From Pseudomonadota bacterium (GTDB taxonomy: Bacteria; Pseudomonadota; Gammaproteobacteria; Burkholderiales; Thiobacillaceae), in contig JAJZPG010000010.1 of the NCBI GenBank assembly GCA_021811235.1, positions 4,747 through 68,746 on the forward strand: a stretch of DNA of 64,000 nt. Direction: 5' to 3'. Below are positions 1 to 64,000 of this stretch, piece after piece. Both the position numbers and the translations under genes were made by a program. Each line of letters starts with the position of its first letter. The stretch's first letter is position 1. The notes under the pieces are model-generated. The model saw only the letters and a program-made list of their open reading frames with translations, made no database searches and was not told where the DNA came from.

Positions 1-3
1 CAA

Positions 4-912
4 GTGAAGAAGCCCGCGCCGCAGGCAGGCACCGTGCGCGTGGCCGCCATCCAGATGGCGTCCGGCCCCAGCGTGCCCGCCAACCTGGCCGAGACCGAGC
101 GCCTGATCGAGCTGGCGGTCGAGGGCGGGGCGCGCCTGGTCGTGCTGCCGGAATTCTTCTGCATCATGGGCATGAAGGACGCCGACGTGGTGAAGGCGCG
201 CGAAGCCGAAGGCAGCGGCCCGATCCAGTCCTTCCTGTCGCGCATGGCGAAGAAGCACAAGATCTGGTTGATCGGCGGCTCGGTTCCGCTGGAGGCGAGC
301 GTCGCCAACAAGGTTCGCAACAGCTGCCTGGTGTACGACGAGCGCGGCAAGCAGGTGGCGCGCTACGACAAGATCCACCTGTTCGGTCTCGACCTCGGCA
401 ACGAGCGTTACCAGGAAGCCAAGCTGATCGAGCCGGGCGACAGGGTCGTCGTCATCAACAGCCCGTTCGGTCGCATCGGCCTGTCGATCTGCTACGACCT
501 GCGCTTCCCCGAGCTGTACCGCACGATGCCCGACGTCGACATCATCGTGGTGCCGTCGGCGTTCACCGCCACCACCGGGCGGGCGCATTTCGAGACCCTG
601 ATCCGCGCCCGCGCGATCGAGAACCTCGCCTACGTCGTCGCCCCGGCGCAGGGCGGCTATCACCTGTCGGGCCGCGAGACCCACGGCGACAGCATGATCG
701 TCGACCCCTGGGGCGTCGTGCTCGACCGCCTGCCGCGCGGCTCCGGCGTCGTCATCGCCAACCTCAACCCGGCCTACCAGGCCAGCCTCAGGAAGAGCCT
801 GCCCGCGCTGCAGCATCGCTACATCCAGTGCCGGCAGATCGAGGTCGACGTGGTCGAGCGCCGTGTGCTGGCCAAACGCTTGTCCCCGACCGGGGGCGAG
901 TCCGGCAAATAA
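4..912 (+). CDS. Nitrilase-superfamily carbon-nitrogen hydrolase
   Basis: Cytoplasmic amidase of the carbon-nitrogen hydrolase (nitrilase) superfamily, probably Nit1/omega-amidase-like. The Glu-Lys-Cys triad is visible: Glu in LPEFF (about residue 50), Lys in YDKIHLF (about 123) and Cys in [13 protein letters not shown] (about 163). The length of about 302 residues is normal for the family. The reading frame opens with GTG at position 4, only three bases into the window, so the true start may lie further upstream outside the sequence. tldD starts 14 bp downstream, which suggests one transcript; nit-tldD neighbourhoods are common in betaproteobacteria. The exact substrate cannot be told from sequence. 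Confidence 0.88.
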
Positions 913-926
913 TCCAGGACCCCACC

Positions 927-2399
927 ATGAACCCTACCGACGCCTTCGTTCCCATCCAGACGGCCGAACAGCTGTTCCGTTCCGCCGAATCCACGCTGCT
1001 CACGCCGAACGGACTCGACGCCGACAAATTGTCACCCGTCTTCGGCCGCCTGTTGACCCACGACGTCGACTACGCCGACCTGTATTTCCAGTACAGCCGC
1101 TCCGAAGGCTGGAGCCTGGAAGAAGGCCAGGTCAAGTCAGGTAGCTTCAACATCGACCAGGGCGTCGGCGTGCGCGCGATCTCGGGCGAGAAGACCGCCT
1201 TCGCCTATTCCGACGACATCAGCCTCGATGCACTCGGTGCCGCTGCCGACGCCACTCGCGCCATTGCGCGCGCAGGACAAGCGCGTAGCGCCGCCATTGC
1301 AAAACGCGGTGAAGGCCGTCTGCTCTACAACGCGGTCGACCCGCTGGTCTCGCTGGCCGACGCCGACAAGGTCGCCTTGCTGGAGCGCCTGGAGAAGAAG
1401 GCGCGCGCCATGGATCCGCGCGTCATCCAGGTGATGGCGAGCCTCGCCTCCGAATACGAAGTCATCTTCGTCGCCCGCTCCGACGGCCACCTCGCTGCCG
1501 ACGTGCGCCCGCTGGTGCGCCTGTCGCTGCAGGTCATCGCCGAGCAGAACGGCCGTCGCGAGCAGGGTTCGGGCGGCGGCGGCGGCCGCTTCGACTACAG
1601 CTACTTCACCGACGACATCCTGGAAAAGTACGCGCGCCAGGCCGTGCACCAGGCGCTGGTCAACCTCGACGCGCGTCCCGCGCCCGCCGGCAGCATGACG
1701 GTCGTGCTCGGCTCCGGCTGGCCCGGCATCCTGCTGCACGAAGCCATCGGCCACGGCCTCGAAGGCGACTTCAACCGCAAGGGCAGCTCGGCCTTCTCCG
1801 GCCGCATCGGCGAACGCGTCGCCGCGCCCGGCGTGACGGTCGTCGACGACGGCACCATCCCGCTGCGCCGCGGTTCCTTGAACGTCGACGACGAAGGCAA
1901 CCCCACCCAGCGCACCGTGCTGATCGAGGACGGCATCCTCACCGGCTACATGCAGGACATGATGAACGCGCGCCTGATGGGCATGCAGCCCACCGGCAAC
2001 GCTCGGCGCGAGTCCTACGCCCACCTCACCATGCCGCGCATGACCAACACCCTCATGCTCGGCGGCGACAAGAACCCGCACGAAATCATCGCCTCGGTGA
2101 AGAACGGCCTCTACGCCGTCAACTTCGGCGGCGGCCAGGTCGACATCACCAGCGGCAAATTCGTCTTCTCCGCCGCCGAGGCCTACATGATCGAGGACGG
2201 CAAGATCACCTACCCGGTGAAAGGCGCCACCCTCATCGGCAACGGCCCCGACGCGCTCACGCGCGTCAGCATGATCGGCAACGACATGGAAATGGATTCC
2301 GGCGTCGGCACCTGCGGCAAGGAAGGACAGAGCGTGCCGGTCGGCGTGGGGCAGCCGACGCTGCGGATCGATGGGTTGACGGTGGGCGGGACGGCGTAA
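927..2399 (+). CDS. tldD: Metalloprotease TldD
   Basis: TldD subunit of the TldD/TldE (PmbA) zinc metalloprotease, a cytoplasmic protein known to process modified peptides and degrade unfolded ones. At 490 residues it matches the family. The metal-binding motif [16 protein letters not shown] lies near residue 271, and the C-terminal beta-rich domain ends in the typical [11 protein letters not shown] region. The frame is open further upstream to 828, overlapping the nitrilase gene, but the ATG at 927 starts the conserved N-terminus and follows a purine-rich stretch, so it was chosen. No tldE/pmbA is present in the window; the two genes are often unlinked. Confidence 0.95.
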
Positions 2400-2486
2400 G
2401 GCCGCCATGCAAACAGACGGCACCATACTCTGTCTTTTATGATCGTCGTCAGGCTGTAGCGCCCAAGAGTTTTAGGGTCCAAGGCA

Positions 2487-3164
2487 ATGTCATCGGCTCC
2501 TCAAGTGCATATTGGCAAGTTAACCGATGAGCATCTTCATGCCCGGCACATATTGCCACTGCCTTCGGATACTCCATTTGGCAATCTGGCCTTAAAGTTT
2601 TTGAAGCTTATTGAGCGGCTTGATCACTCGAACCGAACGATAAAAAGGGTCTACGCAAGCTTCGAGGGGATCAGTCGGGTGGCGATAACCCCGAACCTAA
2701 CGGAGCATTTGCTTTTGCAGGAAGAGGTTGTGTACTGGCTTCGCAAGTCTTGCGATGAACTCATCTCCCTGAACACAGTTATTGCTCGATGTCGGGTGAG
2801 TGGGGCCTATCCTACGGCTGTAAATCCCGATTCAATTGGGGCACTACTTGCAATTGAGCCTCTTCCGCCATATGCCGCCGAACATGCGACTTTTCTTTCC
2901 ACTATCAATGACATCGCGAATGCCTATAAGCATTCATTTATCAATAGCGAAATAAATCGTATTGGCGCTGAGGAGCCTGTTGTCTTCGCTCTCGGATTAA
3001 AGCGCAACAGCTTGGCTAATGTGCCAACCTTCTATACGGTTTCACTGAGGGATGTTATCGAGCAGTTCAATATGTTCTACTTGTCCTCCGTGGAGGAGTT
3101 GCGGGCTAGCAAACTGCCGCACTTAACTTCTCCATCGAAAGGACAAACGCCGGCAAGCTGCTAG
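2487..3164 (+). CDS. Hypothetical protein in AT-richer accessory patch
   Basis: A 225-residue cytoplasmic protein I do not recognise. It has no signal peptide or membrane segment. Residues 30-100 look helical, and AYKHSF near residue 150 resembles the short-His motifs of helical-bundle accessory proteins, but this is weak. Codon use differs sharply from both neighbours: wobble positions are often A or T (aaa, ttt, aat, gaa), whereas tldD and the downstream gene use almost only G or C. No mobility gene is attached. The coherent frame, the start at 2487 and the isolated composition suggest a real but horizontally acquired cargo gene. No function is proposed. Confidence 0.7.
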   Translation: MSSAPQVHIGKLTDEHLHARHILPLPSDTPFGNLALKFLKLIERLDHSNRTIKRVYASFEGISRVAITPNLTEHLLLQEEVVYWLRKSCDELISLNTVIARCRVSGAYPTAVNPDSIGALLAIEPLPPYAAEHATFLSTINDIANAYKHSFINSEINRIGAEEPVVFALGLKRNSLANVPTFYTVSLRDVIEQFNMFYLSSVEELRASKLPHLTSPSKGQTPASC

Positions 3165-3490
3165 CAACTATAGGCCCCAATAGTCGAAGAGCATTGTTCC
3201 GGATGACCCATGCGAATATGTATGGCCGTCCAGTCATTACAGCCCTGGTTTTGACTTTCTTCCCCTTACAGCCCAGCCGGAAATCGAGCCTGACGGGCGG
3301 ATCAGTGGCGAAGGTGTTTGAGTCCCGTCCACAAAAAAAATTAAAAACAGCAAGGCGGGGCGAGTTCTTCGCCGCCCGTTCGGCGGGCTTGGCTGTGCAT
3401 AGCCAATCGACTAAGCCGCTAAAGCGGCAAGTCGCTGGTTAATTTTCGGGAATTCGGGGATGTCGGGGTCGCCTTCTACTGGTTACTTTC

Positions 3491-3516
3491 GATGAACATG
3501 CCTTGGCATGTTCATC
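3491..3516. repeat. Perfect 12-bp inverted repeat (hairpin)
   Basis: Arms gatgaacatgcc (3491-3502) and ggcatgttcatc (3505-3516) are exact reverse complements separated by tt. No T-run follows, so it is not a typical terminator. It could be an operator, a recombination site or a repeat remnant. Confidence 0.7.
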
Positions 3517-3618
3517 CATCAAGACGGCGCGAGACAAGCGAGGGAACCGCGCAACTAGCTGCCGGGCTACCCCCGGCCAATGGTCAGTGGTCCTGCAAAG
3601 ACCTCCACTACAACGACC

Positions 3619-3650
3619 AGCCCTTCGACAAGCTCAGGGCGAACGGGCTT
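3619..3650. repeat. REP-like dispersed palindrome
   Basis: An imperfect palindrome: agcccttcg at the left end faces cgaacgggct at the right end, around acaagctcaggg. The core wording (cttcgacaagctcaggg) is a frequently seen intergenic repeat in many proteobacterial genomes; translated it yields the tell-tale FALSLSKG string. It lies about 50 bp beyond the 3' end of the minus-strand gene ending at 3700 and may act as a transcript-end hairpin. Confidence 0.65.
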
Positions 3651-3699
3651 GAATTGGCGCGCTTCGCCAGGTTCATCCGAACGGTGCCAGTAGGTCGCC

Positions 3700-6600
3700 T
3701 CAGGCCAGACTCTCCAGCGCCCTCGGCTCCCCGATCAAATACCCCTGCACGCAATCCACCCCCATCTCGCCGAGCTTGGCGAGCATCTCCGCATCCTCGA
3801 CAAACCCCGCCACCGTCCGGATCCCGAGGAAACTCCCGGTCTCCAGGATCGACCGCACCAGCGCCTCGTCGATCATGCTGGTGCCGATCTCGCGCACCAG
3901 TGCGCGGTCGATCTTCAGGTAGTCGAGCTTCATGCTCTTGAGCCGCGTGTAGGAGCTGGTGCCGGCGCCGAATTCGTCGAGGGTGAAGCGGCAGCCGTGG
4001 CGCTGCATCTGGCGCATGAAGAGCTGGGTCTGAGCGTGGCCGTCGACGGCGTCGGCTTCGCTGATCTCGAAGATGAGCTTGTCGCCGGGGATGTCGCCGC
4101 GCGCCAGGTCGGCCAGCAGCAATTTGAGGAACAGCGGGTTGGTGACCGACTGGCCGGAGAGGTTGATCGAGAAGCCGCCGATATTCGCGGCTTTTTCGGG
4201 ATGCGCGCGCATCCATTGCAGCACGCTCTTCACCACCCAGCGGTCGATCTCGGTGACGCGCTGCAGGCGTTCTGCGACCGCGATCAGATCCCGCGTCGCG
4301 ATGCTGCGCTCGCCGTGGGTGACGGGGTGCAGCAGCACTTCGTAGTACAGCGCGGTGCGGGCGGGGTCGGCGACGGCGACGACCGGCTGGCAGTTCAGGC
4401 TGAGCTGGTTGTGGGCGAGGATGTCGGTCAGTTCGTGCGCCCATTCGGCCAGCGCCAGCACGCCGCCGGTGTCGGCTTCGCTGTCGTAGGTGACGACGGC
4501 CACGCCGGATTCGCGTGCGCGGGCGCAGGCGGCGTTGGCATTGTCGTAGTACGTCTCGGGGCTCAGGCAGTCGCTCGCCCACATCAGGCCGGCGGCGGCG
4601 TGGACAGGATAGCGGACGCCGCTGATCTCCTGCGGCTGGTCGGCGATGGCGTGCAGCAGCGCCTCGGCCTGGGCCTGGGCGGAGGCCTGGCCGGCCGCCT
4701 CGATCCAGAACGCGATGCCGGATTCGCCGGCGCGGGCGAGCAGCGCATTGGACGGCAGCAGCTTGGGCAGGAACTGCGCGTATTCGCGCAGGATGGGGGT
4801 GCGGATCTCGGCGCCCACGGTCTGGCCGGCGGGATTGCTGATGTCGAGCTGGACCACGCCGATGGCGTAGCCGCCGTCGGGGGTCTGGCTGCGCAGCCAG
4901 TTGCGGCGAATGGCGCGGAAGAAGCTCTTGCGGTTGGCGAGTCCGGTGGCAGGGTCGTGCGAGGCCTGCCACAACAGGTCGCGCTGCATCTTCTGGATCA
5001 TCGCGCTGTAGGAGCGGTCCATCAGCGGCAGTTCCAGGTCCTCGGTCCACTGCGCGTCGCCGTCTTCCAGCGACTGCAGCAGGTCCTGACGCTTGAGGTC
5101 GAGCTTCTTGATGCCGCGGTAGTTGGCGAACACGTAGACCGGCGGCTGGTCGCCGATCCAGATCAGGTTGAGCGGGCTGTCGAGCGACTTGAACTGCAGC
5201 CAGTCGCCGACGCGCAGGCGCTCGGCCAGGTTGTCCTGCGCCTCGGACAACGGCTCGGCGGCGGCGTCGGTGAGGCGGGCGGCGACGGGGGTGCGCGGGT
5301 GCTGCGATTTGTCCTCGTCGAACAGGACGCTGGCGAGCTGGTCGACGATGCGGTCCTGGGCGAACTTGTCGGCGCACACCTGGGTGAGCGCCTGGTCGAT
5401 GCGCTGCAGCAGCGTCTGGATCTCGGCGGTGGTGGCGCCGGCGTGCTCGGGGTCCAGCCAGACGCACAGCTGCTCCAGCACCCGCCAGGCTTCGCGCGCC
5501 TGGTCGCTGTCGCTGCCGTGGCGCATCTCGGCCATCAGCAGCACGTTGCGCCAGCCGCCGTTCAAAAGCTCGATCACGGCATTGGGGATCGGCCGTTCGT
5601 CCAGGCGTCCCAGCAGTTCGCGCAGGATGCGCTGCTTGGAGACTTCGGCACCCTGGCGGCCTTCGCACATTTCCTGCAGGCGGGAGATGCGCGCGGCGCG
5701 CTCGTTCAGGAGCGGTTTCACCACGCGCTCGAGCTGGGTGCGCGCCTCGTCGAACACGCCCGGGTTCTTGTCGGCTTCGGCGTTGATGCGATCGGTCCAG
5801 CGGTTCATCAGCCTGAGCAGGCGCTGGTCGGCGATCTTGCCGTCGTCGCCCGCCACCATGCTGATGCGGTCGAGCGTGTTCAGCACCTTGTGCGCCGGGT
5901 GGGCGGGCGAGCTCAGGAACTGCGGATCGGCCATCGCCAGCTTGATGAGGCTGGCTTCGAGCTGCTGGAAGAACGGCCGCATGCCTTCGCTGACCGATTT
6001 CTCGGCGTGCATGGTGTCGAACAGCGCGCCGAACATGTCGACCGAGCGCTGCATTTCCACGGTGACGGCGGGCGGCAGCGCGCCGGCCGCAGCGAGCCGT
6101 TGCAGTACCGGCGAATGCGCGACGCCGGGGGCGATGCCCGCCATCATCGCGGGTTGGCCGGAAGCGGCGGCCGGACCCTGCGCGCCGTAGCCCGGGGTCC
6201 CGACACCGGTGCCGGGGGACGGCGGCGCGGCACCCGTGGGGGCGGACGTCCCGGCCGCTGCGGCGGCCGGCTGGCCACGGAAGAAATCCATCAGCGAGCC
6301 GGTGAGCCGGCTGAGTGTGCCTTGCTGCGCGGCGGGCGCAGGGGCGGGCATGTCCGTCTGCCCGGGATGCGACGTATCGGGCGCGCTGCGTTCGGGCGTC
6401 GCCATGGGCGGGGGGTGCGCGGTTTCGGCTTCGGAGACCGGCAGCAGCGCGAGCAGTTCGGCATACAGCGGCGCCAGCTGCTCGGCCAGCACGTCGCGCA
6501 GCGTGGCATACGCCACCTGGCGCGCGCGCGCCAGCACCGGCACGTCCTGCAGGGCGGCGCGATAGGCGTGGCCGATGACGGCGGGGCCGAAGGGGTTGTT

Positions 6601-7419
6601 GCTGTGGTCACAGGCGAAACCGAACAGCTGGCCGATGCGCGGCTCGATGTCGGCCAGCTGTTCGCGGAACTGTTCCTCCAGCTTGTTGGCCTCGCTCGAG
6701 GTGGCGAGCCAGTCCTCGAAATCCAGTTCGTCGACCAGCGCCAGGTCGCCGCCCAGCGTGTCGCGGGTGGCCTGGGTCTGCACCGGGCGAGCCTGTTTCA
6801 GCGCGTCCAGCACCTGCTCCACGAAGCGGGCCTGCACGGTCGCGGCGTGCTGGGCGAACTCGTGCGATGCGCTCAACAGGCCGCTATGTTCGGCAATGCC
6901 GGAGGCATGGAGCGCAGCCGCGTTCAGCTTGTCGCCCAGCAGGCGCATCATCTGGTCGTGCACCTGCAACAGGGTTTCGCTCAGCAGGGTAGTGCTGGCT
7001 TCGCGCAGATGCGGGTGGGCATTGGAGGCGGGCAGGGCGGCGAGCTTCTGACGGTGTTCGGCCATGCGCAGCTTCTGCAGGGCGCGCAGCGCGTCGACCG
7101 GCTGCCGCACGAACGCAACGCCGACGCCGAGCGGGCTCAGGCGCTGCAGCCGGGCCGGCACGCGGAAGGTCTGCGAGGCGTTGATCGAAACCGGGGTGAA
7201 GACGATGTCGACTTCGGCGTCGGCGCGCCTGGCCAGGGCGGTGATCGCCGCCTCCGGATTGGTGAACTTGAGAAACAGGCCGCCGAGGCAGAAGTCGCGG
7301 ATTTCGCAGGCAATTTCATGGTGCCCCGGCTGCGTGATGATGGCCGCCTGCGATACCTGGAAGCGCTTGTCGCGCCGCAATTCCTGTCCGGCGTGCCGGT
7401 TGTCCGTGCCTTGAGCCAT
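3700..7419 (-). CDS. PilZ-DUF1631-GGDEF-EAL multidomain protein
   Basis: A 1239-residue cytoplasmic protein of the cyclic-di-GMP network. Residues about 15-120 form a PilZ-type domain (RRDKRF at the start, then RDFCLGGLFLKF). Residues about 150-760 are a long helical DUF1631 region closing with the family's LRVGDWLQF segment. A GGDEF-like domain begins at DPATGLANR, but the signature is replaced by GESGI, so cyclase activity is unlikely. The C-terminal EAL domain keeps EVLL, NLS, FEISE, LDEFGAG and LKID, but the usual AEGVE loop reads VAGFVED and lacks one conserved Glu. It is therefore more likely an effector or a weak phosphodiesterase. It is monocistronic. Confidence 0.85.
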   Translation of the reverse strand: MAQGTDNRHAGQELRRDKRFQVSQAAIITQPGHHEIACEIRDFCLGGLFLKFTNPEAAITALARRADAEVDIVFTPVSINASQTFRVPARLQRLSPLGVGVAFVRQPVDALRALQKLRMAEHRQKLAALPASNAHPHLREASTTLLSETLLQVHDQMMRLLGDKLNAAALHASGIAEHSGLLSASHEFAQHAATVQARFVEQVLDALKQARPVQTQATRDTLGGDLALVDELDFEDWLATSSEANKLEEQFREQLADIEPRIGQLFGFACDHSNNPFGPAVIGHAYRAALQDVPVLARARQVAYATLRDVLAEQLAPLYAELLALLPVSEAETAHPPPMATPERSAPDTSHPGQTDMPAPAPAAQQGTLSRLTGSLMDFFRGQPAAAAAGTSAPTGAAPPSPGTGVGTPGYGAQGPAAASGQPAMMAGIAPGVAHSPVLQRLAAAGALPPAVTVEMQRSVDMFGALFDTMHAEKSVSEGMRPFFQQLEASLIKLAMADPQFLSSPAHPAHKVLNTLDRISMVAGDDGKIADQRLLRLMNRWTDRINAEADKNPGVFDEARTQLERVVKPLLNERAARISRLQEMCEGRQGAEVSKQRILRELLGRLDERPIPNAVIELLNGGWRNVLLMAEMRHGSDSDQAREAWRVLEQLCVWLDPEHAGATTAEIQTLLQRIDQALTQVCADKFAQDRIVDQLASVLFDEDKSQHPRTPVAARLTDAAAEPLSEAQDNLAERLRVGDWLQFKSLDSPLNLIWIGDQPPVYVFANYRGIKKLDLKRQDLLQSLEDGDAQWTEDLELPLMDRSYSAMIQKMQRDLLWQASHDPATGLANRKSFFRAIRRNWLRSQTPDGGYAIGVVQLDISNPAGQTVGAEIRTPILREYAQFLPKLLPSNALLARAGESGIAFWIEAAGQASAQAQAEALLHAIADQPQEISGVRYPVHAAAGLMWASDCLSPETYYDNANAACARARESGVAVVTYDSEADTGGVLALAEWAHELTDILAHNQLSLNCQPVVAVADPARTALYYEVLLHPVTHGERSIATRDLIAVAERLQRVTEIDRWVVKSVLQWMRAHPEKAANIGGFSINLSGQSVTNPLFLKLLLADLARGDIPGDKLIFEISEADAVDGHAQTQLFMRQMQRHGCRFTLDEFGAGTSSYTRLKSMKLDYLKIDRALVREIGTSMIDEALVRSILETGSFLGIRTVAGFVEDAEMLAKLGEMGVDCVQGYLIGEPRALESLA

Positions 7420-7461
7420 GATTCCCCCTGCCCCTTGGTTTGACGCGATTATAGGGTGTGC

Positions 7462-7482
7462 CCGTCGTGACGTTCACGACGG
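7462..7482. promoter_or_regulatory. 9-3-9 inverted repeat upstream of the PilZ-EAL gene
   Basis: Arms ccgtcgtga and tcacgacgg are perfect reverse complements around cgt, 43 bp before the start codon of the minus-strand gene beginning at 7419. There is no T-run, so a dimeric-regulator operator is more likely than a terminator. The cognate regulator is unknown. Confidence 0.45.
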
Positions 7483-7504
7483 AAATCCGGCAGTTCCGGC
7501 GCGG

Positions 7505-7534
7505 TTGGCCAGGACTGCCGGCTTTTGGTAGACT
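7505..7534 (+). promoter_or_regulatory. Possible sigma-70 promoter of the aroG leader
   Basis: TTGGCC (7505-7510) and TAGACT (7529-7534) are separated by 18 bp. Transcription would start near 7541, just ahead of the aromatic leader peptide. The match is moderate and the site is placed mainly by its position. Confidence 0.35.
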
Positions 7535-7556
7535 GCCATGCATGATCCGTGCCGAG

Positions 7557-7610
7557 ATGTTCTTCTTTAGCCGCTTTTATCCCACGCCATGGGCGGTCGG
7601 GAGGCGCTGA
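7557..7610 (+). CDS. Aromatic leader peptide of aroG attenuator
   Basis: A 17-codon frame encoding MFFFSRFYPTPWAVGRR and then tga. Seventeen residues contain four Phe, one Tyr and one Trp, with three consecutive Phe codons directly after the start: the hallmark of a leader whose translation senses charged aromatic tRNA. An in-frame ATG at 7542 would add five residues (MIRAE); neither start has a strong ribosome-binding site. A perfect terminator hairpin follows 22 bp after the stop, and aroG, the first enzyme of aromatic synthesis, follows that. Inference: ribosome stalling at the Phe codons when Phe-tRNA is scarce would relieve termination. Confidence 0.78.
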   Translation: MFFFSRFYPTPWAVGRR

Positions 7611-7632
7611 AGCGAACAGCACGGCCTTCACG

Positions 7633-7660
7633 AAACCGCCAGCCCGCTGGCGGTTTTTTT
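7633..7660 (+). terminator. Attenuator terminator upstream of aroG
   Basis: Perfect 10-bp stem: aaaccgccag (7633-7642) and ctggcggttt (7647-7656) around cccg, followed by a T-run to 7660. The left arm's accgcc can instead pair with ggcggt at 7592-7597 inside the leader peptide, giving a mutually exclusive antiterminator. It sits between the leader peptide and aroG, where a terminator makes sense only as an attenuator. Confidence 0.8.
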
Positions 7661-7708
7661 GTTTACTGAGCCGCCGCCACGGGCCGACCCAAACGAACGG
7701 AGCCTGAC

Positions 7709-8785
7709 ATGTCTGCCACCCGAACCGACGACACCCGCATCGAGCAAAGCGGCGAACTGCTCGCCCCCATGCAGATCATGCGCGAACTGCGCGCCAGCGA
7801 GGCCGTGCTCTCCCATGTGGCGCACGCACGCAGCGCCATCCATGACGTGCTGCGCGGCGCGGACGACCGCATGTTCGTCGTGGTCGGTCCGTGCTCGATC
7901 CACGATCCGGCCGCCGCGCTCGACTACGCGCGCAAGCTGAAGCCGCTGGCCGACGAACTGGCGCACGACCTCATCGTGGTGATGCGCGTGTACTTCGAGA
8001 AGCCGCGCACCACCGTGGGCTGGAAGGGCCTGATCAACGACCCCCATCTGGACGAGAGCTTCGACATCAACGAAGGCCTGCGGCTTGCCAGAAAATTGCT
8101 GCTGGAAATCAACGAGATCGGCCTGCCGTGCGCGACCGAGTTCCTCGACCTGATCTCGCCGCAGTACATCGCCGACCTGGTGAGCTGGGGCGCGATCGGC
8201 GCGCGCACCACCGAGTCGCAGTCGCACCGCCAGCTGGCCTCGGGCCTGTCGTGTCCGGTCGGCTTCAAGAACGGCACCGACGGCAGCTTGAGGATCGCGG
8301 TCGACGCGATCAAGGCGGCCGCGGCGCGCCATCATTTCATTTCCATCACCAAGTCGGGCCACGTCGGCGTGTTCAGCACCTCGGGCAACGAGGACACCCA
8401 CGTCATCCTGCGCGGCGGCAAGGCGCCCAACTACGACGCCGCGAGCGTCAACCTGGCGTGCGGCGAACTGGCCGCGGCGGGCCTGCGCCAGCAGTTGATG
8501 ATCGACTTCTCGCACGCCAATTCGAGCAAGCAGTACCAGCGCCAGATCGACGTCGGCGCCGACGTCGCCGCGCAGGTGGCGGGCGGCGACAGCCGCATCA
8601 TCGGCGCCATGGTCGAGAGCCATCTGAATGCAGGCCGTCAGGACCTGGTGCCGGGACAGTCGCTGGAATACGCCAAGTCGATCACCGACGCCTGCATCGG
8701 CTGGGACGACACCGTCCCCTTGCTGCGCATGCTGGCCGACGCGGTGAAAAAACGCCGGCTGACCGTGCCGGCGGATGAGGAATAA
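7709..8785 (+). CDS. aroG: 3-deoxy-7-phosphoheptulonate (DAHP) synthase, AroG type
   Basis: Cytoplasmic class I DAHP synthase. It condenses phosphoenolpyruvate and erythrose 4-phosphate in the first step of the shikimate pathway. The 358 residues match the AroF/G/H family. Visible motifs are GPCSIHDP near residue 58, RVYFEKPRTTVGWKG near 92, GARTTESQSHR near 165 and the metal-binding region IDFSHANSSKQ near 270. The start ATG has an upstream ggag. The leader peptide and terminator just upstream indicate attenuation, and the Phe-rich leader suggests the phenylalanine-responsive isozyme. Confidence 0.96.
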   Translation: MSATRTDDTRIEQSGELLAPMQIMRELRASEAVLSHVAHARSAIHDVLRGADDRMFVVVGPCSIHDPAAALDYARKLKPLADELAHDLIVVMRVYFEKPRTTVGWKGLINDPHLDESFDINEGLRLARKLLLEINEIGLPCATEFLDLISPQYIADLVSWGAIGARTTESQSHRQLASGLSCPVGFKNGTDGSLRIAVDAIKAAAARHHFISITKSGHVGVFSTSGNEDTHVILRGGKAPNYDAASVNLACGELAAAGLRQQLMIDFSHANSSKQYQRQIDVGADVAAQVAGGDSRIIGAMVESHLNAGRQDLVPGQSLEYAKSITDACIGWDDTVPLLRMLADAVKKRRLTVPADEE

Positions 8786-8810
8786 GCCCGCTTCCGGGGT
8801 AAAATGCCGA

Positions 8811-8908
8811 TGGCGGGCCTCCCCGCATGGCAGCCCCGCGAACCTGGTCAGGTCCGGAAGGAAGCAGCCATAGCGGATCGTTACCAGTGCCGGGGTCAAG
8901 GCTCGCCA
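8811..8908 (+). ncRNA. ffs: 4.5S signal recognition particle RNA
   Basis: A compact bacterial SRP RNA. The conserved apical region cctggtcaggtccggaagga is followed by agcagcca, the Ffh-binding asymmetric loop and GNRA-type tip. The ends pair (tggcgggcc with ggctcgcca, one G-U pair), giving a closed hairpin of about 98 nt, a normal length for small-type proteobacterial SRP RNA. A T-run (taattttt) lies just downstream. It is located between aroG and dnaX; an ffs-dnaX neighbourhood is common in proteobacteria. Confidence 0.95.
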
Positions 8909-8920
8909 CTTAATTTTTCC

Positions 8921-9020
8921 AGGGGCTAGGAATTAGGATCTAGGGGCCAGGGTTCGCGGGGGGTGTCCGCGGATGCAGGCGCCGCATTCCCTAGATCCTA
9001 GCCCCTAGATCCTAGCCCCT
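8921..9020. repeat. Palindromic intergenic element, copy 1 (CTAGGGG units)
   Basis: About 100 bp between ffs and dnaX. The left arm (8921-8952) and right arm (8989-9020) are built of tandem aggggctaggatct-like units in opposite orientation, and the core contains a GC-rich hairpin (cgcgg...ccgcg). The same architecture recurs at 13940-14027 and, with ATTCAGG-type units, at 35446-35569. Confidence 0.75.
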
Positions 9021-9026
9021 GACCAC

Positions 9027-10739
9027 ATGACTGACCTCTTCGGCGATTCCGCTTCCCCCGCAGTTGCGCTGGCGCGCAAGTGGCGGCCGCGCGCGTTCGC
9101 CGACCTCAGGGGGCAGGAACACGTGGTGCAGGCGCTGTCGAACGCGCTGACCCAGGGCCGCCTGCATCACGCCTATCTGCTCACCGGCACGCGCGGCGTC
9201 GGCAAGACCACGCTGGCGCGCATCCTCGCCAAGTGCCTCAACTGCGAGACCGGCGTCACCGCGACGCCGTGCGGCGTGTGTTCGGCCTGCAGCCAGATCG
9301 ACGCCGGCCGCTTCGTCGACCTGCTCGAACTCGACGCCGCCTCCAACACCGGCGTCGACAACATGCGCGAGGTGCTCGACAACGCGCAGTACGCGCCGAC
9401 GGTGGGACGCTACAAGGTCTACATCATCGACGAAGTGCACATGCTGTCGAAGCCGGCGTTCAACTCCATGCTGAAGACGCTGGAAGAGCCGCCCGCGCAT
9501 GTGAAGTTCATCCTCGCCACCACCGACCCGCAGAAGATTCCGGTGACGGTGCTGTCGCGCTGCTTGCAGTTCAACCTGAAGCCGATGCCACCCGCGCTGG
9601 TGGCGCAGCACCTGGGCGACGTGCTGGCGCAGGAGCAGGTCGACGCCGAGCCGGCCGCCTTGACCCTGCTGGCGCGCGCCGCCGCCGGCAGCATGCGCGA
9701 CGCGCTCTCGCTCACCGACCAGGCGATCGCCTACGGCGGCGGCCGCATCGAGGCGGCCGGCGTCGAGGCCATGCTCGGCACGGTGCGGCGCGACTACCTG
9801 TTCGACCTGCTCGACGCGCTGGCGGCGCACGACGCCGACGCCCTGATGACGCAGGCGCGCACGCTTGCCGAGCGCGGCATCGCCTTCGACGCCGCGCTGC
9901 AGGATCTGGGCAACCTGCTCACGCAACTCGCCTTGATCCTGCACGCGCCCAATGCGGTCGAAGCCGGCATGGATGCCGAGCGCATGCAGCTCACTGCCGC
10001 GGGGCTCGACGCCGAAACGGTGCAGCTGTATTACCAGATCGCGCTGAACGGCCGCCGTGACCTGCCGTATGCGCCGGACGAACTGTCCGGTTTCAGCATG
10101 ACGCTGCTGCGCATGCTGGCCTTTGCGCCGGGCGGTGCGACAGCGGCACGGCCGGTGCCGGTGCGCACGGCACCCGTCGCGCGCCCCGAGCCGGTCCCGC
10201 GCGAGGCCGCACCGGAAGCGCCGCCTCCGCCCGCCCCCGTGCCGAGCGCGCCGCCGCGTCCCGAGGTGGCCGCGCCCGAACCGTCCGCTGCAGCGGACTA
10301 CCGTGCGCCCCCGGCCCCCGCGCAGGTCGCTCGCGAACCCGCCCCGCGCGGAGACTGGGATTGGCTCCGGGTCGTGTCCGAGCTGCGCCTCGGCGGCATG
10401 GCCAAGATGCTCGCCGACCACTGCGAGCTGGTGGCGCAGGCGGGCGATGCGGTGACGCTACGCGTCGGCGAGACGCACAAACATCTGCTCGACCGCGCCT
10501 ACCAGGACAAGCTGGTTGCCGCGCTGCGCGATACGTTCGGCGCGACGCTCGAAGTCAAGTTCGAGATCGGCGCCGCCGCCGAGCAGACGCCGCAGCAGGT
10601 GCGCACGCGCATCAAGGAAGCGCGCCAGGCCGAAGCCGTGGCCGCGATCGAAACGGATCCATTCGTGCGCGAGTTGGTCGACCAGTTTGGTGGCCAGATC
10701 GACGCCTCGACCATACAGCCATTAGGAGAATCGACATGA
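9027..10739 (+). CDS. dnaX: DNA polymerase III subunit gamma/tau
   Basis: Clamp-loader ATPase of the replicative polymerase. The 570-residue protein has an N-terminal AAA+ module with Walker [10 protein letters not shown] (about residue 54), a zinc-binding Cys cluster ([16 protein letters not shown]) and Walker B IIDEVHM. A Pro/Ala-rich linker (about 370-440) precedes the tau-specific C-terminal domain. No obvious A-run slippery site is visible, so a short gamma form by frameshifting is not evident. The stop overlaps the start of ybaB (ATGA), so the two are translationally coupled, with recR following. Confidence 0.97.
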
Positions 10740-11062
10740 TGAAGGGCGGCATCGGCAACATGATGAAGCAGGTCCAGCAGGTGCAGGAGAACATGGCCAA
10801 GATGCAGGCCAAGCTGGCGGAAATGGAAATCGAGGGGCAGAGCGGGGCCGGCATGGTCAAGGTTGTGATGACCTGCAAGCACGACGTGCGGCGCGTCACC
10901 ATCGATCCCAGCCTGATGTCGGACGACAAGGAAATGCTCGAGGACCTGGTGGCCGCGGCGATGAACGATGCGGTGCGCAAGGTCGAATCCACGGTGCAGG
11001 AGAAGATGGGCAGCGTGACTGCCGGTCTGCCGATCCCGCCGGGGATGAAGCTGCCCTTCTGA
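10736..11062 (+). CDS. ybaB: YbaB/EbfC nucleoid-associated protein
   Basis: A 108-residue DNA-binding protein of the YbaB/EbfC family. It begins [15 protein letters not shown] with a helical N-terminus, followed by the conserved central segment with [17 protein letters not shown]. Length and dnaX-ybaB-recR order are as in most proteobacteria. The start ATG overlaps the dnaX stop; the second ATG, one codon later, is an alternative. Family members form homodimers that bind DNA with low specificity. Confidence 0.95.
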
Positions 11063-11083
11063 TCTGACTGAAGCAACAGCGAG

Positions 11084-11677
11084 ATGCAGCCTGCCGCGCT
11101 GGAAAACCTGATCAGCGCCCTGCGTGTGTTGCCAGGCGTAGGTCCCAAGTCGGCCGCGCGCATGGCGTACCACCTGCTGCAGCGCGACCGCCGTGGCGCC
11201 GAGCAGCTGGCGGGCGCGCTCAACCACGCGCTGACGCATCTTCACCACTGCCGCCTGTGCAACAATTTCTCCGAGGCGGAAGTGTGCGAGGTGTGCGCGA
11301 GCCCGCGCCGCGACAAGCGGCAGCTGGCGGTGGTCGAGATGCCGGCCGACTTCAACATGATGGAGGCCACGCAGAGCTATGGCGGCCTGTATTTCGTGCT
11401 GATGGGACGCCTTTCGCCGCTCGACGGCATCGGTCCGCGCGAGATCCATCTCGACCGCCTGATCAACCGGGCGCTCGACGGCACGGTCGAGGAGGTGATC
11501 CTGGCGACCAACTTCACCCCCGAGGGCGAAGCCACCGCGCACACCATCGGCGAACTGCTGAAGGCGCGCGGTCTCAAGGTCAGCCGCCTGGCGCGCGGCG
11601 TGCCGGTCGGCGGCGAACTGGAATACGTCGACAGCGGCACGCTGGCGCAGGCCGTGCGCGACCGGCGCGCCGTTTAA
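11084..11677 (+). CDS. recR: Recombination protein RecR
   Basis: RecR acts with RecO and RecF to load RecA on gapped DNA. The 197-residue protein has an N-terminal helix-hairpin-helix ([17 protein letters not shown]), a four-Cys zinc finger ([16 protein letters not shown], about residues 55-70) and a Toprim domain ([12 protein letters not shown] onward). It lies 21 bp after ybaB in the conserved dnaX-ybaB-recR cluster. Confidence 0.97.
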
Positions 11678-11681
11678 CTGA

Positions 11682-13079
<1,398 letters not shown>

Positions 13080-13090
13080 GCGGAGGCGAC

Positions 13091-13933
13091 ATGTCCGAAC
13101 ACGCCCTCGACGTCGGCCTCGCCGACTTCAACCAGAAGGTTCTCGACGAATCGCGTCAGCGGCCGGTGGTGGTCGATTTCTGGGCGCCGTGGTGCGGTCC
13201 GTGCAAGTCGCTGAAGCCCATCCTGGAAAAGCTCGCGGCGGAATACGGCGGCAAGTTCCTGCTCGCCAAGGTCAACTCCGACGACAACCAGGAACTCGCG
13301 GCACGCTACGCCGTGCGCGGCATTCCCAGCGTGAAGGCGTTCGTGGACGGCGAGGTGGTCGACGAGTTTTCCGGTGCGCTGCCGGAGGGCGAGGTGCGCG
13401 ACTTCCTCGATCGCATCATTCCCAGCCCGGCCGACGAGTTGCGCCAGCAGGCGGCGGATGCACGCATGGCCGGCGATATTTCGGGCGCGCTGAAGCTGCT
13501 GGCGGAGGCGTCGAAGCTCGATCCCGCCCACGTGGGCGTGCGGCTCGACGCCGCCGAGATCATGCTCGATCTGAACGAAGCCGACGAAGCCGGCCGCCTG
13601 ATCGGCAGCGTGCCGGACGACGCGGATCCGCGCGTGCCGGCCCTGAAGGCACGCCTGCAGTTCATGGGCGCGGCGGACGAGGACGAAGCGGCATTGACGG
13701 CGCGGGTGGCGGCGAACGGAGACGATCTGGAGGCGCGCCTGAAACTCGCCAACCTGCTGGTTGCCGCCGGACAGTACGAGCAGGGCATGGATCAGCTGCT
13801 GGAAATCGTGCGCCGCGACCGCAGCTTCGGCGACGACGTCGGCCGCAAGACCCTGTTGTCGGTGTTCAACCTGCTGGGCGGCGGCGAACTCGTCGGCCGT
13901 TACCGGCGTCTGCTGGCGAGTGCGCTGAACTGA
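13091..13933 (+). CDS. Thioredoxin-TPR protein (CnoX/YbbN-like)
   Basis: A 280-residue cytoplasmic protein with an N-terminal thioredoxin fold and a C-terminal helical TPR-like region. The thioredoxin part carries a full redox-active WAPWCGPCKS motif near residue 37 and the cis-Pro segment RGIPSVKAF near 77. Residues about 118-275 form TPR-like repeats ending in the conserved FGDDVGRKTLLSVFNLLG. The E. coli homologue CnoX/YbbN is a chaperedoxin that works with GroEL and DnaK but lacks the complete CxxC; here CGPC is intact, so oxidoreductase activity is plausible. No signal peptide. Confidence 0.9.
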   Translation: MSEHALDVGLADFNQKVLDESRQRPVVVDFWAPWCGPCKSLKPILEKLAAEYGGKFLLAKVNSDDNQELAARYAVRGIPSVKAFVDGEVVDEFSGALPEGEVRDFLDRIIPSPADELRQQAADARMAGDISGALKLLAEASKLDPAHVGVRLDAAEIMLDLNEADEAGRLIGSVPDDADPRVPALKARLQFMGAADEDEAALTARVAANGDDLEARLKLANLLVAAGQYEQGMDQLLEIVRRDRSFGDDVGRKTLLSVFNLLGGGELVGRYRRLLASALN

Positions 13934-13939
13934 CTGGCA

Positions 13940-14027
13940 GGGGGCAGGATTTAGGGGCTAGGATTTAGGGGCTAGGGAATGAGCGGCCGGAGGCCGCGAA
14001 ATTGAATGCGCCCCTAGCCCCTAATCC
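13940..14027. repeat. Palindromic intergenic element, copy 2, reaching into greB
   Basis: The left arm has tandem aggatttaggggctaggat units (13944-13978), the core is a perfect gcggcc-gga-ggccgc hairpin (13983-13997) and the right arm is cccctagcccctaatcc (14011-14027). It lies between the convergent thioredoxin-TPR gene and greB. The right arm contains the greB stop codon (cta at 14021-14023, read on the minus strand) and its last Asp codon. Confidence 0.75.
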
Positions 14028-14581
14028 AGCGCGACGTAGCGCACCTCGACGATCTCCACCTCGCGCCGGCCCTCCGGCGTCTGCACGCTGACGGTGTCGC
14101 CCTCGCGCGCCCTCAACAGCGCGCGCGCCATCGGCGAGATCCACGCGATGCGGCCACGCGCGGCATCGGCTTCGTCGACGCCGACGATGGCGTAGGTGGA
14201 CTCTTTGCCGTGTTCATCCGCGACGGTGACCGTGGCACCGAAGAACACCTGGTCGGTGTCCTCGCGCGTCGCCGGGTCGACGACCTCGGCGTGTTCCAGC
14301 CGCTTGGACAGGAAACGGATGCGGCGGTCGACCTCGCGCAGTCGCTTCTTGCCGTAGATGTAGTCGCCGTTTTCCGAGCGGTCGCCGTTGCTCGCAGCCC
14401 ATGCGATGGTTTCGACCAGCTTGGGACGCTCGACTTTCCACAATTGGTTGAACTCGGCGTCCAGCCGTGCATAACCCGCGGGCGTCAGGTAGTTCTTCGA
14501 GCCGGCAGGGAGCGCCGGTGCGGCGGCCTCATCCTCCTCGGTGTCGGGGGTGTCGGTTTCCTTGACGAAGGCTTTGTTCAT
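14021..14581 (-). CDS. greB: Transcription elongation factor GreB
   Basis: GreB stimulates the intrinsic RNA cleavage of backtracked RNA polymerase. The 186-residue protein has an acidic N-terminal tail, then the antiparallel coiled-coil domain (YLTPAGYARLDAEFNQLW to about residue 110) carrying the acidic tip NGDRSENGDYIYGKKR, and the C-terminal FKBP-like domain (VFFGATVTV, RIAWISPMARALL). The Y-x-YGKKRLRE pattern separates GreB from GreA. The start at 14581 overlaps the stop of the upstream DUF2905 gene (ATGA). The last codons fall inside a palindromic repeat element. Confidence 0.94.
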   Translation of the reverse strand: MNKAFVKETDTPDTEEDEAAAPALPAGSKNYLTPAGYARLDAEFNQLWKVERPKLVETIAWAASNGDRSENGDYIYGKKRLREVDRRIRFLSKRLEHAEVVDPATREDTDQVFFGATVTVADEHGKESTYAIVGVDEADAARGRIAWISPMARALLRAREGDTVSVQTPEGRREVEIVEVRYVALD

Positions 14582-14778
14582 CGGCCAAACAGATAGGCAA
14601 GCAGCGAAAGCGCCAGTGACAACAGGATGACACTGGTGAAGGGGAAGTAAAATGTACCTCGTGCGCGTTTGACCCGCACGTCGCCTGGCAAGCGCCCCAG
14701 TCCGAGGCGCTCGAGCCAGGGCGTGAGCAGGCCCAGCACCAGCAGGGCCGCGATCAGGGTGAAAAGCCATTTCAACAT
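14578..14778 (-). CDS. DUF2905 small membrane protein
   Basis: A 66-residue inner-membrane protein with two hydrophobic segments (about residues 3-20 and 46-64) flanking the conserved LGRLPGDVRV loop that defines DUF2905. The function of the family is unknown. Its stop overlaps the greB start, so the two are probably co-translated. It is divergent from tcdA, with 16 bp between the start codons. Confidence 0.88.
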   Translation of the reverse strand: MLKWLFTLIAALLVLGLLTPWLERLGLGRLPGDVRVKRARGTFYFPFTSVILLSLALSLLAYLFGR

Positions 14779-14794
14779 GAGGAGATTCTAGCCG

Positions 14795-15520
14795 ATGGAC
14801 GCCCCGCCGCAGTTTGAACGCACCCGCATTCTGCTCGACGCCGACGAGCAGGGGCGGCTCGCCGGCGCGCACGTCCTGGTCGCCGGGTTGGGCGGCGTCG
14901 GCTCGTATTGCGCGGAGGCGCTGGCGCGGGCGGGGGTGGGGCGGCTGACCCTCATCGACCACGACGTCGTCGCCGTGTCCAACATCAACCGCCAGCTGCC
15001 CGCGCTGTTGTCGACCGTGGGGCAACCGAAGGCCGAACTGATGGCGGCACGCGTCCGCGACATCAACCCGGCGTGCGAGCTCACCGCACTGCGCGAGTTT
15101 CTCGTTCCCGAAACCGTGGCCGATCTGGTTCCGGTCGACGTCGATTTCGTCATCGACTGCATCGATTCACTCAATTGCAAGGTCGCGCTGGTGGCAACGA
15201 GCGTCCAGCGTGGACTGAGGGTTGCCTCCAGCATGGGCGCGGGCAACCGGCTCGATCCGTCGCGCATCCGGATCGCCGACATTTCAAAAACCAGTATGTG
15301 TCCGCTCGCCGCAGTGATGCGCAAACGGCTCAGGAAGCGCGGCATCGCCAAAGGCGTGCTGACCGTGTTCTCCGACGAGCCGGGGCGCGCACCGCTGCCG
15401 CCGCAGCCGGTCGAAGGGCGCGGCAGGGCCCGCGCAGTCAACGGCACCATCAGCTATTTGCCGCCGTTGTTCGGCCTCATGCTCGCGGGCGCCGTCGTAC
15501 AGCGTTTGATTGCGGCCTGA
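14795..15520 (+). CDS. tcdA: tRNA threonylcarbamoyladenosine dehydratase
   Basis: An E1-like (ThiF/MoeB superfamily) enzyme that cyclises t6A37 of tRNA to ct6A using ATP. The 241 residues include the nucleotide-binding GLGGVGSYCAEALARAGVG (about residues 32-50), the LIDHDVV loop and NINRQ. The central SKTSMCPLAAVMRKRLRKRGI segment is typical of TcdA/CsdL rather than ThiF or MoeB. The zinc-ligand CxxC pairs of MoeB are absent, in line with this subfamily. The C-terminus ends in a short hydrophobic segment (GLMLAGAVVQRLI). Confidence 0.92.
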   Translation: MDAPPQFERTRILLDADEQGRLAGAHVLVAGLGGVGSYCAEALARAGVGRLTLIDHDVVAVSNINRQLPALLSTVGQPKAELMAARVRDINPACELTALREFLVPETVADLVPVDVDFVIDCIDSLNCKVALVATSVQRGLRVASSMGAGNRLDPSRIRIADISKTSMCPLAAVMRKRLRKRGIAKGVLTVFSDEPGRAPLPPQPVEGRGRARAVNGTISYLPPLFGLMLAGAVVQRLIAA

Positions 15521-15551
15521 ATGCCCGCCAGGGGTAGGGCTCTATCCATAA

Positions 15552-15724
15552 GGATCGGAGTCCTTCAGGGCATACGACTCCACACGTGCTTGAGCACGTA
15601 GTGGATCGGAGTCCTTTAGGGCATACGACTCCACACGTGCTTAAGCGCGTAGTGGATCGGAGTCCTTTAGGGCATACGACTCCACACGTGCTTAAGCGCG
15701 TAGTGGATCGGAGTCCTTTAGGGC
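15552..15724. repeat. 51-bp tandem repeat (3 full units plus a 20-bp partial)
   Basis: Units begin at 15552, 15603, 15654 and 15705, an exact 51-bp period. Each holds ggagtc...gactcc inverted arms and a second palindrome: acgtgct-tg-agcacgt in unit 1, acgtgcttaagcgcgt in units 2 and 3. Units 2 and 3 are identical; unit 1 differs at a few positions. The array lies between convergent genes, and the last partial unit supplies the stop codon (tta at 15718-15720 read in reverse) of the minus-strand lipoprotein gene. Because 51 is divisible by 3, the plus strand has a repetitive open frame that is probably not a gene. Confidence 0.92.
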
Positions 15725-15924
15725 TGGCTTGTCTCGTCGATCTGTTTACGCTGCGCCTCCGCAGCCTCCATGACCTGGCCTTCCACCGCGTGCGCCTTGT
15801 CCACGGCCTGGATCTGCGTCTCGAACACGGGGTTGGGCTGGCGTTTCTCGGTTTGCGGCTGCGGCGGCGGGCTGGCGTCGCAGGCGGCGAGGGTGAGTGC
15901 GAGGGGGATGAGCAGGCGTTTCAT
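15718..15924 (-). CDS. Small putative lipoprotein
   Basis: A 68-residue protein with a lipoprotein signal peptide. MKRLLIPLALTLAACDAS gives a lipobox LAAC with Cys at residue 15, followed by a Pro-rich stretch and a charged helical tail. The Asp after the Cys would favour inner-membrane retention under the E. coli Lol rule. The start overlaps the stop of the upstream PNPOx-like gene (ATGA). The stop codon is provided by the 51-bp repeat, so the natural C-terminus may have been shortened or replaced when the array arose. Function unknown. Confidence 0.7.
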   Translation of the reverse strand: MKRLLIPLALTLAACDASPPPQPQTEKRQPNPVFETQIQAVDKAHAVEGQVMEAAEAQRKQIDETSQP

Positions 15925-16472
15925 GGTTGATCCTCCAACAAGCCGGTGGGCAGGCCGTCGATGCTGGCCAGATTCTTTTCGCGCCAGTAGTCCAGCAGAC
16001 CGACCGGGCCTTTCTTCTCGGCCCAGCGCGCAAGGGTGTCGCGTTCGCCGCGATACGCATACATGGGCACGGCGTAGCCGCACGAGGTCTGCACCGAGTC
16101 GATGTCGAGCACGATGAGCTGGCGCTCCCCGGGCAGGCCGGGAAAGTGGTGGCGCAGCGCGGCCCATTCGGCGTCCTGCCGGCGTACGGAGCGGCCGCGG
16201 CCGTACGCGCGCAGGATCAGCGGATCGGCGTCGAAGCTGCACCACATCATCGTCATGCGGCCGTCGTGCTTCAGGTGGGCGGCGGTTTCGTTGCCGCTGC
16301 CGGTGAGGTCGAGATAGGCGACCCGGCGGTCGGACAGTACGCGCAGGCTGTCCATGCCCTTGGGCGACAGGTTGAGGCGGCTGTCTGCAGTGCCCGTGGC
16401 GGTGAAGAAGATCTTCTGTGCGGCGATGAAGGCGCGGTGTTTCTCTTCGAGTGCGGGATAGAAGCGCGCCAT
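15921..16472 (-). CDS. Pyridoxamine 5'-phosphate oxidase-fold protein
   Basis: A 183-residue cytoplasmic protein of the PNPOx-like split-barrel flavin-binding fold. The N-terminus (FIAAQKIFFTATGTADSRLNLSPKG) and the strand with RMTMMWCSFDADPLILRAYGRGR match the FMN-binding family often annotated as pyridoxamine 5'-phosphate oxidase-related. It lacks the catalytic C-terminus of true PdxH, so PLP synthesis is unlikely. It is translationally coupled on both sides: its ATG overlaps the stop of the LON-domain gene and its stop overlaps the start of the lipoprotein gene. Confidence 0.82.
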   Translation of the reverse strand: MARFYPALEEKHRAFIAAQKIFFTATGTADSRLNLSPKGMDSLRVLSDRRVAYLDLTGSGNETAAHLKHDGRMTMMWCSFDADPLILRAYGRGRSVRRQDAEWAALRHHFPGLPGERQLIVLDIDSVQTSCGYAVPMYAYRGERDTLARWAEKKGPVGLLDYWREKNLASIDGLPTGLLEDQP

Positions 16473-17065
16473 CAGTTGACCTGCCGCTTGAGGAATTCGG
16501 TGAGGATGCGCAGGCGCGTCACGCTGTCGTTCATCTCCAGCAGGTTCTGCTTGGTGCTGAGTTTCAGCGGCAACACTTCGGACAGGCGGTAGCCGACCCA
16601 CACCGCGTCGTCGTATGCGTGCGGGGCGGGAAAGTGCGCATGACCGTATTCGTCGACGATGTGGCGCAGGATTTCCACCGCCAGTTCGAATTCGTGGGGG
16701 ATCGCGACGGCAGGCTCGGCGCTGACGTCGTCCACCGTGCCGACCAGCAGCCCGCTGGGTTCGACCTGGGTGTGACGGATGACGAAGCGTTTTTCCGCCT
16801 GGGTCTCGATATGAAGGATGCCGGTCTCGGGCATGTCCCAGTCGGTGATGCGGACCCGCGTGCCGACCGGGTAGGGCACGGCGGGCGTGCCGGTTTCCTG
16901 GCCTTCGCGAATGGCGCAGATGCCGAATGGACTGCTGTCGGCGATCGCCTGCTTCACCATGTCGATATAGCGCGTCTCGAAAATCCGCAGCGGCAGCCGG
17001 CCGCCGGGGAATACCACGGTGTTGAGCGGAAACAGCGGCAGGCCCGGTTGGACGGCGGCGCTCAT
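16472..17065 (-). CDS. LON substrate-binding domain protein
   Basis: A 197-residue stand-alone LON N-terminal domain protein. The opening [25 protein letters not shown] is the diagnostic start of the fold. There is no AAA+ or protease domain, so it is not Lon itself. Such proteins are widespread and poorly characterised; a role in substrate recognition is assumed from the fold only. The start overlaps the ubiX stop by four bases, and the gene sits in a tightly packed minus-strand operon. Confidence 0.88.
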
Positions 17066-17679
17066 CGGTCGTCTCCCCAGCGTGCCATCAGTTCGTGCCG
17101 GATGCCGAGCTGGTCGAGGATGCGCGCGACGATGAAGTCGACGATGTCCTCGACCGACTGCGGGCGGTGATAGAAGCCCGGATTGGCGGGCAGGATCACC
17201 GCGTTCATGCGCGACAGCGTCAGCATGTTTTCCAGATGCAGGGTCGAGAACGGCGCCTCGCGCGGGACCAGGATCAGTTTCCGCTGCTCCTTCAGCATGA
17301 CGTCGGCGGCGCGCTCGATCAGGTTGTCGGAGAGGCCGTGGGCGATCGCCGCGAGCGTGCCCATCGAGCACGGGCAGACGACCATCGCGTCGGCCGGGTT
17401 GGAGCCGGAGGCGACCGGCGCGTTCCAGTCTTCGCGGCCGAACACGCGCAGCTGGCCGTCGCGCGCGCCGAGGCTTTCGGAGAGCTGTCCTTCGAGATCG
17501 CCGGCGCGCGCCGGCAGCGCGACGCCGAGTTCCTGCTTGGCGACGAGGTGCGCCGCCTGCGATACCAGCAGATAGACGCGCACGTCGGCAGCCAGCAGAC
17601 ATTCGAGCAGACGCAGGCCGTAAGCCATGCCGGAGGCGCCGGACAGCGCCAGGGTAACGGTGTTCAGGGAGGTGTGCAT
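17062..17679 (-). CDS. ubiX: Flavin prenyltransferase UbiX
   Basis: UbiX attaches a dimethylallyl group to FMN to make the prenylated flavin cofactor used by the UbiD decarboxylase in ubiquinone synthesis. The 205-residue protein starts with the flavoprotein motif [32 protein letters not shown] and [17 protein letters not shown] are family blocks, and [19 protein letters not shown] is the typical C-terminal signature. ubiD is not in the window. It is coupled to the downstream LON gene. Confidence 0.96.
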
Positions 17680-17712
17680 GGCCCGGATTGTCGCCCGGAT
17701 GCCGCCAATAAT

Positions 17713-18252
17713 CTACTGCGGCGAGCCTTGAACGATGGGGGCGTTCGCGAGGTGCAGGCGCGCGACGATCACGCCGTTCGCTGCGCCGAACACGAGTGCG
17801 GCGGCGGCGAACAGCGGCAACAGCGTGAGGATCGCGGCGGCCGGCAGCAGCCACAGCGAGGCCAGCGCAAGCTGTCCCCCGACATGGCCGAACGCCGCCA
17901 GAACCGACAGGCTGACCGGGCCGAACAGGCGTTTGGGAAGATGATGGGCGACGGCCAGTATCAGGAGGCTCGCACACGCGCCCGCTGCCGACAGCCAGAA
18001 GCCGGGCGCGAACAGCGTGCCCAGCAGCAGGCCGGCGGCCAGCACGCGCAGGCCCGATACCCACGCCGCGGCGCGCCAGCCGTCCTGCAGCAGCACCAGC
18101 AGGATGACGATGTTGGCGAGACCGGGCTTGACCCCGGGGATCGGGCTGGGAATCGCCGCCTCGGCGAGCGTGAGGCCGATCGCCAGTGCGGCCAGGCGCG
18201 CGAGGCGGCGGTCGTCGGGCGTGACCGGCAGCTCAATAGCCCAGTGTGTCAT
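17713..18252 (-). CDS. Gx transporter family membrane protein
   Basis: A 179-residue polytopic inner-membrane protein with about five hydrophobic segments. The opening ALAIGLTLAEAAIPSPIPGVKPGLANIVIL is characteristic of the family once labelled heptaprenyl diphosphate synthase component I and now grouped with ECF-type S-components (Gx transporters). The substrate is unknown. It overlaps the 3' end of the upstream NusG-II gene by 20 bp, a pairing common in bacteria, suggesting the two work together. Confidence 0.85.
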   Translation of the reverse strand: MTHWAIELPVTPDDRRLARLAALAIGLTLAEAAIPSPIPGVKPGLANIVILLVLLQDGWRAAAWVSGLRVLAAGLLLGTLFAPGFWLSAAGACASLLILAVAHHLPKRLFGPVSLSVLAAFGHVGGQLALASLWLLPAAAILTLLPLFAAAALVFGAANGVIVARLHLANAPIVQGSPQ

Positions 18253-18598
18253 AGGCAGGTGTGCGGCCGCGGATTTCGAGGCTGACCTGGTTCGGCAGGC
18301 ACAGCGCGGCCTGGCCGGACAGCGTGAGCCAGCCCTGTTTCACGCACAGCTGGCGTGGCGACGGGTCGGCCGCGACGCGCGCACGGCCGGGCGCGATTTC
18401 GATCCGGGTGGTGCCGAGCGGGCCATCGACCGCGACGCTCTGGTCGCGGGTGAGCGGGATGGTTTGCACGATCTGGCCGGCGGCGCGGATGACCGCCGTG
18501 TCGCCGTGCTCGCCGCTCCACGCCCACAGCGTCAGCGCGACCACCCCCACGCCGCCTGCCAGCAGCACGCCGACGTCGCCGGCGCGCAGCATGCCCAT
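18233..18598 (-). CDS. NusG domain II-containing protein
   Basis: A 121-residue protein with one N-terminal membrane anchor (about residues 5-25) followed by a small extracytoplasmic beta domain of the NusG-II type. The conserved block PSPRQLCVKQGWLTLSGQAALCLPNQVSLEI holds two Cys. It pairs with the Gx transporter gene, which it overlaps, and its start overlaps the rapZ stop by one base (TGATG). It is probably an accessory subunit of that transporter; this is inferred from the gene pairing. Confidence 0.85.
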   Translation of the reverse strand: MGMLRAGDVGVLLAGGVGVVALTLWAWSGEHGDTAVIRAAGQIVQTIPLTRDQSVAVDGPLGTTRIEIAPGRARVAADPSPRQLCVKQGWLTLSGQAALCLPNQVSLEIRGRTPAYDTLGY

Positions 18599-19434
18599 CA
18601 GCTGAGCTCGCGGTGCCGCACCAGCACCTGCTCGCGTTCGCGGAAGGCAGCCGCCAGCGTTTCGGCGAAGTACACGCTGCGGTGCTGGCCGCCGGTGCAG
18701 CCGATGGCGACCGTCAGATAAGCACGGTGGTCGCGGATGAAGCACGGCAGCCAGTTCTCGACGAAGCCGCGGATGTCGGCCAGCAGCGCCATGGCGTTGG
18801 GGCTGGCTTCGATGTAGTCCTTCACCGGCTGGTCGCGGCCGGTGAGCGGACGCAGGTCGGCGACGTAATGCGGATTGGGCAGGCAGCGCACGTCGAACAC
18901 CAGGTCGGCGTCGAGCGGGATGCCATGCTTGAAGCCGAAGGATTCGAACAGGAGCGTGATGCGCGAGCGGTCCTGTTCGACCAGGTCCTTGATCCACAGG
19001 CGCAGGGCCGAGGCGGAGAGGTCGCTGGTGTCGATGCGATGCGCCAGCGGGGCGATGTCGGCGAGCCTTTCGCGCTCGAGCTGGATGGCCTCCTGCAGGG
19101 ACACGCTGTCGCTGGAGAGCGGATGGCGCCGTCGCGTTTCGGAAAAGCGCTGCACCAGCGTCAGCGTCTTGGCCTCGAGGAAGATCACGCGCAGGTCGGC
19201 GCCGCGCTGCCGCAGCGTTTCGGCGATCTGCGGCAACTGCGCGAAACTCGCGCTGCTGCGTGCATCGATGGCGATGGCGATGCGCGCGTGGCCTTCCCGC
19301 TCGAGATAGTCGACCAGAGGCTCCAGCATGGCGAGCGGCAGGTTGTCGACGCAGTAGTAGCCGATGTCTTCCAGCACCGCGATGGCGATGCTCTTGCCCG
19401 AGCCCGACAAACCCGAAACCAGTACGATCTGCAT
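18598..19434 (-). CDS. rapZ: RNase adapter protein RapZ
   Basis: A nucleotide-binding protein that in E. coli directs RNase E to the GlmZ small RNA and so controls glucosamine-6-phosphate synthase. The 278 residues begin with Walker [14 protein letters not shown]. The [11 protein letters not shown] segment and the C-terminal domain [18 protein letters not shown] match the family. The gene directly abuts hprK (start at 19434, hprK stop at 19435-19437), as in many betaproteobacteria. No GlmZ-like RNA was noticed in the window. Confidence 0.95.
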
Positions 19435-20385
19435 TCAGCCGCCCCCGTCGATGGCCGCCTGCTGGCGCTTGATGAACTGTTCGACCGGATTGATGCCGCG
19501 GTTCTTGAGGATGTGATTGCGCACCGCGACCTCGACCAGCACGGCCAGGTTGCGGCCGGCTGCGACCGGAATGCGCACCTTGGGAATGGCGACGCCGAGG
19601 ATGGCCTCGGTCGAGGCCACCATGTCGAGCCGGTTGAGGCCGACCTCGCCGACTTCCTGCGGGTGCACCAGCTCGACGATGAGCTTGAGGTTTTTTTGCG
19701 GCTTGACGGCGGTTTCACCGAACAGGAAACGGATGTTGAGGATGCCGAGGCCGCGCACTTCCAGAAAGTCGCGGATCAGCGGCGGGCAGCTTCCTTCCAG
19801 CGTTTGCGGCGCAACGTGCTTGAGTTCGACGACGTCGTCGGCCACCAGCCGGTGGCCGCGCGTGATGAGCTCCAGTGCCAGTTCGCTCTTGCCGACGCCG
19901 GCATCGCCCTTGATCAGGATGCCGGTGCCGAGCACTTCGAGGAACACGCCGTGAATCGCGGTGAACTCGGCCAGCTGCTGCGTCAGATAATGCCCCAGAT
20001 AGGACATCAGGATGGGGCTGGCCAGCGTCGAGGTGAAAAGCGGCGTTTCGGTGCGCTCCGCACTGTCGAGCAGCACAGACGGCACGGCCTCGCCGTTGGC
20101 GATGACGATGGCGGCGAGCTCGGTCGAGAACAGGTGGGTGATGGCTTCCTGCAGGCCGGATTCGGACAGTCCGCGCAGATAGTCCATTTCGGCGCAACCC
20201 AGCACCTGCACCCGGTTGGGGTGGACGAAATTCAGGTGGCCGATGAGGGCCAGCGTCGGTTTCTGGATGGTTTCCGAAGACAACGTGCGCTGTCCGCCCT
20301 CGCGTCCGGCCACCCAGCGCATGTCGAGCTGTTCCGCCATGTCGCGGAACAGGGTCTCGACCGAAACGTGGCTGGGGTCGTCCAT
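19435..20385 (-). CDS. hprK: HPr kinase/phosphorylase
   Basis: HprK phosphorylates and dephosphorylates a serine of HPr and links sugar phosphotransferase signalling to metabolism. The 316-residue protein has the N-terminal regulatory domain and a C-terminal kinase domain with P-loop GDAGVGKSELALELI (about residue 153) and the signature LEVRGLGILNIRFLFG near 205. It sits between ptsN and rapZ, the usual betaproteobacterial order. ptsH, ptsI and manX, which often follow rapZ, are absent from this window. Confidence 0.95.
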   Translation of the reverse strand: MDDPSHVSVETLFRDMAEQLDMRWVAGREGGQRTLSSETIQKPTLALIGHLNFVHPNRVQVLGCAEMDYLRGLSESGLQEAITHLFSTELAAIVIANGEAVPSVLLDSAERTETPLFTSTLASPILMSYLGHYLTQQLAEFTAIHGVFLEVLGTGILIKGDAGVGKSELALELITRGHRLVADDVVELKHVAPQTLEGSCPPLIRDFLEVRGLGILNIRFLFGETAVKPQKNLKLIVELVHPQEVGEVGLNRLDMVASTEAILGVAIPKVRIPVAAGRNLAVLVEVAVRNHILKNRGINPVEQFIKRQQAAIDGGG

Positions 20386-20401
20386 GCGCTGTCCGGCGTG
20401 G

Positions 20402-20857
20402 CTAGCTGGACCAGGCGTCGAGCAGCGCGATCAGCTCGGGCGCGCTGGGCGCGGCCAGCATTTTCGCGCGCATCGTCTCGTCGCCGAACAGCTGGGCCAG
20501 CTCGCCCAGGATCTGCAGGTGGCGTTCGTTGGCGTCCTTGGGTACCAGCAGGATGAAGCACAGCGACACCGGCTGGTTGTCGGGCGCGTCGAATTCGAGC
20601 GGGGTCTTCAGGCGATAGAACGCGCCGACTGCATCCTTGAGGCCCTTGATGCGGCCGTGCGGAATCGCGATGCCGTAGCCGAGTGCGGTCGATCCCAGGC
20701 GCTCGCGATCGAACAGGCTGCTGAAAATGTCCGAGGCCTTGAGTCCGTTGGTCTGGGCAAACAGGTCGGCGGCGTGTTCGAACAGTTTTTTCTTGCTGGT
20801 GAAGCTCAGGTCCAGCAAGGTCGTGTCGGGGGAGATGAGGGGGGCGATCAGGTTCAT
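20402..20857 (-). CDS. ptsN: PTS nitrogen-regulatory IIA protein
   Basis: EIIA-Ntr, the output protein of the nitrogen phosphotransferase system, which regulates potassium transport and other targets by protein contact. The 151 residues carry the phospho-acceptor His in YGIAIPHGRIKG (about residue 68) and FILLVPKDANERHLQILGELAQLF. It is located downstream of rpoN and hpf in the conserved order rpoN-hpf-ptsN-hprK-rapZ. Confidence 0.95.
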   Translation of the reverse strand: MNLIAPLISPDTTLLDLSFTSKKKLFEHAADLFAQTNGLKASDIFSSLFDRERLGSTALGYGIAIPHGRIKGLKDAVGAFYRLKTPLEFDAPDNQPVSLCFILLVPKDANERHLQILGELAQLFGDETMRAKMLAAPSAPELIALLDAWSS

Positions 20858-20953
20858 GCCGGTTGCAGGGCCGGGTCGGAAATCCGGCGCCCGCGGATTA
20901 TACGCCCGGAGGCGGTTGTCTGGCCTCCGGGCCGCGGGCTTCGTGTGGAGCCG

Positions 20954-21289
20954 TCAGGCGGCGCTTTCCGTCGGCTGATGCTTCAGTCCGCCGTCACCCT
21001 GGTGGACGTCCCCGGTTTTTTCCTTGTGTTTGACGATCTGGCGGTCCAGCTTGTCGGCCAGCAGGTCGATGGCGGCGTACATGTTGCCGTCTTCGCTGTG
21101 GGCGTGGAAATCGTGGCCTTTGACGTGGAGGGTGGCCTCCACTTTGTGGACCAGCTTCTCCACCTGCATGATGACGCTCACGTTGATGACGTGGTCGAAG
21201 TGGCGTTTGACGCGGTCGAGTTTCTCGGAAACATAGTCGCGGATGGCGGGGGTCACTTCGAGGTGATGACCGGAAATCGTCAAATTCAT
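20954..21289 (-). CDS. hpf: Ribosome hibernation promoting factor
   Basis: A short-form (111 residues) HPF/YfiA protein that binds the 30S decoding region and inactivates ribosomes in stationary phase. MNLTISGHHLEVTPAIRDYVSEKLDRVKRHFD is the canonical opening, and the basic residues of the beta-alpha fold and the HAHSEDGNMYAAIDLLADKLDRQI helix are conserved. It lacks the long-form dimerisation domain. The gene lies between rpoN and ptsN. Confidence 0.94.
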   Translation of the reverse strand: MNLTISGHHLEVTPAIRDYVSEKLDRVKRHFDHVINVSVIMQVEKLVHKVEATLHVKGHDFHAHSEDGNMYAAIDLLADKLDRQIVKHKEKTGDVHQGDGGLKHQPTESAA

Positions 21290-21445
21290 AAAGCCTCCTG
21301 GGTCTGCTGATAAGAACTGAAAAACGGCATCGATCCGGTCTTCAGGGGCGATGAATCACGCCCAATTTCATTGTGGGACGAAAGCAGGGCACATTCAAGC
21401 GTGGTGCGGTCCGTCGCCGCACGGCGTCCCGAAAAGCCTTTGCGA

Positions 21446-22882
21446 TCAAAGGGCGCGGCGCATGTTGGCGGGGGGGATTTGCAGCGATTCGCGATACTTG
21501 GCGACGGTGCGGCGCGCCACCACGATGCCCTGCTGGCCGAGGACTTCCGCCAGTTGGCCGTCGGACAGCGGCTTCTTGCTGCTTTCGGCGGCGATCAGCT
21601 GCTTGATGAGCGCGCGGATGGCGGTCGACGAGCAGGCGCCGCCGTTGTCGGTGGCCACGTGGCTGCCGAAAAAATATTTCAGTTCGTACAGGCCGCGCGG
21701 CGTCATCATGTATTTCTGCGTGGTGACGCGCGAAATCGTCGATTCATGCAGTTCCACCGCGTCGGCGATCTCGCGCAGCACCAGCGGGCGCATGGCCACT
21801 TCGCCGTGCTCGAAGAAATGCTTCTGGCGATCGACGATGGCCTGCGAGACGCGCAGGATGGTGTCGAAGCGCTGCTGCACGTTCTTGATCAGCCAGCGCG
21901 CCTCCTGCAGCTGGCTGGCCAGCTGGCTGCCGCCGGATTCCCGATGCCGCGCCAGGATGTCGGCGTAGACGCGGTTGACGCGCAGCTTGGGCATGGCGTC
22001 GGCGTTGAGGCTGGCGATCCACATGCCCTTGACCTTGCGCACGTAGACGTCGGGAATGACGTAGTGCGTTTCGTTGGCGCCGAAGGCGGCACCCGGGCGG
22101 GGATTCATCGACAGGATCAGGGCGCGCGCGGCGCGCAGCGTGGGGTCGTCGATGCCGAGCATTTTCTTCAGCTTGCCGACGTCGCGCGCGGCGAGCAGGT
22201 CGAGGTAGTGCGTGGTCAGCTGCATGGCGGCGTCGCGTGCCGGGGTGTCGGGCGGCAGGGCGCGCAGCTGCAGGGTCAGGCACTCCGCCAGATTGCGCGC
22301 GCCGACCCCGGTCGGATCCATGTTCTGCAGGTGCTTGAGCGCGGTTTCGACCTCTTCGGGCTCGAGCTCTTCGAGTTCGTCCTGCAGGCTGGCGGTGATG
22401 TCCGCCAGCGGCTGGGTGAGGAAACCGGCATCGTCGAGGTCGTCGATCAGCGCGGCGACCAGGGTGCGGTCGCGCAGGGTGAGCGGGCTGACGATCAACT
22501 GATTGAGGAGATGCTCGCGCAGGGTTGCGCCCGACACCGAGCCCTGGGCGTAGTCGCTATCTTCGTCGTCGTCGCTGCCTGCAGCGCTGTAGTCGTTCCA
22601 GTCGGCGTCGTCCAGGGCGGTAGCCGGCGCAGACTCGGACGCTTCGGGCTGGGGCGTCTCGGTGCTTTGCGCTTCGGCTTCGGCCGTGTGGGCCGGCGCC
22701 TCGGTCGCGGCGTAGCTGGCCTCGTCCTCGTCCTCGCGCTCCAGCAGCGGATTGTCCTGCAGGATCTGCTCCAGCTCCTGGTTCAACTCGAGCGTCGACA
22801 GCTGCAGCAGCCGGATCGACTGCTGCAGTTGGGGCGTCAGGGTAAGGTGCTGACCGAGCTTGAGTTGGAGGCTGTGTTTCAT
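21446..22882 (-). CDS. rpoN: RNA polymerase sigma-54 factor
   Basis: A 478-residue sigma-54 that recognises -24/-12 promoters and needs an AAA+ activator. The N-terminal region I (LKLGQHLTLTPQLQQSIRLLQL) is followed by an acidic region II (about residues 50-115), the core-binding domain, the helix-turn-helix, and the RpoN box with ARRTVAKYRE near the C-terminus. It sits between lptB and hpf as in most proteobacteria. Relevant here: an NtrC-type activator and a good -24/-12 promoter occur in the pilus locus of the same window. Confidence 0.97.
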   Translation of the reverse strand: MKHSLQLKLGQHLTLTPQLQQSIRLLQLSTLELNQELEQILQDNPLLEREDEDEASYAATEAPAHTAEAEAQSTETPQPEASESAPATALDDADWNDYSAAGSDDDEDSDYAQGSVSGATLREHLLNQLIVSPLTLRDRTLVAALIDDLDDAGFLTQPLADITASLQDELEELEPEEVETALKHLQNMDPTGVGARNLAECLTLQLRALPPDTPARDAAMQLTTHYLDLLAARDVGKLKKMLGIDDPTLRAARALILSMNPRPGAAFGANETHYVIPDVYVRKVKGMWIASLNADAMPKLRVNRVYADILARHRESGGSQLASQLQEARWLIKNVQQRFDTILRVSQAIVDRQKHFFEHGEVAMRPLVLREIADAVELHESTISRVTTQKYMMTPRGLYELKYFFGSHVATDNGGACSSTAIRALIKQLIAAESSKKPLSDGQLAEVLGQQGIVVARRTVAKYRESLQIPPANMRRAL

Positions 22883-22957
22883 GGGACTGAACTACGGCAA
22901 AAATCGTGCCGACTTGAGACGACTGTACTGCGATTAAGTTGCAGGCGCTAGCTCGAA

Positions 22958-23676
<719 letters not shown>

Positions 23677-23680
<4 letters not shown>

Positions 23681-24210
23681 GGCTTGGCGGCAGGCTGGTC
23701 GGCGCGGGGCTTCGGACGGATGACGGCACGCACGCGTCCGCTCGGCGTCCTGGCGCCGGGCTGCCCGACGACCTTGTAGAACTCGGTGTTGGCGTTGTAC
23801 GAGATCTGCGCGCCGCGCAATTCGTCGGTGCCGCGGCGCAACCGCGCCTGGCCGATCAGTTCGAGCTGGCTGCTGACGCTGTCGAATTCGATGCGGTCGG
23901 CGAAGCCTTCGATGAATTCCTCGCGGCCGTCGAGCTTCTGGCGGAACGCCACCGGCCGGCCGGTGGCGCTGACCTTGTCGAGGCCCTCGGCATTCTGCGT
24001 GACCTGCACGTGGTCGGCACGCAGCATCAGGGTGCCCTGGCTGAGGATGACGTTGCCCTGGTAGACGCTGGTTTTCCGGATGTCGTCGAGGGTGACGGTA
24101 TCCGCTTCGAGGTTGACCGGCTTGTCGCGGTCGGCCTTTTCGGCATGGGCCGGCGGCGTCAGCAGGGCTGCGCCCAGCAGGGCGGACAGGAGTGTGGATG
24201 TGGTTCGCAT
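23677..24210 (-). CDS. lptA: Periplasmic LPS transport protein LptA
   Basis: LptA forms the periplasmic bridge that carries lipopolysaccharide from LptC to LptD. The 177 residues start with a cleavable signal peptide ending AHA and then the OstA-type beta-jellyroll repeats (NLEADTVTLDDIRKTSVYQGNVILSQG). It lies between lptC and lptB with minimal spacing, so it belongs to the same operon. Confidence 0.93.
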
Positions 24211-24213
24211 GGG

Positions 24214-24786
24214 CTAGTTCCTTCCCGAAATATAACGGGCCTGTACCCGTCCTGTCAGCTTGATCACGCGCTGTCTGGCGTTGTATTCCATGGTGTTCGC
24301 ACGCAGGGTGAGGGTCGCATCGCGGATCTCCACGGCGCCCGGCGCACGCAGCAGGTCACGCTCGGGAAACACCAGCAGCCGTGCCGTGCGCAGGCTCATG
24401 GCCGATTGCCCGGCGTGTGCGGCGCGCACCACGTTGACGTCGTCGCGCAGATCGACTTCGTTGCCGTCGGGAGATACGGTTGCCTGACGGGCGACGGCAC
24501 TGACCTCGCCCGCCTCGGGATCGAGGTGGACGAAACGCGGCGCTTCCAGTTCGGTCAGCTTGCTGCCGGTGTAATGTTTGAGCCGCTTGGCGGACAGGCG
24601 GTATTGCGGGCGGCCGGCAGGGTCGGTGCGCAAGGCCTCGAAGTTTTCCATGATGCCTTCGGGATCGGTCCGGGCCGCCGGCGTTCCGCTGGGCGCCACC
24701 TGGACCGAGCGTTCGATCCAGAAGCTGAGCACGGCCAATACCAGCAGGATGGCCATCGGTAGCCACAGGGAGCCGCGTCCGATCAT
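24214..24786 (-). CDS. lptC: LPS export system protein LptC
   Basis: A bitopic inner-membrane protein that receives lipopolysaccharide from LptBFG and passes it to LptA. The 190 residues contain one N-terminal membrane anchor (about residues 8-22) and a periplasmic beta-jellyroll domain (DPEGIMENFEALRTDPAGRPQYRLSAKRLKHY). Sequence conservation in LptC is low, so the call rests partly on the kdsC-lptC-lptA-lptB order. Confidence 0.9.
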   Translation of the reverse strand: MIGRGSLWLPMAILLVLAVLSFWIERSVQVAPSGTPAARTDPEGIMENFEALRTDPAGRPQYRLSAKRLKHYTGSKLTELEAPRFVHLDPEAGEVSAVARQATVSPDGNEVDLRDDVNVVRAAHAGQSAMSLRTARLLVFPERDLLRAPGAVEIRDATLTLRANTMEYNARQRVIKLTGRVQARYISGRN

Positions 24787-24832
24787 GCGCTCACCGGGAT
24801 GTCGGGCTGAAATGCGGGCCGTGCGCGAGCGG

Positions 24833-25378
24833 TCATTTCAGGTAGGGCGCCAACGCGGCATCCAGCGTGCCCTGCGCGCGCATCAGGAATTCGCAAGCCT
24901 CGCGCACCGCGCCGTGGCCGGCTTCGCGCGTGGTGGTGTAGTGGCTGTAGGCCTTCACCAACTCGGGTGCGGCGGGCACGGTGATCGCCAGGCCGGCGCG
25001 CCGCATCACCGGCAGATCGACCACGTCGTCGCCCATGTAGGCGGTGGCTTCGCAGTCGATGTTCAGTTCGCGGCACAGGGCTTCGTAGACGGCCAGCTTG
25101 TCGTGCGCGCCCTGGTGGACGATCTCGATGCCGAGGTTTCGGGCACGATGCTCCACCACGCGCGAACTGCGCCCGGTGATGATGGCGAGTTCCACGCCGC
25201 TGCCCTTCAGCATTTTCAGGCCGTGGCCGTCGAGCGAGTTGAAGCCCTTGTATTCCTGGCCGTCGTCGGCCAGGAACAGGGTGCCGTCGGTCATGATGCC
25301 GTCGACGTCGAAGGCGATCAGTTTGATTTTCCTGGCGCGGTCGAGCAGGGCCGCATCCATTCCGGCGGCTGCCATCAC
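24833..25378 (-). CDS. kdsC: 3-deoxy-manno-octulosonate-8-phosphatase KdsC
   Basis: A HAD-family phosphatase that releases KDO from KDO-8-phosphate for lipopolysaccharide core synthesis. The 181-residue protein keeps the catalytic DVDGIMTDG (nucleophile Asp near residue 24), IITGRSS, and AYMGDDVVDLPVM for magnesium binding. It lacks the cap domain, as the C0-type KdsC should. The start overlaps the kdsD stop by four bases. Confidence 0.95.
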   Translation of the reverse strand: MMAAAGMDAALLDRARKIKLIAFDVDGIMTDGTLFLADDGQEYKGFNSLDGHGLKMLKGSGVELAIITGRSSRVVEHRARNLGIEIVHQGAHDKLAVYEALCRELNIDCEATAYMGDDVVDLPVMRRAGLAITVPAAPELVKAYSHYTTTREAGHGAVREACEFLMRAQGTLDAALAPYLK

Positions 25379-26370
25379 ACCACCCCCGCCTTCAGCAGGT
25401 CGTGCATGTTGAGGGCGCCGACCAGGGCGCCGGTGTCGTCGACCACCAGCAGGCCGTTGATTTTCAGGGTGTCCATTTTTTCCACTGCCGCGACGGCGAG
25501 TTCGTCCGCGCGGATCGTCTTCGGGTTGCGGGTCATGAGGTCGGCAATCCGTGCCTGCTGCAGATCGAGCGGCTGTTCCAGCGCGCGGCGGAGGTCGCCG
25601 TCGGTGAACAGGCCGGCCACCTTGCCGGCGGCGTCGACCACGGCGGTCATGCCGAGTCCCTTCTGCGTCATTTCGAACAATGCGGCCTTGAGCGTGGCGT
25701 CGTGGTCCACCCGGGGCAGCGCATCGCCGTGGTGCATGACATCGCGCACATGCACCAGCAGGCGGCGTCCCAGGCTGCCGCCGGGATGGGTGCGCGCGAA
25801 GTCGTCGGCCGAAAACCCGCGCGCATCGAGCAGCGCCACCGCCAGCGCATCGCCCAGCGCGAGGGCCGCGGTGGTGCTGGCGGTGGGTGCCAGGTTGAGC
25901 GGACAGGCTTCCTTGTCGACCCCGGCGTTGAGATGCACGTCGGCCTCGCGCGCCATGGTCGAATTGGGATTGCCCGTCATCGCGACGAGCTTGGCGCCGC
26001 GCCGTTTGATGAGCGGCACGATGCTGACGATCTCGTTGCTCTCGCCGGAGTTCGACAGCGCCAGCACCACGTCGTCGTGGGTGATCATGCCGAGGTCGCC
26101 GTGGCTGGCTTCGCCCGGATGCATGAAGAAGGCCGGGGTGCCGGTGGAGGCCAGGGTGGCGGCGATCTTGCTGCCGACGTGTCCCGACTTGCCCATGCCC
26201 GAGACCACCACGCGGCCGCTGCAGGCCAGGATCACGTGCACGGCGTCGGCGAACCCGCTGTCGAGTCGGGTCGACACCGTGCGCAGGGCATCGGCTTCGA
26301 TGTCGAGCACCTGACGCGCCAGGGCAAGCAAATGTTCGGGGGAGGAGGGTTGGGGACGCATGGTCGGCAA
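25375..26370 (-). CDS. kdsD: Arabinose-5-phosphate isomerase KdsD
   Basis: Converts ribulose 5-phosphate to arabinose 5-phosphate, the KDO precursor. The 331 residues comprise a SIS sugar-isomerase domain (GKSGHVGSKIAATLASTGTPAFFMHPGEASHGDLG, about 58-92) and two C-terminal CBS domains (about 205-330). It is the first gene of the long kdsD-to-rapZ run and is divergent from the KefB/C-type antiporter. An in-frame ATG three codons in is an alternative start. Confidence 0.95.
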   Translation of the reverse strand: MPTMRPQPSSPEHLLALARQVLDIEADALRTVSTRLDSGFADAVHVILACSGRVVVSGMGKSGHVGSKIAATLASTGTPAFFMHPGEASHGDLGMITHDDVVLALSNSGESNEIVSIVPLIKRRGAKLVAMTGNPNSTMAREADVHLNAGVDKEACPLNLAPTASTTAALALGDALAVALLDARGFSADDFARTHPGGSLGRRLLVHVRDVMHHGDALPRVDHDATLKAALFEMTQKGLGMTAVVDAAGKVAGLFTDGDLRRALEQPLDLQQARIADLMTRNPKTIRADELAVAAVEKMDTLKINGLLVVDDTGALVGALNMHDLLKAGVV

Positions 26371-26408
26371 GTATACTAAAGCCTGCTTTTCCCTCCCCGT
26401 TTTACTTG

Positions 26409-28379
26409 ATGCATTCCAGCCTCCAGCTTGTCCTGATCCTGCTTGCAGTGGCCGTGCTGGTAGCCGCGGCGGCGCGCGCGTTGCGCCTGCCGACCATGCT
26501 CGGCTACCTCGTCACCGGCATCGCCATCGGCCCGTTCGCGCTGGGCTGGATTCCGGACAGCGCGGAGGCGCGTTACCTCGCCGAATTCGGCGTGGTCTTC
26601 CTGATGTTCTCCATCGGTCTCGAGTTCAGCCTGCCGCGCCTGATGACGATGCGCATGACGGTGTTCGGCTTCGGCGGTGCGCAGGTCGTGCTGACCATCG
26701 CGCTGACCGCGCTGATCGCCTGGCTGCTCGAACTGCCGCTGCTGACCGCATTGGCGCTGGGCGGCATCATGTCGATGTCGTCCACCGCCATCGTGTCGAA
26801 GATGCTGGCCGAGCGGCTGGAGATCCAGACCCCGCACGGACGCCAGATCTTCGGCGCGCTGTTGTTCCAGGATCTGGCGGTGGTGCCGCTGCTGATCCTG
26901 ATTCCGGCGTTTGCCAAGGATGCCGACGACATGGGGTGGGTGCTGGGTCTGGCGATGCTGAAGGCCGTCCTGGTGCTGGGCTTCCTGCTGTTCGTCGGCC
27001 AGCGCATCATGCGGCCGTGGTTCCAGTGGGTGGCCGGACACAAGTCACCCGAACTGTTCACCCTGAACCTGCTGCTGTTCACCCTGGGGCTGGCCTTCCT
27101 CACCGAGAGCGCCGGCCTGTCGCTGGCGCTGGGCGCTTTCCTCGCCGGCATGCTGGTGTCGGAAACCGAATACCGCTACCAGGTGGAAGACGACATCAAG
27201 CCTTTCCGCGACGTGCTGCTGGGTTTGTTCTTCGTCACCATCGGCATGCGCCTCGATCTGGTACAGGTGATGCTGAACTGGGGCGACGTGCTGCTGCTGG
27301 TGGCGGCCATGGTCGTCGGCAAGGGGGCGCTGGTCGCCGGGCTGGCGATGGCTTTCGGCAGCACCCGGCCCACCGCCGTGCGCACCGCGCTGGGCCTGGC
27401 GCAGGCAGGCGAATTCGGTTTCGTGCTGCTGGCGCAGGCGACCGACCTGAAACTGCTCGGCGCCGACATTTCCCATCCGGTGCTGGCGGCGATGGTGGTG
27501 TCGATGCTGATCGCGCCGCTGCTGTTCCACCGCATGGATGTGCTCACCCGCCTGATCGCCGGCAGCGAATGGGCCGGACGCGCCAAGGAAGTGCACGACA
27601 TCGCGGTCAAGACCTTCGGCAAGGCCCAGCACGTGATCGTGTGCGGCTACGGCCGCAGCGGGCAGAACCTGGCGCGCCTGCTGGAGGCCGAGGGCATCAG
27701 CTTCGTTGCGCTCGACGCCGATCCCGAACGCATCCGGGCAGTAGCGGCGTCCGGCGTGTCGGTGGTCTATGGCGACGCCAGTCGCCGCGAGGTATTGGTC
27801 GCGGCCGGACTCAGCCGCGCCCAGGCGGTGGTGGTGACGTATGCCGATCTGCATTCGAGCATGGCCATCCTGCGCCATGTGCGTGAACTGCGGCCGGAAC
27901 TGCCGGTGGTCGTGCGCACCATCGACGACACCCATATCGACGCGCTGAAATCGGCGGGCGCGGCCGAGGTGGTGTCCGAGGTGATGGAGGGCTCGCTGAT
28001 GCTCGCCTCGCATGCGCTGATGCTGCTGGGTGTGCCGCTATCGCAGGTCCTGAAGCGCATCCGCGAGGTGCGGGAGACGCGCTACGCCATGATGCGCGGT
28101 TTTTTCCGCGGCGCCTCCGACGCCGACGACGAACTCGACCAGCAGACCCAGCCGCGCTTGCATACCGTGTTGATCACGCAGGGTGCGGCGGCGGCGGGGC
28201 ACAGCCTGGACGAACTGGCGCTGGAGGAGTTGCTGGTCGAAGTGGTGGCGATCCGCCGCCAGGGCATCAAGGGGGTGGACCCGCAGCCCGATACCCTGAT
28301 CCAGGTCGGCGACGTGCTGGTGCTGCGCGGCGCCGCCGATGGGCTGGCGGCGGCGGAGTTCAGGGTGTTGCAGGGTTAG
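26409..28379 (+). CDS. KefB/KefC-type cation:proton antiporter
   Basis: A 656-residue CPA2-family antiporter, probably K+/H+. An N-terminal Na/H-exchanger membrane domain of about 12 segments (to about residue 380) is followed by a RCK/TrkA-N nucleotide-binding domain with Rossmann motif VIVCGYGRSGQNLARLL and a TrkA-C domain at the end. No KefF/KefG accessory gene is adjacent, so glutathione gating is uncertain. A TTG codon at 26406 immediately precedes the chosen ATG; the ribosome-binding site is weak. Its stop overlaps that of the convergent prepilin gene by three bases. Confidence 0.9.
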   Translation: MHSSLQLVLILLAVAVLVAAAARALRLPTMLGYLVTGIAIGPFALGWIPDSAEARYLAEFGVVFLMFSIGLEFSLPRLMTMRMTVFGFGGAQVVLTIALTALIAWLLELPLLTALALGGIMSMSSTAIVSKMLAERLEIQTPHGRQIFGALLFQDLAVVPLLILIPAFAKDADDMGWVLGLAMLKAVLVLGFLLFVGQRIMRPWFQWVAGHKSPELFTLNLLLFTLGLAFLTESAGLSLALGAFLAGMLVSETEYRYQVEDDIKPFRDVLLGLFFVTIGMRLDLVQVMLNWGDVLLLVAAMVVGKGALVAGLAMAFGSTRPTAVRTALGLAQAGEFGFVLLAQATDLKLLGADISHPVLAAMVVSMLIAPLLFHRMDVLTRLIAGSEWAGRAKEVHDIAVKTFGKAQHVIVCGYGRSGQNLARLLEAEGISFVALDADPERIRAVAASGVSVVYGDASRREVLVAAGLSRAQAVVVTYADLHSSMAILRHVRELRPELPVVVRTIDDTHIDALKSAGAAEVVSEVMEGSLMLASHALMLLGVPLSQVLKRIREVRETRYAMMRGFFRGASDADDELDQQTQPRLHTVLITQGAAAAGHSLDELALEELLVEVVAIRRQGIKGVDPQPDTLIQVGDVLVLRGAADGLAAAEFRVLQG

Positions 28380-29044
28380 AACAGGATGGCGGCGCCGCAG
28401 TTGGCCTCGCCGCTGCCGGCTTCCCATTCGCCGGTCGTGGTGTCGTAGCAGTTTGCAGCGGTCGGCGCGGTGCCGCCGGCGGCGTAGACGGAGAAGCGCA
28501 TGCTGCCGCGCAAGGCATTGCCGTCATCGATCTTGCGGTCGATTTCGGCCAGGATCGCCACCGGAATCTGCGGGCCGGTCTTGAGGTTGGTGCGGGCGGT
28601 CGCCGTGCCGCTGTCGGCATAGACCGCGTCGTTGATCAGCTGCAGGCGGGCGCCGTAGGGGTTGTTGGGGGTGGTGGCAGTGCTCTCGGTCGCGTTGTAG
28701 ACGAAGGTGCCGTTGATGAAGCCGGCGTGCGAGAGGTGGTCCCATAGCGCGATCGATTCGGTGGCTTCGATCACGCCGTCTCCGTCACCGTTCTGGGTGG
28801 CGCCGGCAATCTGGGTGGTCGCGGCGCTGAAGTCGCCGGGCAGGGCACGGAAGCGATCCTGGAATCCATAGAAGGCCGCTTTTGTTCCGTCCAGCTGGGC
28901 GATGATGTTGCGCACCCGCGCGCTGGTGATGAGTTCCTGGCCTTTGAGAATGCCGCCGAGCAACAGGCCGATGATCACCAGGACGATGGCGATCTCGATC
29001 AGGGTGAAGCCCGACTGGCGTCGCGGAAAATGGGGATGAGGCAT
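28376..29044 (-). CDS. Type IV prepilin-like protein (MSHA-type major pilin candidate)
   Basis: A 222-residue type IV prepilin. After a 10-residue basic leader comes SGFTLIEIAIVLVIIG: cleavage after Gly, Glu at +5 and the hydrophobic N-terminal helix. Two Cys near the C-terminus could form the D-region disulfide. The start at 29044 follows ggagag. It is the only gene of the pilus locus with its own strong promoter, a sigma-54 site at 29083-29098, which points to a major or highly expressed pilin. The histidine-kinase gene is divergent from it. Confidence 0.88.
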   Translation of the reverse strand: MPHPHFPRRQSGFTLIEIAIVLVIIGLLLGGILKGQELITSARVRNIIAQLDGTKAAFYGFQDRFRALPGDFSAATTQIAGATQNGDGDGVIEATESIALWDHLSHAGFINGTFVYNATESTATTPNNPYGARLQLINDAVYADSGTATARTNLKTGPQIPVAILAEIDRKIDDGNALRGSMRFSVYAAGGTAPTAANCYDTTTGEWEAGSGEANCGAAILF

Positions 29045-29082
29045 GAGGGACTCTCCGGTTATTATTGCCTGTGGGGCGTTTA

Positions 29083-29098
29083 TGCAAAATGCATGCCA
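29083..29098 (-). promoter_or_regulatory. Sigma-54 (-24/-12) promoter of the pilin gene
   Basis: On the minus strand the site reads TGGCATGCATTTTGCA. Against the consensus TGGCACG-N4-TTGCA it differs at one base and keeps the invariant GG and GC at exact spacing. Predicted transcription start is about 29072, giving a leader of about 28 nt before the prepilin start at 29044. An NtrC-type GAFTGA activator lies at the other end of the same locus. Confidence 0.82.
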
Positions 29099-29296
29099 TG
29101 GGGGTGACTTGGTTAATCTATTGAATTTCAATGTGAATGTTGGGTAAACCCCATGGATCGTCGCACCGGTTTGATGAAATCACGACGCCGCTGCCAGTTT
29201 TCCATCAAATTCGTGTCGGCCGTGTGCTCCATTTCCCCGGAGGAATGCCGATAGCCATGGCATGCTGAACGTCCATCCAAATCACCACACTTGTCC

Positions 29297-31030
29297 ATGA
29301 CGGAACACTCCGAAACTCTGCCGAAGCTGGCCTGGCTGACGTCTCTCGCCACGCTTTTCACGCGCGTGGCGCCCGGGCGCTGGCTGGGGCTGATGCTGCT
29401 TTCCCTGCATGCCGCCGTGGTGTTCGACGCCGAGGCGGCGGTCACCCGGGCCTTTCTGTTGGCGCATTACGGCCTGTTCCTGTTATGGCAGCCGCTGGTG
29501 CGCAGCGAGGCGCGCATCGAGCCGCGGCTGGCGCTGCCGGTGTTCGCGATGGCAGCACTGCTGGTGCTGGTCGACAGCACCTGGGTGATGGCTTTGTGGC
29601 TGGCCATCCTGGCCGGCCTGGTCGGCGCGGTGGCGGCGTCGCAGAACGCGCGCAGCCAGCACCTGGCGTACCTGCTGGCGCTGGGCTATCTGTTGGCGCT
29701 GCTGCTGGCGTGGGTGCTGCCGCAAAGTCTGGGCGAGACGTCGCTGCCCGATGAACTGAAACTTGCGGTGCGCTACGGCCTGCCGCTGCTGCCGCTGGTG
29801 ATCCTGTTCCTGCCGGCTGGCCGGCAGCGCGGTGCATCGTCGACGCTCGACTTCATCTACGGCCTGATGCTGTCGCTGCTCATCATGGTGATGGCGCTGG
29901 GCGCGTTTGCCGTGGTCGCGGTTGCCAAGGTGAGCTATGCCTGGGCGCTGGTGCAGACCCTGCTGGGGATGGCGGCGTTGTTGCTGGCGTTGTCGTGGCT
30001 GTGGAATCCGCGCGCCGGCTTCGCCGGGCTGGGGCAGGTGACCTCGCGCTACCTGCTGTCGGTGGGCCTGCCGTTCGAAGGCTGGGCGCAGCGCCTTGCC
30101 ACGCTGGCCGAACGCGAACGCGATCCCGAATCCTTCGTGCGCGACGCGCTGGCCAAACTCGACGAACTGACCTGGATCCGCGGCGGCCACTGGCAGGCGG
30201 CACGCGGCGAAGGCAGCTTCGGCGAACCCGCGGCCCACCGCATGGACCACGCGTTTCACGGACTGACGCTGAGCTGGTATTCGGCGCGGCCGCTGACCCC
30301 CGCGCTGGCGCTGCACGTGCGGCTGCTGTCGCAGCTGTTGGGGTATTTCTACGCCGCCAAGGTGCGCGAACAGACGCTGCGCGAGCAGGCCTACAGCCAG
30401 GCGATCCACGACACCGGCGCGCGCCTGACGCATGACGTGAAGAACATCCTGCAGTCGCTGAAGACCCTGCTCGCCGCCGCCGACACCTCGACTCCGGAGG
30501 ACAGCGAGCGCCTGCTGGCGCTCATGAAGCGCCAGCTGCCGCAGCTGGCGGCGCGCCTGTCGCAGACGGTCGACAAGCTCAAGCAGCCGGCCGAGATGGA
30601 CGTCGCGCACATGCCCGCGCAGGCGTGGTGGGCGGCACTGCAGACGCGCTACGAACACGACGACGTGCAGTTCTTCGCCGAGGCGCTCGACGATACGCCG
30701 CTGCCGCAGGACCTGTTCGACAGCGTGGCCGACAACCTGCTCACCAATGCGCTGCGCAAGCGCCAGGGCGGGCTGGGCGTGGCGGTGGAAGTGCGCCTGA
30801 CGGTGCAGCCGCTGGTGAGCCTGACGGTGACCGACAGCGGCGCACCGGCGCCCGAGCACGTGGCGCGCAACCTCTTCCTCAGTCCGGTGGCCTCGGATTT
30901 CGGTCTGGGAGTGGGGCTGTACCAGGCCGCGCGGCAGGCGGCGCGTACCGGCTACCGGCTGGAGCTGCCTGACAATCAGGCGGGGCGCGTGGCGTTCCGC
31001 TTGGAGGCTACGGAGGAGCGCAACCAGTAG
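29297..31030 (+). CDS. Membrane sensor histidine kinase
   Basis: A 577-residue sensor kinase. Roughly eight membrane helices span residues 15-240; then a GAF-like linker (about 255-345), a His-box LTHDVKNILQSL with phosphorylatable His near 378, and an ATPase domain with N-box DNLLTNALRKR and GLGVGLYQ. The architecture resembles PrsK-type kinases. No response regulator is adjacent; the NtrC-type regulator at 41515-42945 in the same pilus locus is the likely partner (inference). The gene is divergent from one prepilin gene, and its last 23 bp overlap the 3' end of another in antisense. A TTG at 29291 is an alternative start. Confidence 0.85.
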   Translation: MTEHSETLPKLAWLTSLATLFTRVAPGRWLGLMLLSLHAAVVFDAEAAVTRAFLLAHYGLFLLWQPLVRSEARIEPRLALPVFAMAALLVLVDSTWVMALWLAILAGLVGAVAASQNARSQHLAYLLALGYLLALLLAWVLPQSLGETSLPDELKLAVRYGLPLLPLVILFLPAGRQRGASSTLDFIYGLMLSLLIMVMALGAFAVVAVAKVSYAWALVQTLLGMAALLLALSWLWNPRAGFAGLGQVTSRYLLSVGLPFEGWAQRLATLAERERDPESFVRDALAKLDELTWIRGGHWQAARGEGSFGEPAAHRMDHAFHGLTLSWYSARPLTPALALHVRLLSQLLGYFYAAKVREQTLREQAYSQAIHDTGARLTHDVKNILQSLKTLLAAADTSTPEDSERLLALMKRQLPQLAARLSQTVDKLKQPAEMDVAHMPAQAWWAALQTRYEHDDVQFFAEALDDTPLPQDLFDSVADNLLTNALRKRQGGLGVAVEVRLTVQPLVSLTVTDSGAPAPEHVARNLFLSPVASDFGLGVGLYQAARQAARTGYRLELPDNQAGRVAFRLEATEERNQ

Positions 31031-31709
31031 GACAGACACGGGGAAACAATACGGAATAAGAAATCCAGGTCACGAGATCGTCGAATTCTCCGCTCGGATT
31101 GTCCGACTGGGTGGGAGTCCGGCTGACAAAGCGATTGTCCGGATCCGTATTTTCCAGTTCGTCCGCACTCGTGGGCGCGGCCAGTGTGTTGCCGTTGACG
31201 TTGCGTGCTCCCCAGCCATTGGCGCCGAGTGATATCAGGACCACGGGCAGATCGGTGGCGATGTAGGTGGTGCAGATCTGTGAACTGCATACCTGATTCC
31301 AGCCATTGGCGGGGGCTAAGGTGCTATCAATTCCGATGTCATCGTTACTGACATCGGTGTGCGTGGAATAACGCAGACGGTTGCCCCAGGCATCCTGAGC
31401 GCCTGTGCCGAGCGTCACCCATGGCAGAAAGCCTATTCGGCTTGGACATTTGTTTGCACTGCGAGCCTCTTCCAATCCGTCGCCATTTGTATCGGGACAT
31501 GGGAGATAGGGCTTGACGCCACCTACTTTGTGGGTCATTGCATAACCGATGATCGCCTCGCGCGCCTCTTCCAAAATCTTGTTGGTCTCGGCAATCCGCC
31601 GCGCCTGAATCTGCGCCGAAAGGGGCACGGCCAGCCCGCCGATCAGGATGGTGACGATGACCAGCACGATGGCCAGTTCGATCAGGGTGAAACCGCGCTG
31701 GGATGTCAT
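31008..31709 (-). CDS. Type IV prepilin-like protein (MSHA-type)
   Basis: A 233-residue prepilin with a very short leader: MTSQRG, then FTLIELAIVLVIVTILIGG, so cleavage after Gly6 and Glu at +5. The C-terminal globular domain is Cys-rich (six or more Cys) and Asn/Asp-rich, as in minor pilins that form the tip. The start overlaps the mshK stop by four bases, so it is the last gene of the coupled mshGIJK run. Its stop lies inside the 3' end of the convergent histidine kinase gene. Confidence 0.86.
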   Translation of the reverse strand: MTSQRGFTLIELAIVLVIVTILIGGLAVPLSAQIQARRIAETNKILEEAREAIIGYAMTHKVGGVKPYLPCPDTNGDGLEEARSANKCPSRIGFLPWVTLGTGAQDAWGNRLRYSTHTDVSNDDIGIDSTLAPANGWNQVCSSQICTTYIATDLPVVLISLGANGWGARNVNGNTLAAPTSADELENTDPDNRFVSRTPTQSDNPSGEFDDLVTWISYSVLFPRVCPTGCAPP

Positions 31710-32143
31710 GGGGCGGATTCCTTTTCGCCGGGGGTGGGCGGGAGAGGGCGCAAGACCTCGTAGGGTTCGTACACCTTGCCATCGGCACGGACCTGCCCCG
31801 GCTTCAGGCCCGGCGCTGCGGCGCCGTCGCGTTGCGGCTTGCCGTCGATCCAGCGGGTGGTCCTGCCGTCGGAGCGGATGACGACGCCGTCATAACGCAG
31901 TGGCGGTGTCGTCTCATCGGCGACCGCCTGAGCGCCCTGGCTGTTCTGCGGCGTGGCGCGCGCGCGTGCGGCTTCGAGCTGGCTGCGCTGCGCCGGCGTG
32001 TAGAAAAGCCGGCCCGGATCGGCCGGCCCGGCGAGGGCCGGGCCGGCGCCGCCCAACACCAGCAGGCCCGTCCACAGCATTCCGGCAAATTGCCGCGCGT
32101 GCTTCATCGGCAGGCGGTTGCCGAACAAGGAATCGCGCTTCAT
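31706..32143 (-). CDS. mshK: MshK-like pilus biogenesis protein
   Basis: A 145-residue exported protein. A hydrophobic stretch (about residues 20-38) ends in a signal-peptidase-like ALA site, followed by a region with the repeated idea of VVIRSDGRTTRWIDGK and a C-terminal Pro-rich tail. The family name is given by position between mshJ and the prepilin, as sequence conservation is low. The start at 32143 has a gaggga sequence upstream and overlaps the mshJ stop; an internal ATG at 32107 would give a more conventional signal peptide but has no ribosome-binding site. Confidence 0.65.
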   Translation of the reverse strand: MKRDSLFGNRLPMKHARQFAGMLWTGLLVLGGAGPALAGPADPGRLFYTPAQRSQLEAARARATPQNSQGAQAVADETTPPLRYDGVVIRSDGRTTRWIDGKPQRDGAAAPGLKPGQVRADGKVYEPYEVLRPLPPTPGEKESAP

Positions 32144-32739
32144 GTCCTTCCCTCGCTCGCAACGGCAACGGTGAACCACAACAGTTCGCATTCCGCCTGC
32201 AGGTGCGGACGGTTGGCGGCTTCGAACGGGGCACTGTCGAGCCGCGCCAGGTGGCATCCCTTAACGCGCACCACCCCTGGCGTGCGCGCCTTGAGCGCAG
32301 CGAGATAGCGCGTGAGATCGGTTTCCACCAGCAGCGGCAGGGTGAGCGTCATGCTGGTCTGTCCCAGCGACAGGCCCTGGGCGAGTTCGGGCGGCGACGC
32401 GCTACGCGGCATCAGGCGGTAGTCCAGACCGTAGAGTCCGGCGTCGCGATTGGCCAGCTGTGCTGCCTCGATCCAGGCCAGGCGATCTTCCTGGCCGACG
32501 AAACCGCGTGCCGCAAGAGCCTGGTAATCGGACAGATGCGTGGCGATGAGCTGCTGTTGCTGGCGGCTATGGTCGAGTTGCTGGCGGGCGCGGTTGACCG
32601 CGGTTTGCTGCTGCTGCAATGCCGCGGCAGCCTCGGCGGCCTGGTGGTGCATCCACAGGATGCCTGCGCCCGCCAGCAGCAGCGTCGTCAGCAGCAGCAA
32701 CAGAGGCAGCCGGAGAACGGCGAGGGGCGGGTGGGTCAT
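32140..32739 (-). CDS. mshJ: MshJ-like (PilO-type) pilus assembly protein
   Basis: A 199-residue bitopic inner-membrane protein: one N-terminal membrane segment (about residues 10-30), a Gln-rich coiled coil (about 33-65), then a periplasmic ferredoxin-like domain of the PilO type. It would form the alignment complex with MshI and MshK. It overlaps both neighbours by four bases, so stoichiometric co-translation is likely. Confidence 0.8.
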   Translation of the reverse strand: MTHPPLAVLRLPLLLLLTTLLLAGAGILWMHHQAAEAAAALQQQQTAVNRARQQLDHSRQQQQLIATHLSDYQALAARGFVGQEDRLAWIEAAQLANRDAGLYGLDYRLMPRSASPPELAQGLSLGQTSMTLTLPLLVETDLTRYLAALKARTPGVVRVKGCHLARLDSAPFEAANRPHLQAECELLWFTVAVASEGRT

Positions 32740-34235
32740 GGCCTGGCCTCGCGGTAACGCATGCTGAGGCTGAAACGCGCGGCCGGCGCGTTGGCCGCGT
32801 CGGTATCGAGCGTCTTGCCGGACAGGGTGCTGGCGGAGTCGGCATTCACCGGGCTGCTGCGCAGGCTCACGTCGGACACGCCTGGGAGGGACCGCAGCGA
32901 CTGCATGAAATGCTCGATGCGCTGCATGGCGGCACGGTAGTTGCCGTCGAACGGGGTCAGGGCGGCGTCGAGCGTGATGCGTGCCCCGCCGGTCGGCGTC
33001 AGCGCGTCGTCGTTCCAGCTCAGGCCGTCCAGCACGATGTCCGGCGCGGCCAGCATGGCCTGCCCGACCGTTGCCAGGAGCGGGGCGGGATCGGGCTGTC
33101 CGTCCTCGAGCCGGCGCGCCAATGCCACCGTCTGGGCGAGTTGTTCAGGGGCTGCGACTCCGGATGGGAAGCCCCGCGCGATGGCCTGGTAGCGGGCGGC
33201 GAGTTGCTGGTGCTGGCGCGCCAGCTCGTCGGCGCGCGCCGCCAGATCCTGCGCGTGCAGCCAGTAGGCGGACGTCATGCCTGCGCCCAGCAGCGCGACG
33301 ACGCCGGCAGTCGCGTGCAGGCCGCGCCGCCAGCGGAATTCGGTATGGTGCTGCAGCAGCTCGGGCGGCGCCAGATTGAGGAGCGGAGGTTCGCCCGCAA
33401 TCGCCGCCAGCGGGGCGACGTCCGGCGTGACTGCCAGGAAGTCGTCCGGGATGCGCAATGCGCGCGCCAGATCGGGCATGTCGACCAGCCGCGCGTTGAA
33501 TGCCGGGTCGGCATTGAGCTGGGCCTGCGCGCTGTGCAGCTGGCCGCTGGGGTCGAGCAGCAGCACCTGCAGGCGCGCCTCGCGCGGCAGGATGCGCTGG
33601 CCAGTGAGATAGAGCTGCGTTTTCGCGATTTCGTCGGCCGCGTTGGTGGGCAGCTGGGTCGGCGTGTCGCCGCCGATCAGGCGCGAAAAGCGCAGCATGC
33701 CGCCCTGGTAGTACGAAAGCCGCAGGCCGTTGCCGAGGCGGCATGCCAGCAGGACGTGCGCGGATTGCTCCCGCAATTTTTCCAACAGATGCTGGTACGC
33801 CAGCGCCAGCGGCGCGATGCCTGCCAGCGGAACGCGCTCGCGCTGCAGCACGCCGAGCCACGGCGTCAGCCAATCGGCGTCGGGCAGCGCGGCCAGCAGA
33901 TAGCGATCGTCCCGCCGGCCGGTGGTTTCGCGGGCCTGTTTCCAGGCGCCGGTGAAACGGGCGTTGCGGAACACCTGCTTGAGCTTGCGCGCCAGGAGTT
34001 CGTCGCGTGCGCGGCCCTGCACGTGCGGCAGGATCTCGCTGCGATAATCCTCGTCAACGGTGTCGGCCACCAGCAGCGTCGGCAAACGGGAATGCTTGAG
34101 GATGACCTGGCGGAATGCGGTCAGCCCATCCGTGCTGGCGGGGAATTCGCCCAGCCAGTGCATGTGCCCGGGACGCCAGTCGAGCACGCCGATCTGGCGG
34201 GGCGTGGCAAGCAGGATCAGTCGATGGTCGAACAT
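32736..34235 (-). CDS. mshI: MshI-like PilM/PilN fusion protein
   Basis: A 499-residue protein that appears to combine an N-terminal actin-like PilM domain (about residues 1-290, cytoplasmic) with a membrane segment (about 312-332) and a C-terminal PilN-type periplasmic domain. In other type IV pilus systems PilM and PilN are separate proteins whose contact links the ATPase to the alignment complex. The ATG at 34235 shares a base with the mshG stop (TGATG), and the stop overlaps the mshJ start; a GTG one codon upstream is less likely. Confidence 0.82.
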   Translation of the reverse strand: MFDHRLILLATPRQIGVLDWRPGHMHWLGEFPASTDGLTAFRQVILKHSRLPTLLVADTVDEDYRSEILPHVQGRARDELLARKLKQVFRNARFTGAWKQARETTGRRDDRYLLAALPDADWLTPWLGVLQRERVPLAGIAPLALAYQHLLEKLREQSAHVLLACRLGNGLRLSYYQGGMLRFSRLIGGDTPTQLPTNAADEIAKTQLYLTGQRILPREARLQVLLLDPSGQLHSAQAQLNADPAFNARLVDMPDLARALRIPDDFLAVTPDVAPLAAIAGEPPLLNLAPPELLQHHTEFRWRRGLHATAGVVALLGAGMTSAYWLHAQDLAARADELARQHQQLAARYQAIARGFPSGVAAPEQLAQTVALARRLEDGQPDPAPLLATVGQAMLAAPDIVLDGLSWNDDALTPTGGARITLDAALTPFDGNYRAAMQRIEHFMQSLRSLPGVSDVSLRSSPVNADSASTLSGKTLDTDAANAPAARFSLSMRYREARP

Positions 34236-35440
34236 CACAGCGGCAGGTTCCCGATGAGGTCGTAAATCGGCAGCAGCACCGACACCAGGATGCCGCCGAG
34301 CAGCAGGCCGAGGATGGCGGTGAGCAGCGGCTCCAGGATTCTCAGGCCATTCTCGATCGAATCGAGCACTTCGCGGTTATAGAAGAAGGTGACGTTGTCG
34401 AGCGCCTCGTCGAGCGCGCCGGTGGTTTCGCCCACACGCAGCATGCGGATCACCAGCGGTGGAAACAGCGCCAGCGACTGAAAGCTCTCGGACAGGCCGC
34501 GGCCGTCGGCGATCTGCTGCGCGGCGCGCCGGATGCCGCTGGCGATCACGCGGTTGCCCGCGATCATCTCGCATGCGCGCAGCGCGTCGAGCACGGTGAC
34601 GCCCGAGCGATACATCATCGCCAGGGTGTTGGTGAAACGTGAGAGCACGATCTTCTGCACGATGGGTCCGAGGATCGGCAACCGCAACTGGGTGCGGTCC
34701 CACCATTCGCGCCCCGCCTCGCTTTTCTTCACCCACAGCGGCAACCCGATGCCCAGCGCCAGCATCAATACCACGCCGACCATCCAGTACGACCGCACCG
34801 CGCCCGAGACGGCCATCAGGATCAGCGTCGGCAACGGCAGGGCCACACCCATGGTTTCGACCAGGGTGAGCACCTGCGGCACCAGATACACCAGCAGGAA
34901 CAGGATGGCCGCGCCGACGACGGCCAGCACCAGCGCGGGGTAGATCATCAGCCGCTTGGCCTTGGCTGCGACCTCTTCCTGCCACTTGAGCGAATCGGCG
35001 AGGCGCTCGAACACCGTGTCCAGCAGGCCCGTCTGTTCGCCCGCCTTCACGCTGTGCACGAACACCGCCCCGAACACCGCCGGATGCGCGGCCAGCGCCT
35101 GCGACAGCACCTTGCCACCTTCGAGATCCTCCAGCAGCGCGGTCAGCACGTCGCGGAAGCCGCGCTTCTCCATGCTGTCGCGCAGGTCGCGCAGGCCCTC
35201 GAGCAACGGAATTCCGGCGCGGGTGATGTAGCGCATGTGGATGCAGAACGTCACCAGATCGCGCCGCGTCACCCGTTCGCGGCCCTGCGGTGCATATTGC
35301 CGCGATAGCTCGGCCAGCGTGATGAGGTCGAGCCCCATGCGCTTCAGGCGCAGTTCGAGGTCGACGTCGTTGACGGCCGACAGCGTGCCGCGGACGGTGC
35401 GGCCGGTCTGGTCGATGGCGCGGTAGTCGAAGAAGGGCAT
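34235..35440 (-). CDS. mshG: MshG, GspF/PilC-family platform protein
   Basis: Polytopic inner-membrane platform protein of type II secretion/type IV pilus systems. The 401 residues hold two GspF domains (about 70-195 and 275-395), with three membrane segments at about 170-190, 215-245 and 370-395. It opens with FFDYRAIDQTGRTVRGTL, typical of the family. It would rotate or move with the ATPase MshE during pilin insertion. It is separated from mshE by a 139-bp gap filled by a long palindromic element, and coupled to mshI downstream. Confidence 0.92.
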   Translation of the reverse strand: MPFFDYRAIDQTGRTVRGTLSAVNDVDLELRLKRMGLDLITLAELSRQYAPQGRERVTRRDLVTFCIHMRYITRAGIPLLEGLRDLRDSMEKRGFRDVLTALLEDLEGGKVLSQALAAHPAVFGAVFVHSVKAGEQTGLLDTVFERLADSLKWQEEVAAKAKRLMIYPALVLAVVGAAILFLLVYLVPQVLTLVETMGVALPLPTLILMAVSGAVRSYWMVGVVLMLALGIGLPLWVKKSEAGREWWDRTQLRLPILGPIVQKIVLSRFTNTLAMMYRSGVTVLDALRACEMIAGNRVIASGIRRAAQQIADGRGLSESFQSLALFPPLVIRMLRVGETTGALDEALDNVTFFYNREVLDSIENGLRILEPLLTAILGLLLGGILVSVLLPIYDLIGNLPL

Positions 35441-35445
35441 GGTTT

Positions 35446-35569
35446 CAGGGGTCAGGATTCAGGATTCAGGGGGCAGGGAAGGTGCGGCTGCGCCGCGCCC
35501 GATGAATTCATGGTGCGCGGCGAAGCCGCACAAGGCCCCCCGATCCCTGAATCCTGAATCCTGACCCCC
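35446..35569. repeat. Palindromic intergenic element, copy 3 (ATTCAGG units) inside the msh operon
   Basis: A nearly complete palindrome of about 120 bp. The outer arms are ggggtcaggattcaggattc (35449-35468) facing gaatcctgaatcctgacccc (35549-35568). The inner GC-rich arms are gtgcggctgcgccgcg and cgcggcgaagccgcac, and the centre is atgaattcat (35502-35511). It fills the gap between mshE and mshG, both on the minus strand, and would form a long hairpin in their shared transcript. Same design as 8921-9020 and 13940-14027. Confidence 0.8.
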
Positions 35570-35579
35570 GTGCTTTTCA

Positions 35580-37277
35580 TCACACCCGCCCCGTCAAATC
35601 CACCACCCGCGCCACTTCCGCCAGCGAGGTCACGCCGTCGAGCACGCGCTTCACGCCGTCTTCCGCCAGCGGGTGATAACCATGCTCGAAGGCTGCGCGG
35701 CGGATTTCGTGCAGCGGCGCCTTGTTGGCGACCAGTTCGTCGAGCGTCGGGTCCATGCGCAGCAGTTCGATCAGTGCCAGCCGTCCGCGGTAGCCCTTGT
35801 GGCTGCATGCCGGACAGCCGACGGCGCGATAGATCTGCGGCGGATGTGCGGGATCGGCGCCGAGGATGCGCGCCTCGTCTTCGTCCGGCGTGTAGGCCTC
35901 CTTGCAGTGCGGGCACAGCTTGCGTACCAGGCGCTGTGCGATGACGCCGATGATGTTGCCCGAGAGGATGCCGGGCTGGATGCCGATGTCCGTCAGGCGC
36001 GGAAACACGCCGAGCGCGGAGTTGGTGTGCAGGGTGGTGAACACCTGGTGGCCGGTCATCGCGGCGCGGAAGGCCATCTCGGCGGTGTCCTTGTCGCGGA
36101 TTTCGCCGACCAGGATGATGTCCGGGTCCTGGCGCATGATCGAGCGGATGCCGTTGGCGAAATCGAGCTTGAGCGTCTCGTTGACCGAACTCTGGCGCAT
36201 CAGCGTGACCGGGTATTCGACCGGGTCTTCCAGCGTCATGATGTTGACGGTCTCGTTGTTCAGGTGCGAGAGCATCGAGTACAGGGTGGTCGTCTTGCCG
36301 GAGCCGGTGGGGCCGGTGACGACGAGGATGCCTTCGGGTCGCGCCATCATCAGCTGCAGTTCGCGCAGCGCATCGGAGGTGAAGCCCATCTGCTCCAGCG
36401 GCATGATGGACTTCTCGCGGTCGAGGATGCGCAGCACCAGGTTCTCGCCGTGGATGCCGGGCTGCGACGACACGCGGAAGTCGATCGGGCGGCCGTTCAG
36501 CGTCAGCGACATGCGTCCGTCCTGCGGCGCGCGCGTCTCGGCGATGTTCATCCCCGACAGCACTTTCAGCCGCACCAGGATGCCAGGCCAGTAGGTCTTG
36601 TGCAGGCTGCGGATCTGCTCCAGCACGCCGTCGATGCGATAGCGGATGCGCAGGAAGGCGTGCTCGGGCTCGAAGTGGATGTCGGAGGATTCGCGCTTCA
36701 CCGCGTCGGTGAGCAGCGCACCGACCAGGCGCACCACTGGCTGGGTGTATTCCTCGGTCTCGGGATTGAGGCTGGCGTAGTCGACCTCGCCGGTCTCGAT
36801 CTCGCGCAGGATGCCGTCGAGCGAGAGGTCGAAGCCGTAGAACTTGTCGATGCATTCGAGTAGCTGCGCTTCGCCCGCCAGCAGGGTGTCGATCTCGAGC
36901 TGGCCGCCGAGCGCGGCCTTCAACTGGTCGAGCGCGACCACGTTGAACATGTCGGTGGTCGCCAGCGTCAGCACGTTGCGCGCGGCGTCGTGCGCGATCG
37001 GCAGCAGGTGATGGCGGCGGGCGAAATCCTCGGGCACCAGATGCAGCGCCTCGGGGTCGGCGACCACCTGGGTGAGGTCGATGCCCTGGCTGCCGAGCGC
37101 GTTGGCGAGCTGGTCGCGCAGCACCGCCTCGGTGATGAAGCCGAGTGCGACCAGCTGGCGGCCGATCGGCAGGCCGGTGGTCTTCTGCTCCTTGAGGCCG
37201 ATGCGCAGCTGGTCGAGGGTGATCAGGCCCTGGGAAACCAGGGTCTCGCCCATGCGGAGTTTCTTGCGGCGTTCCAT
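35580..37277 (-). CDS. mshE: MshE pilus assembly ATPase
   Basis: A 565-residue GspE/PilB-type hexameric ATPase. The N-terminal MshEN domain (about residues 5-150) carries the first cyclic-di-GMP-binding 24-mer motif (R-M-G-x2-L-V-x2-Q-G-L-I-T, ending L-K-E-Q) and a weaker second copy. The ATPase core has Walker A GPTGSGKTTTLYSML, the Asp box, Walker B (DPDIILVGEIRD) and His box, then a four-Cys zinc motif (CPHC...CPAC). In Vibrio, MshE is activated by cyclic-di-GMP, which is expected here too. The start at 37277 lies 8 bp after the mshN stop. Confidence 0.93.
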   Translation of the reverse strand: MERRKKLRMGETLVSQGLITLDQLRIGLKEQKTTGLPIGRQLVALGFITEAVLRDQLANALGSQGIDLTQVVADPEALHLVPEDFARRHHLLPIAHDAARNVLTLATTDMFNVVALDQLKAALGGQLEIDTLLAGEAQLLECIDKFYGFDLSLDGILREIETGEVDYASLNPETEEYTQPVVRLVGALLTDAVKRESSDIHFEPEHAFLRIRYRIDGVLEQIRSLHKTYWPGILVRLKVLSGMNIAETRAPQDGRMSLTLNGRPIDFRVSSQPGIHGENLVLRILDREKSIMPLEQMGFTSDALRELQLMMARPEGILVVTGPTGSGKTTTLYSMLSHLNNETVNIMTLEDPVEYPVTLMRQSSVNETLKLDFANGIRSIMRQDPDIILVGEIRDKDTAEMAFRAAMTGHQVFTTLHTNSALGVFPRLTDIGIQPGILSGNIIGVIAQRLVRKLCPHCKEAYTPDEDEARILGADPAHPPQIYRAVGCPACSHKGYRGRLALIELLRMDPTLDELVANKAPLHEIRRAAFEHGYHPLAEDGVKRVLDGVTSLAEVARVVDLTGRV

Positions 37278-37285
37278 CGGAGGTC

Positions 37286-38398
37286 TCAGCGGGCCGACCG
37301 CAGCTGCTGCGCGCGGGCTTCGGCCTGGGAACGGTCGAAACGGTGGGTACCGCCGCTGGCCAGCGCCTTCTCGTAATACGTCAGGGCGGCAGGGTATTGG
37401 TGCAGCTGGTCGAGGCTGACGGCCAGGTTGAAGGCGTAGTCTGCGTTGTCGGGGGCGCCGCGATACGCTTCGAAATAGGCGGCCTGGGCGTCGTTCCAGC
37501 GCGCCTGGTCGGCATAGAGATTGCCGAGCGTTTGATAGAGATGCGGGCTGGGCTCGCGGTCGATCAGCATTTTCAGGCGGCTTTCGGCGGCATGGCTGTC
37601 GGTATTGCCGAGCAGGTCGAGCAGGGCGCCCTGCGCTGTGGCGTTGCGCGGGTCCAGGTCGAGTACCTCGCGGTACAGGCGCTGCGCATCGGCTTCGCGG
37701 TTCTGCACGCTGGCGATCGCGGCCAGACCCAGCAGGGCGTCGACACTGCGACTGCGGGCGGCAGCCTGGGTGTAGAGCCGCTGGGCCTCGTTCAGCGCGC
37801 CGCGCTGGTAGGCGGCGTAGGCCTGGGTCAGCAGACTGGCTTGCAGGTCGGGCTGGAATCGTGGTGCAGACGGCGGGGGGGCGTGCGCGGGTGGCGCGGC
37901 CGGCGGCGCGCTGCGAGGGGCAGACGCAAGGGGGGGCTCGGCTGCACGGGAGGGTTGTCCAGCCGGTTCGGGCGCAAGTTCGGGCAAGGGGGCTGCAGGC
38001 AATACCGGGGGGGCGGCTATCGGGGCAGCGGGCTGTGCCGACATTGCCGGGGGGGCGGAAGGGGCGGGAGCGTCGGCCACCGCTACTGCAGGCGGCACGG
38101 CCGGCGGCTGCAGCGCGAAGTACAGATACACCCCGTAGCCCAGTCCAATCAACGCGGCCAGCAGGGCGGTGAGCGGCACCAGCGAGAGGCGCGGCCAGTG
38201 CCAGCGGGCGGGACGCGGCTCGGGCGTGAGGCCGCTGCTGCCGAACAGCAGGCCGGGCGGCTCCACCCATTCGCGTGCTTTCGCCGTTCCCGGGACGGCG
38301 GGTTCCAGTTCGAGGTCGCCCTCGATCCGATTGCCGGCCCCGGGCTTGTCCGCGTTCGCGGATTCGGCCTGTTTCAGCGCCTTGAGCAGCAGGCTCAC
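37286..38398 (-). CDS. mshN: MshN-like TPR protein
   Basis: A 370-residue bitopic protein: a short cytoplasmic N-terminus (MSLLLKALKQAE), one membrane segment (about residues 73-95), a long Pro/Ala-rich linker (about 97-180), then four or more TPR units to the C-terminus. This architecture and the mshL-mshN-mshE order identify it as MshN-like. The periplasmic TPR domain probably stabilises the secretin or pilus assembly. The low-complexity linker is probably an extended spacer across the periplasm. Confidence 0.83.
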   Translation of the reverse strand: MSLLLKALKQAESANADKPGAGNRIEGDLELEPAVPGTAKAREWVEPPGLLFGSSGLTPEPRPARWHWPRLSLVPLTALLAALIGLGYGVYLYFALQPPAVPPAVAVADAPAPSAPPAMSAQPAAPIAAPPVLPAAPLPELAPEPAGQPSRAAEPPLASAPRSAPPAAPPAHAPPPSAPRFQPDLQASLLTQAYAAYQRGALNEAQRLYTQAAARSRSVDALLGLAAIASVQNREADAQRLYREVLDLDPRNATAQGALLDLLGNTDSHAAESRLKMLIDREPSPHLYQTLGNLYADQARWNDAQAAYFEAYRGAPDNADYAFNLAVSLDQLHQYPAALTYYEKALASGGTHRFDRSQAEARAQQLRSAR

Positions 38399-38423
38399 TG
38401 GGGGCTCCGCACGCCAGCTCGGG

Positions 38424-40193
38424 TCATTGCACGCTCCGGGCGCTGGGGAGCAGACGCTGGAACTGTCGCAGTTCGTCGCTTTCCAGGGTGGGGTTGGCGA
38501 CGACGATGGGGCGCAGGAAGATCACCAGCTCGGTCTGGCTGTTGATGCGCTCGTGCTGGCCGAACACGGCGCCGACGCCTTCCGGTCGAGACAGACCGGG
38601 GACGCCGTCGCGTGCGTTGTTGGTGTCGTCCTGGATCAGACCGCCAAGGATGACGGTCTGGCCGCTGCGCACTTGGAGGAGCGATTCCATTTCACGTACT
38701 TGGATGACGGGCACGCTGTTGGTGACCCCGACCGTTTTCAGGTCGGGGTTGGGATCCTGCACTGTACCAACCTGGCGTGAAATAGTGGGGCGGACGGTGA
38801 GCGACACCATGCCATTCTCGTTGATCTGCGGCAGCACCGACATGACGACTCCGACCGGTACGGTCTGCGGGGTGGTGGTGAAGGTCGTCGTGGTGTTGTT
38901 GGCGTTCTGGTTGGTGTCGGCCTTGACGGTGAAATACACCAGGTTGTTGACGACTTTGAGGAGCGCGGTCTGGTTGTTCAGCGCCATCAGCTTGGGGCTC
39001 GACAGAACGCGGGTCTTGCCGAAGGATTCCAGCAGGTCGATCGCCGCGGTGAAGCCATGCTTGCCGGTATTGGTGTAGGTGGCCTGAATGAAGGGGGTGA
39101 GCGCGCCGGCCAGCGCGTTGGTTCCCCCGCCGAGCGTATTGATGCTCCAACCGGTGGCGCCTTGCAGGGCTTTCGACCAGTCGATGCCGGCGCGGTACTG
39201 GTCCTTGAGGGTGACCTCGACGATGGTTGCTTCGATCAGTACTTGGCGTTGGGCGGACTGCATCACACGGTCGAGGTACTGCTGCACCAGTTCCTGCTGC
39301 TTGGCAGTGCCGAGCACGGTGACGGTGCCTGCAACCGGGTTGACGGCTACATCGTATTTGGCGTCGACGCTGGATTGGCTGGCGAAGGCGGCTGTGAACA
39401 GGCTGGCGGCACCGGCACCGGCCTTGCTGGCGGCTTCGGCCTGCGACACCCGCTCGGCGCGCGCGGCCTTTTCAGCATCCAGCCGCGCGGCGCGCTCTTC
39501 GTTGCTTTGCGTAATTGCGCGGGTGCCGGCGAGGATGGTACGGATGTTGTCCGCCAGCACGCTCCACAGGTCATTGTTGGACTGACTGGCTACGGTGGTG
39601 GTGGAGGAATTGCCACTTGCCGTGCCGGCAGTGGTGCTGCCCGTTCCGGTATTGCTGAGGTTGCCTACGCCGGTGCTGGCGATCTGCGCCGCCACCCCGA
39701 CGCTGGAGGTGGTGTTGCGGGCCACGTTGACGTAGTTGACCGTGTAGGTCTTGACGTAGGGGGTGTCGGGCATGATCGACACGGTGCGGCCGTTCATTTC
39801 GTAGCGCAGGTTGGCCTGCCGTGTGATGCGGTCGAGAATCGCGGGCAGCGGTTCCTGTACGGCATTGAGCGACACGTTTCCGCTGATGCCGGGGTGCAGG
39901 TCGATGTTGTACTGGGTGTCGCGCGCGATCGAGAACAGCAGATCCTTCACCGGCACGTCGTTGACCACCACGGTATAGGTCGGCACCGGTACGCTCGGCT
40001 TGGGCGGGAGCAGCGCGGGCGCGGCCCTGACCGGTGCGGGCGGCGGGCTGGCGACCGGCTGCGCCGGCTGGGTGATGTGTCCGGGCGAGGTGTCGAACGC
40101 CTGCGGCGGCACGCAGCCACCCGTCAGCACCAGGCTGGCCAGCAGGGCCAGGCGCGTCGATTGGGAGCGATTCAACCCAGTATTCATCATCAT
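38424..40193 (-). CDS. mshL: MshL outer-membrane secretin
   Basis: A 589-residue secretin that forms the outer-membrane pore of the MSHA-type pilus. The lipoprotein signal peptide has lipobox LTGGC at about residues 24-28. N-domains (PVKDLLFSIARDTQYNIDLHPG...) and a short secretin N-domain follow, with a Ser/Thr/Gly/Asn-rich insertion (about 165-210), then the secretin core ending with SGQTVILGGLIQD. Three ATG codons stand in tandem at the start; the first overlaps the mshM stop (ATGA). Confidence 0.92.
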   Translation of the reverse strand: MMMNTGLNRSQSTRLALLASLVLTGGCVPPQAFDTSPGHITQPAQPVASPPPAPVRAAPALLPPKPSVPVPTYTVVVNDVPVKDLLFSIARDTQYNIDLHPGISGNVSLNAVQEPLPAILDRITRQANLRYEMNGRTVSIMPDTPYVKTYTVNYVNVARNTTSSVGVAAQIASTGVGNLSNTGTGSTTAGTASGNSSTTTVASQSNNDLWSVLADNIRTILAGTRAITQSNEERAARLDAEKAARAERVSQAEAASKAGAGAASLFTAAFASQSSVDAKYDVAVNPVAGTVTVLGTAKQQELVQQYLDRVMQSAQRQVLIEATIVEVTLKDQYRAGIDWSKALQGATGWSINTLGGGTNALAGALTPFIQATYTNTGKHGFTAAIDLLESFGKTRVLSSPKLMALNNQTALLKVVNNLVYFTVKADTNQNANNTTTTFTTTPQTVPVGVVMSVLPQINENGMVSLTVRPTISRQVGTVQDPNPDLKTVGVTNSVPVIQVREMESLLQVRSGQTVILGGLIQDDTNNARDGVPGLSRPEGVGAVFGQHERINSQTELVIFLRPIVVANPTLESDELRQFQRLLPSARSVQ

Positions 40194-41506
40194 CCAGTAG
40201 GCAAGACTACGGTGCGCATTTTTCCGACCGAGCGCAGAAACGGCGCACCCTGATGGGGCTGGACGCCTGCAGTCGAGGCGGGAAGCGTGCGCAGTACCGC
40301 CATGGCCGCGTCACGGTTGGCAAATTCGCCTGCCAGGATCATCCAGGCCGGCGCGCCCTGGCTCAGGCCGTACAACACCCGAACCGGCTGCGGCGTGGCG
40401 TGGTTCAGGCTCCCCAATAATACGGCTGCCTGCGCGGCTTCTTTAGCCGAGGCGACCTGGATGACATGGGTGCCGGGGGCGGCGACCGCCAGCCAGCGCC
40501 GGGTTTGCTGCGCCTTCTCGGCGAGTTCGGCGGCCGGGTCGACTGCGGTTTGCGGACGGGTGATGGGGGAGGCGGGGGGCGGGGCAGGTTGCGACAGCGC
40601 CTCCCAGGCGAGCCAGACGAGAACGCCGACCGCGAGCGTCAGCGCGGCGCCCAGCCATGCCCAGCGCGGCAGCGCAGGACGGTGGGCACGCGGAGGCTGG
40701 GCCGGTTGCATGTCGGCGTCGCCCGCAGCGGCATCCAGGTGCGCCGGGGTGAGACTGTGGGTCTGGCTGGCGTAGGCCGCCAGCAGAGTCTTGTCGGCCA
40801 GCACGTTGATGCGGCGCGACAATCCGCCGGAGAGCCGGGCCATGCGGGCGATCAGCGCAGGCGGAAACAGGTCGGGGCCGCGGTAGCCCGCCACGGCGAG
40901 ACGGGCGCGCAGGTATTCGGCGACTTCCGGTTCGGACAGCGGCGACAGGCTGAGACTGAGGGTGATGCGGTCCTTCAGCTGGCGGATGCGCGGTTCGGCG
41001 AGTTGCGTGTCGAGCTCGGGTTGGCCGAACAGCACGATCTGCAGCAGCTTGTCGGTGGCGGTTTCGAGATTGGTCAGCAGCCGCAGGAATTCCAGGTTGT
41101 CGAGCGCAATGCCTTGCGCCTCTTCGACGAACACGACCACCCGCCGCCCGCTTTCATGGCGCGCCAGCAGGGTGGCGTTGAGCTGGGCCAGCCGGGCCTG
41201 GCGGCCGTCCGCAGGCGACTCGCCGAGGTCGGCCAGGATGGCCGCCAGCATGTCGTCCGGCTCGAGCGTGGGGTTGCCGAGGTAGACGCTGTCGATGGTG
41301 TCGGGCAGTTGCGCCGCGAGTTTGCGGCACAGCATGGTCTTGCCGCTGCCGACCTCGCCTACCACCTTGATGATGCCTTCGCCCTGGCCGATGGCGTAGA
41401 GCAGGGCGGCAAGGATTTCCCCGCGCTGGCCGCCCGCAAACCAGTATTCGGTGTTCGGCGTGATGCGGAAGGGGGCTTCTTTCAGGCCGAAAAAGTCGAA
41501 ATACAC
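40190..41506 (-). CDS. mshM: MshM/ExeA-type AAA ATPase with SPOR-like C-terminus
   Basis: A 438-residue inner-membrane ATPase. It opens with FFGLKEAPFRITPN, the ExeA/GspA signature, followed by Walker A GEVGSGKTMLCRKL (about residue 47), Walker B VVVFVEEAQ and an arginine-finger region. One membrane segment lies at about 275-293, after which the periplasmic tail (about 345-425) resembles a SPOR-type peptidoglycan-binding repeat. ExeA-like proteins help secretin assembly through peptidoglycan. The start is GTG at 41506, 8 bp after the regulator stop; no good ATG alternative is seen. Confidence 0.88.
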   Translation of the reverse strand: MYFDFFGLKEAPFRITPNTEYWFAGGQRGEILAALLYAIGQGEGIIKVVGEVGSGKTMLCRKLAAQLPDTIDSVYLGNPTLEPDDMLAAILADLGESPADGRQARLAQLNATLLARHESGRRVVVFVEEAQGIALDNLEFLRLLTNLETATDKLLQIVLFGQPELDTQLAEPRIRQLKDRITLSLSLSPLSEPEVAEYLRARLAVAGYRGPDLFPPALIARMARLSGGLSRRINVLADKTLLAAYASQTHSLTPAHLDAAAGDADMQPAQPPRAHRPALPRWAWLGAALTLAVGVLVWLAWEALSQPAPPPASPITRPQTAVDPAAELAEKAQQTRRWLAVAAPGTHVIQVASAKEAAQAAVLLGSLNHATPQPVRVLYGLSQGAPAWMILAGEFANRDAAMAVLRTLPASTAGVQPHQGAPFLRSVGKMRTVVLPTG

Positions 41507-41514
41507 GGATCGGT

Positions 41515-42945
41515 TTAATCGGTACCGTAGGTTTGCATGCGGCTGTATAGCGTGGTGCGATTGATGCCCAGCAGCTTGGCCGCCTGCGACAGGTTGCCGT
41601 GGGTCATGTTGAGCGCGGCCTCGACGTAGGCCTTTTCCCACTGGCGCAAGGTGACGTCGAGATTGAAATTGGCCAGCGTCTGCAGCTGCTTGCGTGCCAG
41701 CTCGATCAGCGCCTTGCTGTCGCTGGCGAGCGGGATCTCCTGCGGATAGGCCTGGTCGGTGTCGAGCTCGGCTTCCAGCTGCTGGGCGTTGACCGGCAGG
41801 CCCGGGTATTTGGTGGTCAGGCGGATGGCGATGTTGCGCAGTTCGCGCACGTTGCCGGGAAAGTGGTAGTCCTCCCACATCTGCTGCGCACGCGGATCGA
41901 GCGAGAACGGCTGGCTCTTGGCCTCGCGGGCGTAGAAATCGCGGAAGTGGTTGAGCAGGATCAGCTTGTCCTCGCCCATCTCGCGCAGCGGCGGCACCGC
42001 GATGGAGAACACCGACAGGCGGTGGTAGAGGTCGGCACGGAAGCGGCCGGACTTGATCTCGGCGCGCAGGTCGCGGTTGGTGGCGGTGACCACGCGCGCG
42101 TTGGAGAAGCGCGGCTGGGTTTCGCCGACGCGCTGGTATTCGCCGTTTTCCAGCACGCGCAGCAGCTTGGCCTGCAGTTCCAGCGGCAGTTCGCCGATCT
42201 CGTCGAGGAACAGGGTGCCGTTCTCGGCTTCCTCGAAATAGCCGGCGCGCGCGCTGGTGGCGCCGGTGAACGCGCCCTTGGCGTAGCCGAACAGGGTGGG
42301 CTCGACCAGGGTCGGCGAAATCGCCGCGCAGTTGAGCGCCAGATAGGGCTTGGCCGAGCGCGGCGACAGCTGGTGCAGGCTGGACGCGACGCGCTCCTTG
42401 CCGCTGCCGGATTCGCCCTCGATCAGCACCGGGAAAGGCGCCGCGGCGTATTGCTTGATCTGCTCGCGCAGCTTGTCCATCGCCGGGCTGTTGCCGACGA
42501 TGCCGGAGTCCTTGGCGGGAGCCGGTTCCTTGTCGGCGCTGCGCTCGGCGTCCTGCACCAAGAGCGCGTTGAACAGCAGGGACTTCAGGCGCTCGGGTTC
42601 GCATGGCTTGGCGACGAAATCGATCGCACCGAGGGCGCGCGCATGGCGGGCGTTGGCTTCGTCGCTCTGGCCGGAAAGCACCAGGATCTTGATGCTGGGG
42701 GAGATGCCGAGCAGGTCGGCGATCAGGGCGAAGCCTTCGTCGGGCTTATGCGGATGCGGCGGTAGGCCCAGATCGACCAGCGCCAGCTGCGGCGGTTCGT
42801 CCAACTGCATCATCAGGCTTTTCACCTGGGCGCGCGACTCGGCGGCGGAGATGTCGAAGTCCTTGCTGAGGACGTAGGTGAGCGTGTCGGAAATCAGCGG
42901 ATCGTCATCGACGATCAGCAAACTGGGTTTGTTGGTTTGGACCAC
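41515..42945 (-). CDS. NtrC-family sigma-54 response regulator (PrsR-like)
   Basis: A 476-residue response regulator. Receiver domain at residues 5-130 with the acidic pair in IVDDDP and phospho-acceptor Asp in ALVDLGLPP; then a sigma-54 AAA+ domain with Walker A GESGSGKE and the loop KGAFTGA that contacts sigma-54; then a Fis-type helix-turn-helix ([20 protein letters not shown]). The receiver wording, notably DLGLPP followed by a basic/Pro insert, resembles PrsR regulators. It is the first gene of the msh run and probably activates the -24/-12 promoter at 29083-29098. The partner kinase is probably the gene at 29297-31030. Confidence 0.92.
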
Positions 42946-43117
42946 ATATCCTCCAGGTCGAATGGTGCCGCGCGCGCGTCTGCATCTGCAGGCAGGGGTT
43001 GTTGTGCGCGTGTCGGATTTTCGACGATTGTGCCAGAGAGCCGGTGAAAGTTAAACCGGGTGGGCGGAGGAAGGGGCCGCGCACGGCGAAGCGTGGCGGC
43101 CGCGCATCAGTGCGGGA

Positions 43118-44815
43118 TCAGCTGTTGACCGGTTCGGCGAGGACGCGCATCCAGCCTTCGCTGCGTTCGACCGGGTTGCCCAGGGCGATGAACTTGCGTT
43201 CCGCCGTGCCGTGAACCTGGAAGACCTTGCCGGGCGTGAAATGGATCGGATCGAGGATGAGGCTGGCCGGAGAGCCGTCCAGCCACAGGCAGGCGTGCGG
43301 CAGGGTGGCGCCGCTGTTGTCGAGCCCGTTGACGGTGTAGCTCGGCGTGGACATGTCGTACAACATGGTCAGGGCGGGCGCTTCGGTCAGGGTCTCGATG
43401 CCGACCGAACTGGTGTCGTCGCCGAGGCGCGACAGGCGCCGCACGATGCCCAGCTGCCATGCCGTGGCATCGTGCGACTTGATGCCGATCAGGGCGCCCA
43501 CGCGCAGCCAGTCCTTGTCGCGCGATTCGACGATGGCGCCGTAGCCGCATTCGCTCTCGTCGTGCATGACCCAGCGCTCGACGTCGGGCGACAGCATGGC
43601 GGCCGGCATTTTCATGTGCGAGACGCGTTCCCGCGTGCGGTCGGTGACGAAGCCGTAGACCTGGACGTCGTCGGCCTCGTTGTAATCGAGTCCGGTGCCG
43701 TAGGGCGACACGCGGGCAGGGGCGTCGGCCGCCTTGATCTGGGCGAGGATGGAAGCGAGCCCGTGGGTGACGTCGACCAGCCGCTTGATCGTGACGCGCG
43801 GTGCGCGTCGCTGCTCGCGGTTGGCCAGGGAGGCCCACTGGTGTAGCAGATGGTCGAACAGTTCCAGGCTTTCGGCGGTGCGGGCGGTTTCGGTCAGGCC
43901 CAGGTCGACCGGCGCCAGCCCTTTCTGCAGATCGGCTTGCAGCGTGCCCAGGTGCTGCAGCAGACCGTTGGTATCCCAGTAGCGCATCGGCTTGCTGCTG
44001 TCGGGTTTGCGCACGCGGCGCGGGCCGTGATCGGCGGACAGGTCGACGGTGAAGTTGTGGGTGTCGGCTTCGAACTCGTCGTCCAGGCGCAGCATGCCGT
44101 GCCAGCCGCACAGCCAGCGGTCGAGCAGATCGAGCTGCTTCGGATAGAGCGTGCCGGAGTGGGCCAGATTGAGCATCAGGATGTGCAGGTAGGCGGTTTC
44201 GCAGGTGCACTCGGCCGTGTCGTCGGCGTAGGCCAATTGGGAGCGCCGCTTGAAACCGCCGCTTTCGGCGATGCGATACAGATTGTGCAGGCGCAGCCAG
44301 AGCTTCTCGCCGGGCGGCAGATAGCGAATGGCGTACCACTTCAGCAACTGGCCGAAGGCGCGTATGGCGCGCAGGGTGATCAGCGGAATCGGCTCTTCGT
44401 GCTGGGACTTGCCCGCTTCGCGGCCGATATGCAGCACGAAGGCGTGGTAGCCGCGTGCGATTTCCCAGTAAAGCCCGTACACGGCATGCCAGAGCTGGCT
44501 TTCCACCTGGCGCGACATGCGCGGGTTGCGCAGGTACTGCCGCACCAGCGTGTCCTGCAGGTCGCGCGATTTTTCGTCCAGCAGCATGAAGACGGCCAGA
44601 CGATCTTTCGTGTATTGCGTTGAATTTTCGTTGAAGCGCCGGAGGGCTCCGAGTATGGCTTCCTGGCACTTGAATGCGTCACCGACGGGCAGATTGTCGA
44701 GCCAGCGGCTTGCCGTCTTGAGGCTGGCCAAGGGATCGTCGTTTCGCTTGCCGAAGGGCGTCAGTTGGGCAAGGCGCGAAGCGAATTTATCTGCCAATGA
44801 GGTCATGGTGAGCAA
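43118..44815 (-). CDS. Unrecognised 565-residue cytoplasmic protein
   Basis: I do not recognise the whole protein. It lacks a signal peptide and membrane segments. Residues about 1-330 are helical (several Trp/His-rich amphipathic helices). The C-terminal 230 residues are beta-rich; the stretch around WVMHDESECGYGA, then VGALIGIKS and WQLGIVRRL, has the look of a degenerate PilZ-like or other small-barrel ligand domain found in large betaproteobacterial proteins. Its place between the pilus regulator and alaS and its codon use match the core genome. A second ATG three codons in (44806) is an alternative start. A cyclic-di-GMP role is only a guess. Confidence 0.75.
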   Translation of the reverse strand: MLTMTSLADKFASRLAQLTPFGKRNDDPLASLKTASRWLDNLPVGDAFKCQEAILGALRRFNENSTQYTKDRLAVFMLLDEKSRDLQDTLVRQYLRNPRMSRQVESQLWHAVYGLYWEIARGYHAFVLHIGREAGKSQHEEPIPLITLRAIRAFGQLLKWYAIRYLPPGEKLWLRLHNLYRIAESGGFKRRSQLAYADDTAECTCETAYLHILMLNLAHSGTLYPKQLDLLDRWLCGWHGMLRLDDEFEADTHNFTVDLSADHGPRRVRKPDSSKPMRYWDTNGLLQHLGTLQADLQKGLAPVDLGLTETARTAESLELFDHLLHQWASLANREQRRAPRVTIKRLVDVTHGLASILAQIKAADAPARVSPYGTGLDYNEADDVQVYGFVTDRTRERVSHMKMPAAMLSPDVERWVMHDESECGYGAIVESRDKDWLRVGALIGIKSHDATAWQLGIVRRLSRLGDDTSSVGIETLTEAPALTMLYDMSTPSYTVNGLDNSGATLPHACLWLDGSPASLILDPIHFTPGKVFQVHGTAERKFIALGNPVERSEGWMRVLAEPVNS

Positions 44816-44884
44816 ACGGTCCGAAGATGACGAGGCCTGATTTCAGCCACTTAACGGCTGGCTCTGCAAATTCTATACCCGCAA

Positions 44885-47503
<2,619 letters not shown>

Positions 47504-47590
47504 TTTTAATGGGGGTGTGCGTGGACAACGGACAATAAAGCATTGTATCCGTTAAAGTTCCGCGCTTACAGGCGTGACGGGGCGAGGAAG

Positions 47591-48139
47591 ATGGACGACG
47601 AGGCAGTGGTTGCGGCGATGCGGCAATGGGTCGAAAAGGCGGTGATCGGGCTGAACCTGTGCCCGTTCGCCAAGGCGGTCTACGTGAAGAACCAGGTGCG
47701 CTTCGTGGTGAGCCGCGCAGCGCATCTCGACGGGCTGCTCGAGGACCTCGACCGCGAGCTGGATTTCCTGGCTGCGGCCGACCCCGATGACGTCGATACC
47801 ACCCTGCTGATCCATCCGGCCTTGCTGGCGGATTTCCTCGATTTCAACGACTTCCTGCAGCTTGCCGAGGCTGCGGTGGGCGAGCACGGGCTGGACGGGG
47901 TGATCCAGATCGCCAGTTTCCATCCGCGTTTCCAGTTCGAAGGTACGGCGCCCGACGACATCGGCAACTTCAGCAACCGGGCGCCGTTTCCCACCCTGCA
48001 TCTGCTGCGCGAGGCGAGTATCGAAAAGGCGGTGGCGGCGTTTCCCGAGGCCGAAACGATCTACCAGCGCAACATCGAGACGCTGGAGAAACTGGGACAC
48101 GAAGGGTGGGATGCCCTGTGGAAGAAGACCGAACGCTGA
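47591..48139 (+). CDS. DUF1415 family protein
   Basis: A 182-residue cytoplasmic protein matching the DUF1415 family: WVEKAVIGLNLCPFAKAVY near the start, then LLIHP and GVIQIASFHPRFQFEGTAPDDIGNFSNRAPFPTLHLLRE. The function of the family is unknown. The start ATG at 47591 follows gaggaag and was preferred over an open extension to 47543. A shared bidirectional terminator separates it from the convergent soxB. Confidence 0.9.
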   Translation: MDDEAVVAAMRQWVEKAVIGLNLCPFAKAVYVKNQVRFVVSRAAHLDGLLEDLDRELDFLAAADPDDVDTTLLIHPALLADFLDFNDFLQLAEAAVGEHGLDGVIQIASFHPRFQFEGTAPDDIGNFSNRAPFPTLHLLREASIEKAVAAFPEAETIYQRNIETLEKLGHEGWDALWKKTER

Positions 48140-48143
48140 GGGC

Positions 48144-48175
48144 GACAAAAAAGGGGCAGACGCCCCTTTTTTGTC
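48144..48175. terminator. Bidirectional terminator between DUF1415 gene and soxB
   Basis: Perfect 14-bp arms, gacaaaaaaggggc (48144-48157) and gccccttttttgtc (48162-48175), around agac. The A-run on one side and T-run on the other let it end transcripts from both convergent genes. Confidence 0.95.
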
Positions 48176-48190
48176 GATGCTGGCCGGATT

Positions 48191-49933
48191 TCAGGAATAC
48201 GAGCCGTCGTAGTCCGCGATGCCCGGGTTCTTCTTGCCGACGCCGATGATCTTCGGCGTGTTGAGCTTGACGCCCTTGATGACCTTCTTGTCGCGCAGAT
48301 AGCCGGCCACGACGTCCCACACCGGCTCGCCCTGCACGCCTTCGGCAACCGGCGCCCAGCCCGCGACCTTGTAGGTCTTGCCGGCGTCCACCGGCTTGCC
48401 CTTCAGCATCATGTTGCTGATACGCTGGCCGATGGGTTTGTTCGGGTCGATGGTGTACTCGATGCCGCCCACGCGCACCATGTCGCCGCCCTGCTGGTAG
48501 TAGGGGTCGGCGTTGAACAGGTTGTCGGCGACGTCTTCCATGATGGTCTTGATGGTTTCGCCGGTCATGTTGGTCAGCGTCGTCTGCGGGTAGGTGATCG
48601 CAGTCTGGTCCATCAGGCGCTCCATGGTGATGGCGTCGCCCGGCAGCAGCGTGGTGCCCCAGCGGAAGCCGGGCGAGAACGCGGCGTCGGCGCCCTTGAC
48701 TTCCATCAGCGCGTCGACCAGCAACTGGTCCCAGGTGCCGTTGAAATTGCCGCGGCGATACAGGAAGTCGTCGGTGACGGCGAGCTTTTCGCTGAGCTTG
48801 GCCTCGTGCGGCGCGCGCGCCTGCTTGATGTATGCCTCCATCGCCGGGTCGGCCGGCAGCAGGTTGGAGAACACCGGCAGCAGGCGGTACTTGTAGCTCT
48901 GCACCTTGCCGCCGCGGATGTCGAAGTCCATCACGCCGAGGAACTTGCCGTTGGAGCCGGCATTGGTCACCAGCGTGATGCCCTTGGCGTTCTTGACCTT
49001 GGCAGGCTGCGGCACGCCATCGTGGGTGTGGCCGCCGAAGATGGCGTCGATGCCGGTGACGCGGCTGGCCATCTTGAGGTCGACGTCCATGCCGTTGTGC
49101 GACAGCACGATGACCAGCTTGGCACCCTTGGCGCGGGCCTCGTCGACCCATTTCTGCATGCTGTCGTCGCGGATGCCGAAGCTCCAGTCCGGGACGTGGT
49201 GGCGCGGGTTGGCGATCGGCGTGTAGGGGAAGGCCTGGCCGATGATCGCGACCTTCACGCCGCCCATTTCCTTCATGACGTAGGGCTTGAACACCTGGTC
49301 GCCGAAATCGTTGGTGACGACGTTCTGCGCGACGAAATCCACGCCGGCTTTCTTGAAGTCATTGTTGACGATTTCCAGCACCCGTTCGGCGCCGAAGGTC
49401 GATTCCCAGTGCGGGGTCATGACGTTGACGCCCAGCTTGATGCAGGCGTCGACCATGTCCTGCGCGTTGGTCCACAGCGAGGTGGCCGAACCCTGCCAGG
49501 TGTCGCCGCCGTCCAGCAGCAGCGCGCCGGGGCGCTGCGCGCGCAGCTTGTCGACCAGGGTCTTCAGGTGGGCGAAGCCGCCGACCTTGCCGTACACCTT
49601 GGCGGCTTCGGTAAAGTCGAGGTAGGTGAAGGCATGCGCTTCCGCGCTGCCGGGCTTGATGCCGAACTGCTTCAGCAGATGCTGGCCGACCAGGTGCGGC
49701 GCCTTGCCGGTGGCGGAGCCGACGCCCAGGTTGACGTTGGGTTCGCGGAACCACACCGGCAGCAGCTGGGCATGGCAGTCGGTGAAGTGCAGGAACGAGA
49801 CGTTGCCGTGACGTGGCACGTCGTAGAAATTCGCGGGGGCCTTGCCGGCCAGTGCAGATTTGCTGTCCAGCGCCATACCGGATGCGGCGGCGACGGCCAG
49901 CAGTTGCAGGAACTCACGGCGATTCATGTGCAT
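48191..49933 (-). CDS. soxB: Thiosulfohydrolase SoxB
   Basis: A periplasmic dimanganese hydrolase of the 5'-nucleotidase family that releases sulfate from the S-sulfonate bound to SoxY. The 580-residue protein has a twin-arginine signal (NRREFLQLL, start of the precursor), metal-binding blocks LHFTDCHAQ and GGDTWQGSATS, VLSHNGMDVD and GGHTHDGV. The start at 49933 is placed by gaggag six bases upstream. It is separated from soxA by a terminator, so it probably has its own promoter in the 165-bp gap. Confidence 0.97.
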   Translation of the reverse strand: MHMNRREFLQLLAVAAASGMALDSKSALAGKAPANFYDVPRHGNVSFLHFTDCHAQLLPVWFREPNVNLGVGSATGKAPHLVGQHLLKQFGIKPGSAEAHAFTYLDFTEAAKVYGKVGGFAHLKTLVDKLRAQRPGALLLDGGDTWQGSATSLWTNAQDMVDACIKLGVNVMTPHWESTFGAERVLEIVNNDFKKAGVDFVAQNVVTNDFGDQVFKPYVMKEMGGVKVAIIGQAFPYTPIANPRHHVPDWSFGIRDDSMQKWVDEARAKGAKLVIVLSHNGMDVDLKMASRVTGIDAIFGGHTHDGVPQPAKVKNAKGITLVTNAGSNGKFLGVMDFDIRGGKVQSYKYRLLPVFSNLLPADPAMEAYIKQARAPHEAKLSEKLAVTDDFLYRRGNFNGTWDQLLVDALMEVKGADAAFSPGFRWGTTLLPGDAITMERLMDQTAITYPQTTLTNMTGETIKTIMEDVADNLFNADPYYQQGGDMVRVGGIEYTIDPNKPIGQRISNMMLKGKPVDAGKTYKVAGWAPVAEGVQGEPVWDVVAGYLRDKKVIKGVKLNTPKIIGVGKKNPGIADYDGSYS

Positions 49934-50055
49934 GGGGCACTCCTCGGGAATGGATGACGAATGGTGTTTGACCGTATTGTCGATTTATAGCGGCTTGCCG
50001 GTAAATAGTAGCTCCGGCCCATCGCTGCTGGGCCGTATGCACAGGCCACAAATGA

Positions 50056-50079
50056 AAAAGCCCGGTTGCCCGGGCTTTT
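50056..50079 (-). terminator. Terminator after soxA
   Basis: Arms aaaagcccgg (50056-50065) and ccgggctttt (50070-50079) around ttgc, with an extra A on the left that extends the T-run on the minus strand. It lies 20 bp after the soxA stop and before soxB, so it ends or reduces soxXYZA transcription. Confidence 0.88.
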
Positions 50080-50098
50080 CGCGCGACGGAGGTCCGGA

Positions 50099-50944
50099 TT
50101 ACTTGCGGAACACCGAGGCTTTCATCGGCATGCCGTTGGACAGCGCGGAGTGGAAATACTCCAGGTTGTTCATGGTGGTGCCGCCTTGTGCGGGAGGCAC
50201 GGCGCGCACCTGCTTGAAGCAGCCGTCATAGCGCTGTTGCAGGGTCACAAGGCTATCGCCGCCACGGAACACCGGCCAGTGCACGGCGTGGCCGACGGCG
50301 GGCGAGATCAATTCCGAGCGCAGGCGGGTGCCGGCGTTCTGCACGTGGCAGTTGGCGCAGGCGAAGTTGAGCTGGCCCTTGCGGGTGAAGAAAGTCTTCT
50401 TGCCGTCTTCGTACGCAGCCATCGCCTTGGGACCTTCGACCTTGATGTTCATCAGCATGCCGTCCGACAGCGTGCGCATGTACGCGGTCAACACGCCCAT
50501 GGTCTTCATGTCGTTGATCTTGAAGGCCTCCTCACCGTTGGTGGTGCGGCAGTCGTTGATGGCATCCTGCAACGTCACGACCTTGCCCTTGGCGTCGTCG
50601 AACATCGGGTAGTTGCCGGCGATCTGCTTACCGCCGTTGGGTAGACAGCTGGCGTAGGTCTTGCCGTTCTTGAACGGGGTCTCCCACATCTTGCGGCCTT
50701 TTTCGATGTCGGCTTCAAAAGGGGGGAATTCCATGATCGCGTCGTACTGGGCCTTGCTGTCCGCATCGAACGCCAGTGCGCCGTAGACGTAATCCTCAAG
50801 CTTGACGTCGGGATATTTGGATGTGTAGTACTTGATGAATTCCTGCCGATCGGCTTCGGGCGAGGCGTGTGCCGTCGCGGCGCCCAGCGCAATGCCCAGA
50901 CCAGCCATCCCTGCCAGCAGTTTCATAATGAGTTGTTGTTTCAT
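50099..50944 (-). CDS. soxA: L-cysteine S-thiosulfotransferase subunit SoxA
   Basis: Periplasmic cytochrome c subunit that with SoxX oxidatively attaches thiosulfate to the SoxY cysteine. The 281 residues have a Sec signal peptide ending AHA. One heme site, CANCH, lies near residue 195. The N-terminal half has only an isolated Cys (YASCLPNGGK), so this is the monoheme SoxA type. The active-site Cys is in RYDGCFKQVR. The start at 50944 follows ggagga; an ATG four codons upstream lies before this site and is rejected. Confidence 0.95.
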   Translation of the reverse strand: MKQQLIMKLLAGMAGLGIALGAATAHASPEADRQEFIKYYTSKYPDVKLEDYVYGALAFDADSKAQYDAIMEFPPFEADIEKGRKMWETPFKNGKTYASCLPNGGKQIAGNYPMFDDAKGKVVTLQDAINDCRTTNGEEAFKINDMKTMGVLTAYMRTLSDGMLMNIKVEGPKAMAAYEDGKKTFFTRKGQLNFACANCHVQNAGTRLRSELISPAVGHAVHWPVFRGGDSLVTLQQRYDGCFKQVRAVPPAQGGTTMNNLEYFHSALSNGMPMKASVFRK

Positions 50945-51013
50945 GCCGTCCTCCATAAACCTGATGAATGAAGCGGGAGCGGGGCTTGGCGCCCCGCTCG
51001 TGTGTTGCCTGAC

Positions 51014-51328
51014 TCAGCCGATGGTGGCTTCGGCGGTGTTCTTGTCGCCCTTGTTGTCGGCCCAGCTGACGACGACCTTGTCGCCGGCCTTCACGCCCTT
51101 GACCTTGAAGCCGAGGTAGGGGTTCTTGGACACGCCGCCGCTCATGCCGGCTTCCAGCACCTTGGCGCCGTTGACGGTGGCGTTCACTTCGGTGATGTAG
51201 TGGGCGGGGACCAGCTGTCCGGTCTTGGCGTCTTTACGCAGGCCGGTTTCCATCGGGTGGTTCATCAGCACTTTGACGTCGGCGACGTCGCCTGCCATGG
51301 TGGCACGGATACGCATGGGTTCAGCCAT
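51014..51328 (-). CDS. soxZ: Sulfur-carrier chaperone SoxZ
   Basis: A 104-residue immunoglobulin-like subunit of the SoxYZ sulfur carrier. MRIRATMAGDVADVKVLMNHPMETGLRKD and the LEAGMSGGVSKNPYLGFKVKGVKAGDKV block are conserved. It has no signal peptide and is exported with Tat-targeted SoxY. It lies between soxY and soxA. Confidence 0.96.
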   Translation of the reverse strand: MAEPMRIRATMAGDVADVKVLMNHPMETGLRKDAKTGQLVPAHYITEVNATVNGAKVLEAGMSGGVSKNPYLGFKVKGVKAGDKVVVSWADNKGDKNTAEATIG

Positions 51329-51379
51329 TTGGCTTTCCTTTCCTGAATATGAATGTTGGGAGGTCGCGGGCGGGATCGA

Positions 51380-51847
51380 TCAGCCGCCGCAGCCGCCAAT
51401 GGTGACCTTCACTTCCTTGGCCGCCGTGTAGGACTTGCCGCCGGCCGTCACGACAGCACGGATCAGCGAGGTCTGGCCCATCTTGATGCGGGTCGACACA
51501 TAGCCCTGGGCGCCGCCGGAAAGGTTGAAGTCGGCGACCAGCGGGGTCGCGTTCTTCTCGGCGATGATGGCGATCATCGAAGTCCCGGCGATGCCGCTGG
51601 TGACTTCCACCGGCACGACCGCGCCGTTTTCGGCGATGTCCGGTGCCTTGATGGTGATGCTCTTGGAATCGGCAGGTGCCGAGGCACCCATGTTTTTCAG
51701 GACGTCACCGACGCTCTTGGCCTCGAAGGCGCTGCGCGGTGCGGCAGCCAGCGCCTGGGTCGGCTTGAGCAGACCGGCGGCCACGGCCACAGCCACGGTG
51801 CCGGCGCCGGCGGCGCCTTTCAGTACGTTTCTACGAAGTGCATTCAT
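51380..51847 (-). CDS. soxY: Sulfur-carrier protein SoxY
   Basis: A 155-residue carrier that holds the sulfur substrate on the Cys of its C-terminal swinging arm. The protein ends VTIGGCGG exactly, the invariant SoxY terminus. A twin-arginine signal (LRRNVLKG) leads export of the SoxYZ pair. It stands between soxX and soxZ in the same transcript. Confidence 0.97.
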   Translation of the reverse strand: MNALRRNVLKGAAGAGTVAVAVAAGLLKPTQALAAAPRSAFEAKSVGDVLKNMGASAPADSKSITIKAPDIAENGAVVPVEVTSGIAGTSMIAIIAEKNATPLVADFNLSGGAQGYVSTRIKMGQTSLIRAVVTAGGKSYTAAKEVKVTIGGCGG

Positions 51848-51883
51848 TTGGGCATATCTCCTGGTTGAAAATGCAGTGGTCTC

Positions 51884-52255
51884 TTATAGACCGTAAACGA
51901 AATCGGTCACTTTATCGATTTCCTGTTCCGTCAGCACGCCATGCTTGCCGAACGGAATCATGCTGGAAGCGGGGTTGAAGGCGGTGGCATCCCAGATCTG
52001 GGCGCGCAGCTTGGCCTTGTCGGGGTAGCGGGCGCTCATGGCGATCAGCGGCGGACCGTACAGGCCGGTGGATTCCGCATCCGGCACTGTCGGCATGCCG
52101 TGGCAGGCCAGGCAGTTGCCCTTGACGCGGTTGAACGCGATGTCCTTGCCGGTTTCTTCCTTCTTGGGCGCGGCCGCATTCTGGGCCAGCACACTCCCCG
52201 ACAACATGATCGCGCTGATCGCGCAGGCCGCTGCTACTTGATGAAACTTTCGCAT
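51884..52255 (-). CDS. soxX: Cytochrome c subunit SoxX
   Basis: A 123-residue monoheme cytochrome that pairs with SoxA. The signal peptide (about residues 1-24) ends VLA. The heme site CLACH is at residues 48-52, and the distal Met ligand is probably in ASSMIPFGKHG. The start at 52255 was chosen because aggagg lies six bases upstream; an ATG two codons earlier abuts that sequence. It is the first gene of soxXYZA; the promoter should lie in the 200-bp gap before bepA's 3' end. Confidence 0.95.
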   Translation of the reverse strand: MRKFHQVAAACAISAIMLSGSVLAQNAAAPKKEETGKDIAFNRVKGNCLACHGMPTVPDAESTGLYGPPLIAMSARYPDKAKLRAQIWDATAFNPASSMIPFGKHGVLTEQEIDKVTDFVYGL

Positions 52256-52457
52256 GGTCATCCTCCTGATTTTTGAAGTGGTGATGAAAGCGCCTGCCGC
52301 GTGATGTGCAGTGAACGCTATCCAGTGATGGATGAAACGAAGCATAGTGGAATTAGTTTTTGCCATGCAAGGCCACCCGATGTTTTTTTGCGTCAAAGCC
52401 GCAGGGTAAATTCCTACCAGCTGTGCCGCGCCAGCACTGGATTTGGGGCAGTGCGGG

Positions 52458-53876
52458 CTAGTTCTTGCGCTGCGCCTTCTCGATTTCCTGCCATTCGCGG
52501 CGGCGCGCCTCGGCGGCCGACATTTCGTGAAAGCCGCCGTCGCCGGCCTTGAGGCCCAGCGTGATCTGTTCGAGCGCGGCCACCAGATTGCCGCTCAGGG
52601 CGAGGGCTTCAGCCTGGGCGCGATGGCTCTGCAGGCGATGCCCGAGCTGGGCGTGGGCCTGGGCGGCCAGCCGCCACAGGCGGCGATCGAGCGGATACAG
52701 GGTCAGCTGTTTGTCCGCCCGCGCCAGCGCGTCGCTGTTGCGTCCGGCGTTGAGCAGCGCGGCGATATGGCCGTACTGCAGGGGGCGATAGCCGGGATAG
52801 GCTTCGCTCCCGGCCTGAAAGCGCTGCAGCGCGAGCCCCGACTGGCCGGCGGCCAGGGCGGCGCGGGCCGCCAGCTGTTGGATCATCGGGTGGCTCGGCT
52901 TGCCGGACAGCAGCTTCTGCACTTCGGTCTCGGCTTCCTTGAACTGGCGCGCGCGCACCAGCGCGGCGGCGAGGCCGTAGCGCGCGGCGGTTTCGCTGCT
53001 GTAGCGCTTTTCCTTCAAGGCGGCACGCGCGGCCAGCACCGCGTCCTGCGGGCTGCCTTCCTGCGCGCGCAGGCGGGCCCGCACCAGCTGGAAATCGAGA
53101 CTGTCCTCCACCTGATGGTAAGGCGCCGCTTCGCTGCGCGATTCCATGTCGGCGATACGATCGCTGGTGAGCGGGTGGGTGCGCAGGTAGGCCGGCGCGC
53201 TGGTGTCGTAAAAGCGGTTGGCGCGCTGCAGGCGGTTGAAGAAGCCGCTCATGCCGCGCGGATCGTAGCCGCCCCGGGTCAGCATCTCGTAGCCGAGGCG
53301 GTCGGCCTCGCGTTCATAGTCGCGGCTGTAGTTGAGCTGGTTCTGGATCGAATAGGCCTGGGTGGAGGCGATCGCCGCGCTCGCCACGTTGGGATTGGAG
53401 CGCGACGCCAGCAGCGCCAGCGCGAGCGCGGCCATGGTCGGCCAGTAGCTCTGGCTCTGCGCAGCGACCATGCGCGCGATGTGGTCCTGGGTGACGTGGG
53501 CGATTTCGTGGGCGATCACGCTCGCCAGCTCGGATTCGCTCTGTGCTGCGAGCAGCAGCCCGGTGTGCACGCCGATGTTACCGCCCGGCATGGCGAAGGC
53601 GTTGATGCTGGGATCGCTGACGACGAAGAAGGTGAACTCGCGCTGGTTGCGGCTGCTGACCGAGACCAGCTTGTAGCCGAGCTGGTTGAGGTAGCTCTCG
53701 ACTTCCGGATCGTCCAGGTAGCGCGGGTCGGCGTAGACGTCGCGCATGATGGCGCGCCCCAGCGCCTGCTCTTCCTGGTCGGAGAAATACTGGCGCGACA
53801 CCTCGCCCAGATCGGGCAGGTCGGCAGCAAGAACCGGCTGGACGGCCAGGGTGAACGCGAGCAGGGTACGCAGCAT
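52458..53876 (-). CDS. BepA/YfgC-type periplasmic M48 metallopeptidase with TPR domain
   Basis: A 472-residue exported protein: signal peptide (about residues 1-18), M48 zinc protease domain with VIAHEIAHVTQDHIAR (HExxH near residue 126) and a third ligand in the ADRLGYEML region, then a TPR domain from about 300. E. coli BepA acts as chaperone and protease in assembly of outer-membrane LptD. That role fits the lpt genes in the window but is inference. It is divergent from moaC; the shared upstream region holds an inverted-repeat element. Confidence 0.93.
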   Translation of the reverse strand: MLRTLLAFTLAVQPVLAADLPDLGEVSRQYFSDQEEQALGRAIMRDVYADPRYLDDPEVESYLNQLGYKLVSVSSRNQREFTFFVVSDPSINAFAMPGGNIGVHTGLLLAAQSESELASVIAHEIAHVTQDHIARMVAAQSQSYWPTMAALALALLASRSNPNVASAAIASTQAYSIQNQLNYSRDYEREADRLGYEMLTRGGYDPRGMSGFFNRLQRANRFYDTSAPAYLRTHPLTSDRIADMESRSEAAPYHQVEDSLDFQLVRARLRAQEGSPQDAVLAARAALKEKRYSSETAARYGLAAALVRARQFKEAETEVQKLLSGKPSHPMIQQLAARAALAAGQSGLALQRFQAGSEAYPGYRPLQYGHIAALLNAGRNSDALARADKQLTLYPLDRRLWRLAAQAHAQLGHRLQSHRAQAEALALSGNLVAALEQITLGLKAGDGGFHEMSAAEARRREWQEIEKAQRKN

Positions 53877-53955
53877 CAGCAGGCGGGAATGAGGGCGGAC
53901 GACGGCATTTCGATTAGGATGCGCGGATTATCCACAAGGTTCCCTGGGGCGCGTA

Positions 53956-54101
53956 AATGAATAAATTGGGCATGCGTTGTTGCGTATTCGGGATGGGTGC
54001 AAGGCGCGAGGCGTGGCGAATGGTTGTTCCATTTGCAAGCCTTGCAACGCAGCAGCCGCCCGAATACGCTGCAACCCCAGCGTATGCCCAATTTATTCAT
54101 T
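53956..54101. repeat. 146-bp terminal-inverted-repeat (MITE-like) element
   Basis: Perfect 18-bp terminal repeats: aatgaataaattgggcat (53956-53973) and its reverse complement (54084-54101). The similarity continues inwards (gcgtattcggg on the left at 53982-53992, cccgaatacgc on the right at 54059-54069), and the middle has tgcaaggc...gccttgca arms. It carries no gene. It lies in the divergent promoter region of bepA and moaC, ending 14 bp before the moaC start. Confidence 0.75.
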
Positions 54102-54115
54102 AAACGAGCCCTAAC

Positions 54116-54607
54116 ATGAGCGAATTCACCCATTTTGACGAACGCGGCCGCGCCGTCATGGTTGACGTGGCGGGCAAGGACGACACCCGGCGCGTGGCCG
54201 TGGCGAGTGGCCGCATCCACATGTTACCCGATACCCTAGCCCGCATCCTGGAGGGGCAGGCCGCCAAGGGCGACGTGCTCGGCATCGCCCGCATCGCCGC
54301 GATCCAGGCGACCAAGCGCACCGCCGAGCTGATCCCGCTGTGCCATCCGATCGCGCTGACGAAGGTCGGCGTGGAATTCAGCCACGACTCGGCCGGATCG
54401 TGGATTGCCTGTGCGGTGACGGCCGAGACCGTCGGCAAGACCGGGGTGGAAATGGAGGCGCTGACCGGCGTGTCGGTGGCCTTGCTGACGATCTACGACA
54501 TGTGCAAGGCGGTCGACCGCGGCATGACGATAGGCGACATCCGCCTGCTGGAGAAGCAGGGTGGGCGCTCCGGACACTGGCGCGCGCCGTCCGCGGAAGG
54601 CGTCTAG
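54116..54607 (+). CDS. moaC: Cyclic pyranopterin monophosphate synthase MoaC
   Basis: Catalyses the second step of molybdenum-cofactor synthesis, with MoaA. The 163-residue protein has the family blocks [35 protein letters not shown] and [19 protein letters not shown] with the catalytic Asp and Lys region. The product is needed for the molybdenum enzyme SoeA encoded 1.5 kb downstream, though moaC serves all Mo enzymes. moaA and other moa genes are not here. Confidence 0.97.
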
Positions 54608-54677
54608 TCATAACGTCATCTTTGTGCCGCCGCCGCACTGCGGCAAGATGGTCGCGTGTAAGGTGACGGGCAAGCGT

Positions 54678-55373
54678 ATGCGGGTGTGGGGATTCCTGTT
54701 GTTGGGGCTGTGGGCGGCGGTTGCGCGCGCAGGCATGCCGGACTACCAGGCTTTCCCGGCGGCGGGCGAGCGCCTGCTGCTGTGGATGGCGTCCGAACGC
54801 GGGCGCACCGCACCTGAACTTGACGCGGCGGAGCGGCTGGCGGCACAGGGCGTGGAGGTGTGGTCGCTCGATTCCGTCAGTGCCTATTTCCTGCCGCAAT
54901 TGCCGAGCAGCATGGACGCGGTGCCGGTGCCTGATCTGGCGGACTGGCTGCGTGCCGCGCACGCAAGCGGCAAACGGGTTGCGGTGGTCGCCGTGGCGCG
55001 GGCGGCAGTGCCGCTGCTGCGGGCCGCCGCCACGCTGGATGCGGCCGGCCGGCAGCGCCTGTGCGTCATGCTGCTGTATCCGAATCTCTACACCGTGGCC
55101 GAGCCGCTTGCCGAGCCCGCCTACCTCGATCTGGGCGATCTGGGCGGCCTGCAGGTGCGGGTGTTGCAGCCGCGCCGCTCGGCAGCCACGCCCTGGCTGG
55201 CGGGCTTGCTCGACCATTTGACGCAGCAGGGCGCGACGGCCAGCGGCACGATCCTGGAAAACCTGCGTGAAGGCTGGTGGGCGCGCGAAACGCCGACCGA
55301 TTTTGAACTCGCCGAGAGCCGTCGCATGGAGGGGCTGCTGCTGCGCGAACTCGATACCTGGGGATGCAAATGA
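54678..55373 (+). CDS. Periplasmic hypothetical protein
   Basis: A 231-residue protein with a signal peptide (RVWGFLLLGLWAAVARAG). The mature part alternates predicted strands and helices like an alpha/beta-hydrolase or Rossmann fold (GVEVWSLDSV, RVAVVAVARAAVPLL, RLCVMLLYPNLYTV), but no catalytic Ser-His-Asp set is visible. It is not recognised further. Its stop overlaps the start of the following TlpA-like gene, so the two are a co-translated pair. An ATG at 54648 is an alternative start. Confidence 0.72.
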   Translation: MRVWGFLLLGLWAAVARAGMPDYQAFPAAGERLLLWMASERGRTAPELDAAERLAAQGVEVWSLDSVSAYFLPQLPSSMDAVPVPDLADWLRAAHASGKRVAVVAVARAAVPLLRAAATLDAAGRQRLCVMLLYPNLYTVAEPLAEPAYLDLGDLGGLQVRVLQPRRSAATPWLAGLLDHLTQQGATASGTILENLREGWWARETPTDFELAESRRMEGLLLRELDTWGCK

Positions 55374-55888
55374 AACGAGTGCTGATGGGCTTGGTCGTGG
55401 GCCTGTTGCTGTCGGCCGGCGCGCAGGCGGCCGGATTCGAGGCGCGTGCGGCGACGCCGGCGCCGGCGCTGCGCGCAACCGATCTGAAGGGCGTGCCGAA
55501 GACGCTCGCGGACTATCGGGGCAAGGTGGTGCTGCTCAATTTCTGGGCGTCATGGTGCCCGCCGTGCCTGCGCGAAATGCCGTCGCTGGAGCGCCTGCGG
55601 GCGAAAATGGCGGGACGGCCGCTGGAGATCGTCGCGCTCGACAGCGCGGAGACGGCGGAGGAAGTGAATGCCTATCTGGCGAAGATGCAGCTCGGATTCC
55701 CCATCCTGCTCGACCCCGACGGCAGCAATACCAAGCGCTGGAAGGTGTTTGCCTTGCCGACCACGTTCCTGCTGGACCCGGAAGGCCGGGTACGCCACGT
55801 GCTGACCGGGCCGACCGAATGGGACGAGGGCGAGGCGCTGGACGTGATCGAGGTCATGCTCGGCGAGGCCAGGATTTCAACCCGATAG
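55370..55888 (+). CDS. TlpA/ResA-family thiol-disulfide protein
   Basis: A 172-residue periplasmic thioredoxin-like protein. Signal peptide of about 20 residues, then an AhpC/TSA-like fold with redox motif WASWCPPCLREMPSL and cis-Pro FALPTTFLLD. Such proteins reduce apocytochrome c or maintain thiols; a SoxW-like role near sox and soe is possible but unproven. The ATG at 55370 overlaps the stop of the previous gene; another ATG two codons upstream is possible. Confidence 0.88.
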   Translation: MKRVLMGLVVGLLLSAGAQAAGFEARAATPAPALRATDLKGVPKTLADYRGKVVLLNFWASWCPPCLREMPSLERLRAKMAGRPLEIVALDSAETAEEVNAYLAKMQLGFPILLDPDGSNTKRWKVFALPTTFLLDPEGRVRHVLTGPTEWDEGEALDVIEVMLGEARISTR

Positions 55889-56107
55889 ATATGTTGAGTT
55901 GGGGCGTTTAACCCCTCAGAAAATAAGGAATTTTATTAGCCGGGCTTATAGGCATATCAGCCATTTTGCTTGCCAGGCTGGCGGCTGACCGTGCAAAATA
56001 GCAGCATATTCGGAATGTTTAATATAAGCCGTCCCCGCAGCATCCAGTGCTGATGCGCTGGCGCTGCTTCCAGCAGTCACCTAGTGTTATATCCGGGTAG
56101 GGAAAGC

Positions 56108-56129
56108 GCGGCTCCTGTACAGGAGCCGC
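56108..56129. promoter_or_regulatory. Perfect 22-bp palindrome upstream of soeA
   Basis: The core ggctcctgtacaggagcc is self-complementary, and the symmetry extends two bases on each side with no spacer. It lies 29 bp before the soeA start codon. As RNA it would be a strong hairpin in the 5' leader; as DNA it is a good dimer operator. The rest of the 269-bp gap is AT-richer and presumably carries the soe promoter. Confidence 0.6.
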
Positions 56130-56157
56130 CGGGGGCAATTTTGGACCTAGAGACCGC

Positions 56158-59034
56158 ATGAACGCCAAGATCAAACTCGAAAATCACGATGCGCAGGAAA
56201 TCAAGTACACCACGTGTTACATGTGTGCCTGCCGCTGCGGCATCAAGGTGACGCTGGAGGACAACAAGGTCCGCTTCATCCAGGGCAACCGCAACCACCC
56301 CACCAACCAGGGCGTACTGTGCGCCAAGGGTTCGGCCGGCATCATGAAGCAGTACTCGACCGCCAAGCTGACCCAGCCCCTGATGAGGAAGCCCGGCACC
56401 GAGCGCGGCGAAGGCGTGTACGAGGCGATCACCTGGGAGCAGGCGCTCGACATCCTGACGCCCCGTCTGGAGGAAATCCGCTCGACCGACCCGTCGAAGC
56501 TGGCCTTCTTCACCGGCCGCGACCAGATGCAGGCGCTCACCGGCCTGTGGGCGCAGCAGTTCGGCACCCCGAACTGGGCAGCGCACGGCGGCTTCTGCTC
56601 GGTCAACATGGCGGCGGCGGGGCTCTACACCATCGGCTTCTCGTTCTGGGAATTCGGCGCGCCCGACTGGGACTACGCCAAGTACTTCATCATGTGGGGA
56701 GTGGCGGAAGACCACTCGTCCAACCCGATCAAGATCGGCCTCGAAAAGCTCAAGCGCAAGGGCGGCAAGTTCGTCACCGTCAACCCGGTACGCACCGGCT
56801 ACTCGGCCATCGCCGACGAATGGCTGCCGATCAAGCCCGGCATGGACGGCCTCCTGGCCATGTCGATGGTGCACGTGCTGCTGAAGCACGAAAAGTTCGA
56901 CTATGAATTCCTGGTGCGCTACACCAACGCCTCCTGGCTGGTGGTGCAGACCCCGGGACAGAAGGGCGACGGCCTGTTCCTGCGCGACGAGAACAACCAG
57001 CCGCTGATCTGGGACCTGGAGAAGGAAGCGTTCAAGAACGGCATGGACGGCGACATCGCTCCCGCGCTGTTCGGCGAATACGTGGCACCCGACGGCCGCC
57101 GCGTCAAGACCGTGATGTCGCTGGTGGCCGAGCGCTACCTCGACGCGCGCTACGCACCCGAGAATGTGGCCCTGGAAGTCGGCCTGCCGGCCGAGACCAT
57201 CGAGCGCATCGCGCTGGAAATGGCGCACGTCGCCTTCCAGGAAACGGTCGAACTGCCGATCGAATGGACCGACGTGTGGGGCCGCAAGCACGACAAAGTC
57301 GTGGGCCGCCCGGTCGCGATGTACGCGATGCGCGGCATCTCCGCCCACTCCAACGGCTTCCACGCCTGCCGTGCGGTGCACTTCATCCAGATGCTCCTGG
57401 GCGCGCTCGACGCGCCGGGCAATTTCCGCGCCCGCGCGCCGTACCCGAAGCCCATCCCGCCGCACCAGCTGCCGGAAAACAACATCGACATCATCAACGC
57501 GCCGAACACCCCGCTGTCGCGTCCGCCGCTCGGCTTCCCGACCCGTCCGGAAGACCTGGTGGTCGACGAGTTCGGCAACCCGCTGCGCATCGACAAGGCG
57601 TATTCGTGGGAGGTCCCGATCGCCTCGCACGGCCTGATGCACATGGTCATCACCAACGCGACCAACCACGATCCCTACGCGATCGACACGCTGATCCTGT
57701 TCATGGCCAACATGGCGTGGAACTCGACCATGAACACGTCGAACGTGCAGGACATGCTGCGCGCCAAGGATCCGGAAGAGCCTGGCGAGTACAAGATCCC
57801 CTTCCTGGTGGTGGTCGACGCCTTCCATTCGGAGATGACCAACTTCGCCGACCTGATCCTGCCGGACACCACCTATCTGGAGCGCCACGACTGCATCTCG
57901 CTGCTCGACCGTCCGATTTCCGAGCCGGACTCGGCTGCCGACGCGATCCGCTATCCGCTGGTCAAGCCCGACCGCGACGTGCGCCCGTGGCAGGAAGTCA
58001 TGGTCGAGCTTGCCTCGCGCCTGAAATTCCCGGCGTTCACCAATCCGGACGGCTCGCGCAAGTTCAAGGACTACCCCGACTTCATCGTCAACTACGAGCG
58101 TTCGCCCGGCATCGGCTTCCTCTCCGGCTGGCGCGGCAAGGACGGCACCAAGTCGCTCAAGGGCGAGCCGAATCCGAAGCAGTGGGAAAAATACATCGAG
58201 AACCAGAGCTTCCATGCGCACCACTGGCCCGACAACCAGAAGTACATGCGCTACGCGAACAAGGACTACCTCGACGTCGCGGCCGACGCCGGCTTCGTCG
58301 GCAAGGTCGAGCCCATCATCATGCAGTTCTATTCCGAGCCGCTGCAGAAGTTCCGCCTGGCGGGCCAAGGGCTGTACGACGGCCCGCAGCCGAACAACCA
58401 GGTCGACCGCGAGCGCCTGGTGAAATACTTCGACCCGCTGCCGTTGTGGTACGAACCGCTCGAACAGCAGCGCGTCGATGCGAAGGAATACCCGTTCTTC
58501 GCGCTCACCCAGCGTCCGATGTTCATGTACCACTCGTGGGACTCGCAGAACGTGTGGCTGCGCCAGATCATGGCGCAGAACTACATGTACATGAACGCGC
58601 GCAAGGCGGCGGAAATGGGCATCAAGGACTTCGATTGGATCTGGGTCGAGTCGCACAACGGCAAGATCCGCTGCCAGGTGAAGACGATGGAAGGCACCCA
58701 GGAAGACACCATCTGGACCTGGAATGCCATTGGCAAGCAGAAGGGCGCCTGGGGCCTGAAGGAGGACGCGTCCGAAGCGACCAAGGGCTTCCTCCTGAAC
58801 CACCTGATTTCCGAACTGCTGCCGGAAAAATCCGGCGAGCGCCGCGTCACCAACTCCGACCCGGTCACCGGTCAGGCTGCGTGGTTCGACCTGCGCGTGA
58901 AGATCTGGAAAGCGGCACCGGGCGAGACCGGCTCGTGGCCGCAGTTCGACGTGCTCAAGTCCTACCCGGGCGACGAGCGCTACGAGCGCCCGAACGTGTT
59001 GCGCTACGACGCCCGCAGCCACGAAAAGAATTGA
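56158..59034 (+). CDS. soeA: Sulfite dehydrogenase molybdopterin subunit SoeA
   Basis: A 958-residue molybdopterin oxidoreductase of the DMSO-reductase family, catalytic subunit of the SoeABC complex that oxidises sulfite to sulfate at the cytoplasmic face and feeds electrons to quinone. Cys20, Cys23, Cys27 and Cys55 bind a 4Fe-4S cluster. There is no twin-arginine signal, in line with a cytoplasmic enzyme, unlike PsrA or PhsA. The cofactor-binding MGD domains follow. Next are soeB (35 bp) and soeC (28 bp). A polysulfide reductase relative is the main alternative. Confidence 0.88.
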   Translation: MNAKIKLENHDAQEIKYTTCYMCACRCGIKVTLEDNKVRFIQGNRNHPTNQGVLCAKGSAGIMKQYSTAKLTQPLMRKPGTERGEGVYEAITWEQALDILTPRLEEIRSTDPSKLAFFTGRDQMQALTGLWAQQFGTPNWAAHGGFCSVNMAAAGLYTIGFSFWEFGAPDWDYAKYFIMWGVAEDHSSNPIKIGLEKLKRKGGKFVTVNPVRTGYSAIADEWLPIKPGMDGLLAMSMVHVLLKHEKFDYEFLVRYTNASWLVVQTPGQKGDGLFLRDENNQPLIWDLEKEAFKNGMDGDIAPALFGEYVAPDGRRVKTVMSLVAERYLDARYAPENVALEVGLPAETIERIALEMAHVAFQETVELPIEWTDVWGRKHDKVVGRPVAMYAMRGISAHSNGFHACRAVHFIQMLLGALDAPGNFRARAPYPKPIPPHQLPENNIDIINAPNTPLSRPPLGFPTRPEDLVVDEFGNPLRIDKAYSWEVPIASHGLMHMVITNATNHDPYAIDTLILFMANMAWNSTMNTSNVQDMLRAKDPEEPGEYKIPFLVVVDAFHSEMTNFADLILPDTTYLERHDCISLLDRPISEPDSAADAIRYPLVKPDRDVRPWQEVMVELASRLKFPAFTNPDGSRKFKDYPDFIVNYERSPGIGFLSGWRGKDGTKSLKGEPNPKQWEKYIENQSFHAHHWPDNQKYMRYANKDYLDVAADAGFVGKVEPIIMQFYSEPLQKFRLAGQGLYDGPQPNNQVDRERLVKYFDPLPLWYEPLEQQRVDAKEYPFFALTQRPMFMYHSWDSQNVWLRQIMAQNYMYMNARKAAEMGIKDFDWIWVESHNGKIRCQVKTMEGTQEDTIWTWNAIGKQKGAWGLKEDASEATKGFLLNHLISELLPEKSGERRVTNSDPVTGQAAWFDLRVKIWKAAPGETGSWPQFDVLKSYPGDERYERPNVLRYDARSHEKN

Positions 59035-59069
59035 ACCGCCCAGCCAGAATATAAAGACGAGAGAGCATC

Positions 59070-59765
59070 ATGAGACTAGGTTTGGTCATCGACCTCGATG
59101 TGTGCGTGGGCTGCCATGCCTGCGCCATCGCCTGCAAGGAATGGAACGCGTCCGGCACCATCGGCCCGCTGTCCGACTACCAGCCCTACGGCGCCGAGCC
59201 GTCGGGCGTGTGGTTCAACCGGATCCGCCATTACGAGATGGACGAATATCCGAACAACAAGACGGTCAACTTCCCGATGTCGTGCATGCACTGCGAGGAC
59301 GCCGACTGCGTCACCGTGTGTCCGACCGGCGCGTCGTACAAGCGCGCCGAGGACGGTATCGTGCTGATCGACCAGACCAAGTGCATGGGCTGCAACTACT
59401 GCTCGTGGGCCTGTCCGTACGGCGCGCGCGAACTCGACCGCTCCAGCGGCACGATGAAGAAGTGCACCCTGTGCGTAGACCGCATCTACGACGAGAAGCT
59501 GCCGGTCGAGGAGCGCCAGCCCTCGTGCGTGCTGACCTGCCCGGCGCACGCCCGCATGTTCGGCGACTTCGACGATCCCGATTCGGCCGTGTCGCGCACC
59601 GTGCGCGAGCGTGGCGGTTTCCCGTTGATGCCCGAACTCAACTACAACCCGACCAACACCTACCTGCCGCCACGCCGCAAGCCGGTGATCGAGATCGAGG
59701 CCAAGCCCAAGGGCGGGTTGAAGGAAAGCATCAAGCAGTTCGCCAACAAACTGGTGCGCCGTTGA
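59070..59765 (+). CDS. soeB: Sulfite dehydrogenase iron-sulfur subunit SoeB
   Basis: A 231-residue electron-transfer subunit with four ferredoxin-type Cys groups: CVGCHACAIAC, CMHCEDADCVTVC, CMGCNYCSWAC and CTLC...CVLTC, enough for four 4Fe-4S clusters, as in DmsB/NrfC-like proteins. It lacks a signal peptide. It connects SoeA to the membrane subunit SoeC. A gagaga ribosome-binding site precedes the start. Confidence 0.93.
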   Translation: MRLGLVIDLDVCVGCHACAIACKEWNASGTIGPLSDYQPYGAEPSGVWFNRIRHYEMDEYPNNKTVNFPMSCMHCEDADCVTVCPTGASYKRAEDGIVLIDQTKCMGCNYCSWACPYGARELDRSSGTMKKCTLCVDRIYDEKLPVEERQPSCVLTCPAHARMFGDFDDPDSAVSRTVRERGGFPLMPELNYNPTNTYLPPRRKPVIEIEAKPKGGLKESIKQFANKLVRR

Positions 59766-59793
59766 TCAACGGCATGAAAATTAAGGAATAACC

Positions 59794-60732
59794 ATGCATC
59801 CAGCATTTTCAGTCATCTTCTTCACCGTGGCCTCGGGCGCGGGGTTCGGTCTGTTCTCGTTGTTGTTCATAGCGGATACCTTCAAGCTCGGCGGCGGATT
59901 CAGCCAGGACCAGCTCGTTGCGGGGGGGCTGATCGCGATGGGCCTGGTCGTGTTCGGCCTGCTGTCCTCGACCTTCCACCTGGCCAATCCCAAGAATGCC
60001 TGGCGTGCGTTCTCGCGTTTCCGCACTTCGTGGCTGTCGCGCGAAGGCGTGTTCGCTGTCGTCTTCATGCCGCTGGCGTTGATCTACCTGGCCAGCATCA
60101 TGTTCGACGCGCCGCTGTGGCTGCGCGAGACCAGCGGCTTCCTGACCGCCGTGCTGGCCTGGATCACGGTGTTCTCCACCGGCATGATCTACGCCTGCCT
60201 GAAAACCATCCGCCAGTGGAACACCCCGCTGGTGCCGGCCAACTATCTGGCGATGGGCTACGCCAGCGGCAGCCTGCTGCTGTTGCTGGGCGCGGTCATC
60301 GCCGGGCTCGACGCGACGCCGTATATCGCCATGTCCGCGCTGATCGTATCGATCGCCGCCGTACTGAAGGCCATCTACTATTTCTGGATCCGCAACCCGG
60401 GCCTCACGCCGACGATCAATACCGCGACCGGCCTGACCCGTGCGAAGGTCAAGCTGCTGGATACCGGACACACGCACGGCACCTTCCTGACGCAGGAATT
60501 CGGTTTCCAGATCGCGCGCCAGAAAGCCGGACTGCTCAAGATCGTCGTTTTCGTCGTCGGCTTCGTGTTGCCCGGCCTGATGCTGGTGTGGGTGTTCAAC
60601 CAGCAAGGCGGACAGGCCGCTGCAGTGATCGCCGCATTCGCCGGTATCGCCGGTGCGGCAGTCGAGCGCTGGCTGTTTTTTGCAGAAGCGCGCCACGTCG
60701 TGAATCTGTACCACGGAGCCCAGCGCTGCTGA
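59794..60732 (+). CDS. soeC: Sulfite dehydrogenase membrane subunit SoeC
   Basis: A 312-residue DmsC-type membrane anchor with about eight hydrophobic helices. FSSTFHLANPKNAWRAFSRFRTSWLSREG is the conserved family block. It should bind quinone and anchor SoeAB to the inner membrane. It is the last gene of soeABC; the rhodanese gene follows after 99 bp. Confidence 0.92.
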   Translation: MHPAFSVIFFTVASGAGFGLFSLLFIADTFKLGGGFSQDQLVAGGLIAMGLVVFGLLSSTFHLANPKNAWRAFSRFRTSWLSREGVFAVVFMPLALIYLASIMFDAPLWLRETSGFLTAVLAWITVFSTGMIYACLKTIRQWNTPLVPANYLAMGYASGSLLLLLGAVIAGLDATPYIAMSALIVSIAAVLKAIYYFWIRNPGLTPTINTATGLTRAKVKLLDTGHTHGTFLTQEFGFQIARQKAGLLKIVVFVVGFVLPGLMLVWVFNQQGGQAAAVIAAFAGIAGAAVERWLFFAEARHVVNLYHGAQRC

Positions 60733-60831
60733 GCGAAAACCCAACGAACATCAGGGGCTTGGCTTGGCGAGACCCCTGCTTTGGGGTATATTAGAAAATT
60801 CTAATTTCTCCATTGCAGGAGTGTGACACCC

Positions 60832-61161
60832 ATGTTCGGATTGTCAGGTTTCAAGGAAGTCGATCCCGGCTATGTCGCTGAACTCGCCGCCAAGGGCGCC
60901 CACCTCATCGATGTGCGCACCGAGGCCGAAGTGGCCCAGGGCGTGATCGACGGCGCCATCCATATCCCGCTGCATCTGCTGCCGCTGCGCGCGGCGGACA
61001 TCCCCCAGGACAAACCCGTGGTGATCTACTGCCGCTCGGGTGCCCGTTCGGCCCAGGCCTGCGCCTTCATGGCGTCGAAGGGCTACGACAACATGCACAA
61101 TCTTTCCGGCGGCATCATGGCGTGGGCCCGCTCGGGCAACGCGCTCAGCCAGCCGCGTTGA
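60832..61161 (+). CDS. Single-domain rhodanese
   Basis: A 109-residue cytoplasmic sulfurtransferase with active-site Cys67 in YCRSGARSAQ. In sulfur oxidisers, rhodanese-tusA-dsrE2 clusters pass sulfane sulfur towards Dsr or Hdr enzymes. The ATG at 60832 is preferred over the GTG at 60823 because gcaggag then has proper spacing. Confidence 0.92.
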   Translation: MFGLSGFKEVDPGYVAELAAKGAHLIDVRTEAEVAQGVIDGAIHIPLHLLPLRAADIPQDKPVVIYCRSGARSAQACAFMASKGYDNMHNLSGGIMAWARSGNALSQPR

Positions 61162-61295
61162 GGAAGGCAAATAATCAAAAAGGAATGGCCGGATTTTCCT
61201 ATTGCGCAGCGATTTCGGTTGCAATAGGGGAGCTTCTGGTTTAAGGTACCGCAGCGTTTTTTTAGTACATACCGATTTAATGTAAGGAGAACAAC

Positions 61296-61523
61296 ATGAA
61301 CTTCGATAAAGAACTCGACGCACGTGGCCTGAACTGCCCCCTGCCCATCCTGCGTGCCAAGAAAGCCCTGGCTGAAGTCGCCAGCGGCCAGGTGCTGAAG
61401 ATCCTGTCGACCGACCCGGGTTCGGTCAAGGACTTCGCCGCCTTCGCCAAGCAGACCGGCAACGAGCTGCTGTCCACCGCCGAAGCGGGTGGCGAATTCA
61501 CCTTCTTCATGAAGAAAAAATAA
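61296..61523 (+). CDS. tusA: Sulfur carrier protein TusA
   Basis: A 75-residue TusA protein with the sulfur-binding C14-P-x-P motif (RGLNCPLPILRAK). It takes persulfide sulfur from rhodanese or DsrE2 and donates it to downstream enzymes. A 134-bp leader with aggaga before the ATG separates it from the rhodanese gene, and a short hairpin with a T-run follows it. Confidence 0.96.
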   Translation: MNFDKELDARGLNCPLPILRAKKALAEVASGQVLKILSTDPGSVKDFAAFAKQTGNELLSTAEAGGEFTFFMKKK

Positions 61524-61571
61524 GCACAAAACCAAAACCGGCGCCGTCAGTTCCTGGAGCACTCAGCCAAG

Positions 61572-61592
61572 AACAGCGGCGCTGTTTTTTTT
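61572..61592 (+). terminator. Short terminator between tusA and dsrE2
   Basis: Arms aacagc (61572-61577) and gctgtt (61581-61586) around ggc, then a run of eight T. The 6-bp stem suggests partial termination, leaving dsrE2 at a lower level. Confidence 0.65.
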
Positions 61593-61617
61593 ATAACCGG
61601 TACAGGAGAGACAGAGC

Positions 61618-62127
61618 ATGGATACCAAAAAAATGGCCATCATCGCCACCAAGGGCACGCTGGACTGGGCTTACCCCCCGTTCATCCTCGCCTCGACGGC
61701 GGCTGCGCTGGGCTATGAAACCCAGATTTTCTTCACCTTCTATGGCCTCCAACTCGTCCGCAAAGACCTGTCCGGCCTGAAAGTCAGCCCGCTCGGCAAC
61801 CCCGGCATGCCGATGAAGATGCCGTTCGGCCCCAAGTGGTTCAAGAGCATCAACTGGAACATGCCCAACGCCATCCAGTCGCTTGTGCCCGGTTATGAAA
61901 GCGTGGCCACCGCACTGATGAAGCAGACCATTGCCAACAACGGCGTGGCCACCATCCCCGACCTGCGCAGCCTGTGCCAGGAAGCCGAGGTCAAGTTCAT
62001 CGCCTGTCAGATGACGGTCGAACTGTTTGGCTTCGACCACTCCGACTTCATCGACGGTCTCGAATACGGCGGCGCCGCCACCTTCTTCGAGTTCGCGGGC
62101 GAAACCGACATCTGCCTGTTCATCTGA
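61618..62127 (+). CDS. DsrE2-like sulfur transferase
   Basis: A 169-residue DsrE-superfamily protein of the DsrE2 type. The conserved Cys pair lies in SLCQEAEVKFIACQMTVELFGF (about residues 120-130). The hydrophobic N-terminal half (DWAYPPFILASTAAALGYETQIFFTF) gives membrane-associated character. DsrE2 proteins accept sulfur and hand it to TusA, which fits its place after rhodanese and tusA. Confidence 0.92.
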   Translation: MDTKKMAIIATKGTLDWAYPPFILASTAAALGYETQIFFTFYGLQLVRKDLSGLKVSPLGNPGMPMKMPFGPKWFKSINWNMPNAIQSLVPGYESVATALMKQTIANNGVATIPDLRSLCQEAEVKFIACQMTVELFGFDHSDFIDGLEYGGAATFFEFAGETDICLFI

Positions 62128-62147
62128 CAAAAGATTGCAGCATGATG

Positions 62148-62180
62148 AAAAAAAGAGCCGACTCAGTCGGCTCTTTTTTT
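62148..62180 (+). terminator. Strong terminator after dsrE2
   Basis: Perfect 15-bp arms, aaaaaaagagccgac (62148-62162) and its complement (62166-62180), around tca, with a T-run. Ends the soe-rhodanese-tusA-dsrE2 region. Confidence 0.95.
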
Positions 62181-62322
62181 ATGTGTCTTTTGTACCACAC
62201 GCGCGCTTGAATGTTGGCCAGTGCCAGTTGGCTGTCTTGTCTAAATTCAAGTCGGGGCGTAGCCTTCCGCACAGGTCATTCAATAAATTGATCTATAGCA
62301 ATTTCGCCCCAGGAGGACACCA

Positions 62323-63588
62323 ATGAAATTCACTCGCGTATTCACATTCATGGCGCTGGCAGGTCTGGCCGGCAGCGCCTTCGCTACCAACGGTTATTTT
62401 TCGCACGGCTATGGCATGAAGGCCAAGGGTATGGGGGGCGCAGCTACTGCCTCGCATGACGATGCCTTCTTCGGCGCCAACAACCCTGCCGCCGCTGCCT
62501 TTGCCGGCAATCGCATTGATCTGGGGGCGGATCTGTTCAGCCCAATCCGCGAGACATCGAATGCTGGCGACTTCGGTACGCCTGTTACCTCCGAGAGTGA
62601 CTCTGAATACTTCCTGATTCCCGAATTTGGTTACAACCGTATGGTCAACAGCAATCTGGCGCTGGGCGTGACGGTTTATGGCAACGGTGGCATGAATACC
62701 GATTATCCGGCTCTGGGTGGCGCGCTTGGCACGACTAACATTCTAGGCGGCACGGGCTCCTTGGGTGTTGACCTGATGCAATTGATCATTGCGCCGACCG
62801 CGGCTTACAAGGTCGCGCCTAACCACTCCATCGGCATTTCGCCTCTGATTGGCTATCAGCGTTTTGCTGCCACCGGTATTCAGCCCTTTACCGCCTACTC
62901 TGCTTCGCCTACCAAAGTGACCGAAAATGGCCATGATGATGCCTTCGGTTATGGCGTGCGGATCGGCTACATGGGCAAGATCACCCCGACCATCACAATC
63001 GGTGCGGCCTACGCATCCAAGATTGATTTTGAAGAGTTTAGCGAATACGCCGGCCTGTTTGCCGAGCAGGGCGACTTCGATATTCCCGAGAACTACAACC
63101 TGGGCGTGGCCTGGCAAGCGACCCCTGCGGTCAAACTGGCGCTCGACTACCAGCGTATCAACTATAACGATGTGGCCGCAGTCGGTAACCCGGTCAGCAA
63201 TTTGCTCGTATTGGGTCAACCGCTCGGCTCTGCTAATGGCCCGGGCTTTGGCTGGGACAATGTCGATGTGTGGAAACTGGGCGTAGAGTATAAATATAGT
63301 CAGAAGCTGATACTGCGCGCCGGATATAGTCATAACGACAATCCTATCAAGGGCTCAGACATGGGCGAAGTGCTGTTCAACATTCTGGCTCCCGCGGTAA
63401 TCGAGAATCATGCCACGTTGGGCTTCACGTATACGTTGGCGTCCGGTAACGAAGTCACGATGTCTTATATGCACGCGTTTGAAAATGATGTGAGCTCTGC
63501 ACGCCCTGGCGCACCCTTTGGTACCAATGTGGACACGATCAAGATGTACCAAAACTCGCTGGGCATCCAGTACAGCTGGAAGATGTAA
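62323..63588 (+). CDS. OmpP1/FadL-family outer-membrane transporter
   Basis: A 421-residue outer-membrane beta-barrel for hydrophobic compounds. Signal peptide ends SAFA; the mature N-terminus TNGYFSHGYGMKAKGMGGAATA is the FadL/TodX N-terminal hatch motif, and the C-terminus ends in an aromatic-rich strand (LGIQYSWKM). The substrate is unknown; fatty acids or hydrocarbons are typical, and in sulfur oxidisers such porins are sometimes linked to sulfur uptake (speculative). Codon use is less GC-biased than in neighbours. Flanking terminators make it a single-gene unit. Confidence 0.92.
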   Translation: MKFTRVFTFMALAGLAGSAFATNGYFSHGYGMKAKGMGGAATASHDDAFFGANNPAAAAFAGNRIDLGADLFSPIRETSNAGDFGTPVTSESDSEYFLIPEFGYNRMVNSNLALGVTVYGNGGMNTDYPALGGALGTTNILGGTGSLGVDLMQLIIAPTAAYKVAPNHSIGISPLIGYQRFAATGIQPFTAYSASPTKVTENGHDDAFGYGVRIGYMGKITPTITIGAAYASKIDFEEFSEYAGLFAEQGDFDIPENYNLGVAWQATPAVKLALDYQRINYNDVAAVGNPVSNLLVLGQPLGSANGPGFGWDNVDVWKLGVEYKYSQKLILRAGYSHNDNPIKGSDMGEVLFNILAPAVIENHATLGFTYTLASGNEVTMSYMHAFENDVSSARPGAPFGTNVDTIKMYQNSLGIQYSWKM

Positions 63589-63608
63589 TTATTCTGTTCG
63601 GCTGATAG

Positions 63609-63638
63609 AAACCGGAGGCGTCGGCCTCCGGTTTTTTT
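63609..63638 (+). terminator. Terminator after the FadL-type gene
   Basis: Arms aaaccggaggc (63609-63619) and gcctccggttt (63624-63634) around gtcg, then a T-run to 63638. Confidence 0.93.
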
Positions 63639-63665
63639 ATGCGCGAAAAACACTGACCCAGCCAA

Positions 63666-63704
63666 CAAACAAAAAAGCGCGGATCAACCGCGCTTTTTTG
63701 TTTG
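63666..63704 (-). terminator. Terminator after valS
   Basis: Perfect 17-bp arms, caaacaaaaaagcgcgg (63666-63682) and its complement (63688-63704), around atcaa. It lies 11 bp beyond the valS stop and could act in both directions. Confidence 0.93.
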
Positions 63705-63715
63705 GGCAAAGGCGG

Positions 63716-64000
63716 TCAGCCGAGCCGTGCGTGCTGGGTCTCCAGTTTCTGCAGCATGGTACTAAAATCAGCGAGCCGGGCCTTCTCCTGTTCGACCACT
63801 GCCGCGGGCGCGCGGTCTACGAAGCTGGGGTTGGCGAGCTTGCCCTCGGCTTTCTTGATCTCGCCCTGGATGCGGGCGATTTCCTTGGCGAGGCGTGCGC
63901 GTTCCGCGTCCTTGTCGATTTCGACCACCAGCATCAGGCGCATGTCGCCGGCCAGCGCGACTGGGGCGTCGGCGTCGGCGAGCGTGGCGGTGGCGCTGAC
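63716..64000 (-). CDS. valS: Valyl-tRNA synthetase, C-terminal part
   Basis: The last 94 codons of valS, cut by the window edge. The protein end shows the typical ValS C-terminal coiled coil: a long charged helix pair ([41 protein letters not shown]) ending at [19 protein letters not shown] is the hallmark ValS tail that contacts tRNA-Val. Confidence 0.95.

Follow-up and report, generated by a model that had tools for sequence, protein, structure and literature searches.

A probable ribosome-mediated transcription attenuator ahead of the DAHP synthase gene aroG in a relative of Thiobacillus

Introduction

What is the role of a short reading frame rich in aromatic codons that occupies, together with a terminator, the gap between a divergent long frame (3700–7419, minus strand) and aroG (7709–8785, plus strand) in a bacterium close to Thiobacillus? 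The DNA analysed here (64,000 nucleotides of contig JAJZPG010000010.1, assembly GCA_021811235.1; hereafter the window, in whose coordinates all positions are given) had received a first-pass annotation that read this gap as an attenuator, with ribosomes stalling on Phe codons to control aroG. The Phe-rich codons, the terminator hairpin and the alternative pairing that it listed are all present in the sequence. We consider it very probable that the element is a ribosome-mediated transcription attenuator for aroG. This reading is based on sequence, conservation, geometry and computed exclusive pairings, from which we infer the start site of transcription, the stalling and the response to amino acids. 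Phe is likely to be part of the signal, as first proposed, but the whole signal is likely to be Phe plus Tyr (with Trp in some lineages) and not Phe alone.

The aroG enzyme and its genomic context

The 358-aa product of aroG matches the aroFGH model TIGR00034 with 532.8 bits (cut-off 173.2), the AroG-specific model NF006723 with 562.5 (cut-off 568, narrowly missed) and, for the AroH subfamily, model NF009396 with 506.9 (cut-off 463). By sequence, it is a 3-deoxy-7-phosphoheptulonate (DAHP) synthase whose isozyme type is not fixed by the subfamily models, AroG being narrowly missed and AroH exceeded. Its best PDB sequence matches include the Phe-regulated DAHP synthase. The gene is the sole PF00793 match in its genome, hence the only DAHP synthase found there, and no match to PF01474 (type II) was obtained in the same genome. 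PF00793 also takes in KDO8P synthase; kdsA gave no PF00793 match in this genome and may be absent from the assembly or have fallen below the first look. The best named relatives of the genome, each at 92%, are two MAGs, one from Thiobacillus and one from Thiobacillaceae. An SRP RNA gene lies directly downstream of aroG (8812–8910), as it does after aroG in two other loci (L143 and L033), and repeated, partly inverted GGATCTAGGGGC / CTAGATCCTAGCCCC stretches are found at about 8922–9020, between the SRP RNA gene and a long frame at 9027.

The leader frame within the genus

The leader frame (7542–7610, plus strand) comprises 22 codons and a TGA, MIRAEMFFFSRFYPTPWAVGRR. The 17-codon frame originally described does exist as the 3' part of this frame, but its start at the internal ATG at 7557 does not hold: among the 22-codon leaders of the genus, ATG is found at this place in only 6 of 27, versus 27 of 27 for the ATG at 7542. 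This comparison relies on the genome of the window and 35 others, a search of which gave 28 loci having both aroG and its upstream region (L001–L028), the remaining genomes showing no match or a partial gene only; a further genome outside the 28 loci (G033) also shows the leader. The frame, the terminator and a GGCGG motif are present in all 28 loci (27 by pattern, plus L004), with a leader of 22 codons in 27 of them and of 21 codons in one. Both the ATG at 7542 and the TGA are kept in each of the 27 leaders of 22 codons, own-genus starts having been set to the conserved ATG. This conserved start, stop and frame suggest that the leader is translated.

Aromatic codons are retained to various degrees. 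Codons 7, 8 and 9 encode Phe (TTT or TTC) in 20, 23 and 26 of the 27 leaders, respectively, and the TTT TAT pair that we propose as control codons (Phe12 and Tyr13; 7575–7580, plus strand) is kept at 26/27 for each codon, one leader having His at codon 13 and another Cys at codon 12. Conservation does not extend to Trp at codon 17, where TGG is found in 1/27. On both strands of the 64-kb window, this is the sole frame of 14–35 codons that has at least six aromatic codons and a terminator-like hairpin 10–55 nt after it, according to criteria chosen after the finding had been seen. In the whole genome, the first of the two models described below (R1) gives one full-length match, three other matches being partial. 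The distance of 98 bp to aroG, initially assigned to the terminator, fits the leader stop codon instead (7610 to 7709), since the T run of the terminator ends 48 bp before aroG. A Shine-Dalgarno-like GGAG (7699–7702, plus strand) can be read ahead of aroG.

Promoter and probable leaderless start

A candidate -10 box, TAGACT (7529–7534, plus strand), is located 7 nt before the leader ATG, and a candidate -35 box, TTGGCC (7505–7510, plus strand; four of six positions matching the consensus), 18 nt before the -10 box. In the genus, a TAGACT or TAAACT box ends 7 nt (26 sequences) or 6 nt (2 sequences) before the leader ATG in 28 of 28 sequences, and TTGGC or TTGTC stands at the -35 place in 25 of 28. 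A strict promoter scan found no promoter. Beyond the genus, a best -10 box 6–9 nt ahead of the leader start was seen for 14 of 43 genus-level labels (13 of 43 under the score limit that the controls had), L095 having been left out of this count as it has no upstream DNA, and 5–9 nt before it in 18 of 41 members of a later set. As controls, other ATGs of the same regions gave 4/145 and aroG starts 2/44; the score is a simple one, using a matrix typed from general knowledge. In Burkholderia- and Massilia-like lineages, the box lies about 22–40 nt upstream of the leader start. Since the -10 box is only 6–7 nt from the ATG throughout the genus, the leader mRNA is probably leaderless in Thiobacillus and, as a prediction, in several other lineages.

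Predicted mutually exclusive pairings

Four strands can be recognized around the end of the frame. Strand 1, TCCCACGCC (7580–7588, plus strand), pairs with strand 2, GGCGGTCGGGAGGCGCTG (7592–7609, plus strand), in a hairpin 1:2 (7580–7602, -9.9 kcal/mol) that also belongs to the consensus structure of 25 sequences; within strand 2, GGCGGTCGGGAGGC is invariant in 25/25 sequences. Strand 2 can instead pair with strand 3 (7617–7640, plus strand) in an antiterminator 2:3 (fold of 7592–7640, -24.5 kcal/mol), and the 3' part of strand 3 can pair with strand 4 in an intrinsic terminator 3:4 with its T run (7632–7660, plus strand; fold of 7630–7660, -17.5 kcal/mol), whose hairpin (7632–7657) has 11 pairs and a loop of 4, the T run extending to 7660. 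The annotated pairing between ggcggt of the leader and the left arm of the terminator is borne out, GGCGGT at 7592–7597 being complementary to ACCGCC in that arm. Computation indicates that pairings 1:2, 2:3 and 3:4 are mutually exclusive.

Folding was then considered as a function of the position of the ribosome, on the assumption that the RNA becomes accessible 12 nt downstream of the first base of the A-site codon; kinetics were ignored. For a ribosome with codon 12 or 13 in the A site, and as long as strand 4 is absent, the antiterminator comes out as the best fold (-25.9). Once the stop codon occupies the A site, the ribosome covers strand 2 and leaves only the terminator. Of the stalling codons initially put forward, the TTC/TTC/TTT run at codons 7–9 is not the best placed for control of the pairing, this being TTT12-TAT13. 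The fold model also favours 2:3 for a ribosome at codons 6–11, so early stalls may relieve termination as well. Once the RNA is complete, the calculation yields the terminator whichever of the ribosome positions is tried; therefore, antitermination would be kinetic, as it is in known attenuators. Folding energy by itself sets 7540–7712 only slightly apart (z = -1.88, with 6 of 200 shuffles reaching an energy as low).

The existence of such strong alternative folds is also what one would expect of a riboswitch, in which a metabolite or a protein would bind the RNA and control the terminator, the frame being incidental. This would nevertheless leave the aromatic codons at a fixed place ahead of a gene of the aromatic pathway without a role. 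Besides, in 32 aligned elements RNAalifold finds no conserved structure other than the terminator, and no Rfam riboswitch reaches its gathering score. A riboswitch is therefore extremely unlikely, and attenuation by a translating ribosome remains the preferred reading.

Conservation of the pairing and of the geometry

In all 52 aligned elements, the GGCG of the leader and the CCGCC/GGCGG of the terminator are invariant. The peptide encoded over GGCGG differs between lineages (AVG, AVE, PLAD, PLAE, GGRE or RRRK), so that it is the RNA, rather than the peptide, that is kept. These data bear on the proposal that the conserved entity would be a functional small protein, or a small leaderless mRNA acting in trans, attenuation being secondary. 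The probable leaderless start would suit it, as would the products of the Sinorhizobium meliloti attenuator, rnTrpL and peTrpL, which act in trans according to excerpts of PMC7298713. However, comparison between families shows conservation of the RNA but not of the peptide beyond its aromatic run, and although the C-terminal codons are nearly fixed within the genus, this same stretch is strand 2. Such a function is thus very unlikely to be what is primarily maintained, and the element is better viewed as an attenuator.

Several counts concern the pairing between strand 2 and the left arm of the terminator. In their observed register, 89.6% of cells are paired, versus 16.5–55.4% when the strands are slid. 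Double-sided changes amount to 12, versus 5.2 in shuffles (0/500 reach 12); pairs with a double change (173/500) and further pair types (65/500) do not exceed the shuffles. Of the seven pairs in this count, four are constant, and the outer two fail to pair in 16 and 20 of the 52 elements. The base preceding GGCGG can pair with the one following CCGCC in 29 of 44 genus-level representatives, for 23.1 expected by permutation (3/20,000). Pairing of the flanks of strands 2 and 3 is stronger with their own partner (-7.94) than with a swapped one (-6.98; 37 of 20,000 permutations as low; 44 genus-level labels). This effect is weaker across 19 family-level groups (511/20,000), and with single picks per family the permutation fraction has a median of 0.052 and a maximum of 0.133. 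Fewer than half of the sequences gave values below 0.05, namely 11 of 26 own-genus sequences for spacer-shuffle energies and 14 of 44 for flank shuffles. Because related rows are not independent, and with the elements of the later sets having been found with the model itself so that pair counts lean towards it, these statistics are supporting and non-decisive, and the covariation support for the antiterminator is moderate.

The geometry of the element is kept across families. The last aromatic codon, searched for within 48 nt of GGCG, starts 10–20 nt before GGCG in 90/90 elements (85 of them distinct) and exactly 14 nt before it in 54; Tyr13 of the leader in the window has this commonest spacing. 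In the later set, which shares at least two genomes with the 90 elements, the last aromatic codon lies 11–23 nt before GGCG in 41 of 41 elements measured. Forty-seven had been entered and six were dropped, one for an imperfect terminator and five for lacking GGCG by pattern; of these five, four have GGTGG, which still pairs with CCGCC through G-U, and one has GCGG in the leader opposite CCGCC. According to folding, this spacing would let the ribosome cover strand 1 and still leave strand 2 available for pairing. The masking of strand 1 and freeing of strand 2 by a stalled ribosome is the defining geometry of ribosome-mediated attenuation. Among 44 genus-level representatives, the last aromatic residue is Phe in 26, Tyr in 14 and Trp in 4, and, over a stretch of at most 10 codons that closes with the control codon, aromatic residues account for 66%, a figure that arises partly by construction, as frames were picked for aromatics.

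Spread across the order and the class

Among 80 loci from named genomes (L031–L110), the terminator pattern is found ahead of aroG in 32, 30 of which have a complete aromatic frame; two more (L038 and L104) have an aromatic frame before a different terminator. Burkholderia, Caballeronia, Cupriavidus, Massilia, Janthinobacterium, Variovorax and Tepidiphilus are included among the leader-bearing genomes. A first model (R1), built from 32 elements, matches in 59 of 200 genomes of the order, some matches being bare terminators; the 30 full-length loci fetched all adjoin AroG (L146 being judged by its place). The covariance model R2, built from 52 elements, was run on 399 genomes of the order and matches in full length at 111 places, spread over 110 of them; matches restricted to the terminator end of the model were not counted as elements. 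Of the 111 copies, 105 lie just upstream of AroG: 62 at most 300 nt upstream of a listed AroG match, 9 previously seen beside AroG and 34 of 40 newly fetched, in which AroG is downstream on the same strand. As 293 of the 399 genomes have AroG-like genes and about two thirds of these 293 lack a detected element, the element is common but patchy. No element was found in the 500 nt upstream of aroG in nine members of the order. Class-wide, 274 genomes yielded two further copies ahead of AroG, L164 and L165, both from a single family that does not belong to the order.

The refuting observation named in advance, i.e. relatives without the aromatic codons or the hairpin, is thus not what was found: both are widely conserved, which supports the attenuator reading proposed from the start. 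It also bears on the idea that the hairpin is a constitutive terminator that merely dampens aroG or ends an unrelated transcript, the aromatic frame being there by chance. CCGCC...GGCGG terminators are common in these genomes, and many partial matches to the model are such a terminator alone. A bare terminator, however, needs neither the frame, its start and stop, the aromatic codons nor the GGCG spacing, all of which are conserved across families. Furthermore, as the adjacent long frame points away from aroG, there is no visible transcript from upstream that would need an end here. This makes a constitutive terminator most improbable as an account of the conserved element, which we continue to regard as an attenuator.

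In the other six of the 111 full-length matches, AroG does not follow: what follows is an unknown protein in four cases and a 2-isopropylmalate-synthase-like frame in one, and the sixth match looks spurious. The first four (L198, L199, L200 and L203, from genomes G152, G558, G226 and G588 of one genus) resemble the aroG element in their aromatic leader (e.g. MITFSAVFNAYFYWYRSSRRLQGASLD), their GGCGG and a GCCGCC terminator, but stand ahead of an uncharacterised protein of 204–206 aa, two copies of which gave no Pfam match at cut-off. L202 (G613) has a Leu-rich leader (MELFIAALLSLLLLSRL...) and a terminator before the 2-isopropylmalate-synthase-like frame (named by eye), as would an ordinary Leu attenuator. 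Outside the order, two of four matches were judged false: L167, where AroG is lacking and a recR-like frame (named by eye) follows, and L168, a bare terminator.

Some loci depart from the common arrangement. In three genomes, a first aroG copy has the leader and a second copy does not (L113 in G057, L128 in G004 and L129 in G010). In Candidatus Burkholderia humilis (L067), the leader frame is disrupted while GGCGG and the terminator are retained, making it a natural broken copy. This locus was dropped from the 92 that carry the terminator pattern, as was L047 (distant terminator, no frame); L029 was dropped because its contig starts within aroG, and for L165 and L159 the leader start was chosen manually.

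Relation to known attenuators

The leaders of E. coli pheA and trp are leader-peptide attenuators with 1:2, 2:3 and 3:4 pairings. The element described here shares with them the regulatory codons, the 1:2 hairpin, the 2:3 antiterminator and the 3:4 terminator, but differs by its target, aroG, by its mixture of Phe and Tyr codons (Trp in some lineages) and by a leader probably devoid of a 5' UTR. Its match to the Rfam Phe_leader (RF01859) is below threshold (20.2 bits for a gathering score of 55, E = 0.48), and at gathering scores the loci of 20 relatives show only SRP RNA and a tRNA. Seven leaders gave no match to NCBIfam leader-peptide models, and Pfam gave one sub-threshold, unrelated match, HMM searches being weak on such short peptides.

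Three other systems come close. The uORFC-13-1 motif ahead of aroF in Acholeplasma, a proposed uORF attenuator, likewise has at least one Phe codon, a downstream DAHP synthase gene and a terminator; compared by description, it differs in being reported only from Acholeplasma and environmental sequences and in having a ribosome-binding site (excerpts of PMC8632094). In S. meliloti trpL, the 5' end of the attenuator RNA is the leader ATG, making it leaderless, but the system concerns tryptophan and trpE(G) in an alphaproteobacterium (excerpts of PMC7298713). In Bordetella parapertussis, an attenuator is predicted before gyrA>serC>aroQ-pheA>tyrA (PMC1173090, Table 7); this is also a predicted attenuation of aromatic genes in a betaproteobacterium, but the operon is another one and the excerpts of that paper mention no such leader ahead of a stand-alone DAHP synthase gene. 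No aroG leader attenuator was found described for these bacteria in the open-licence literature, whose coverage does not extend to the older survey of Vitreschak et al. (2004), which may contain one, and excerpts of PMC5343134 and PMC2965389 make no mention of an aroG leader element. The mechanism is thus a classical, known one, the probable distinguishing traits being the leaderless start and the mixed aromatic signal.

A model for the control of aroG

Combining these features, the following model can be proposed. Transcription would start at or beside the leader ATG, and the ribosome would trail the polymerase through the 22 codons. When charged tRNA-Phe and tRNA-Tyr are plentiful, the ribosome would reach the TGA at 7608 and cover strand 2, allowing the 3:4 terminator to form before aroG. 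When either tRNA is scarce, it would wait at Phe12/Tyr13 and cover strand 1 only; strand 2 would then capture strand 3 in an 18-bp antiterminator and the polymerase would read into aroG. If the leader is untranslated, the 1:2 hairpin would leave strand 3 free and termination would be favoured. DAHP synthase would thus be made only when Phe or Tyr run short.

More tentatively, and with a probability that we put well below even, this element may exemplify a large undescribed family of attenuators in this Burkholderiales-like order and some of its neighbours, in which the leader mRNA would integrate the supply of aromatic amino acids on the entry enzyme of the pathway. The leader would be leaderless in many lineages, 70S initiation at the 5' end without any ribosome-binding site coupling the ribosome to the polymerase from the first nucleotide, and the terminated RNA could in addition work on its own as a small leaderless mRNA, like that of S. 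meliloti.

The attenuator would provide control of the entry enzyme of the shikimate pathway in a large group of bacteria, and the alignments allow such leaders to be annotated. The natural variation of their Phe, Tyr and Trp codons, spacing and 5' UTR offers a comparative test bed for the choice of signal by attenuators, and may also inform how leaderless translation couples to transcription.
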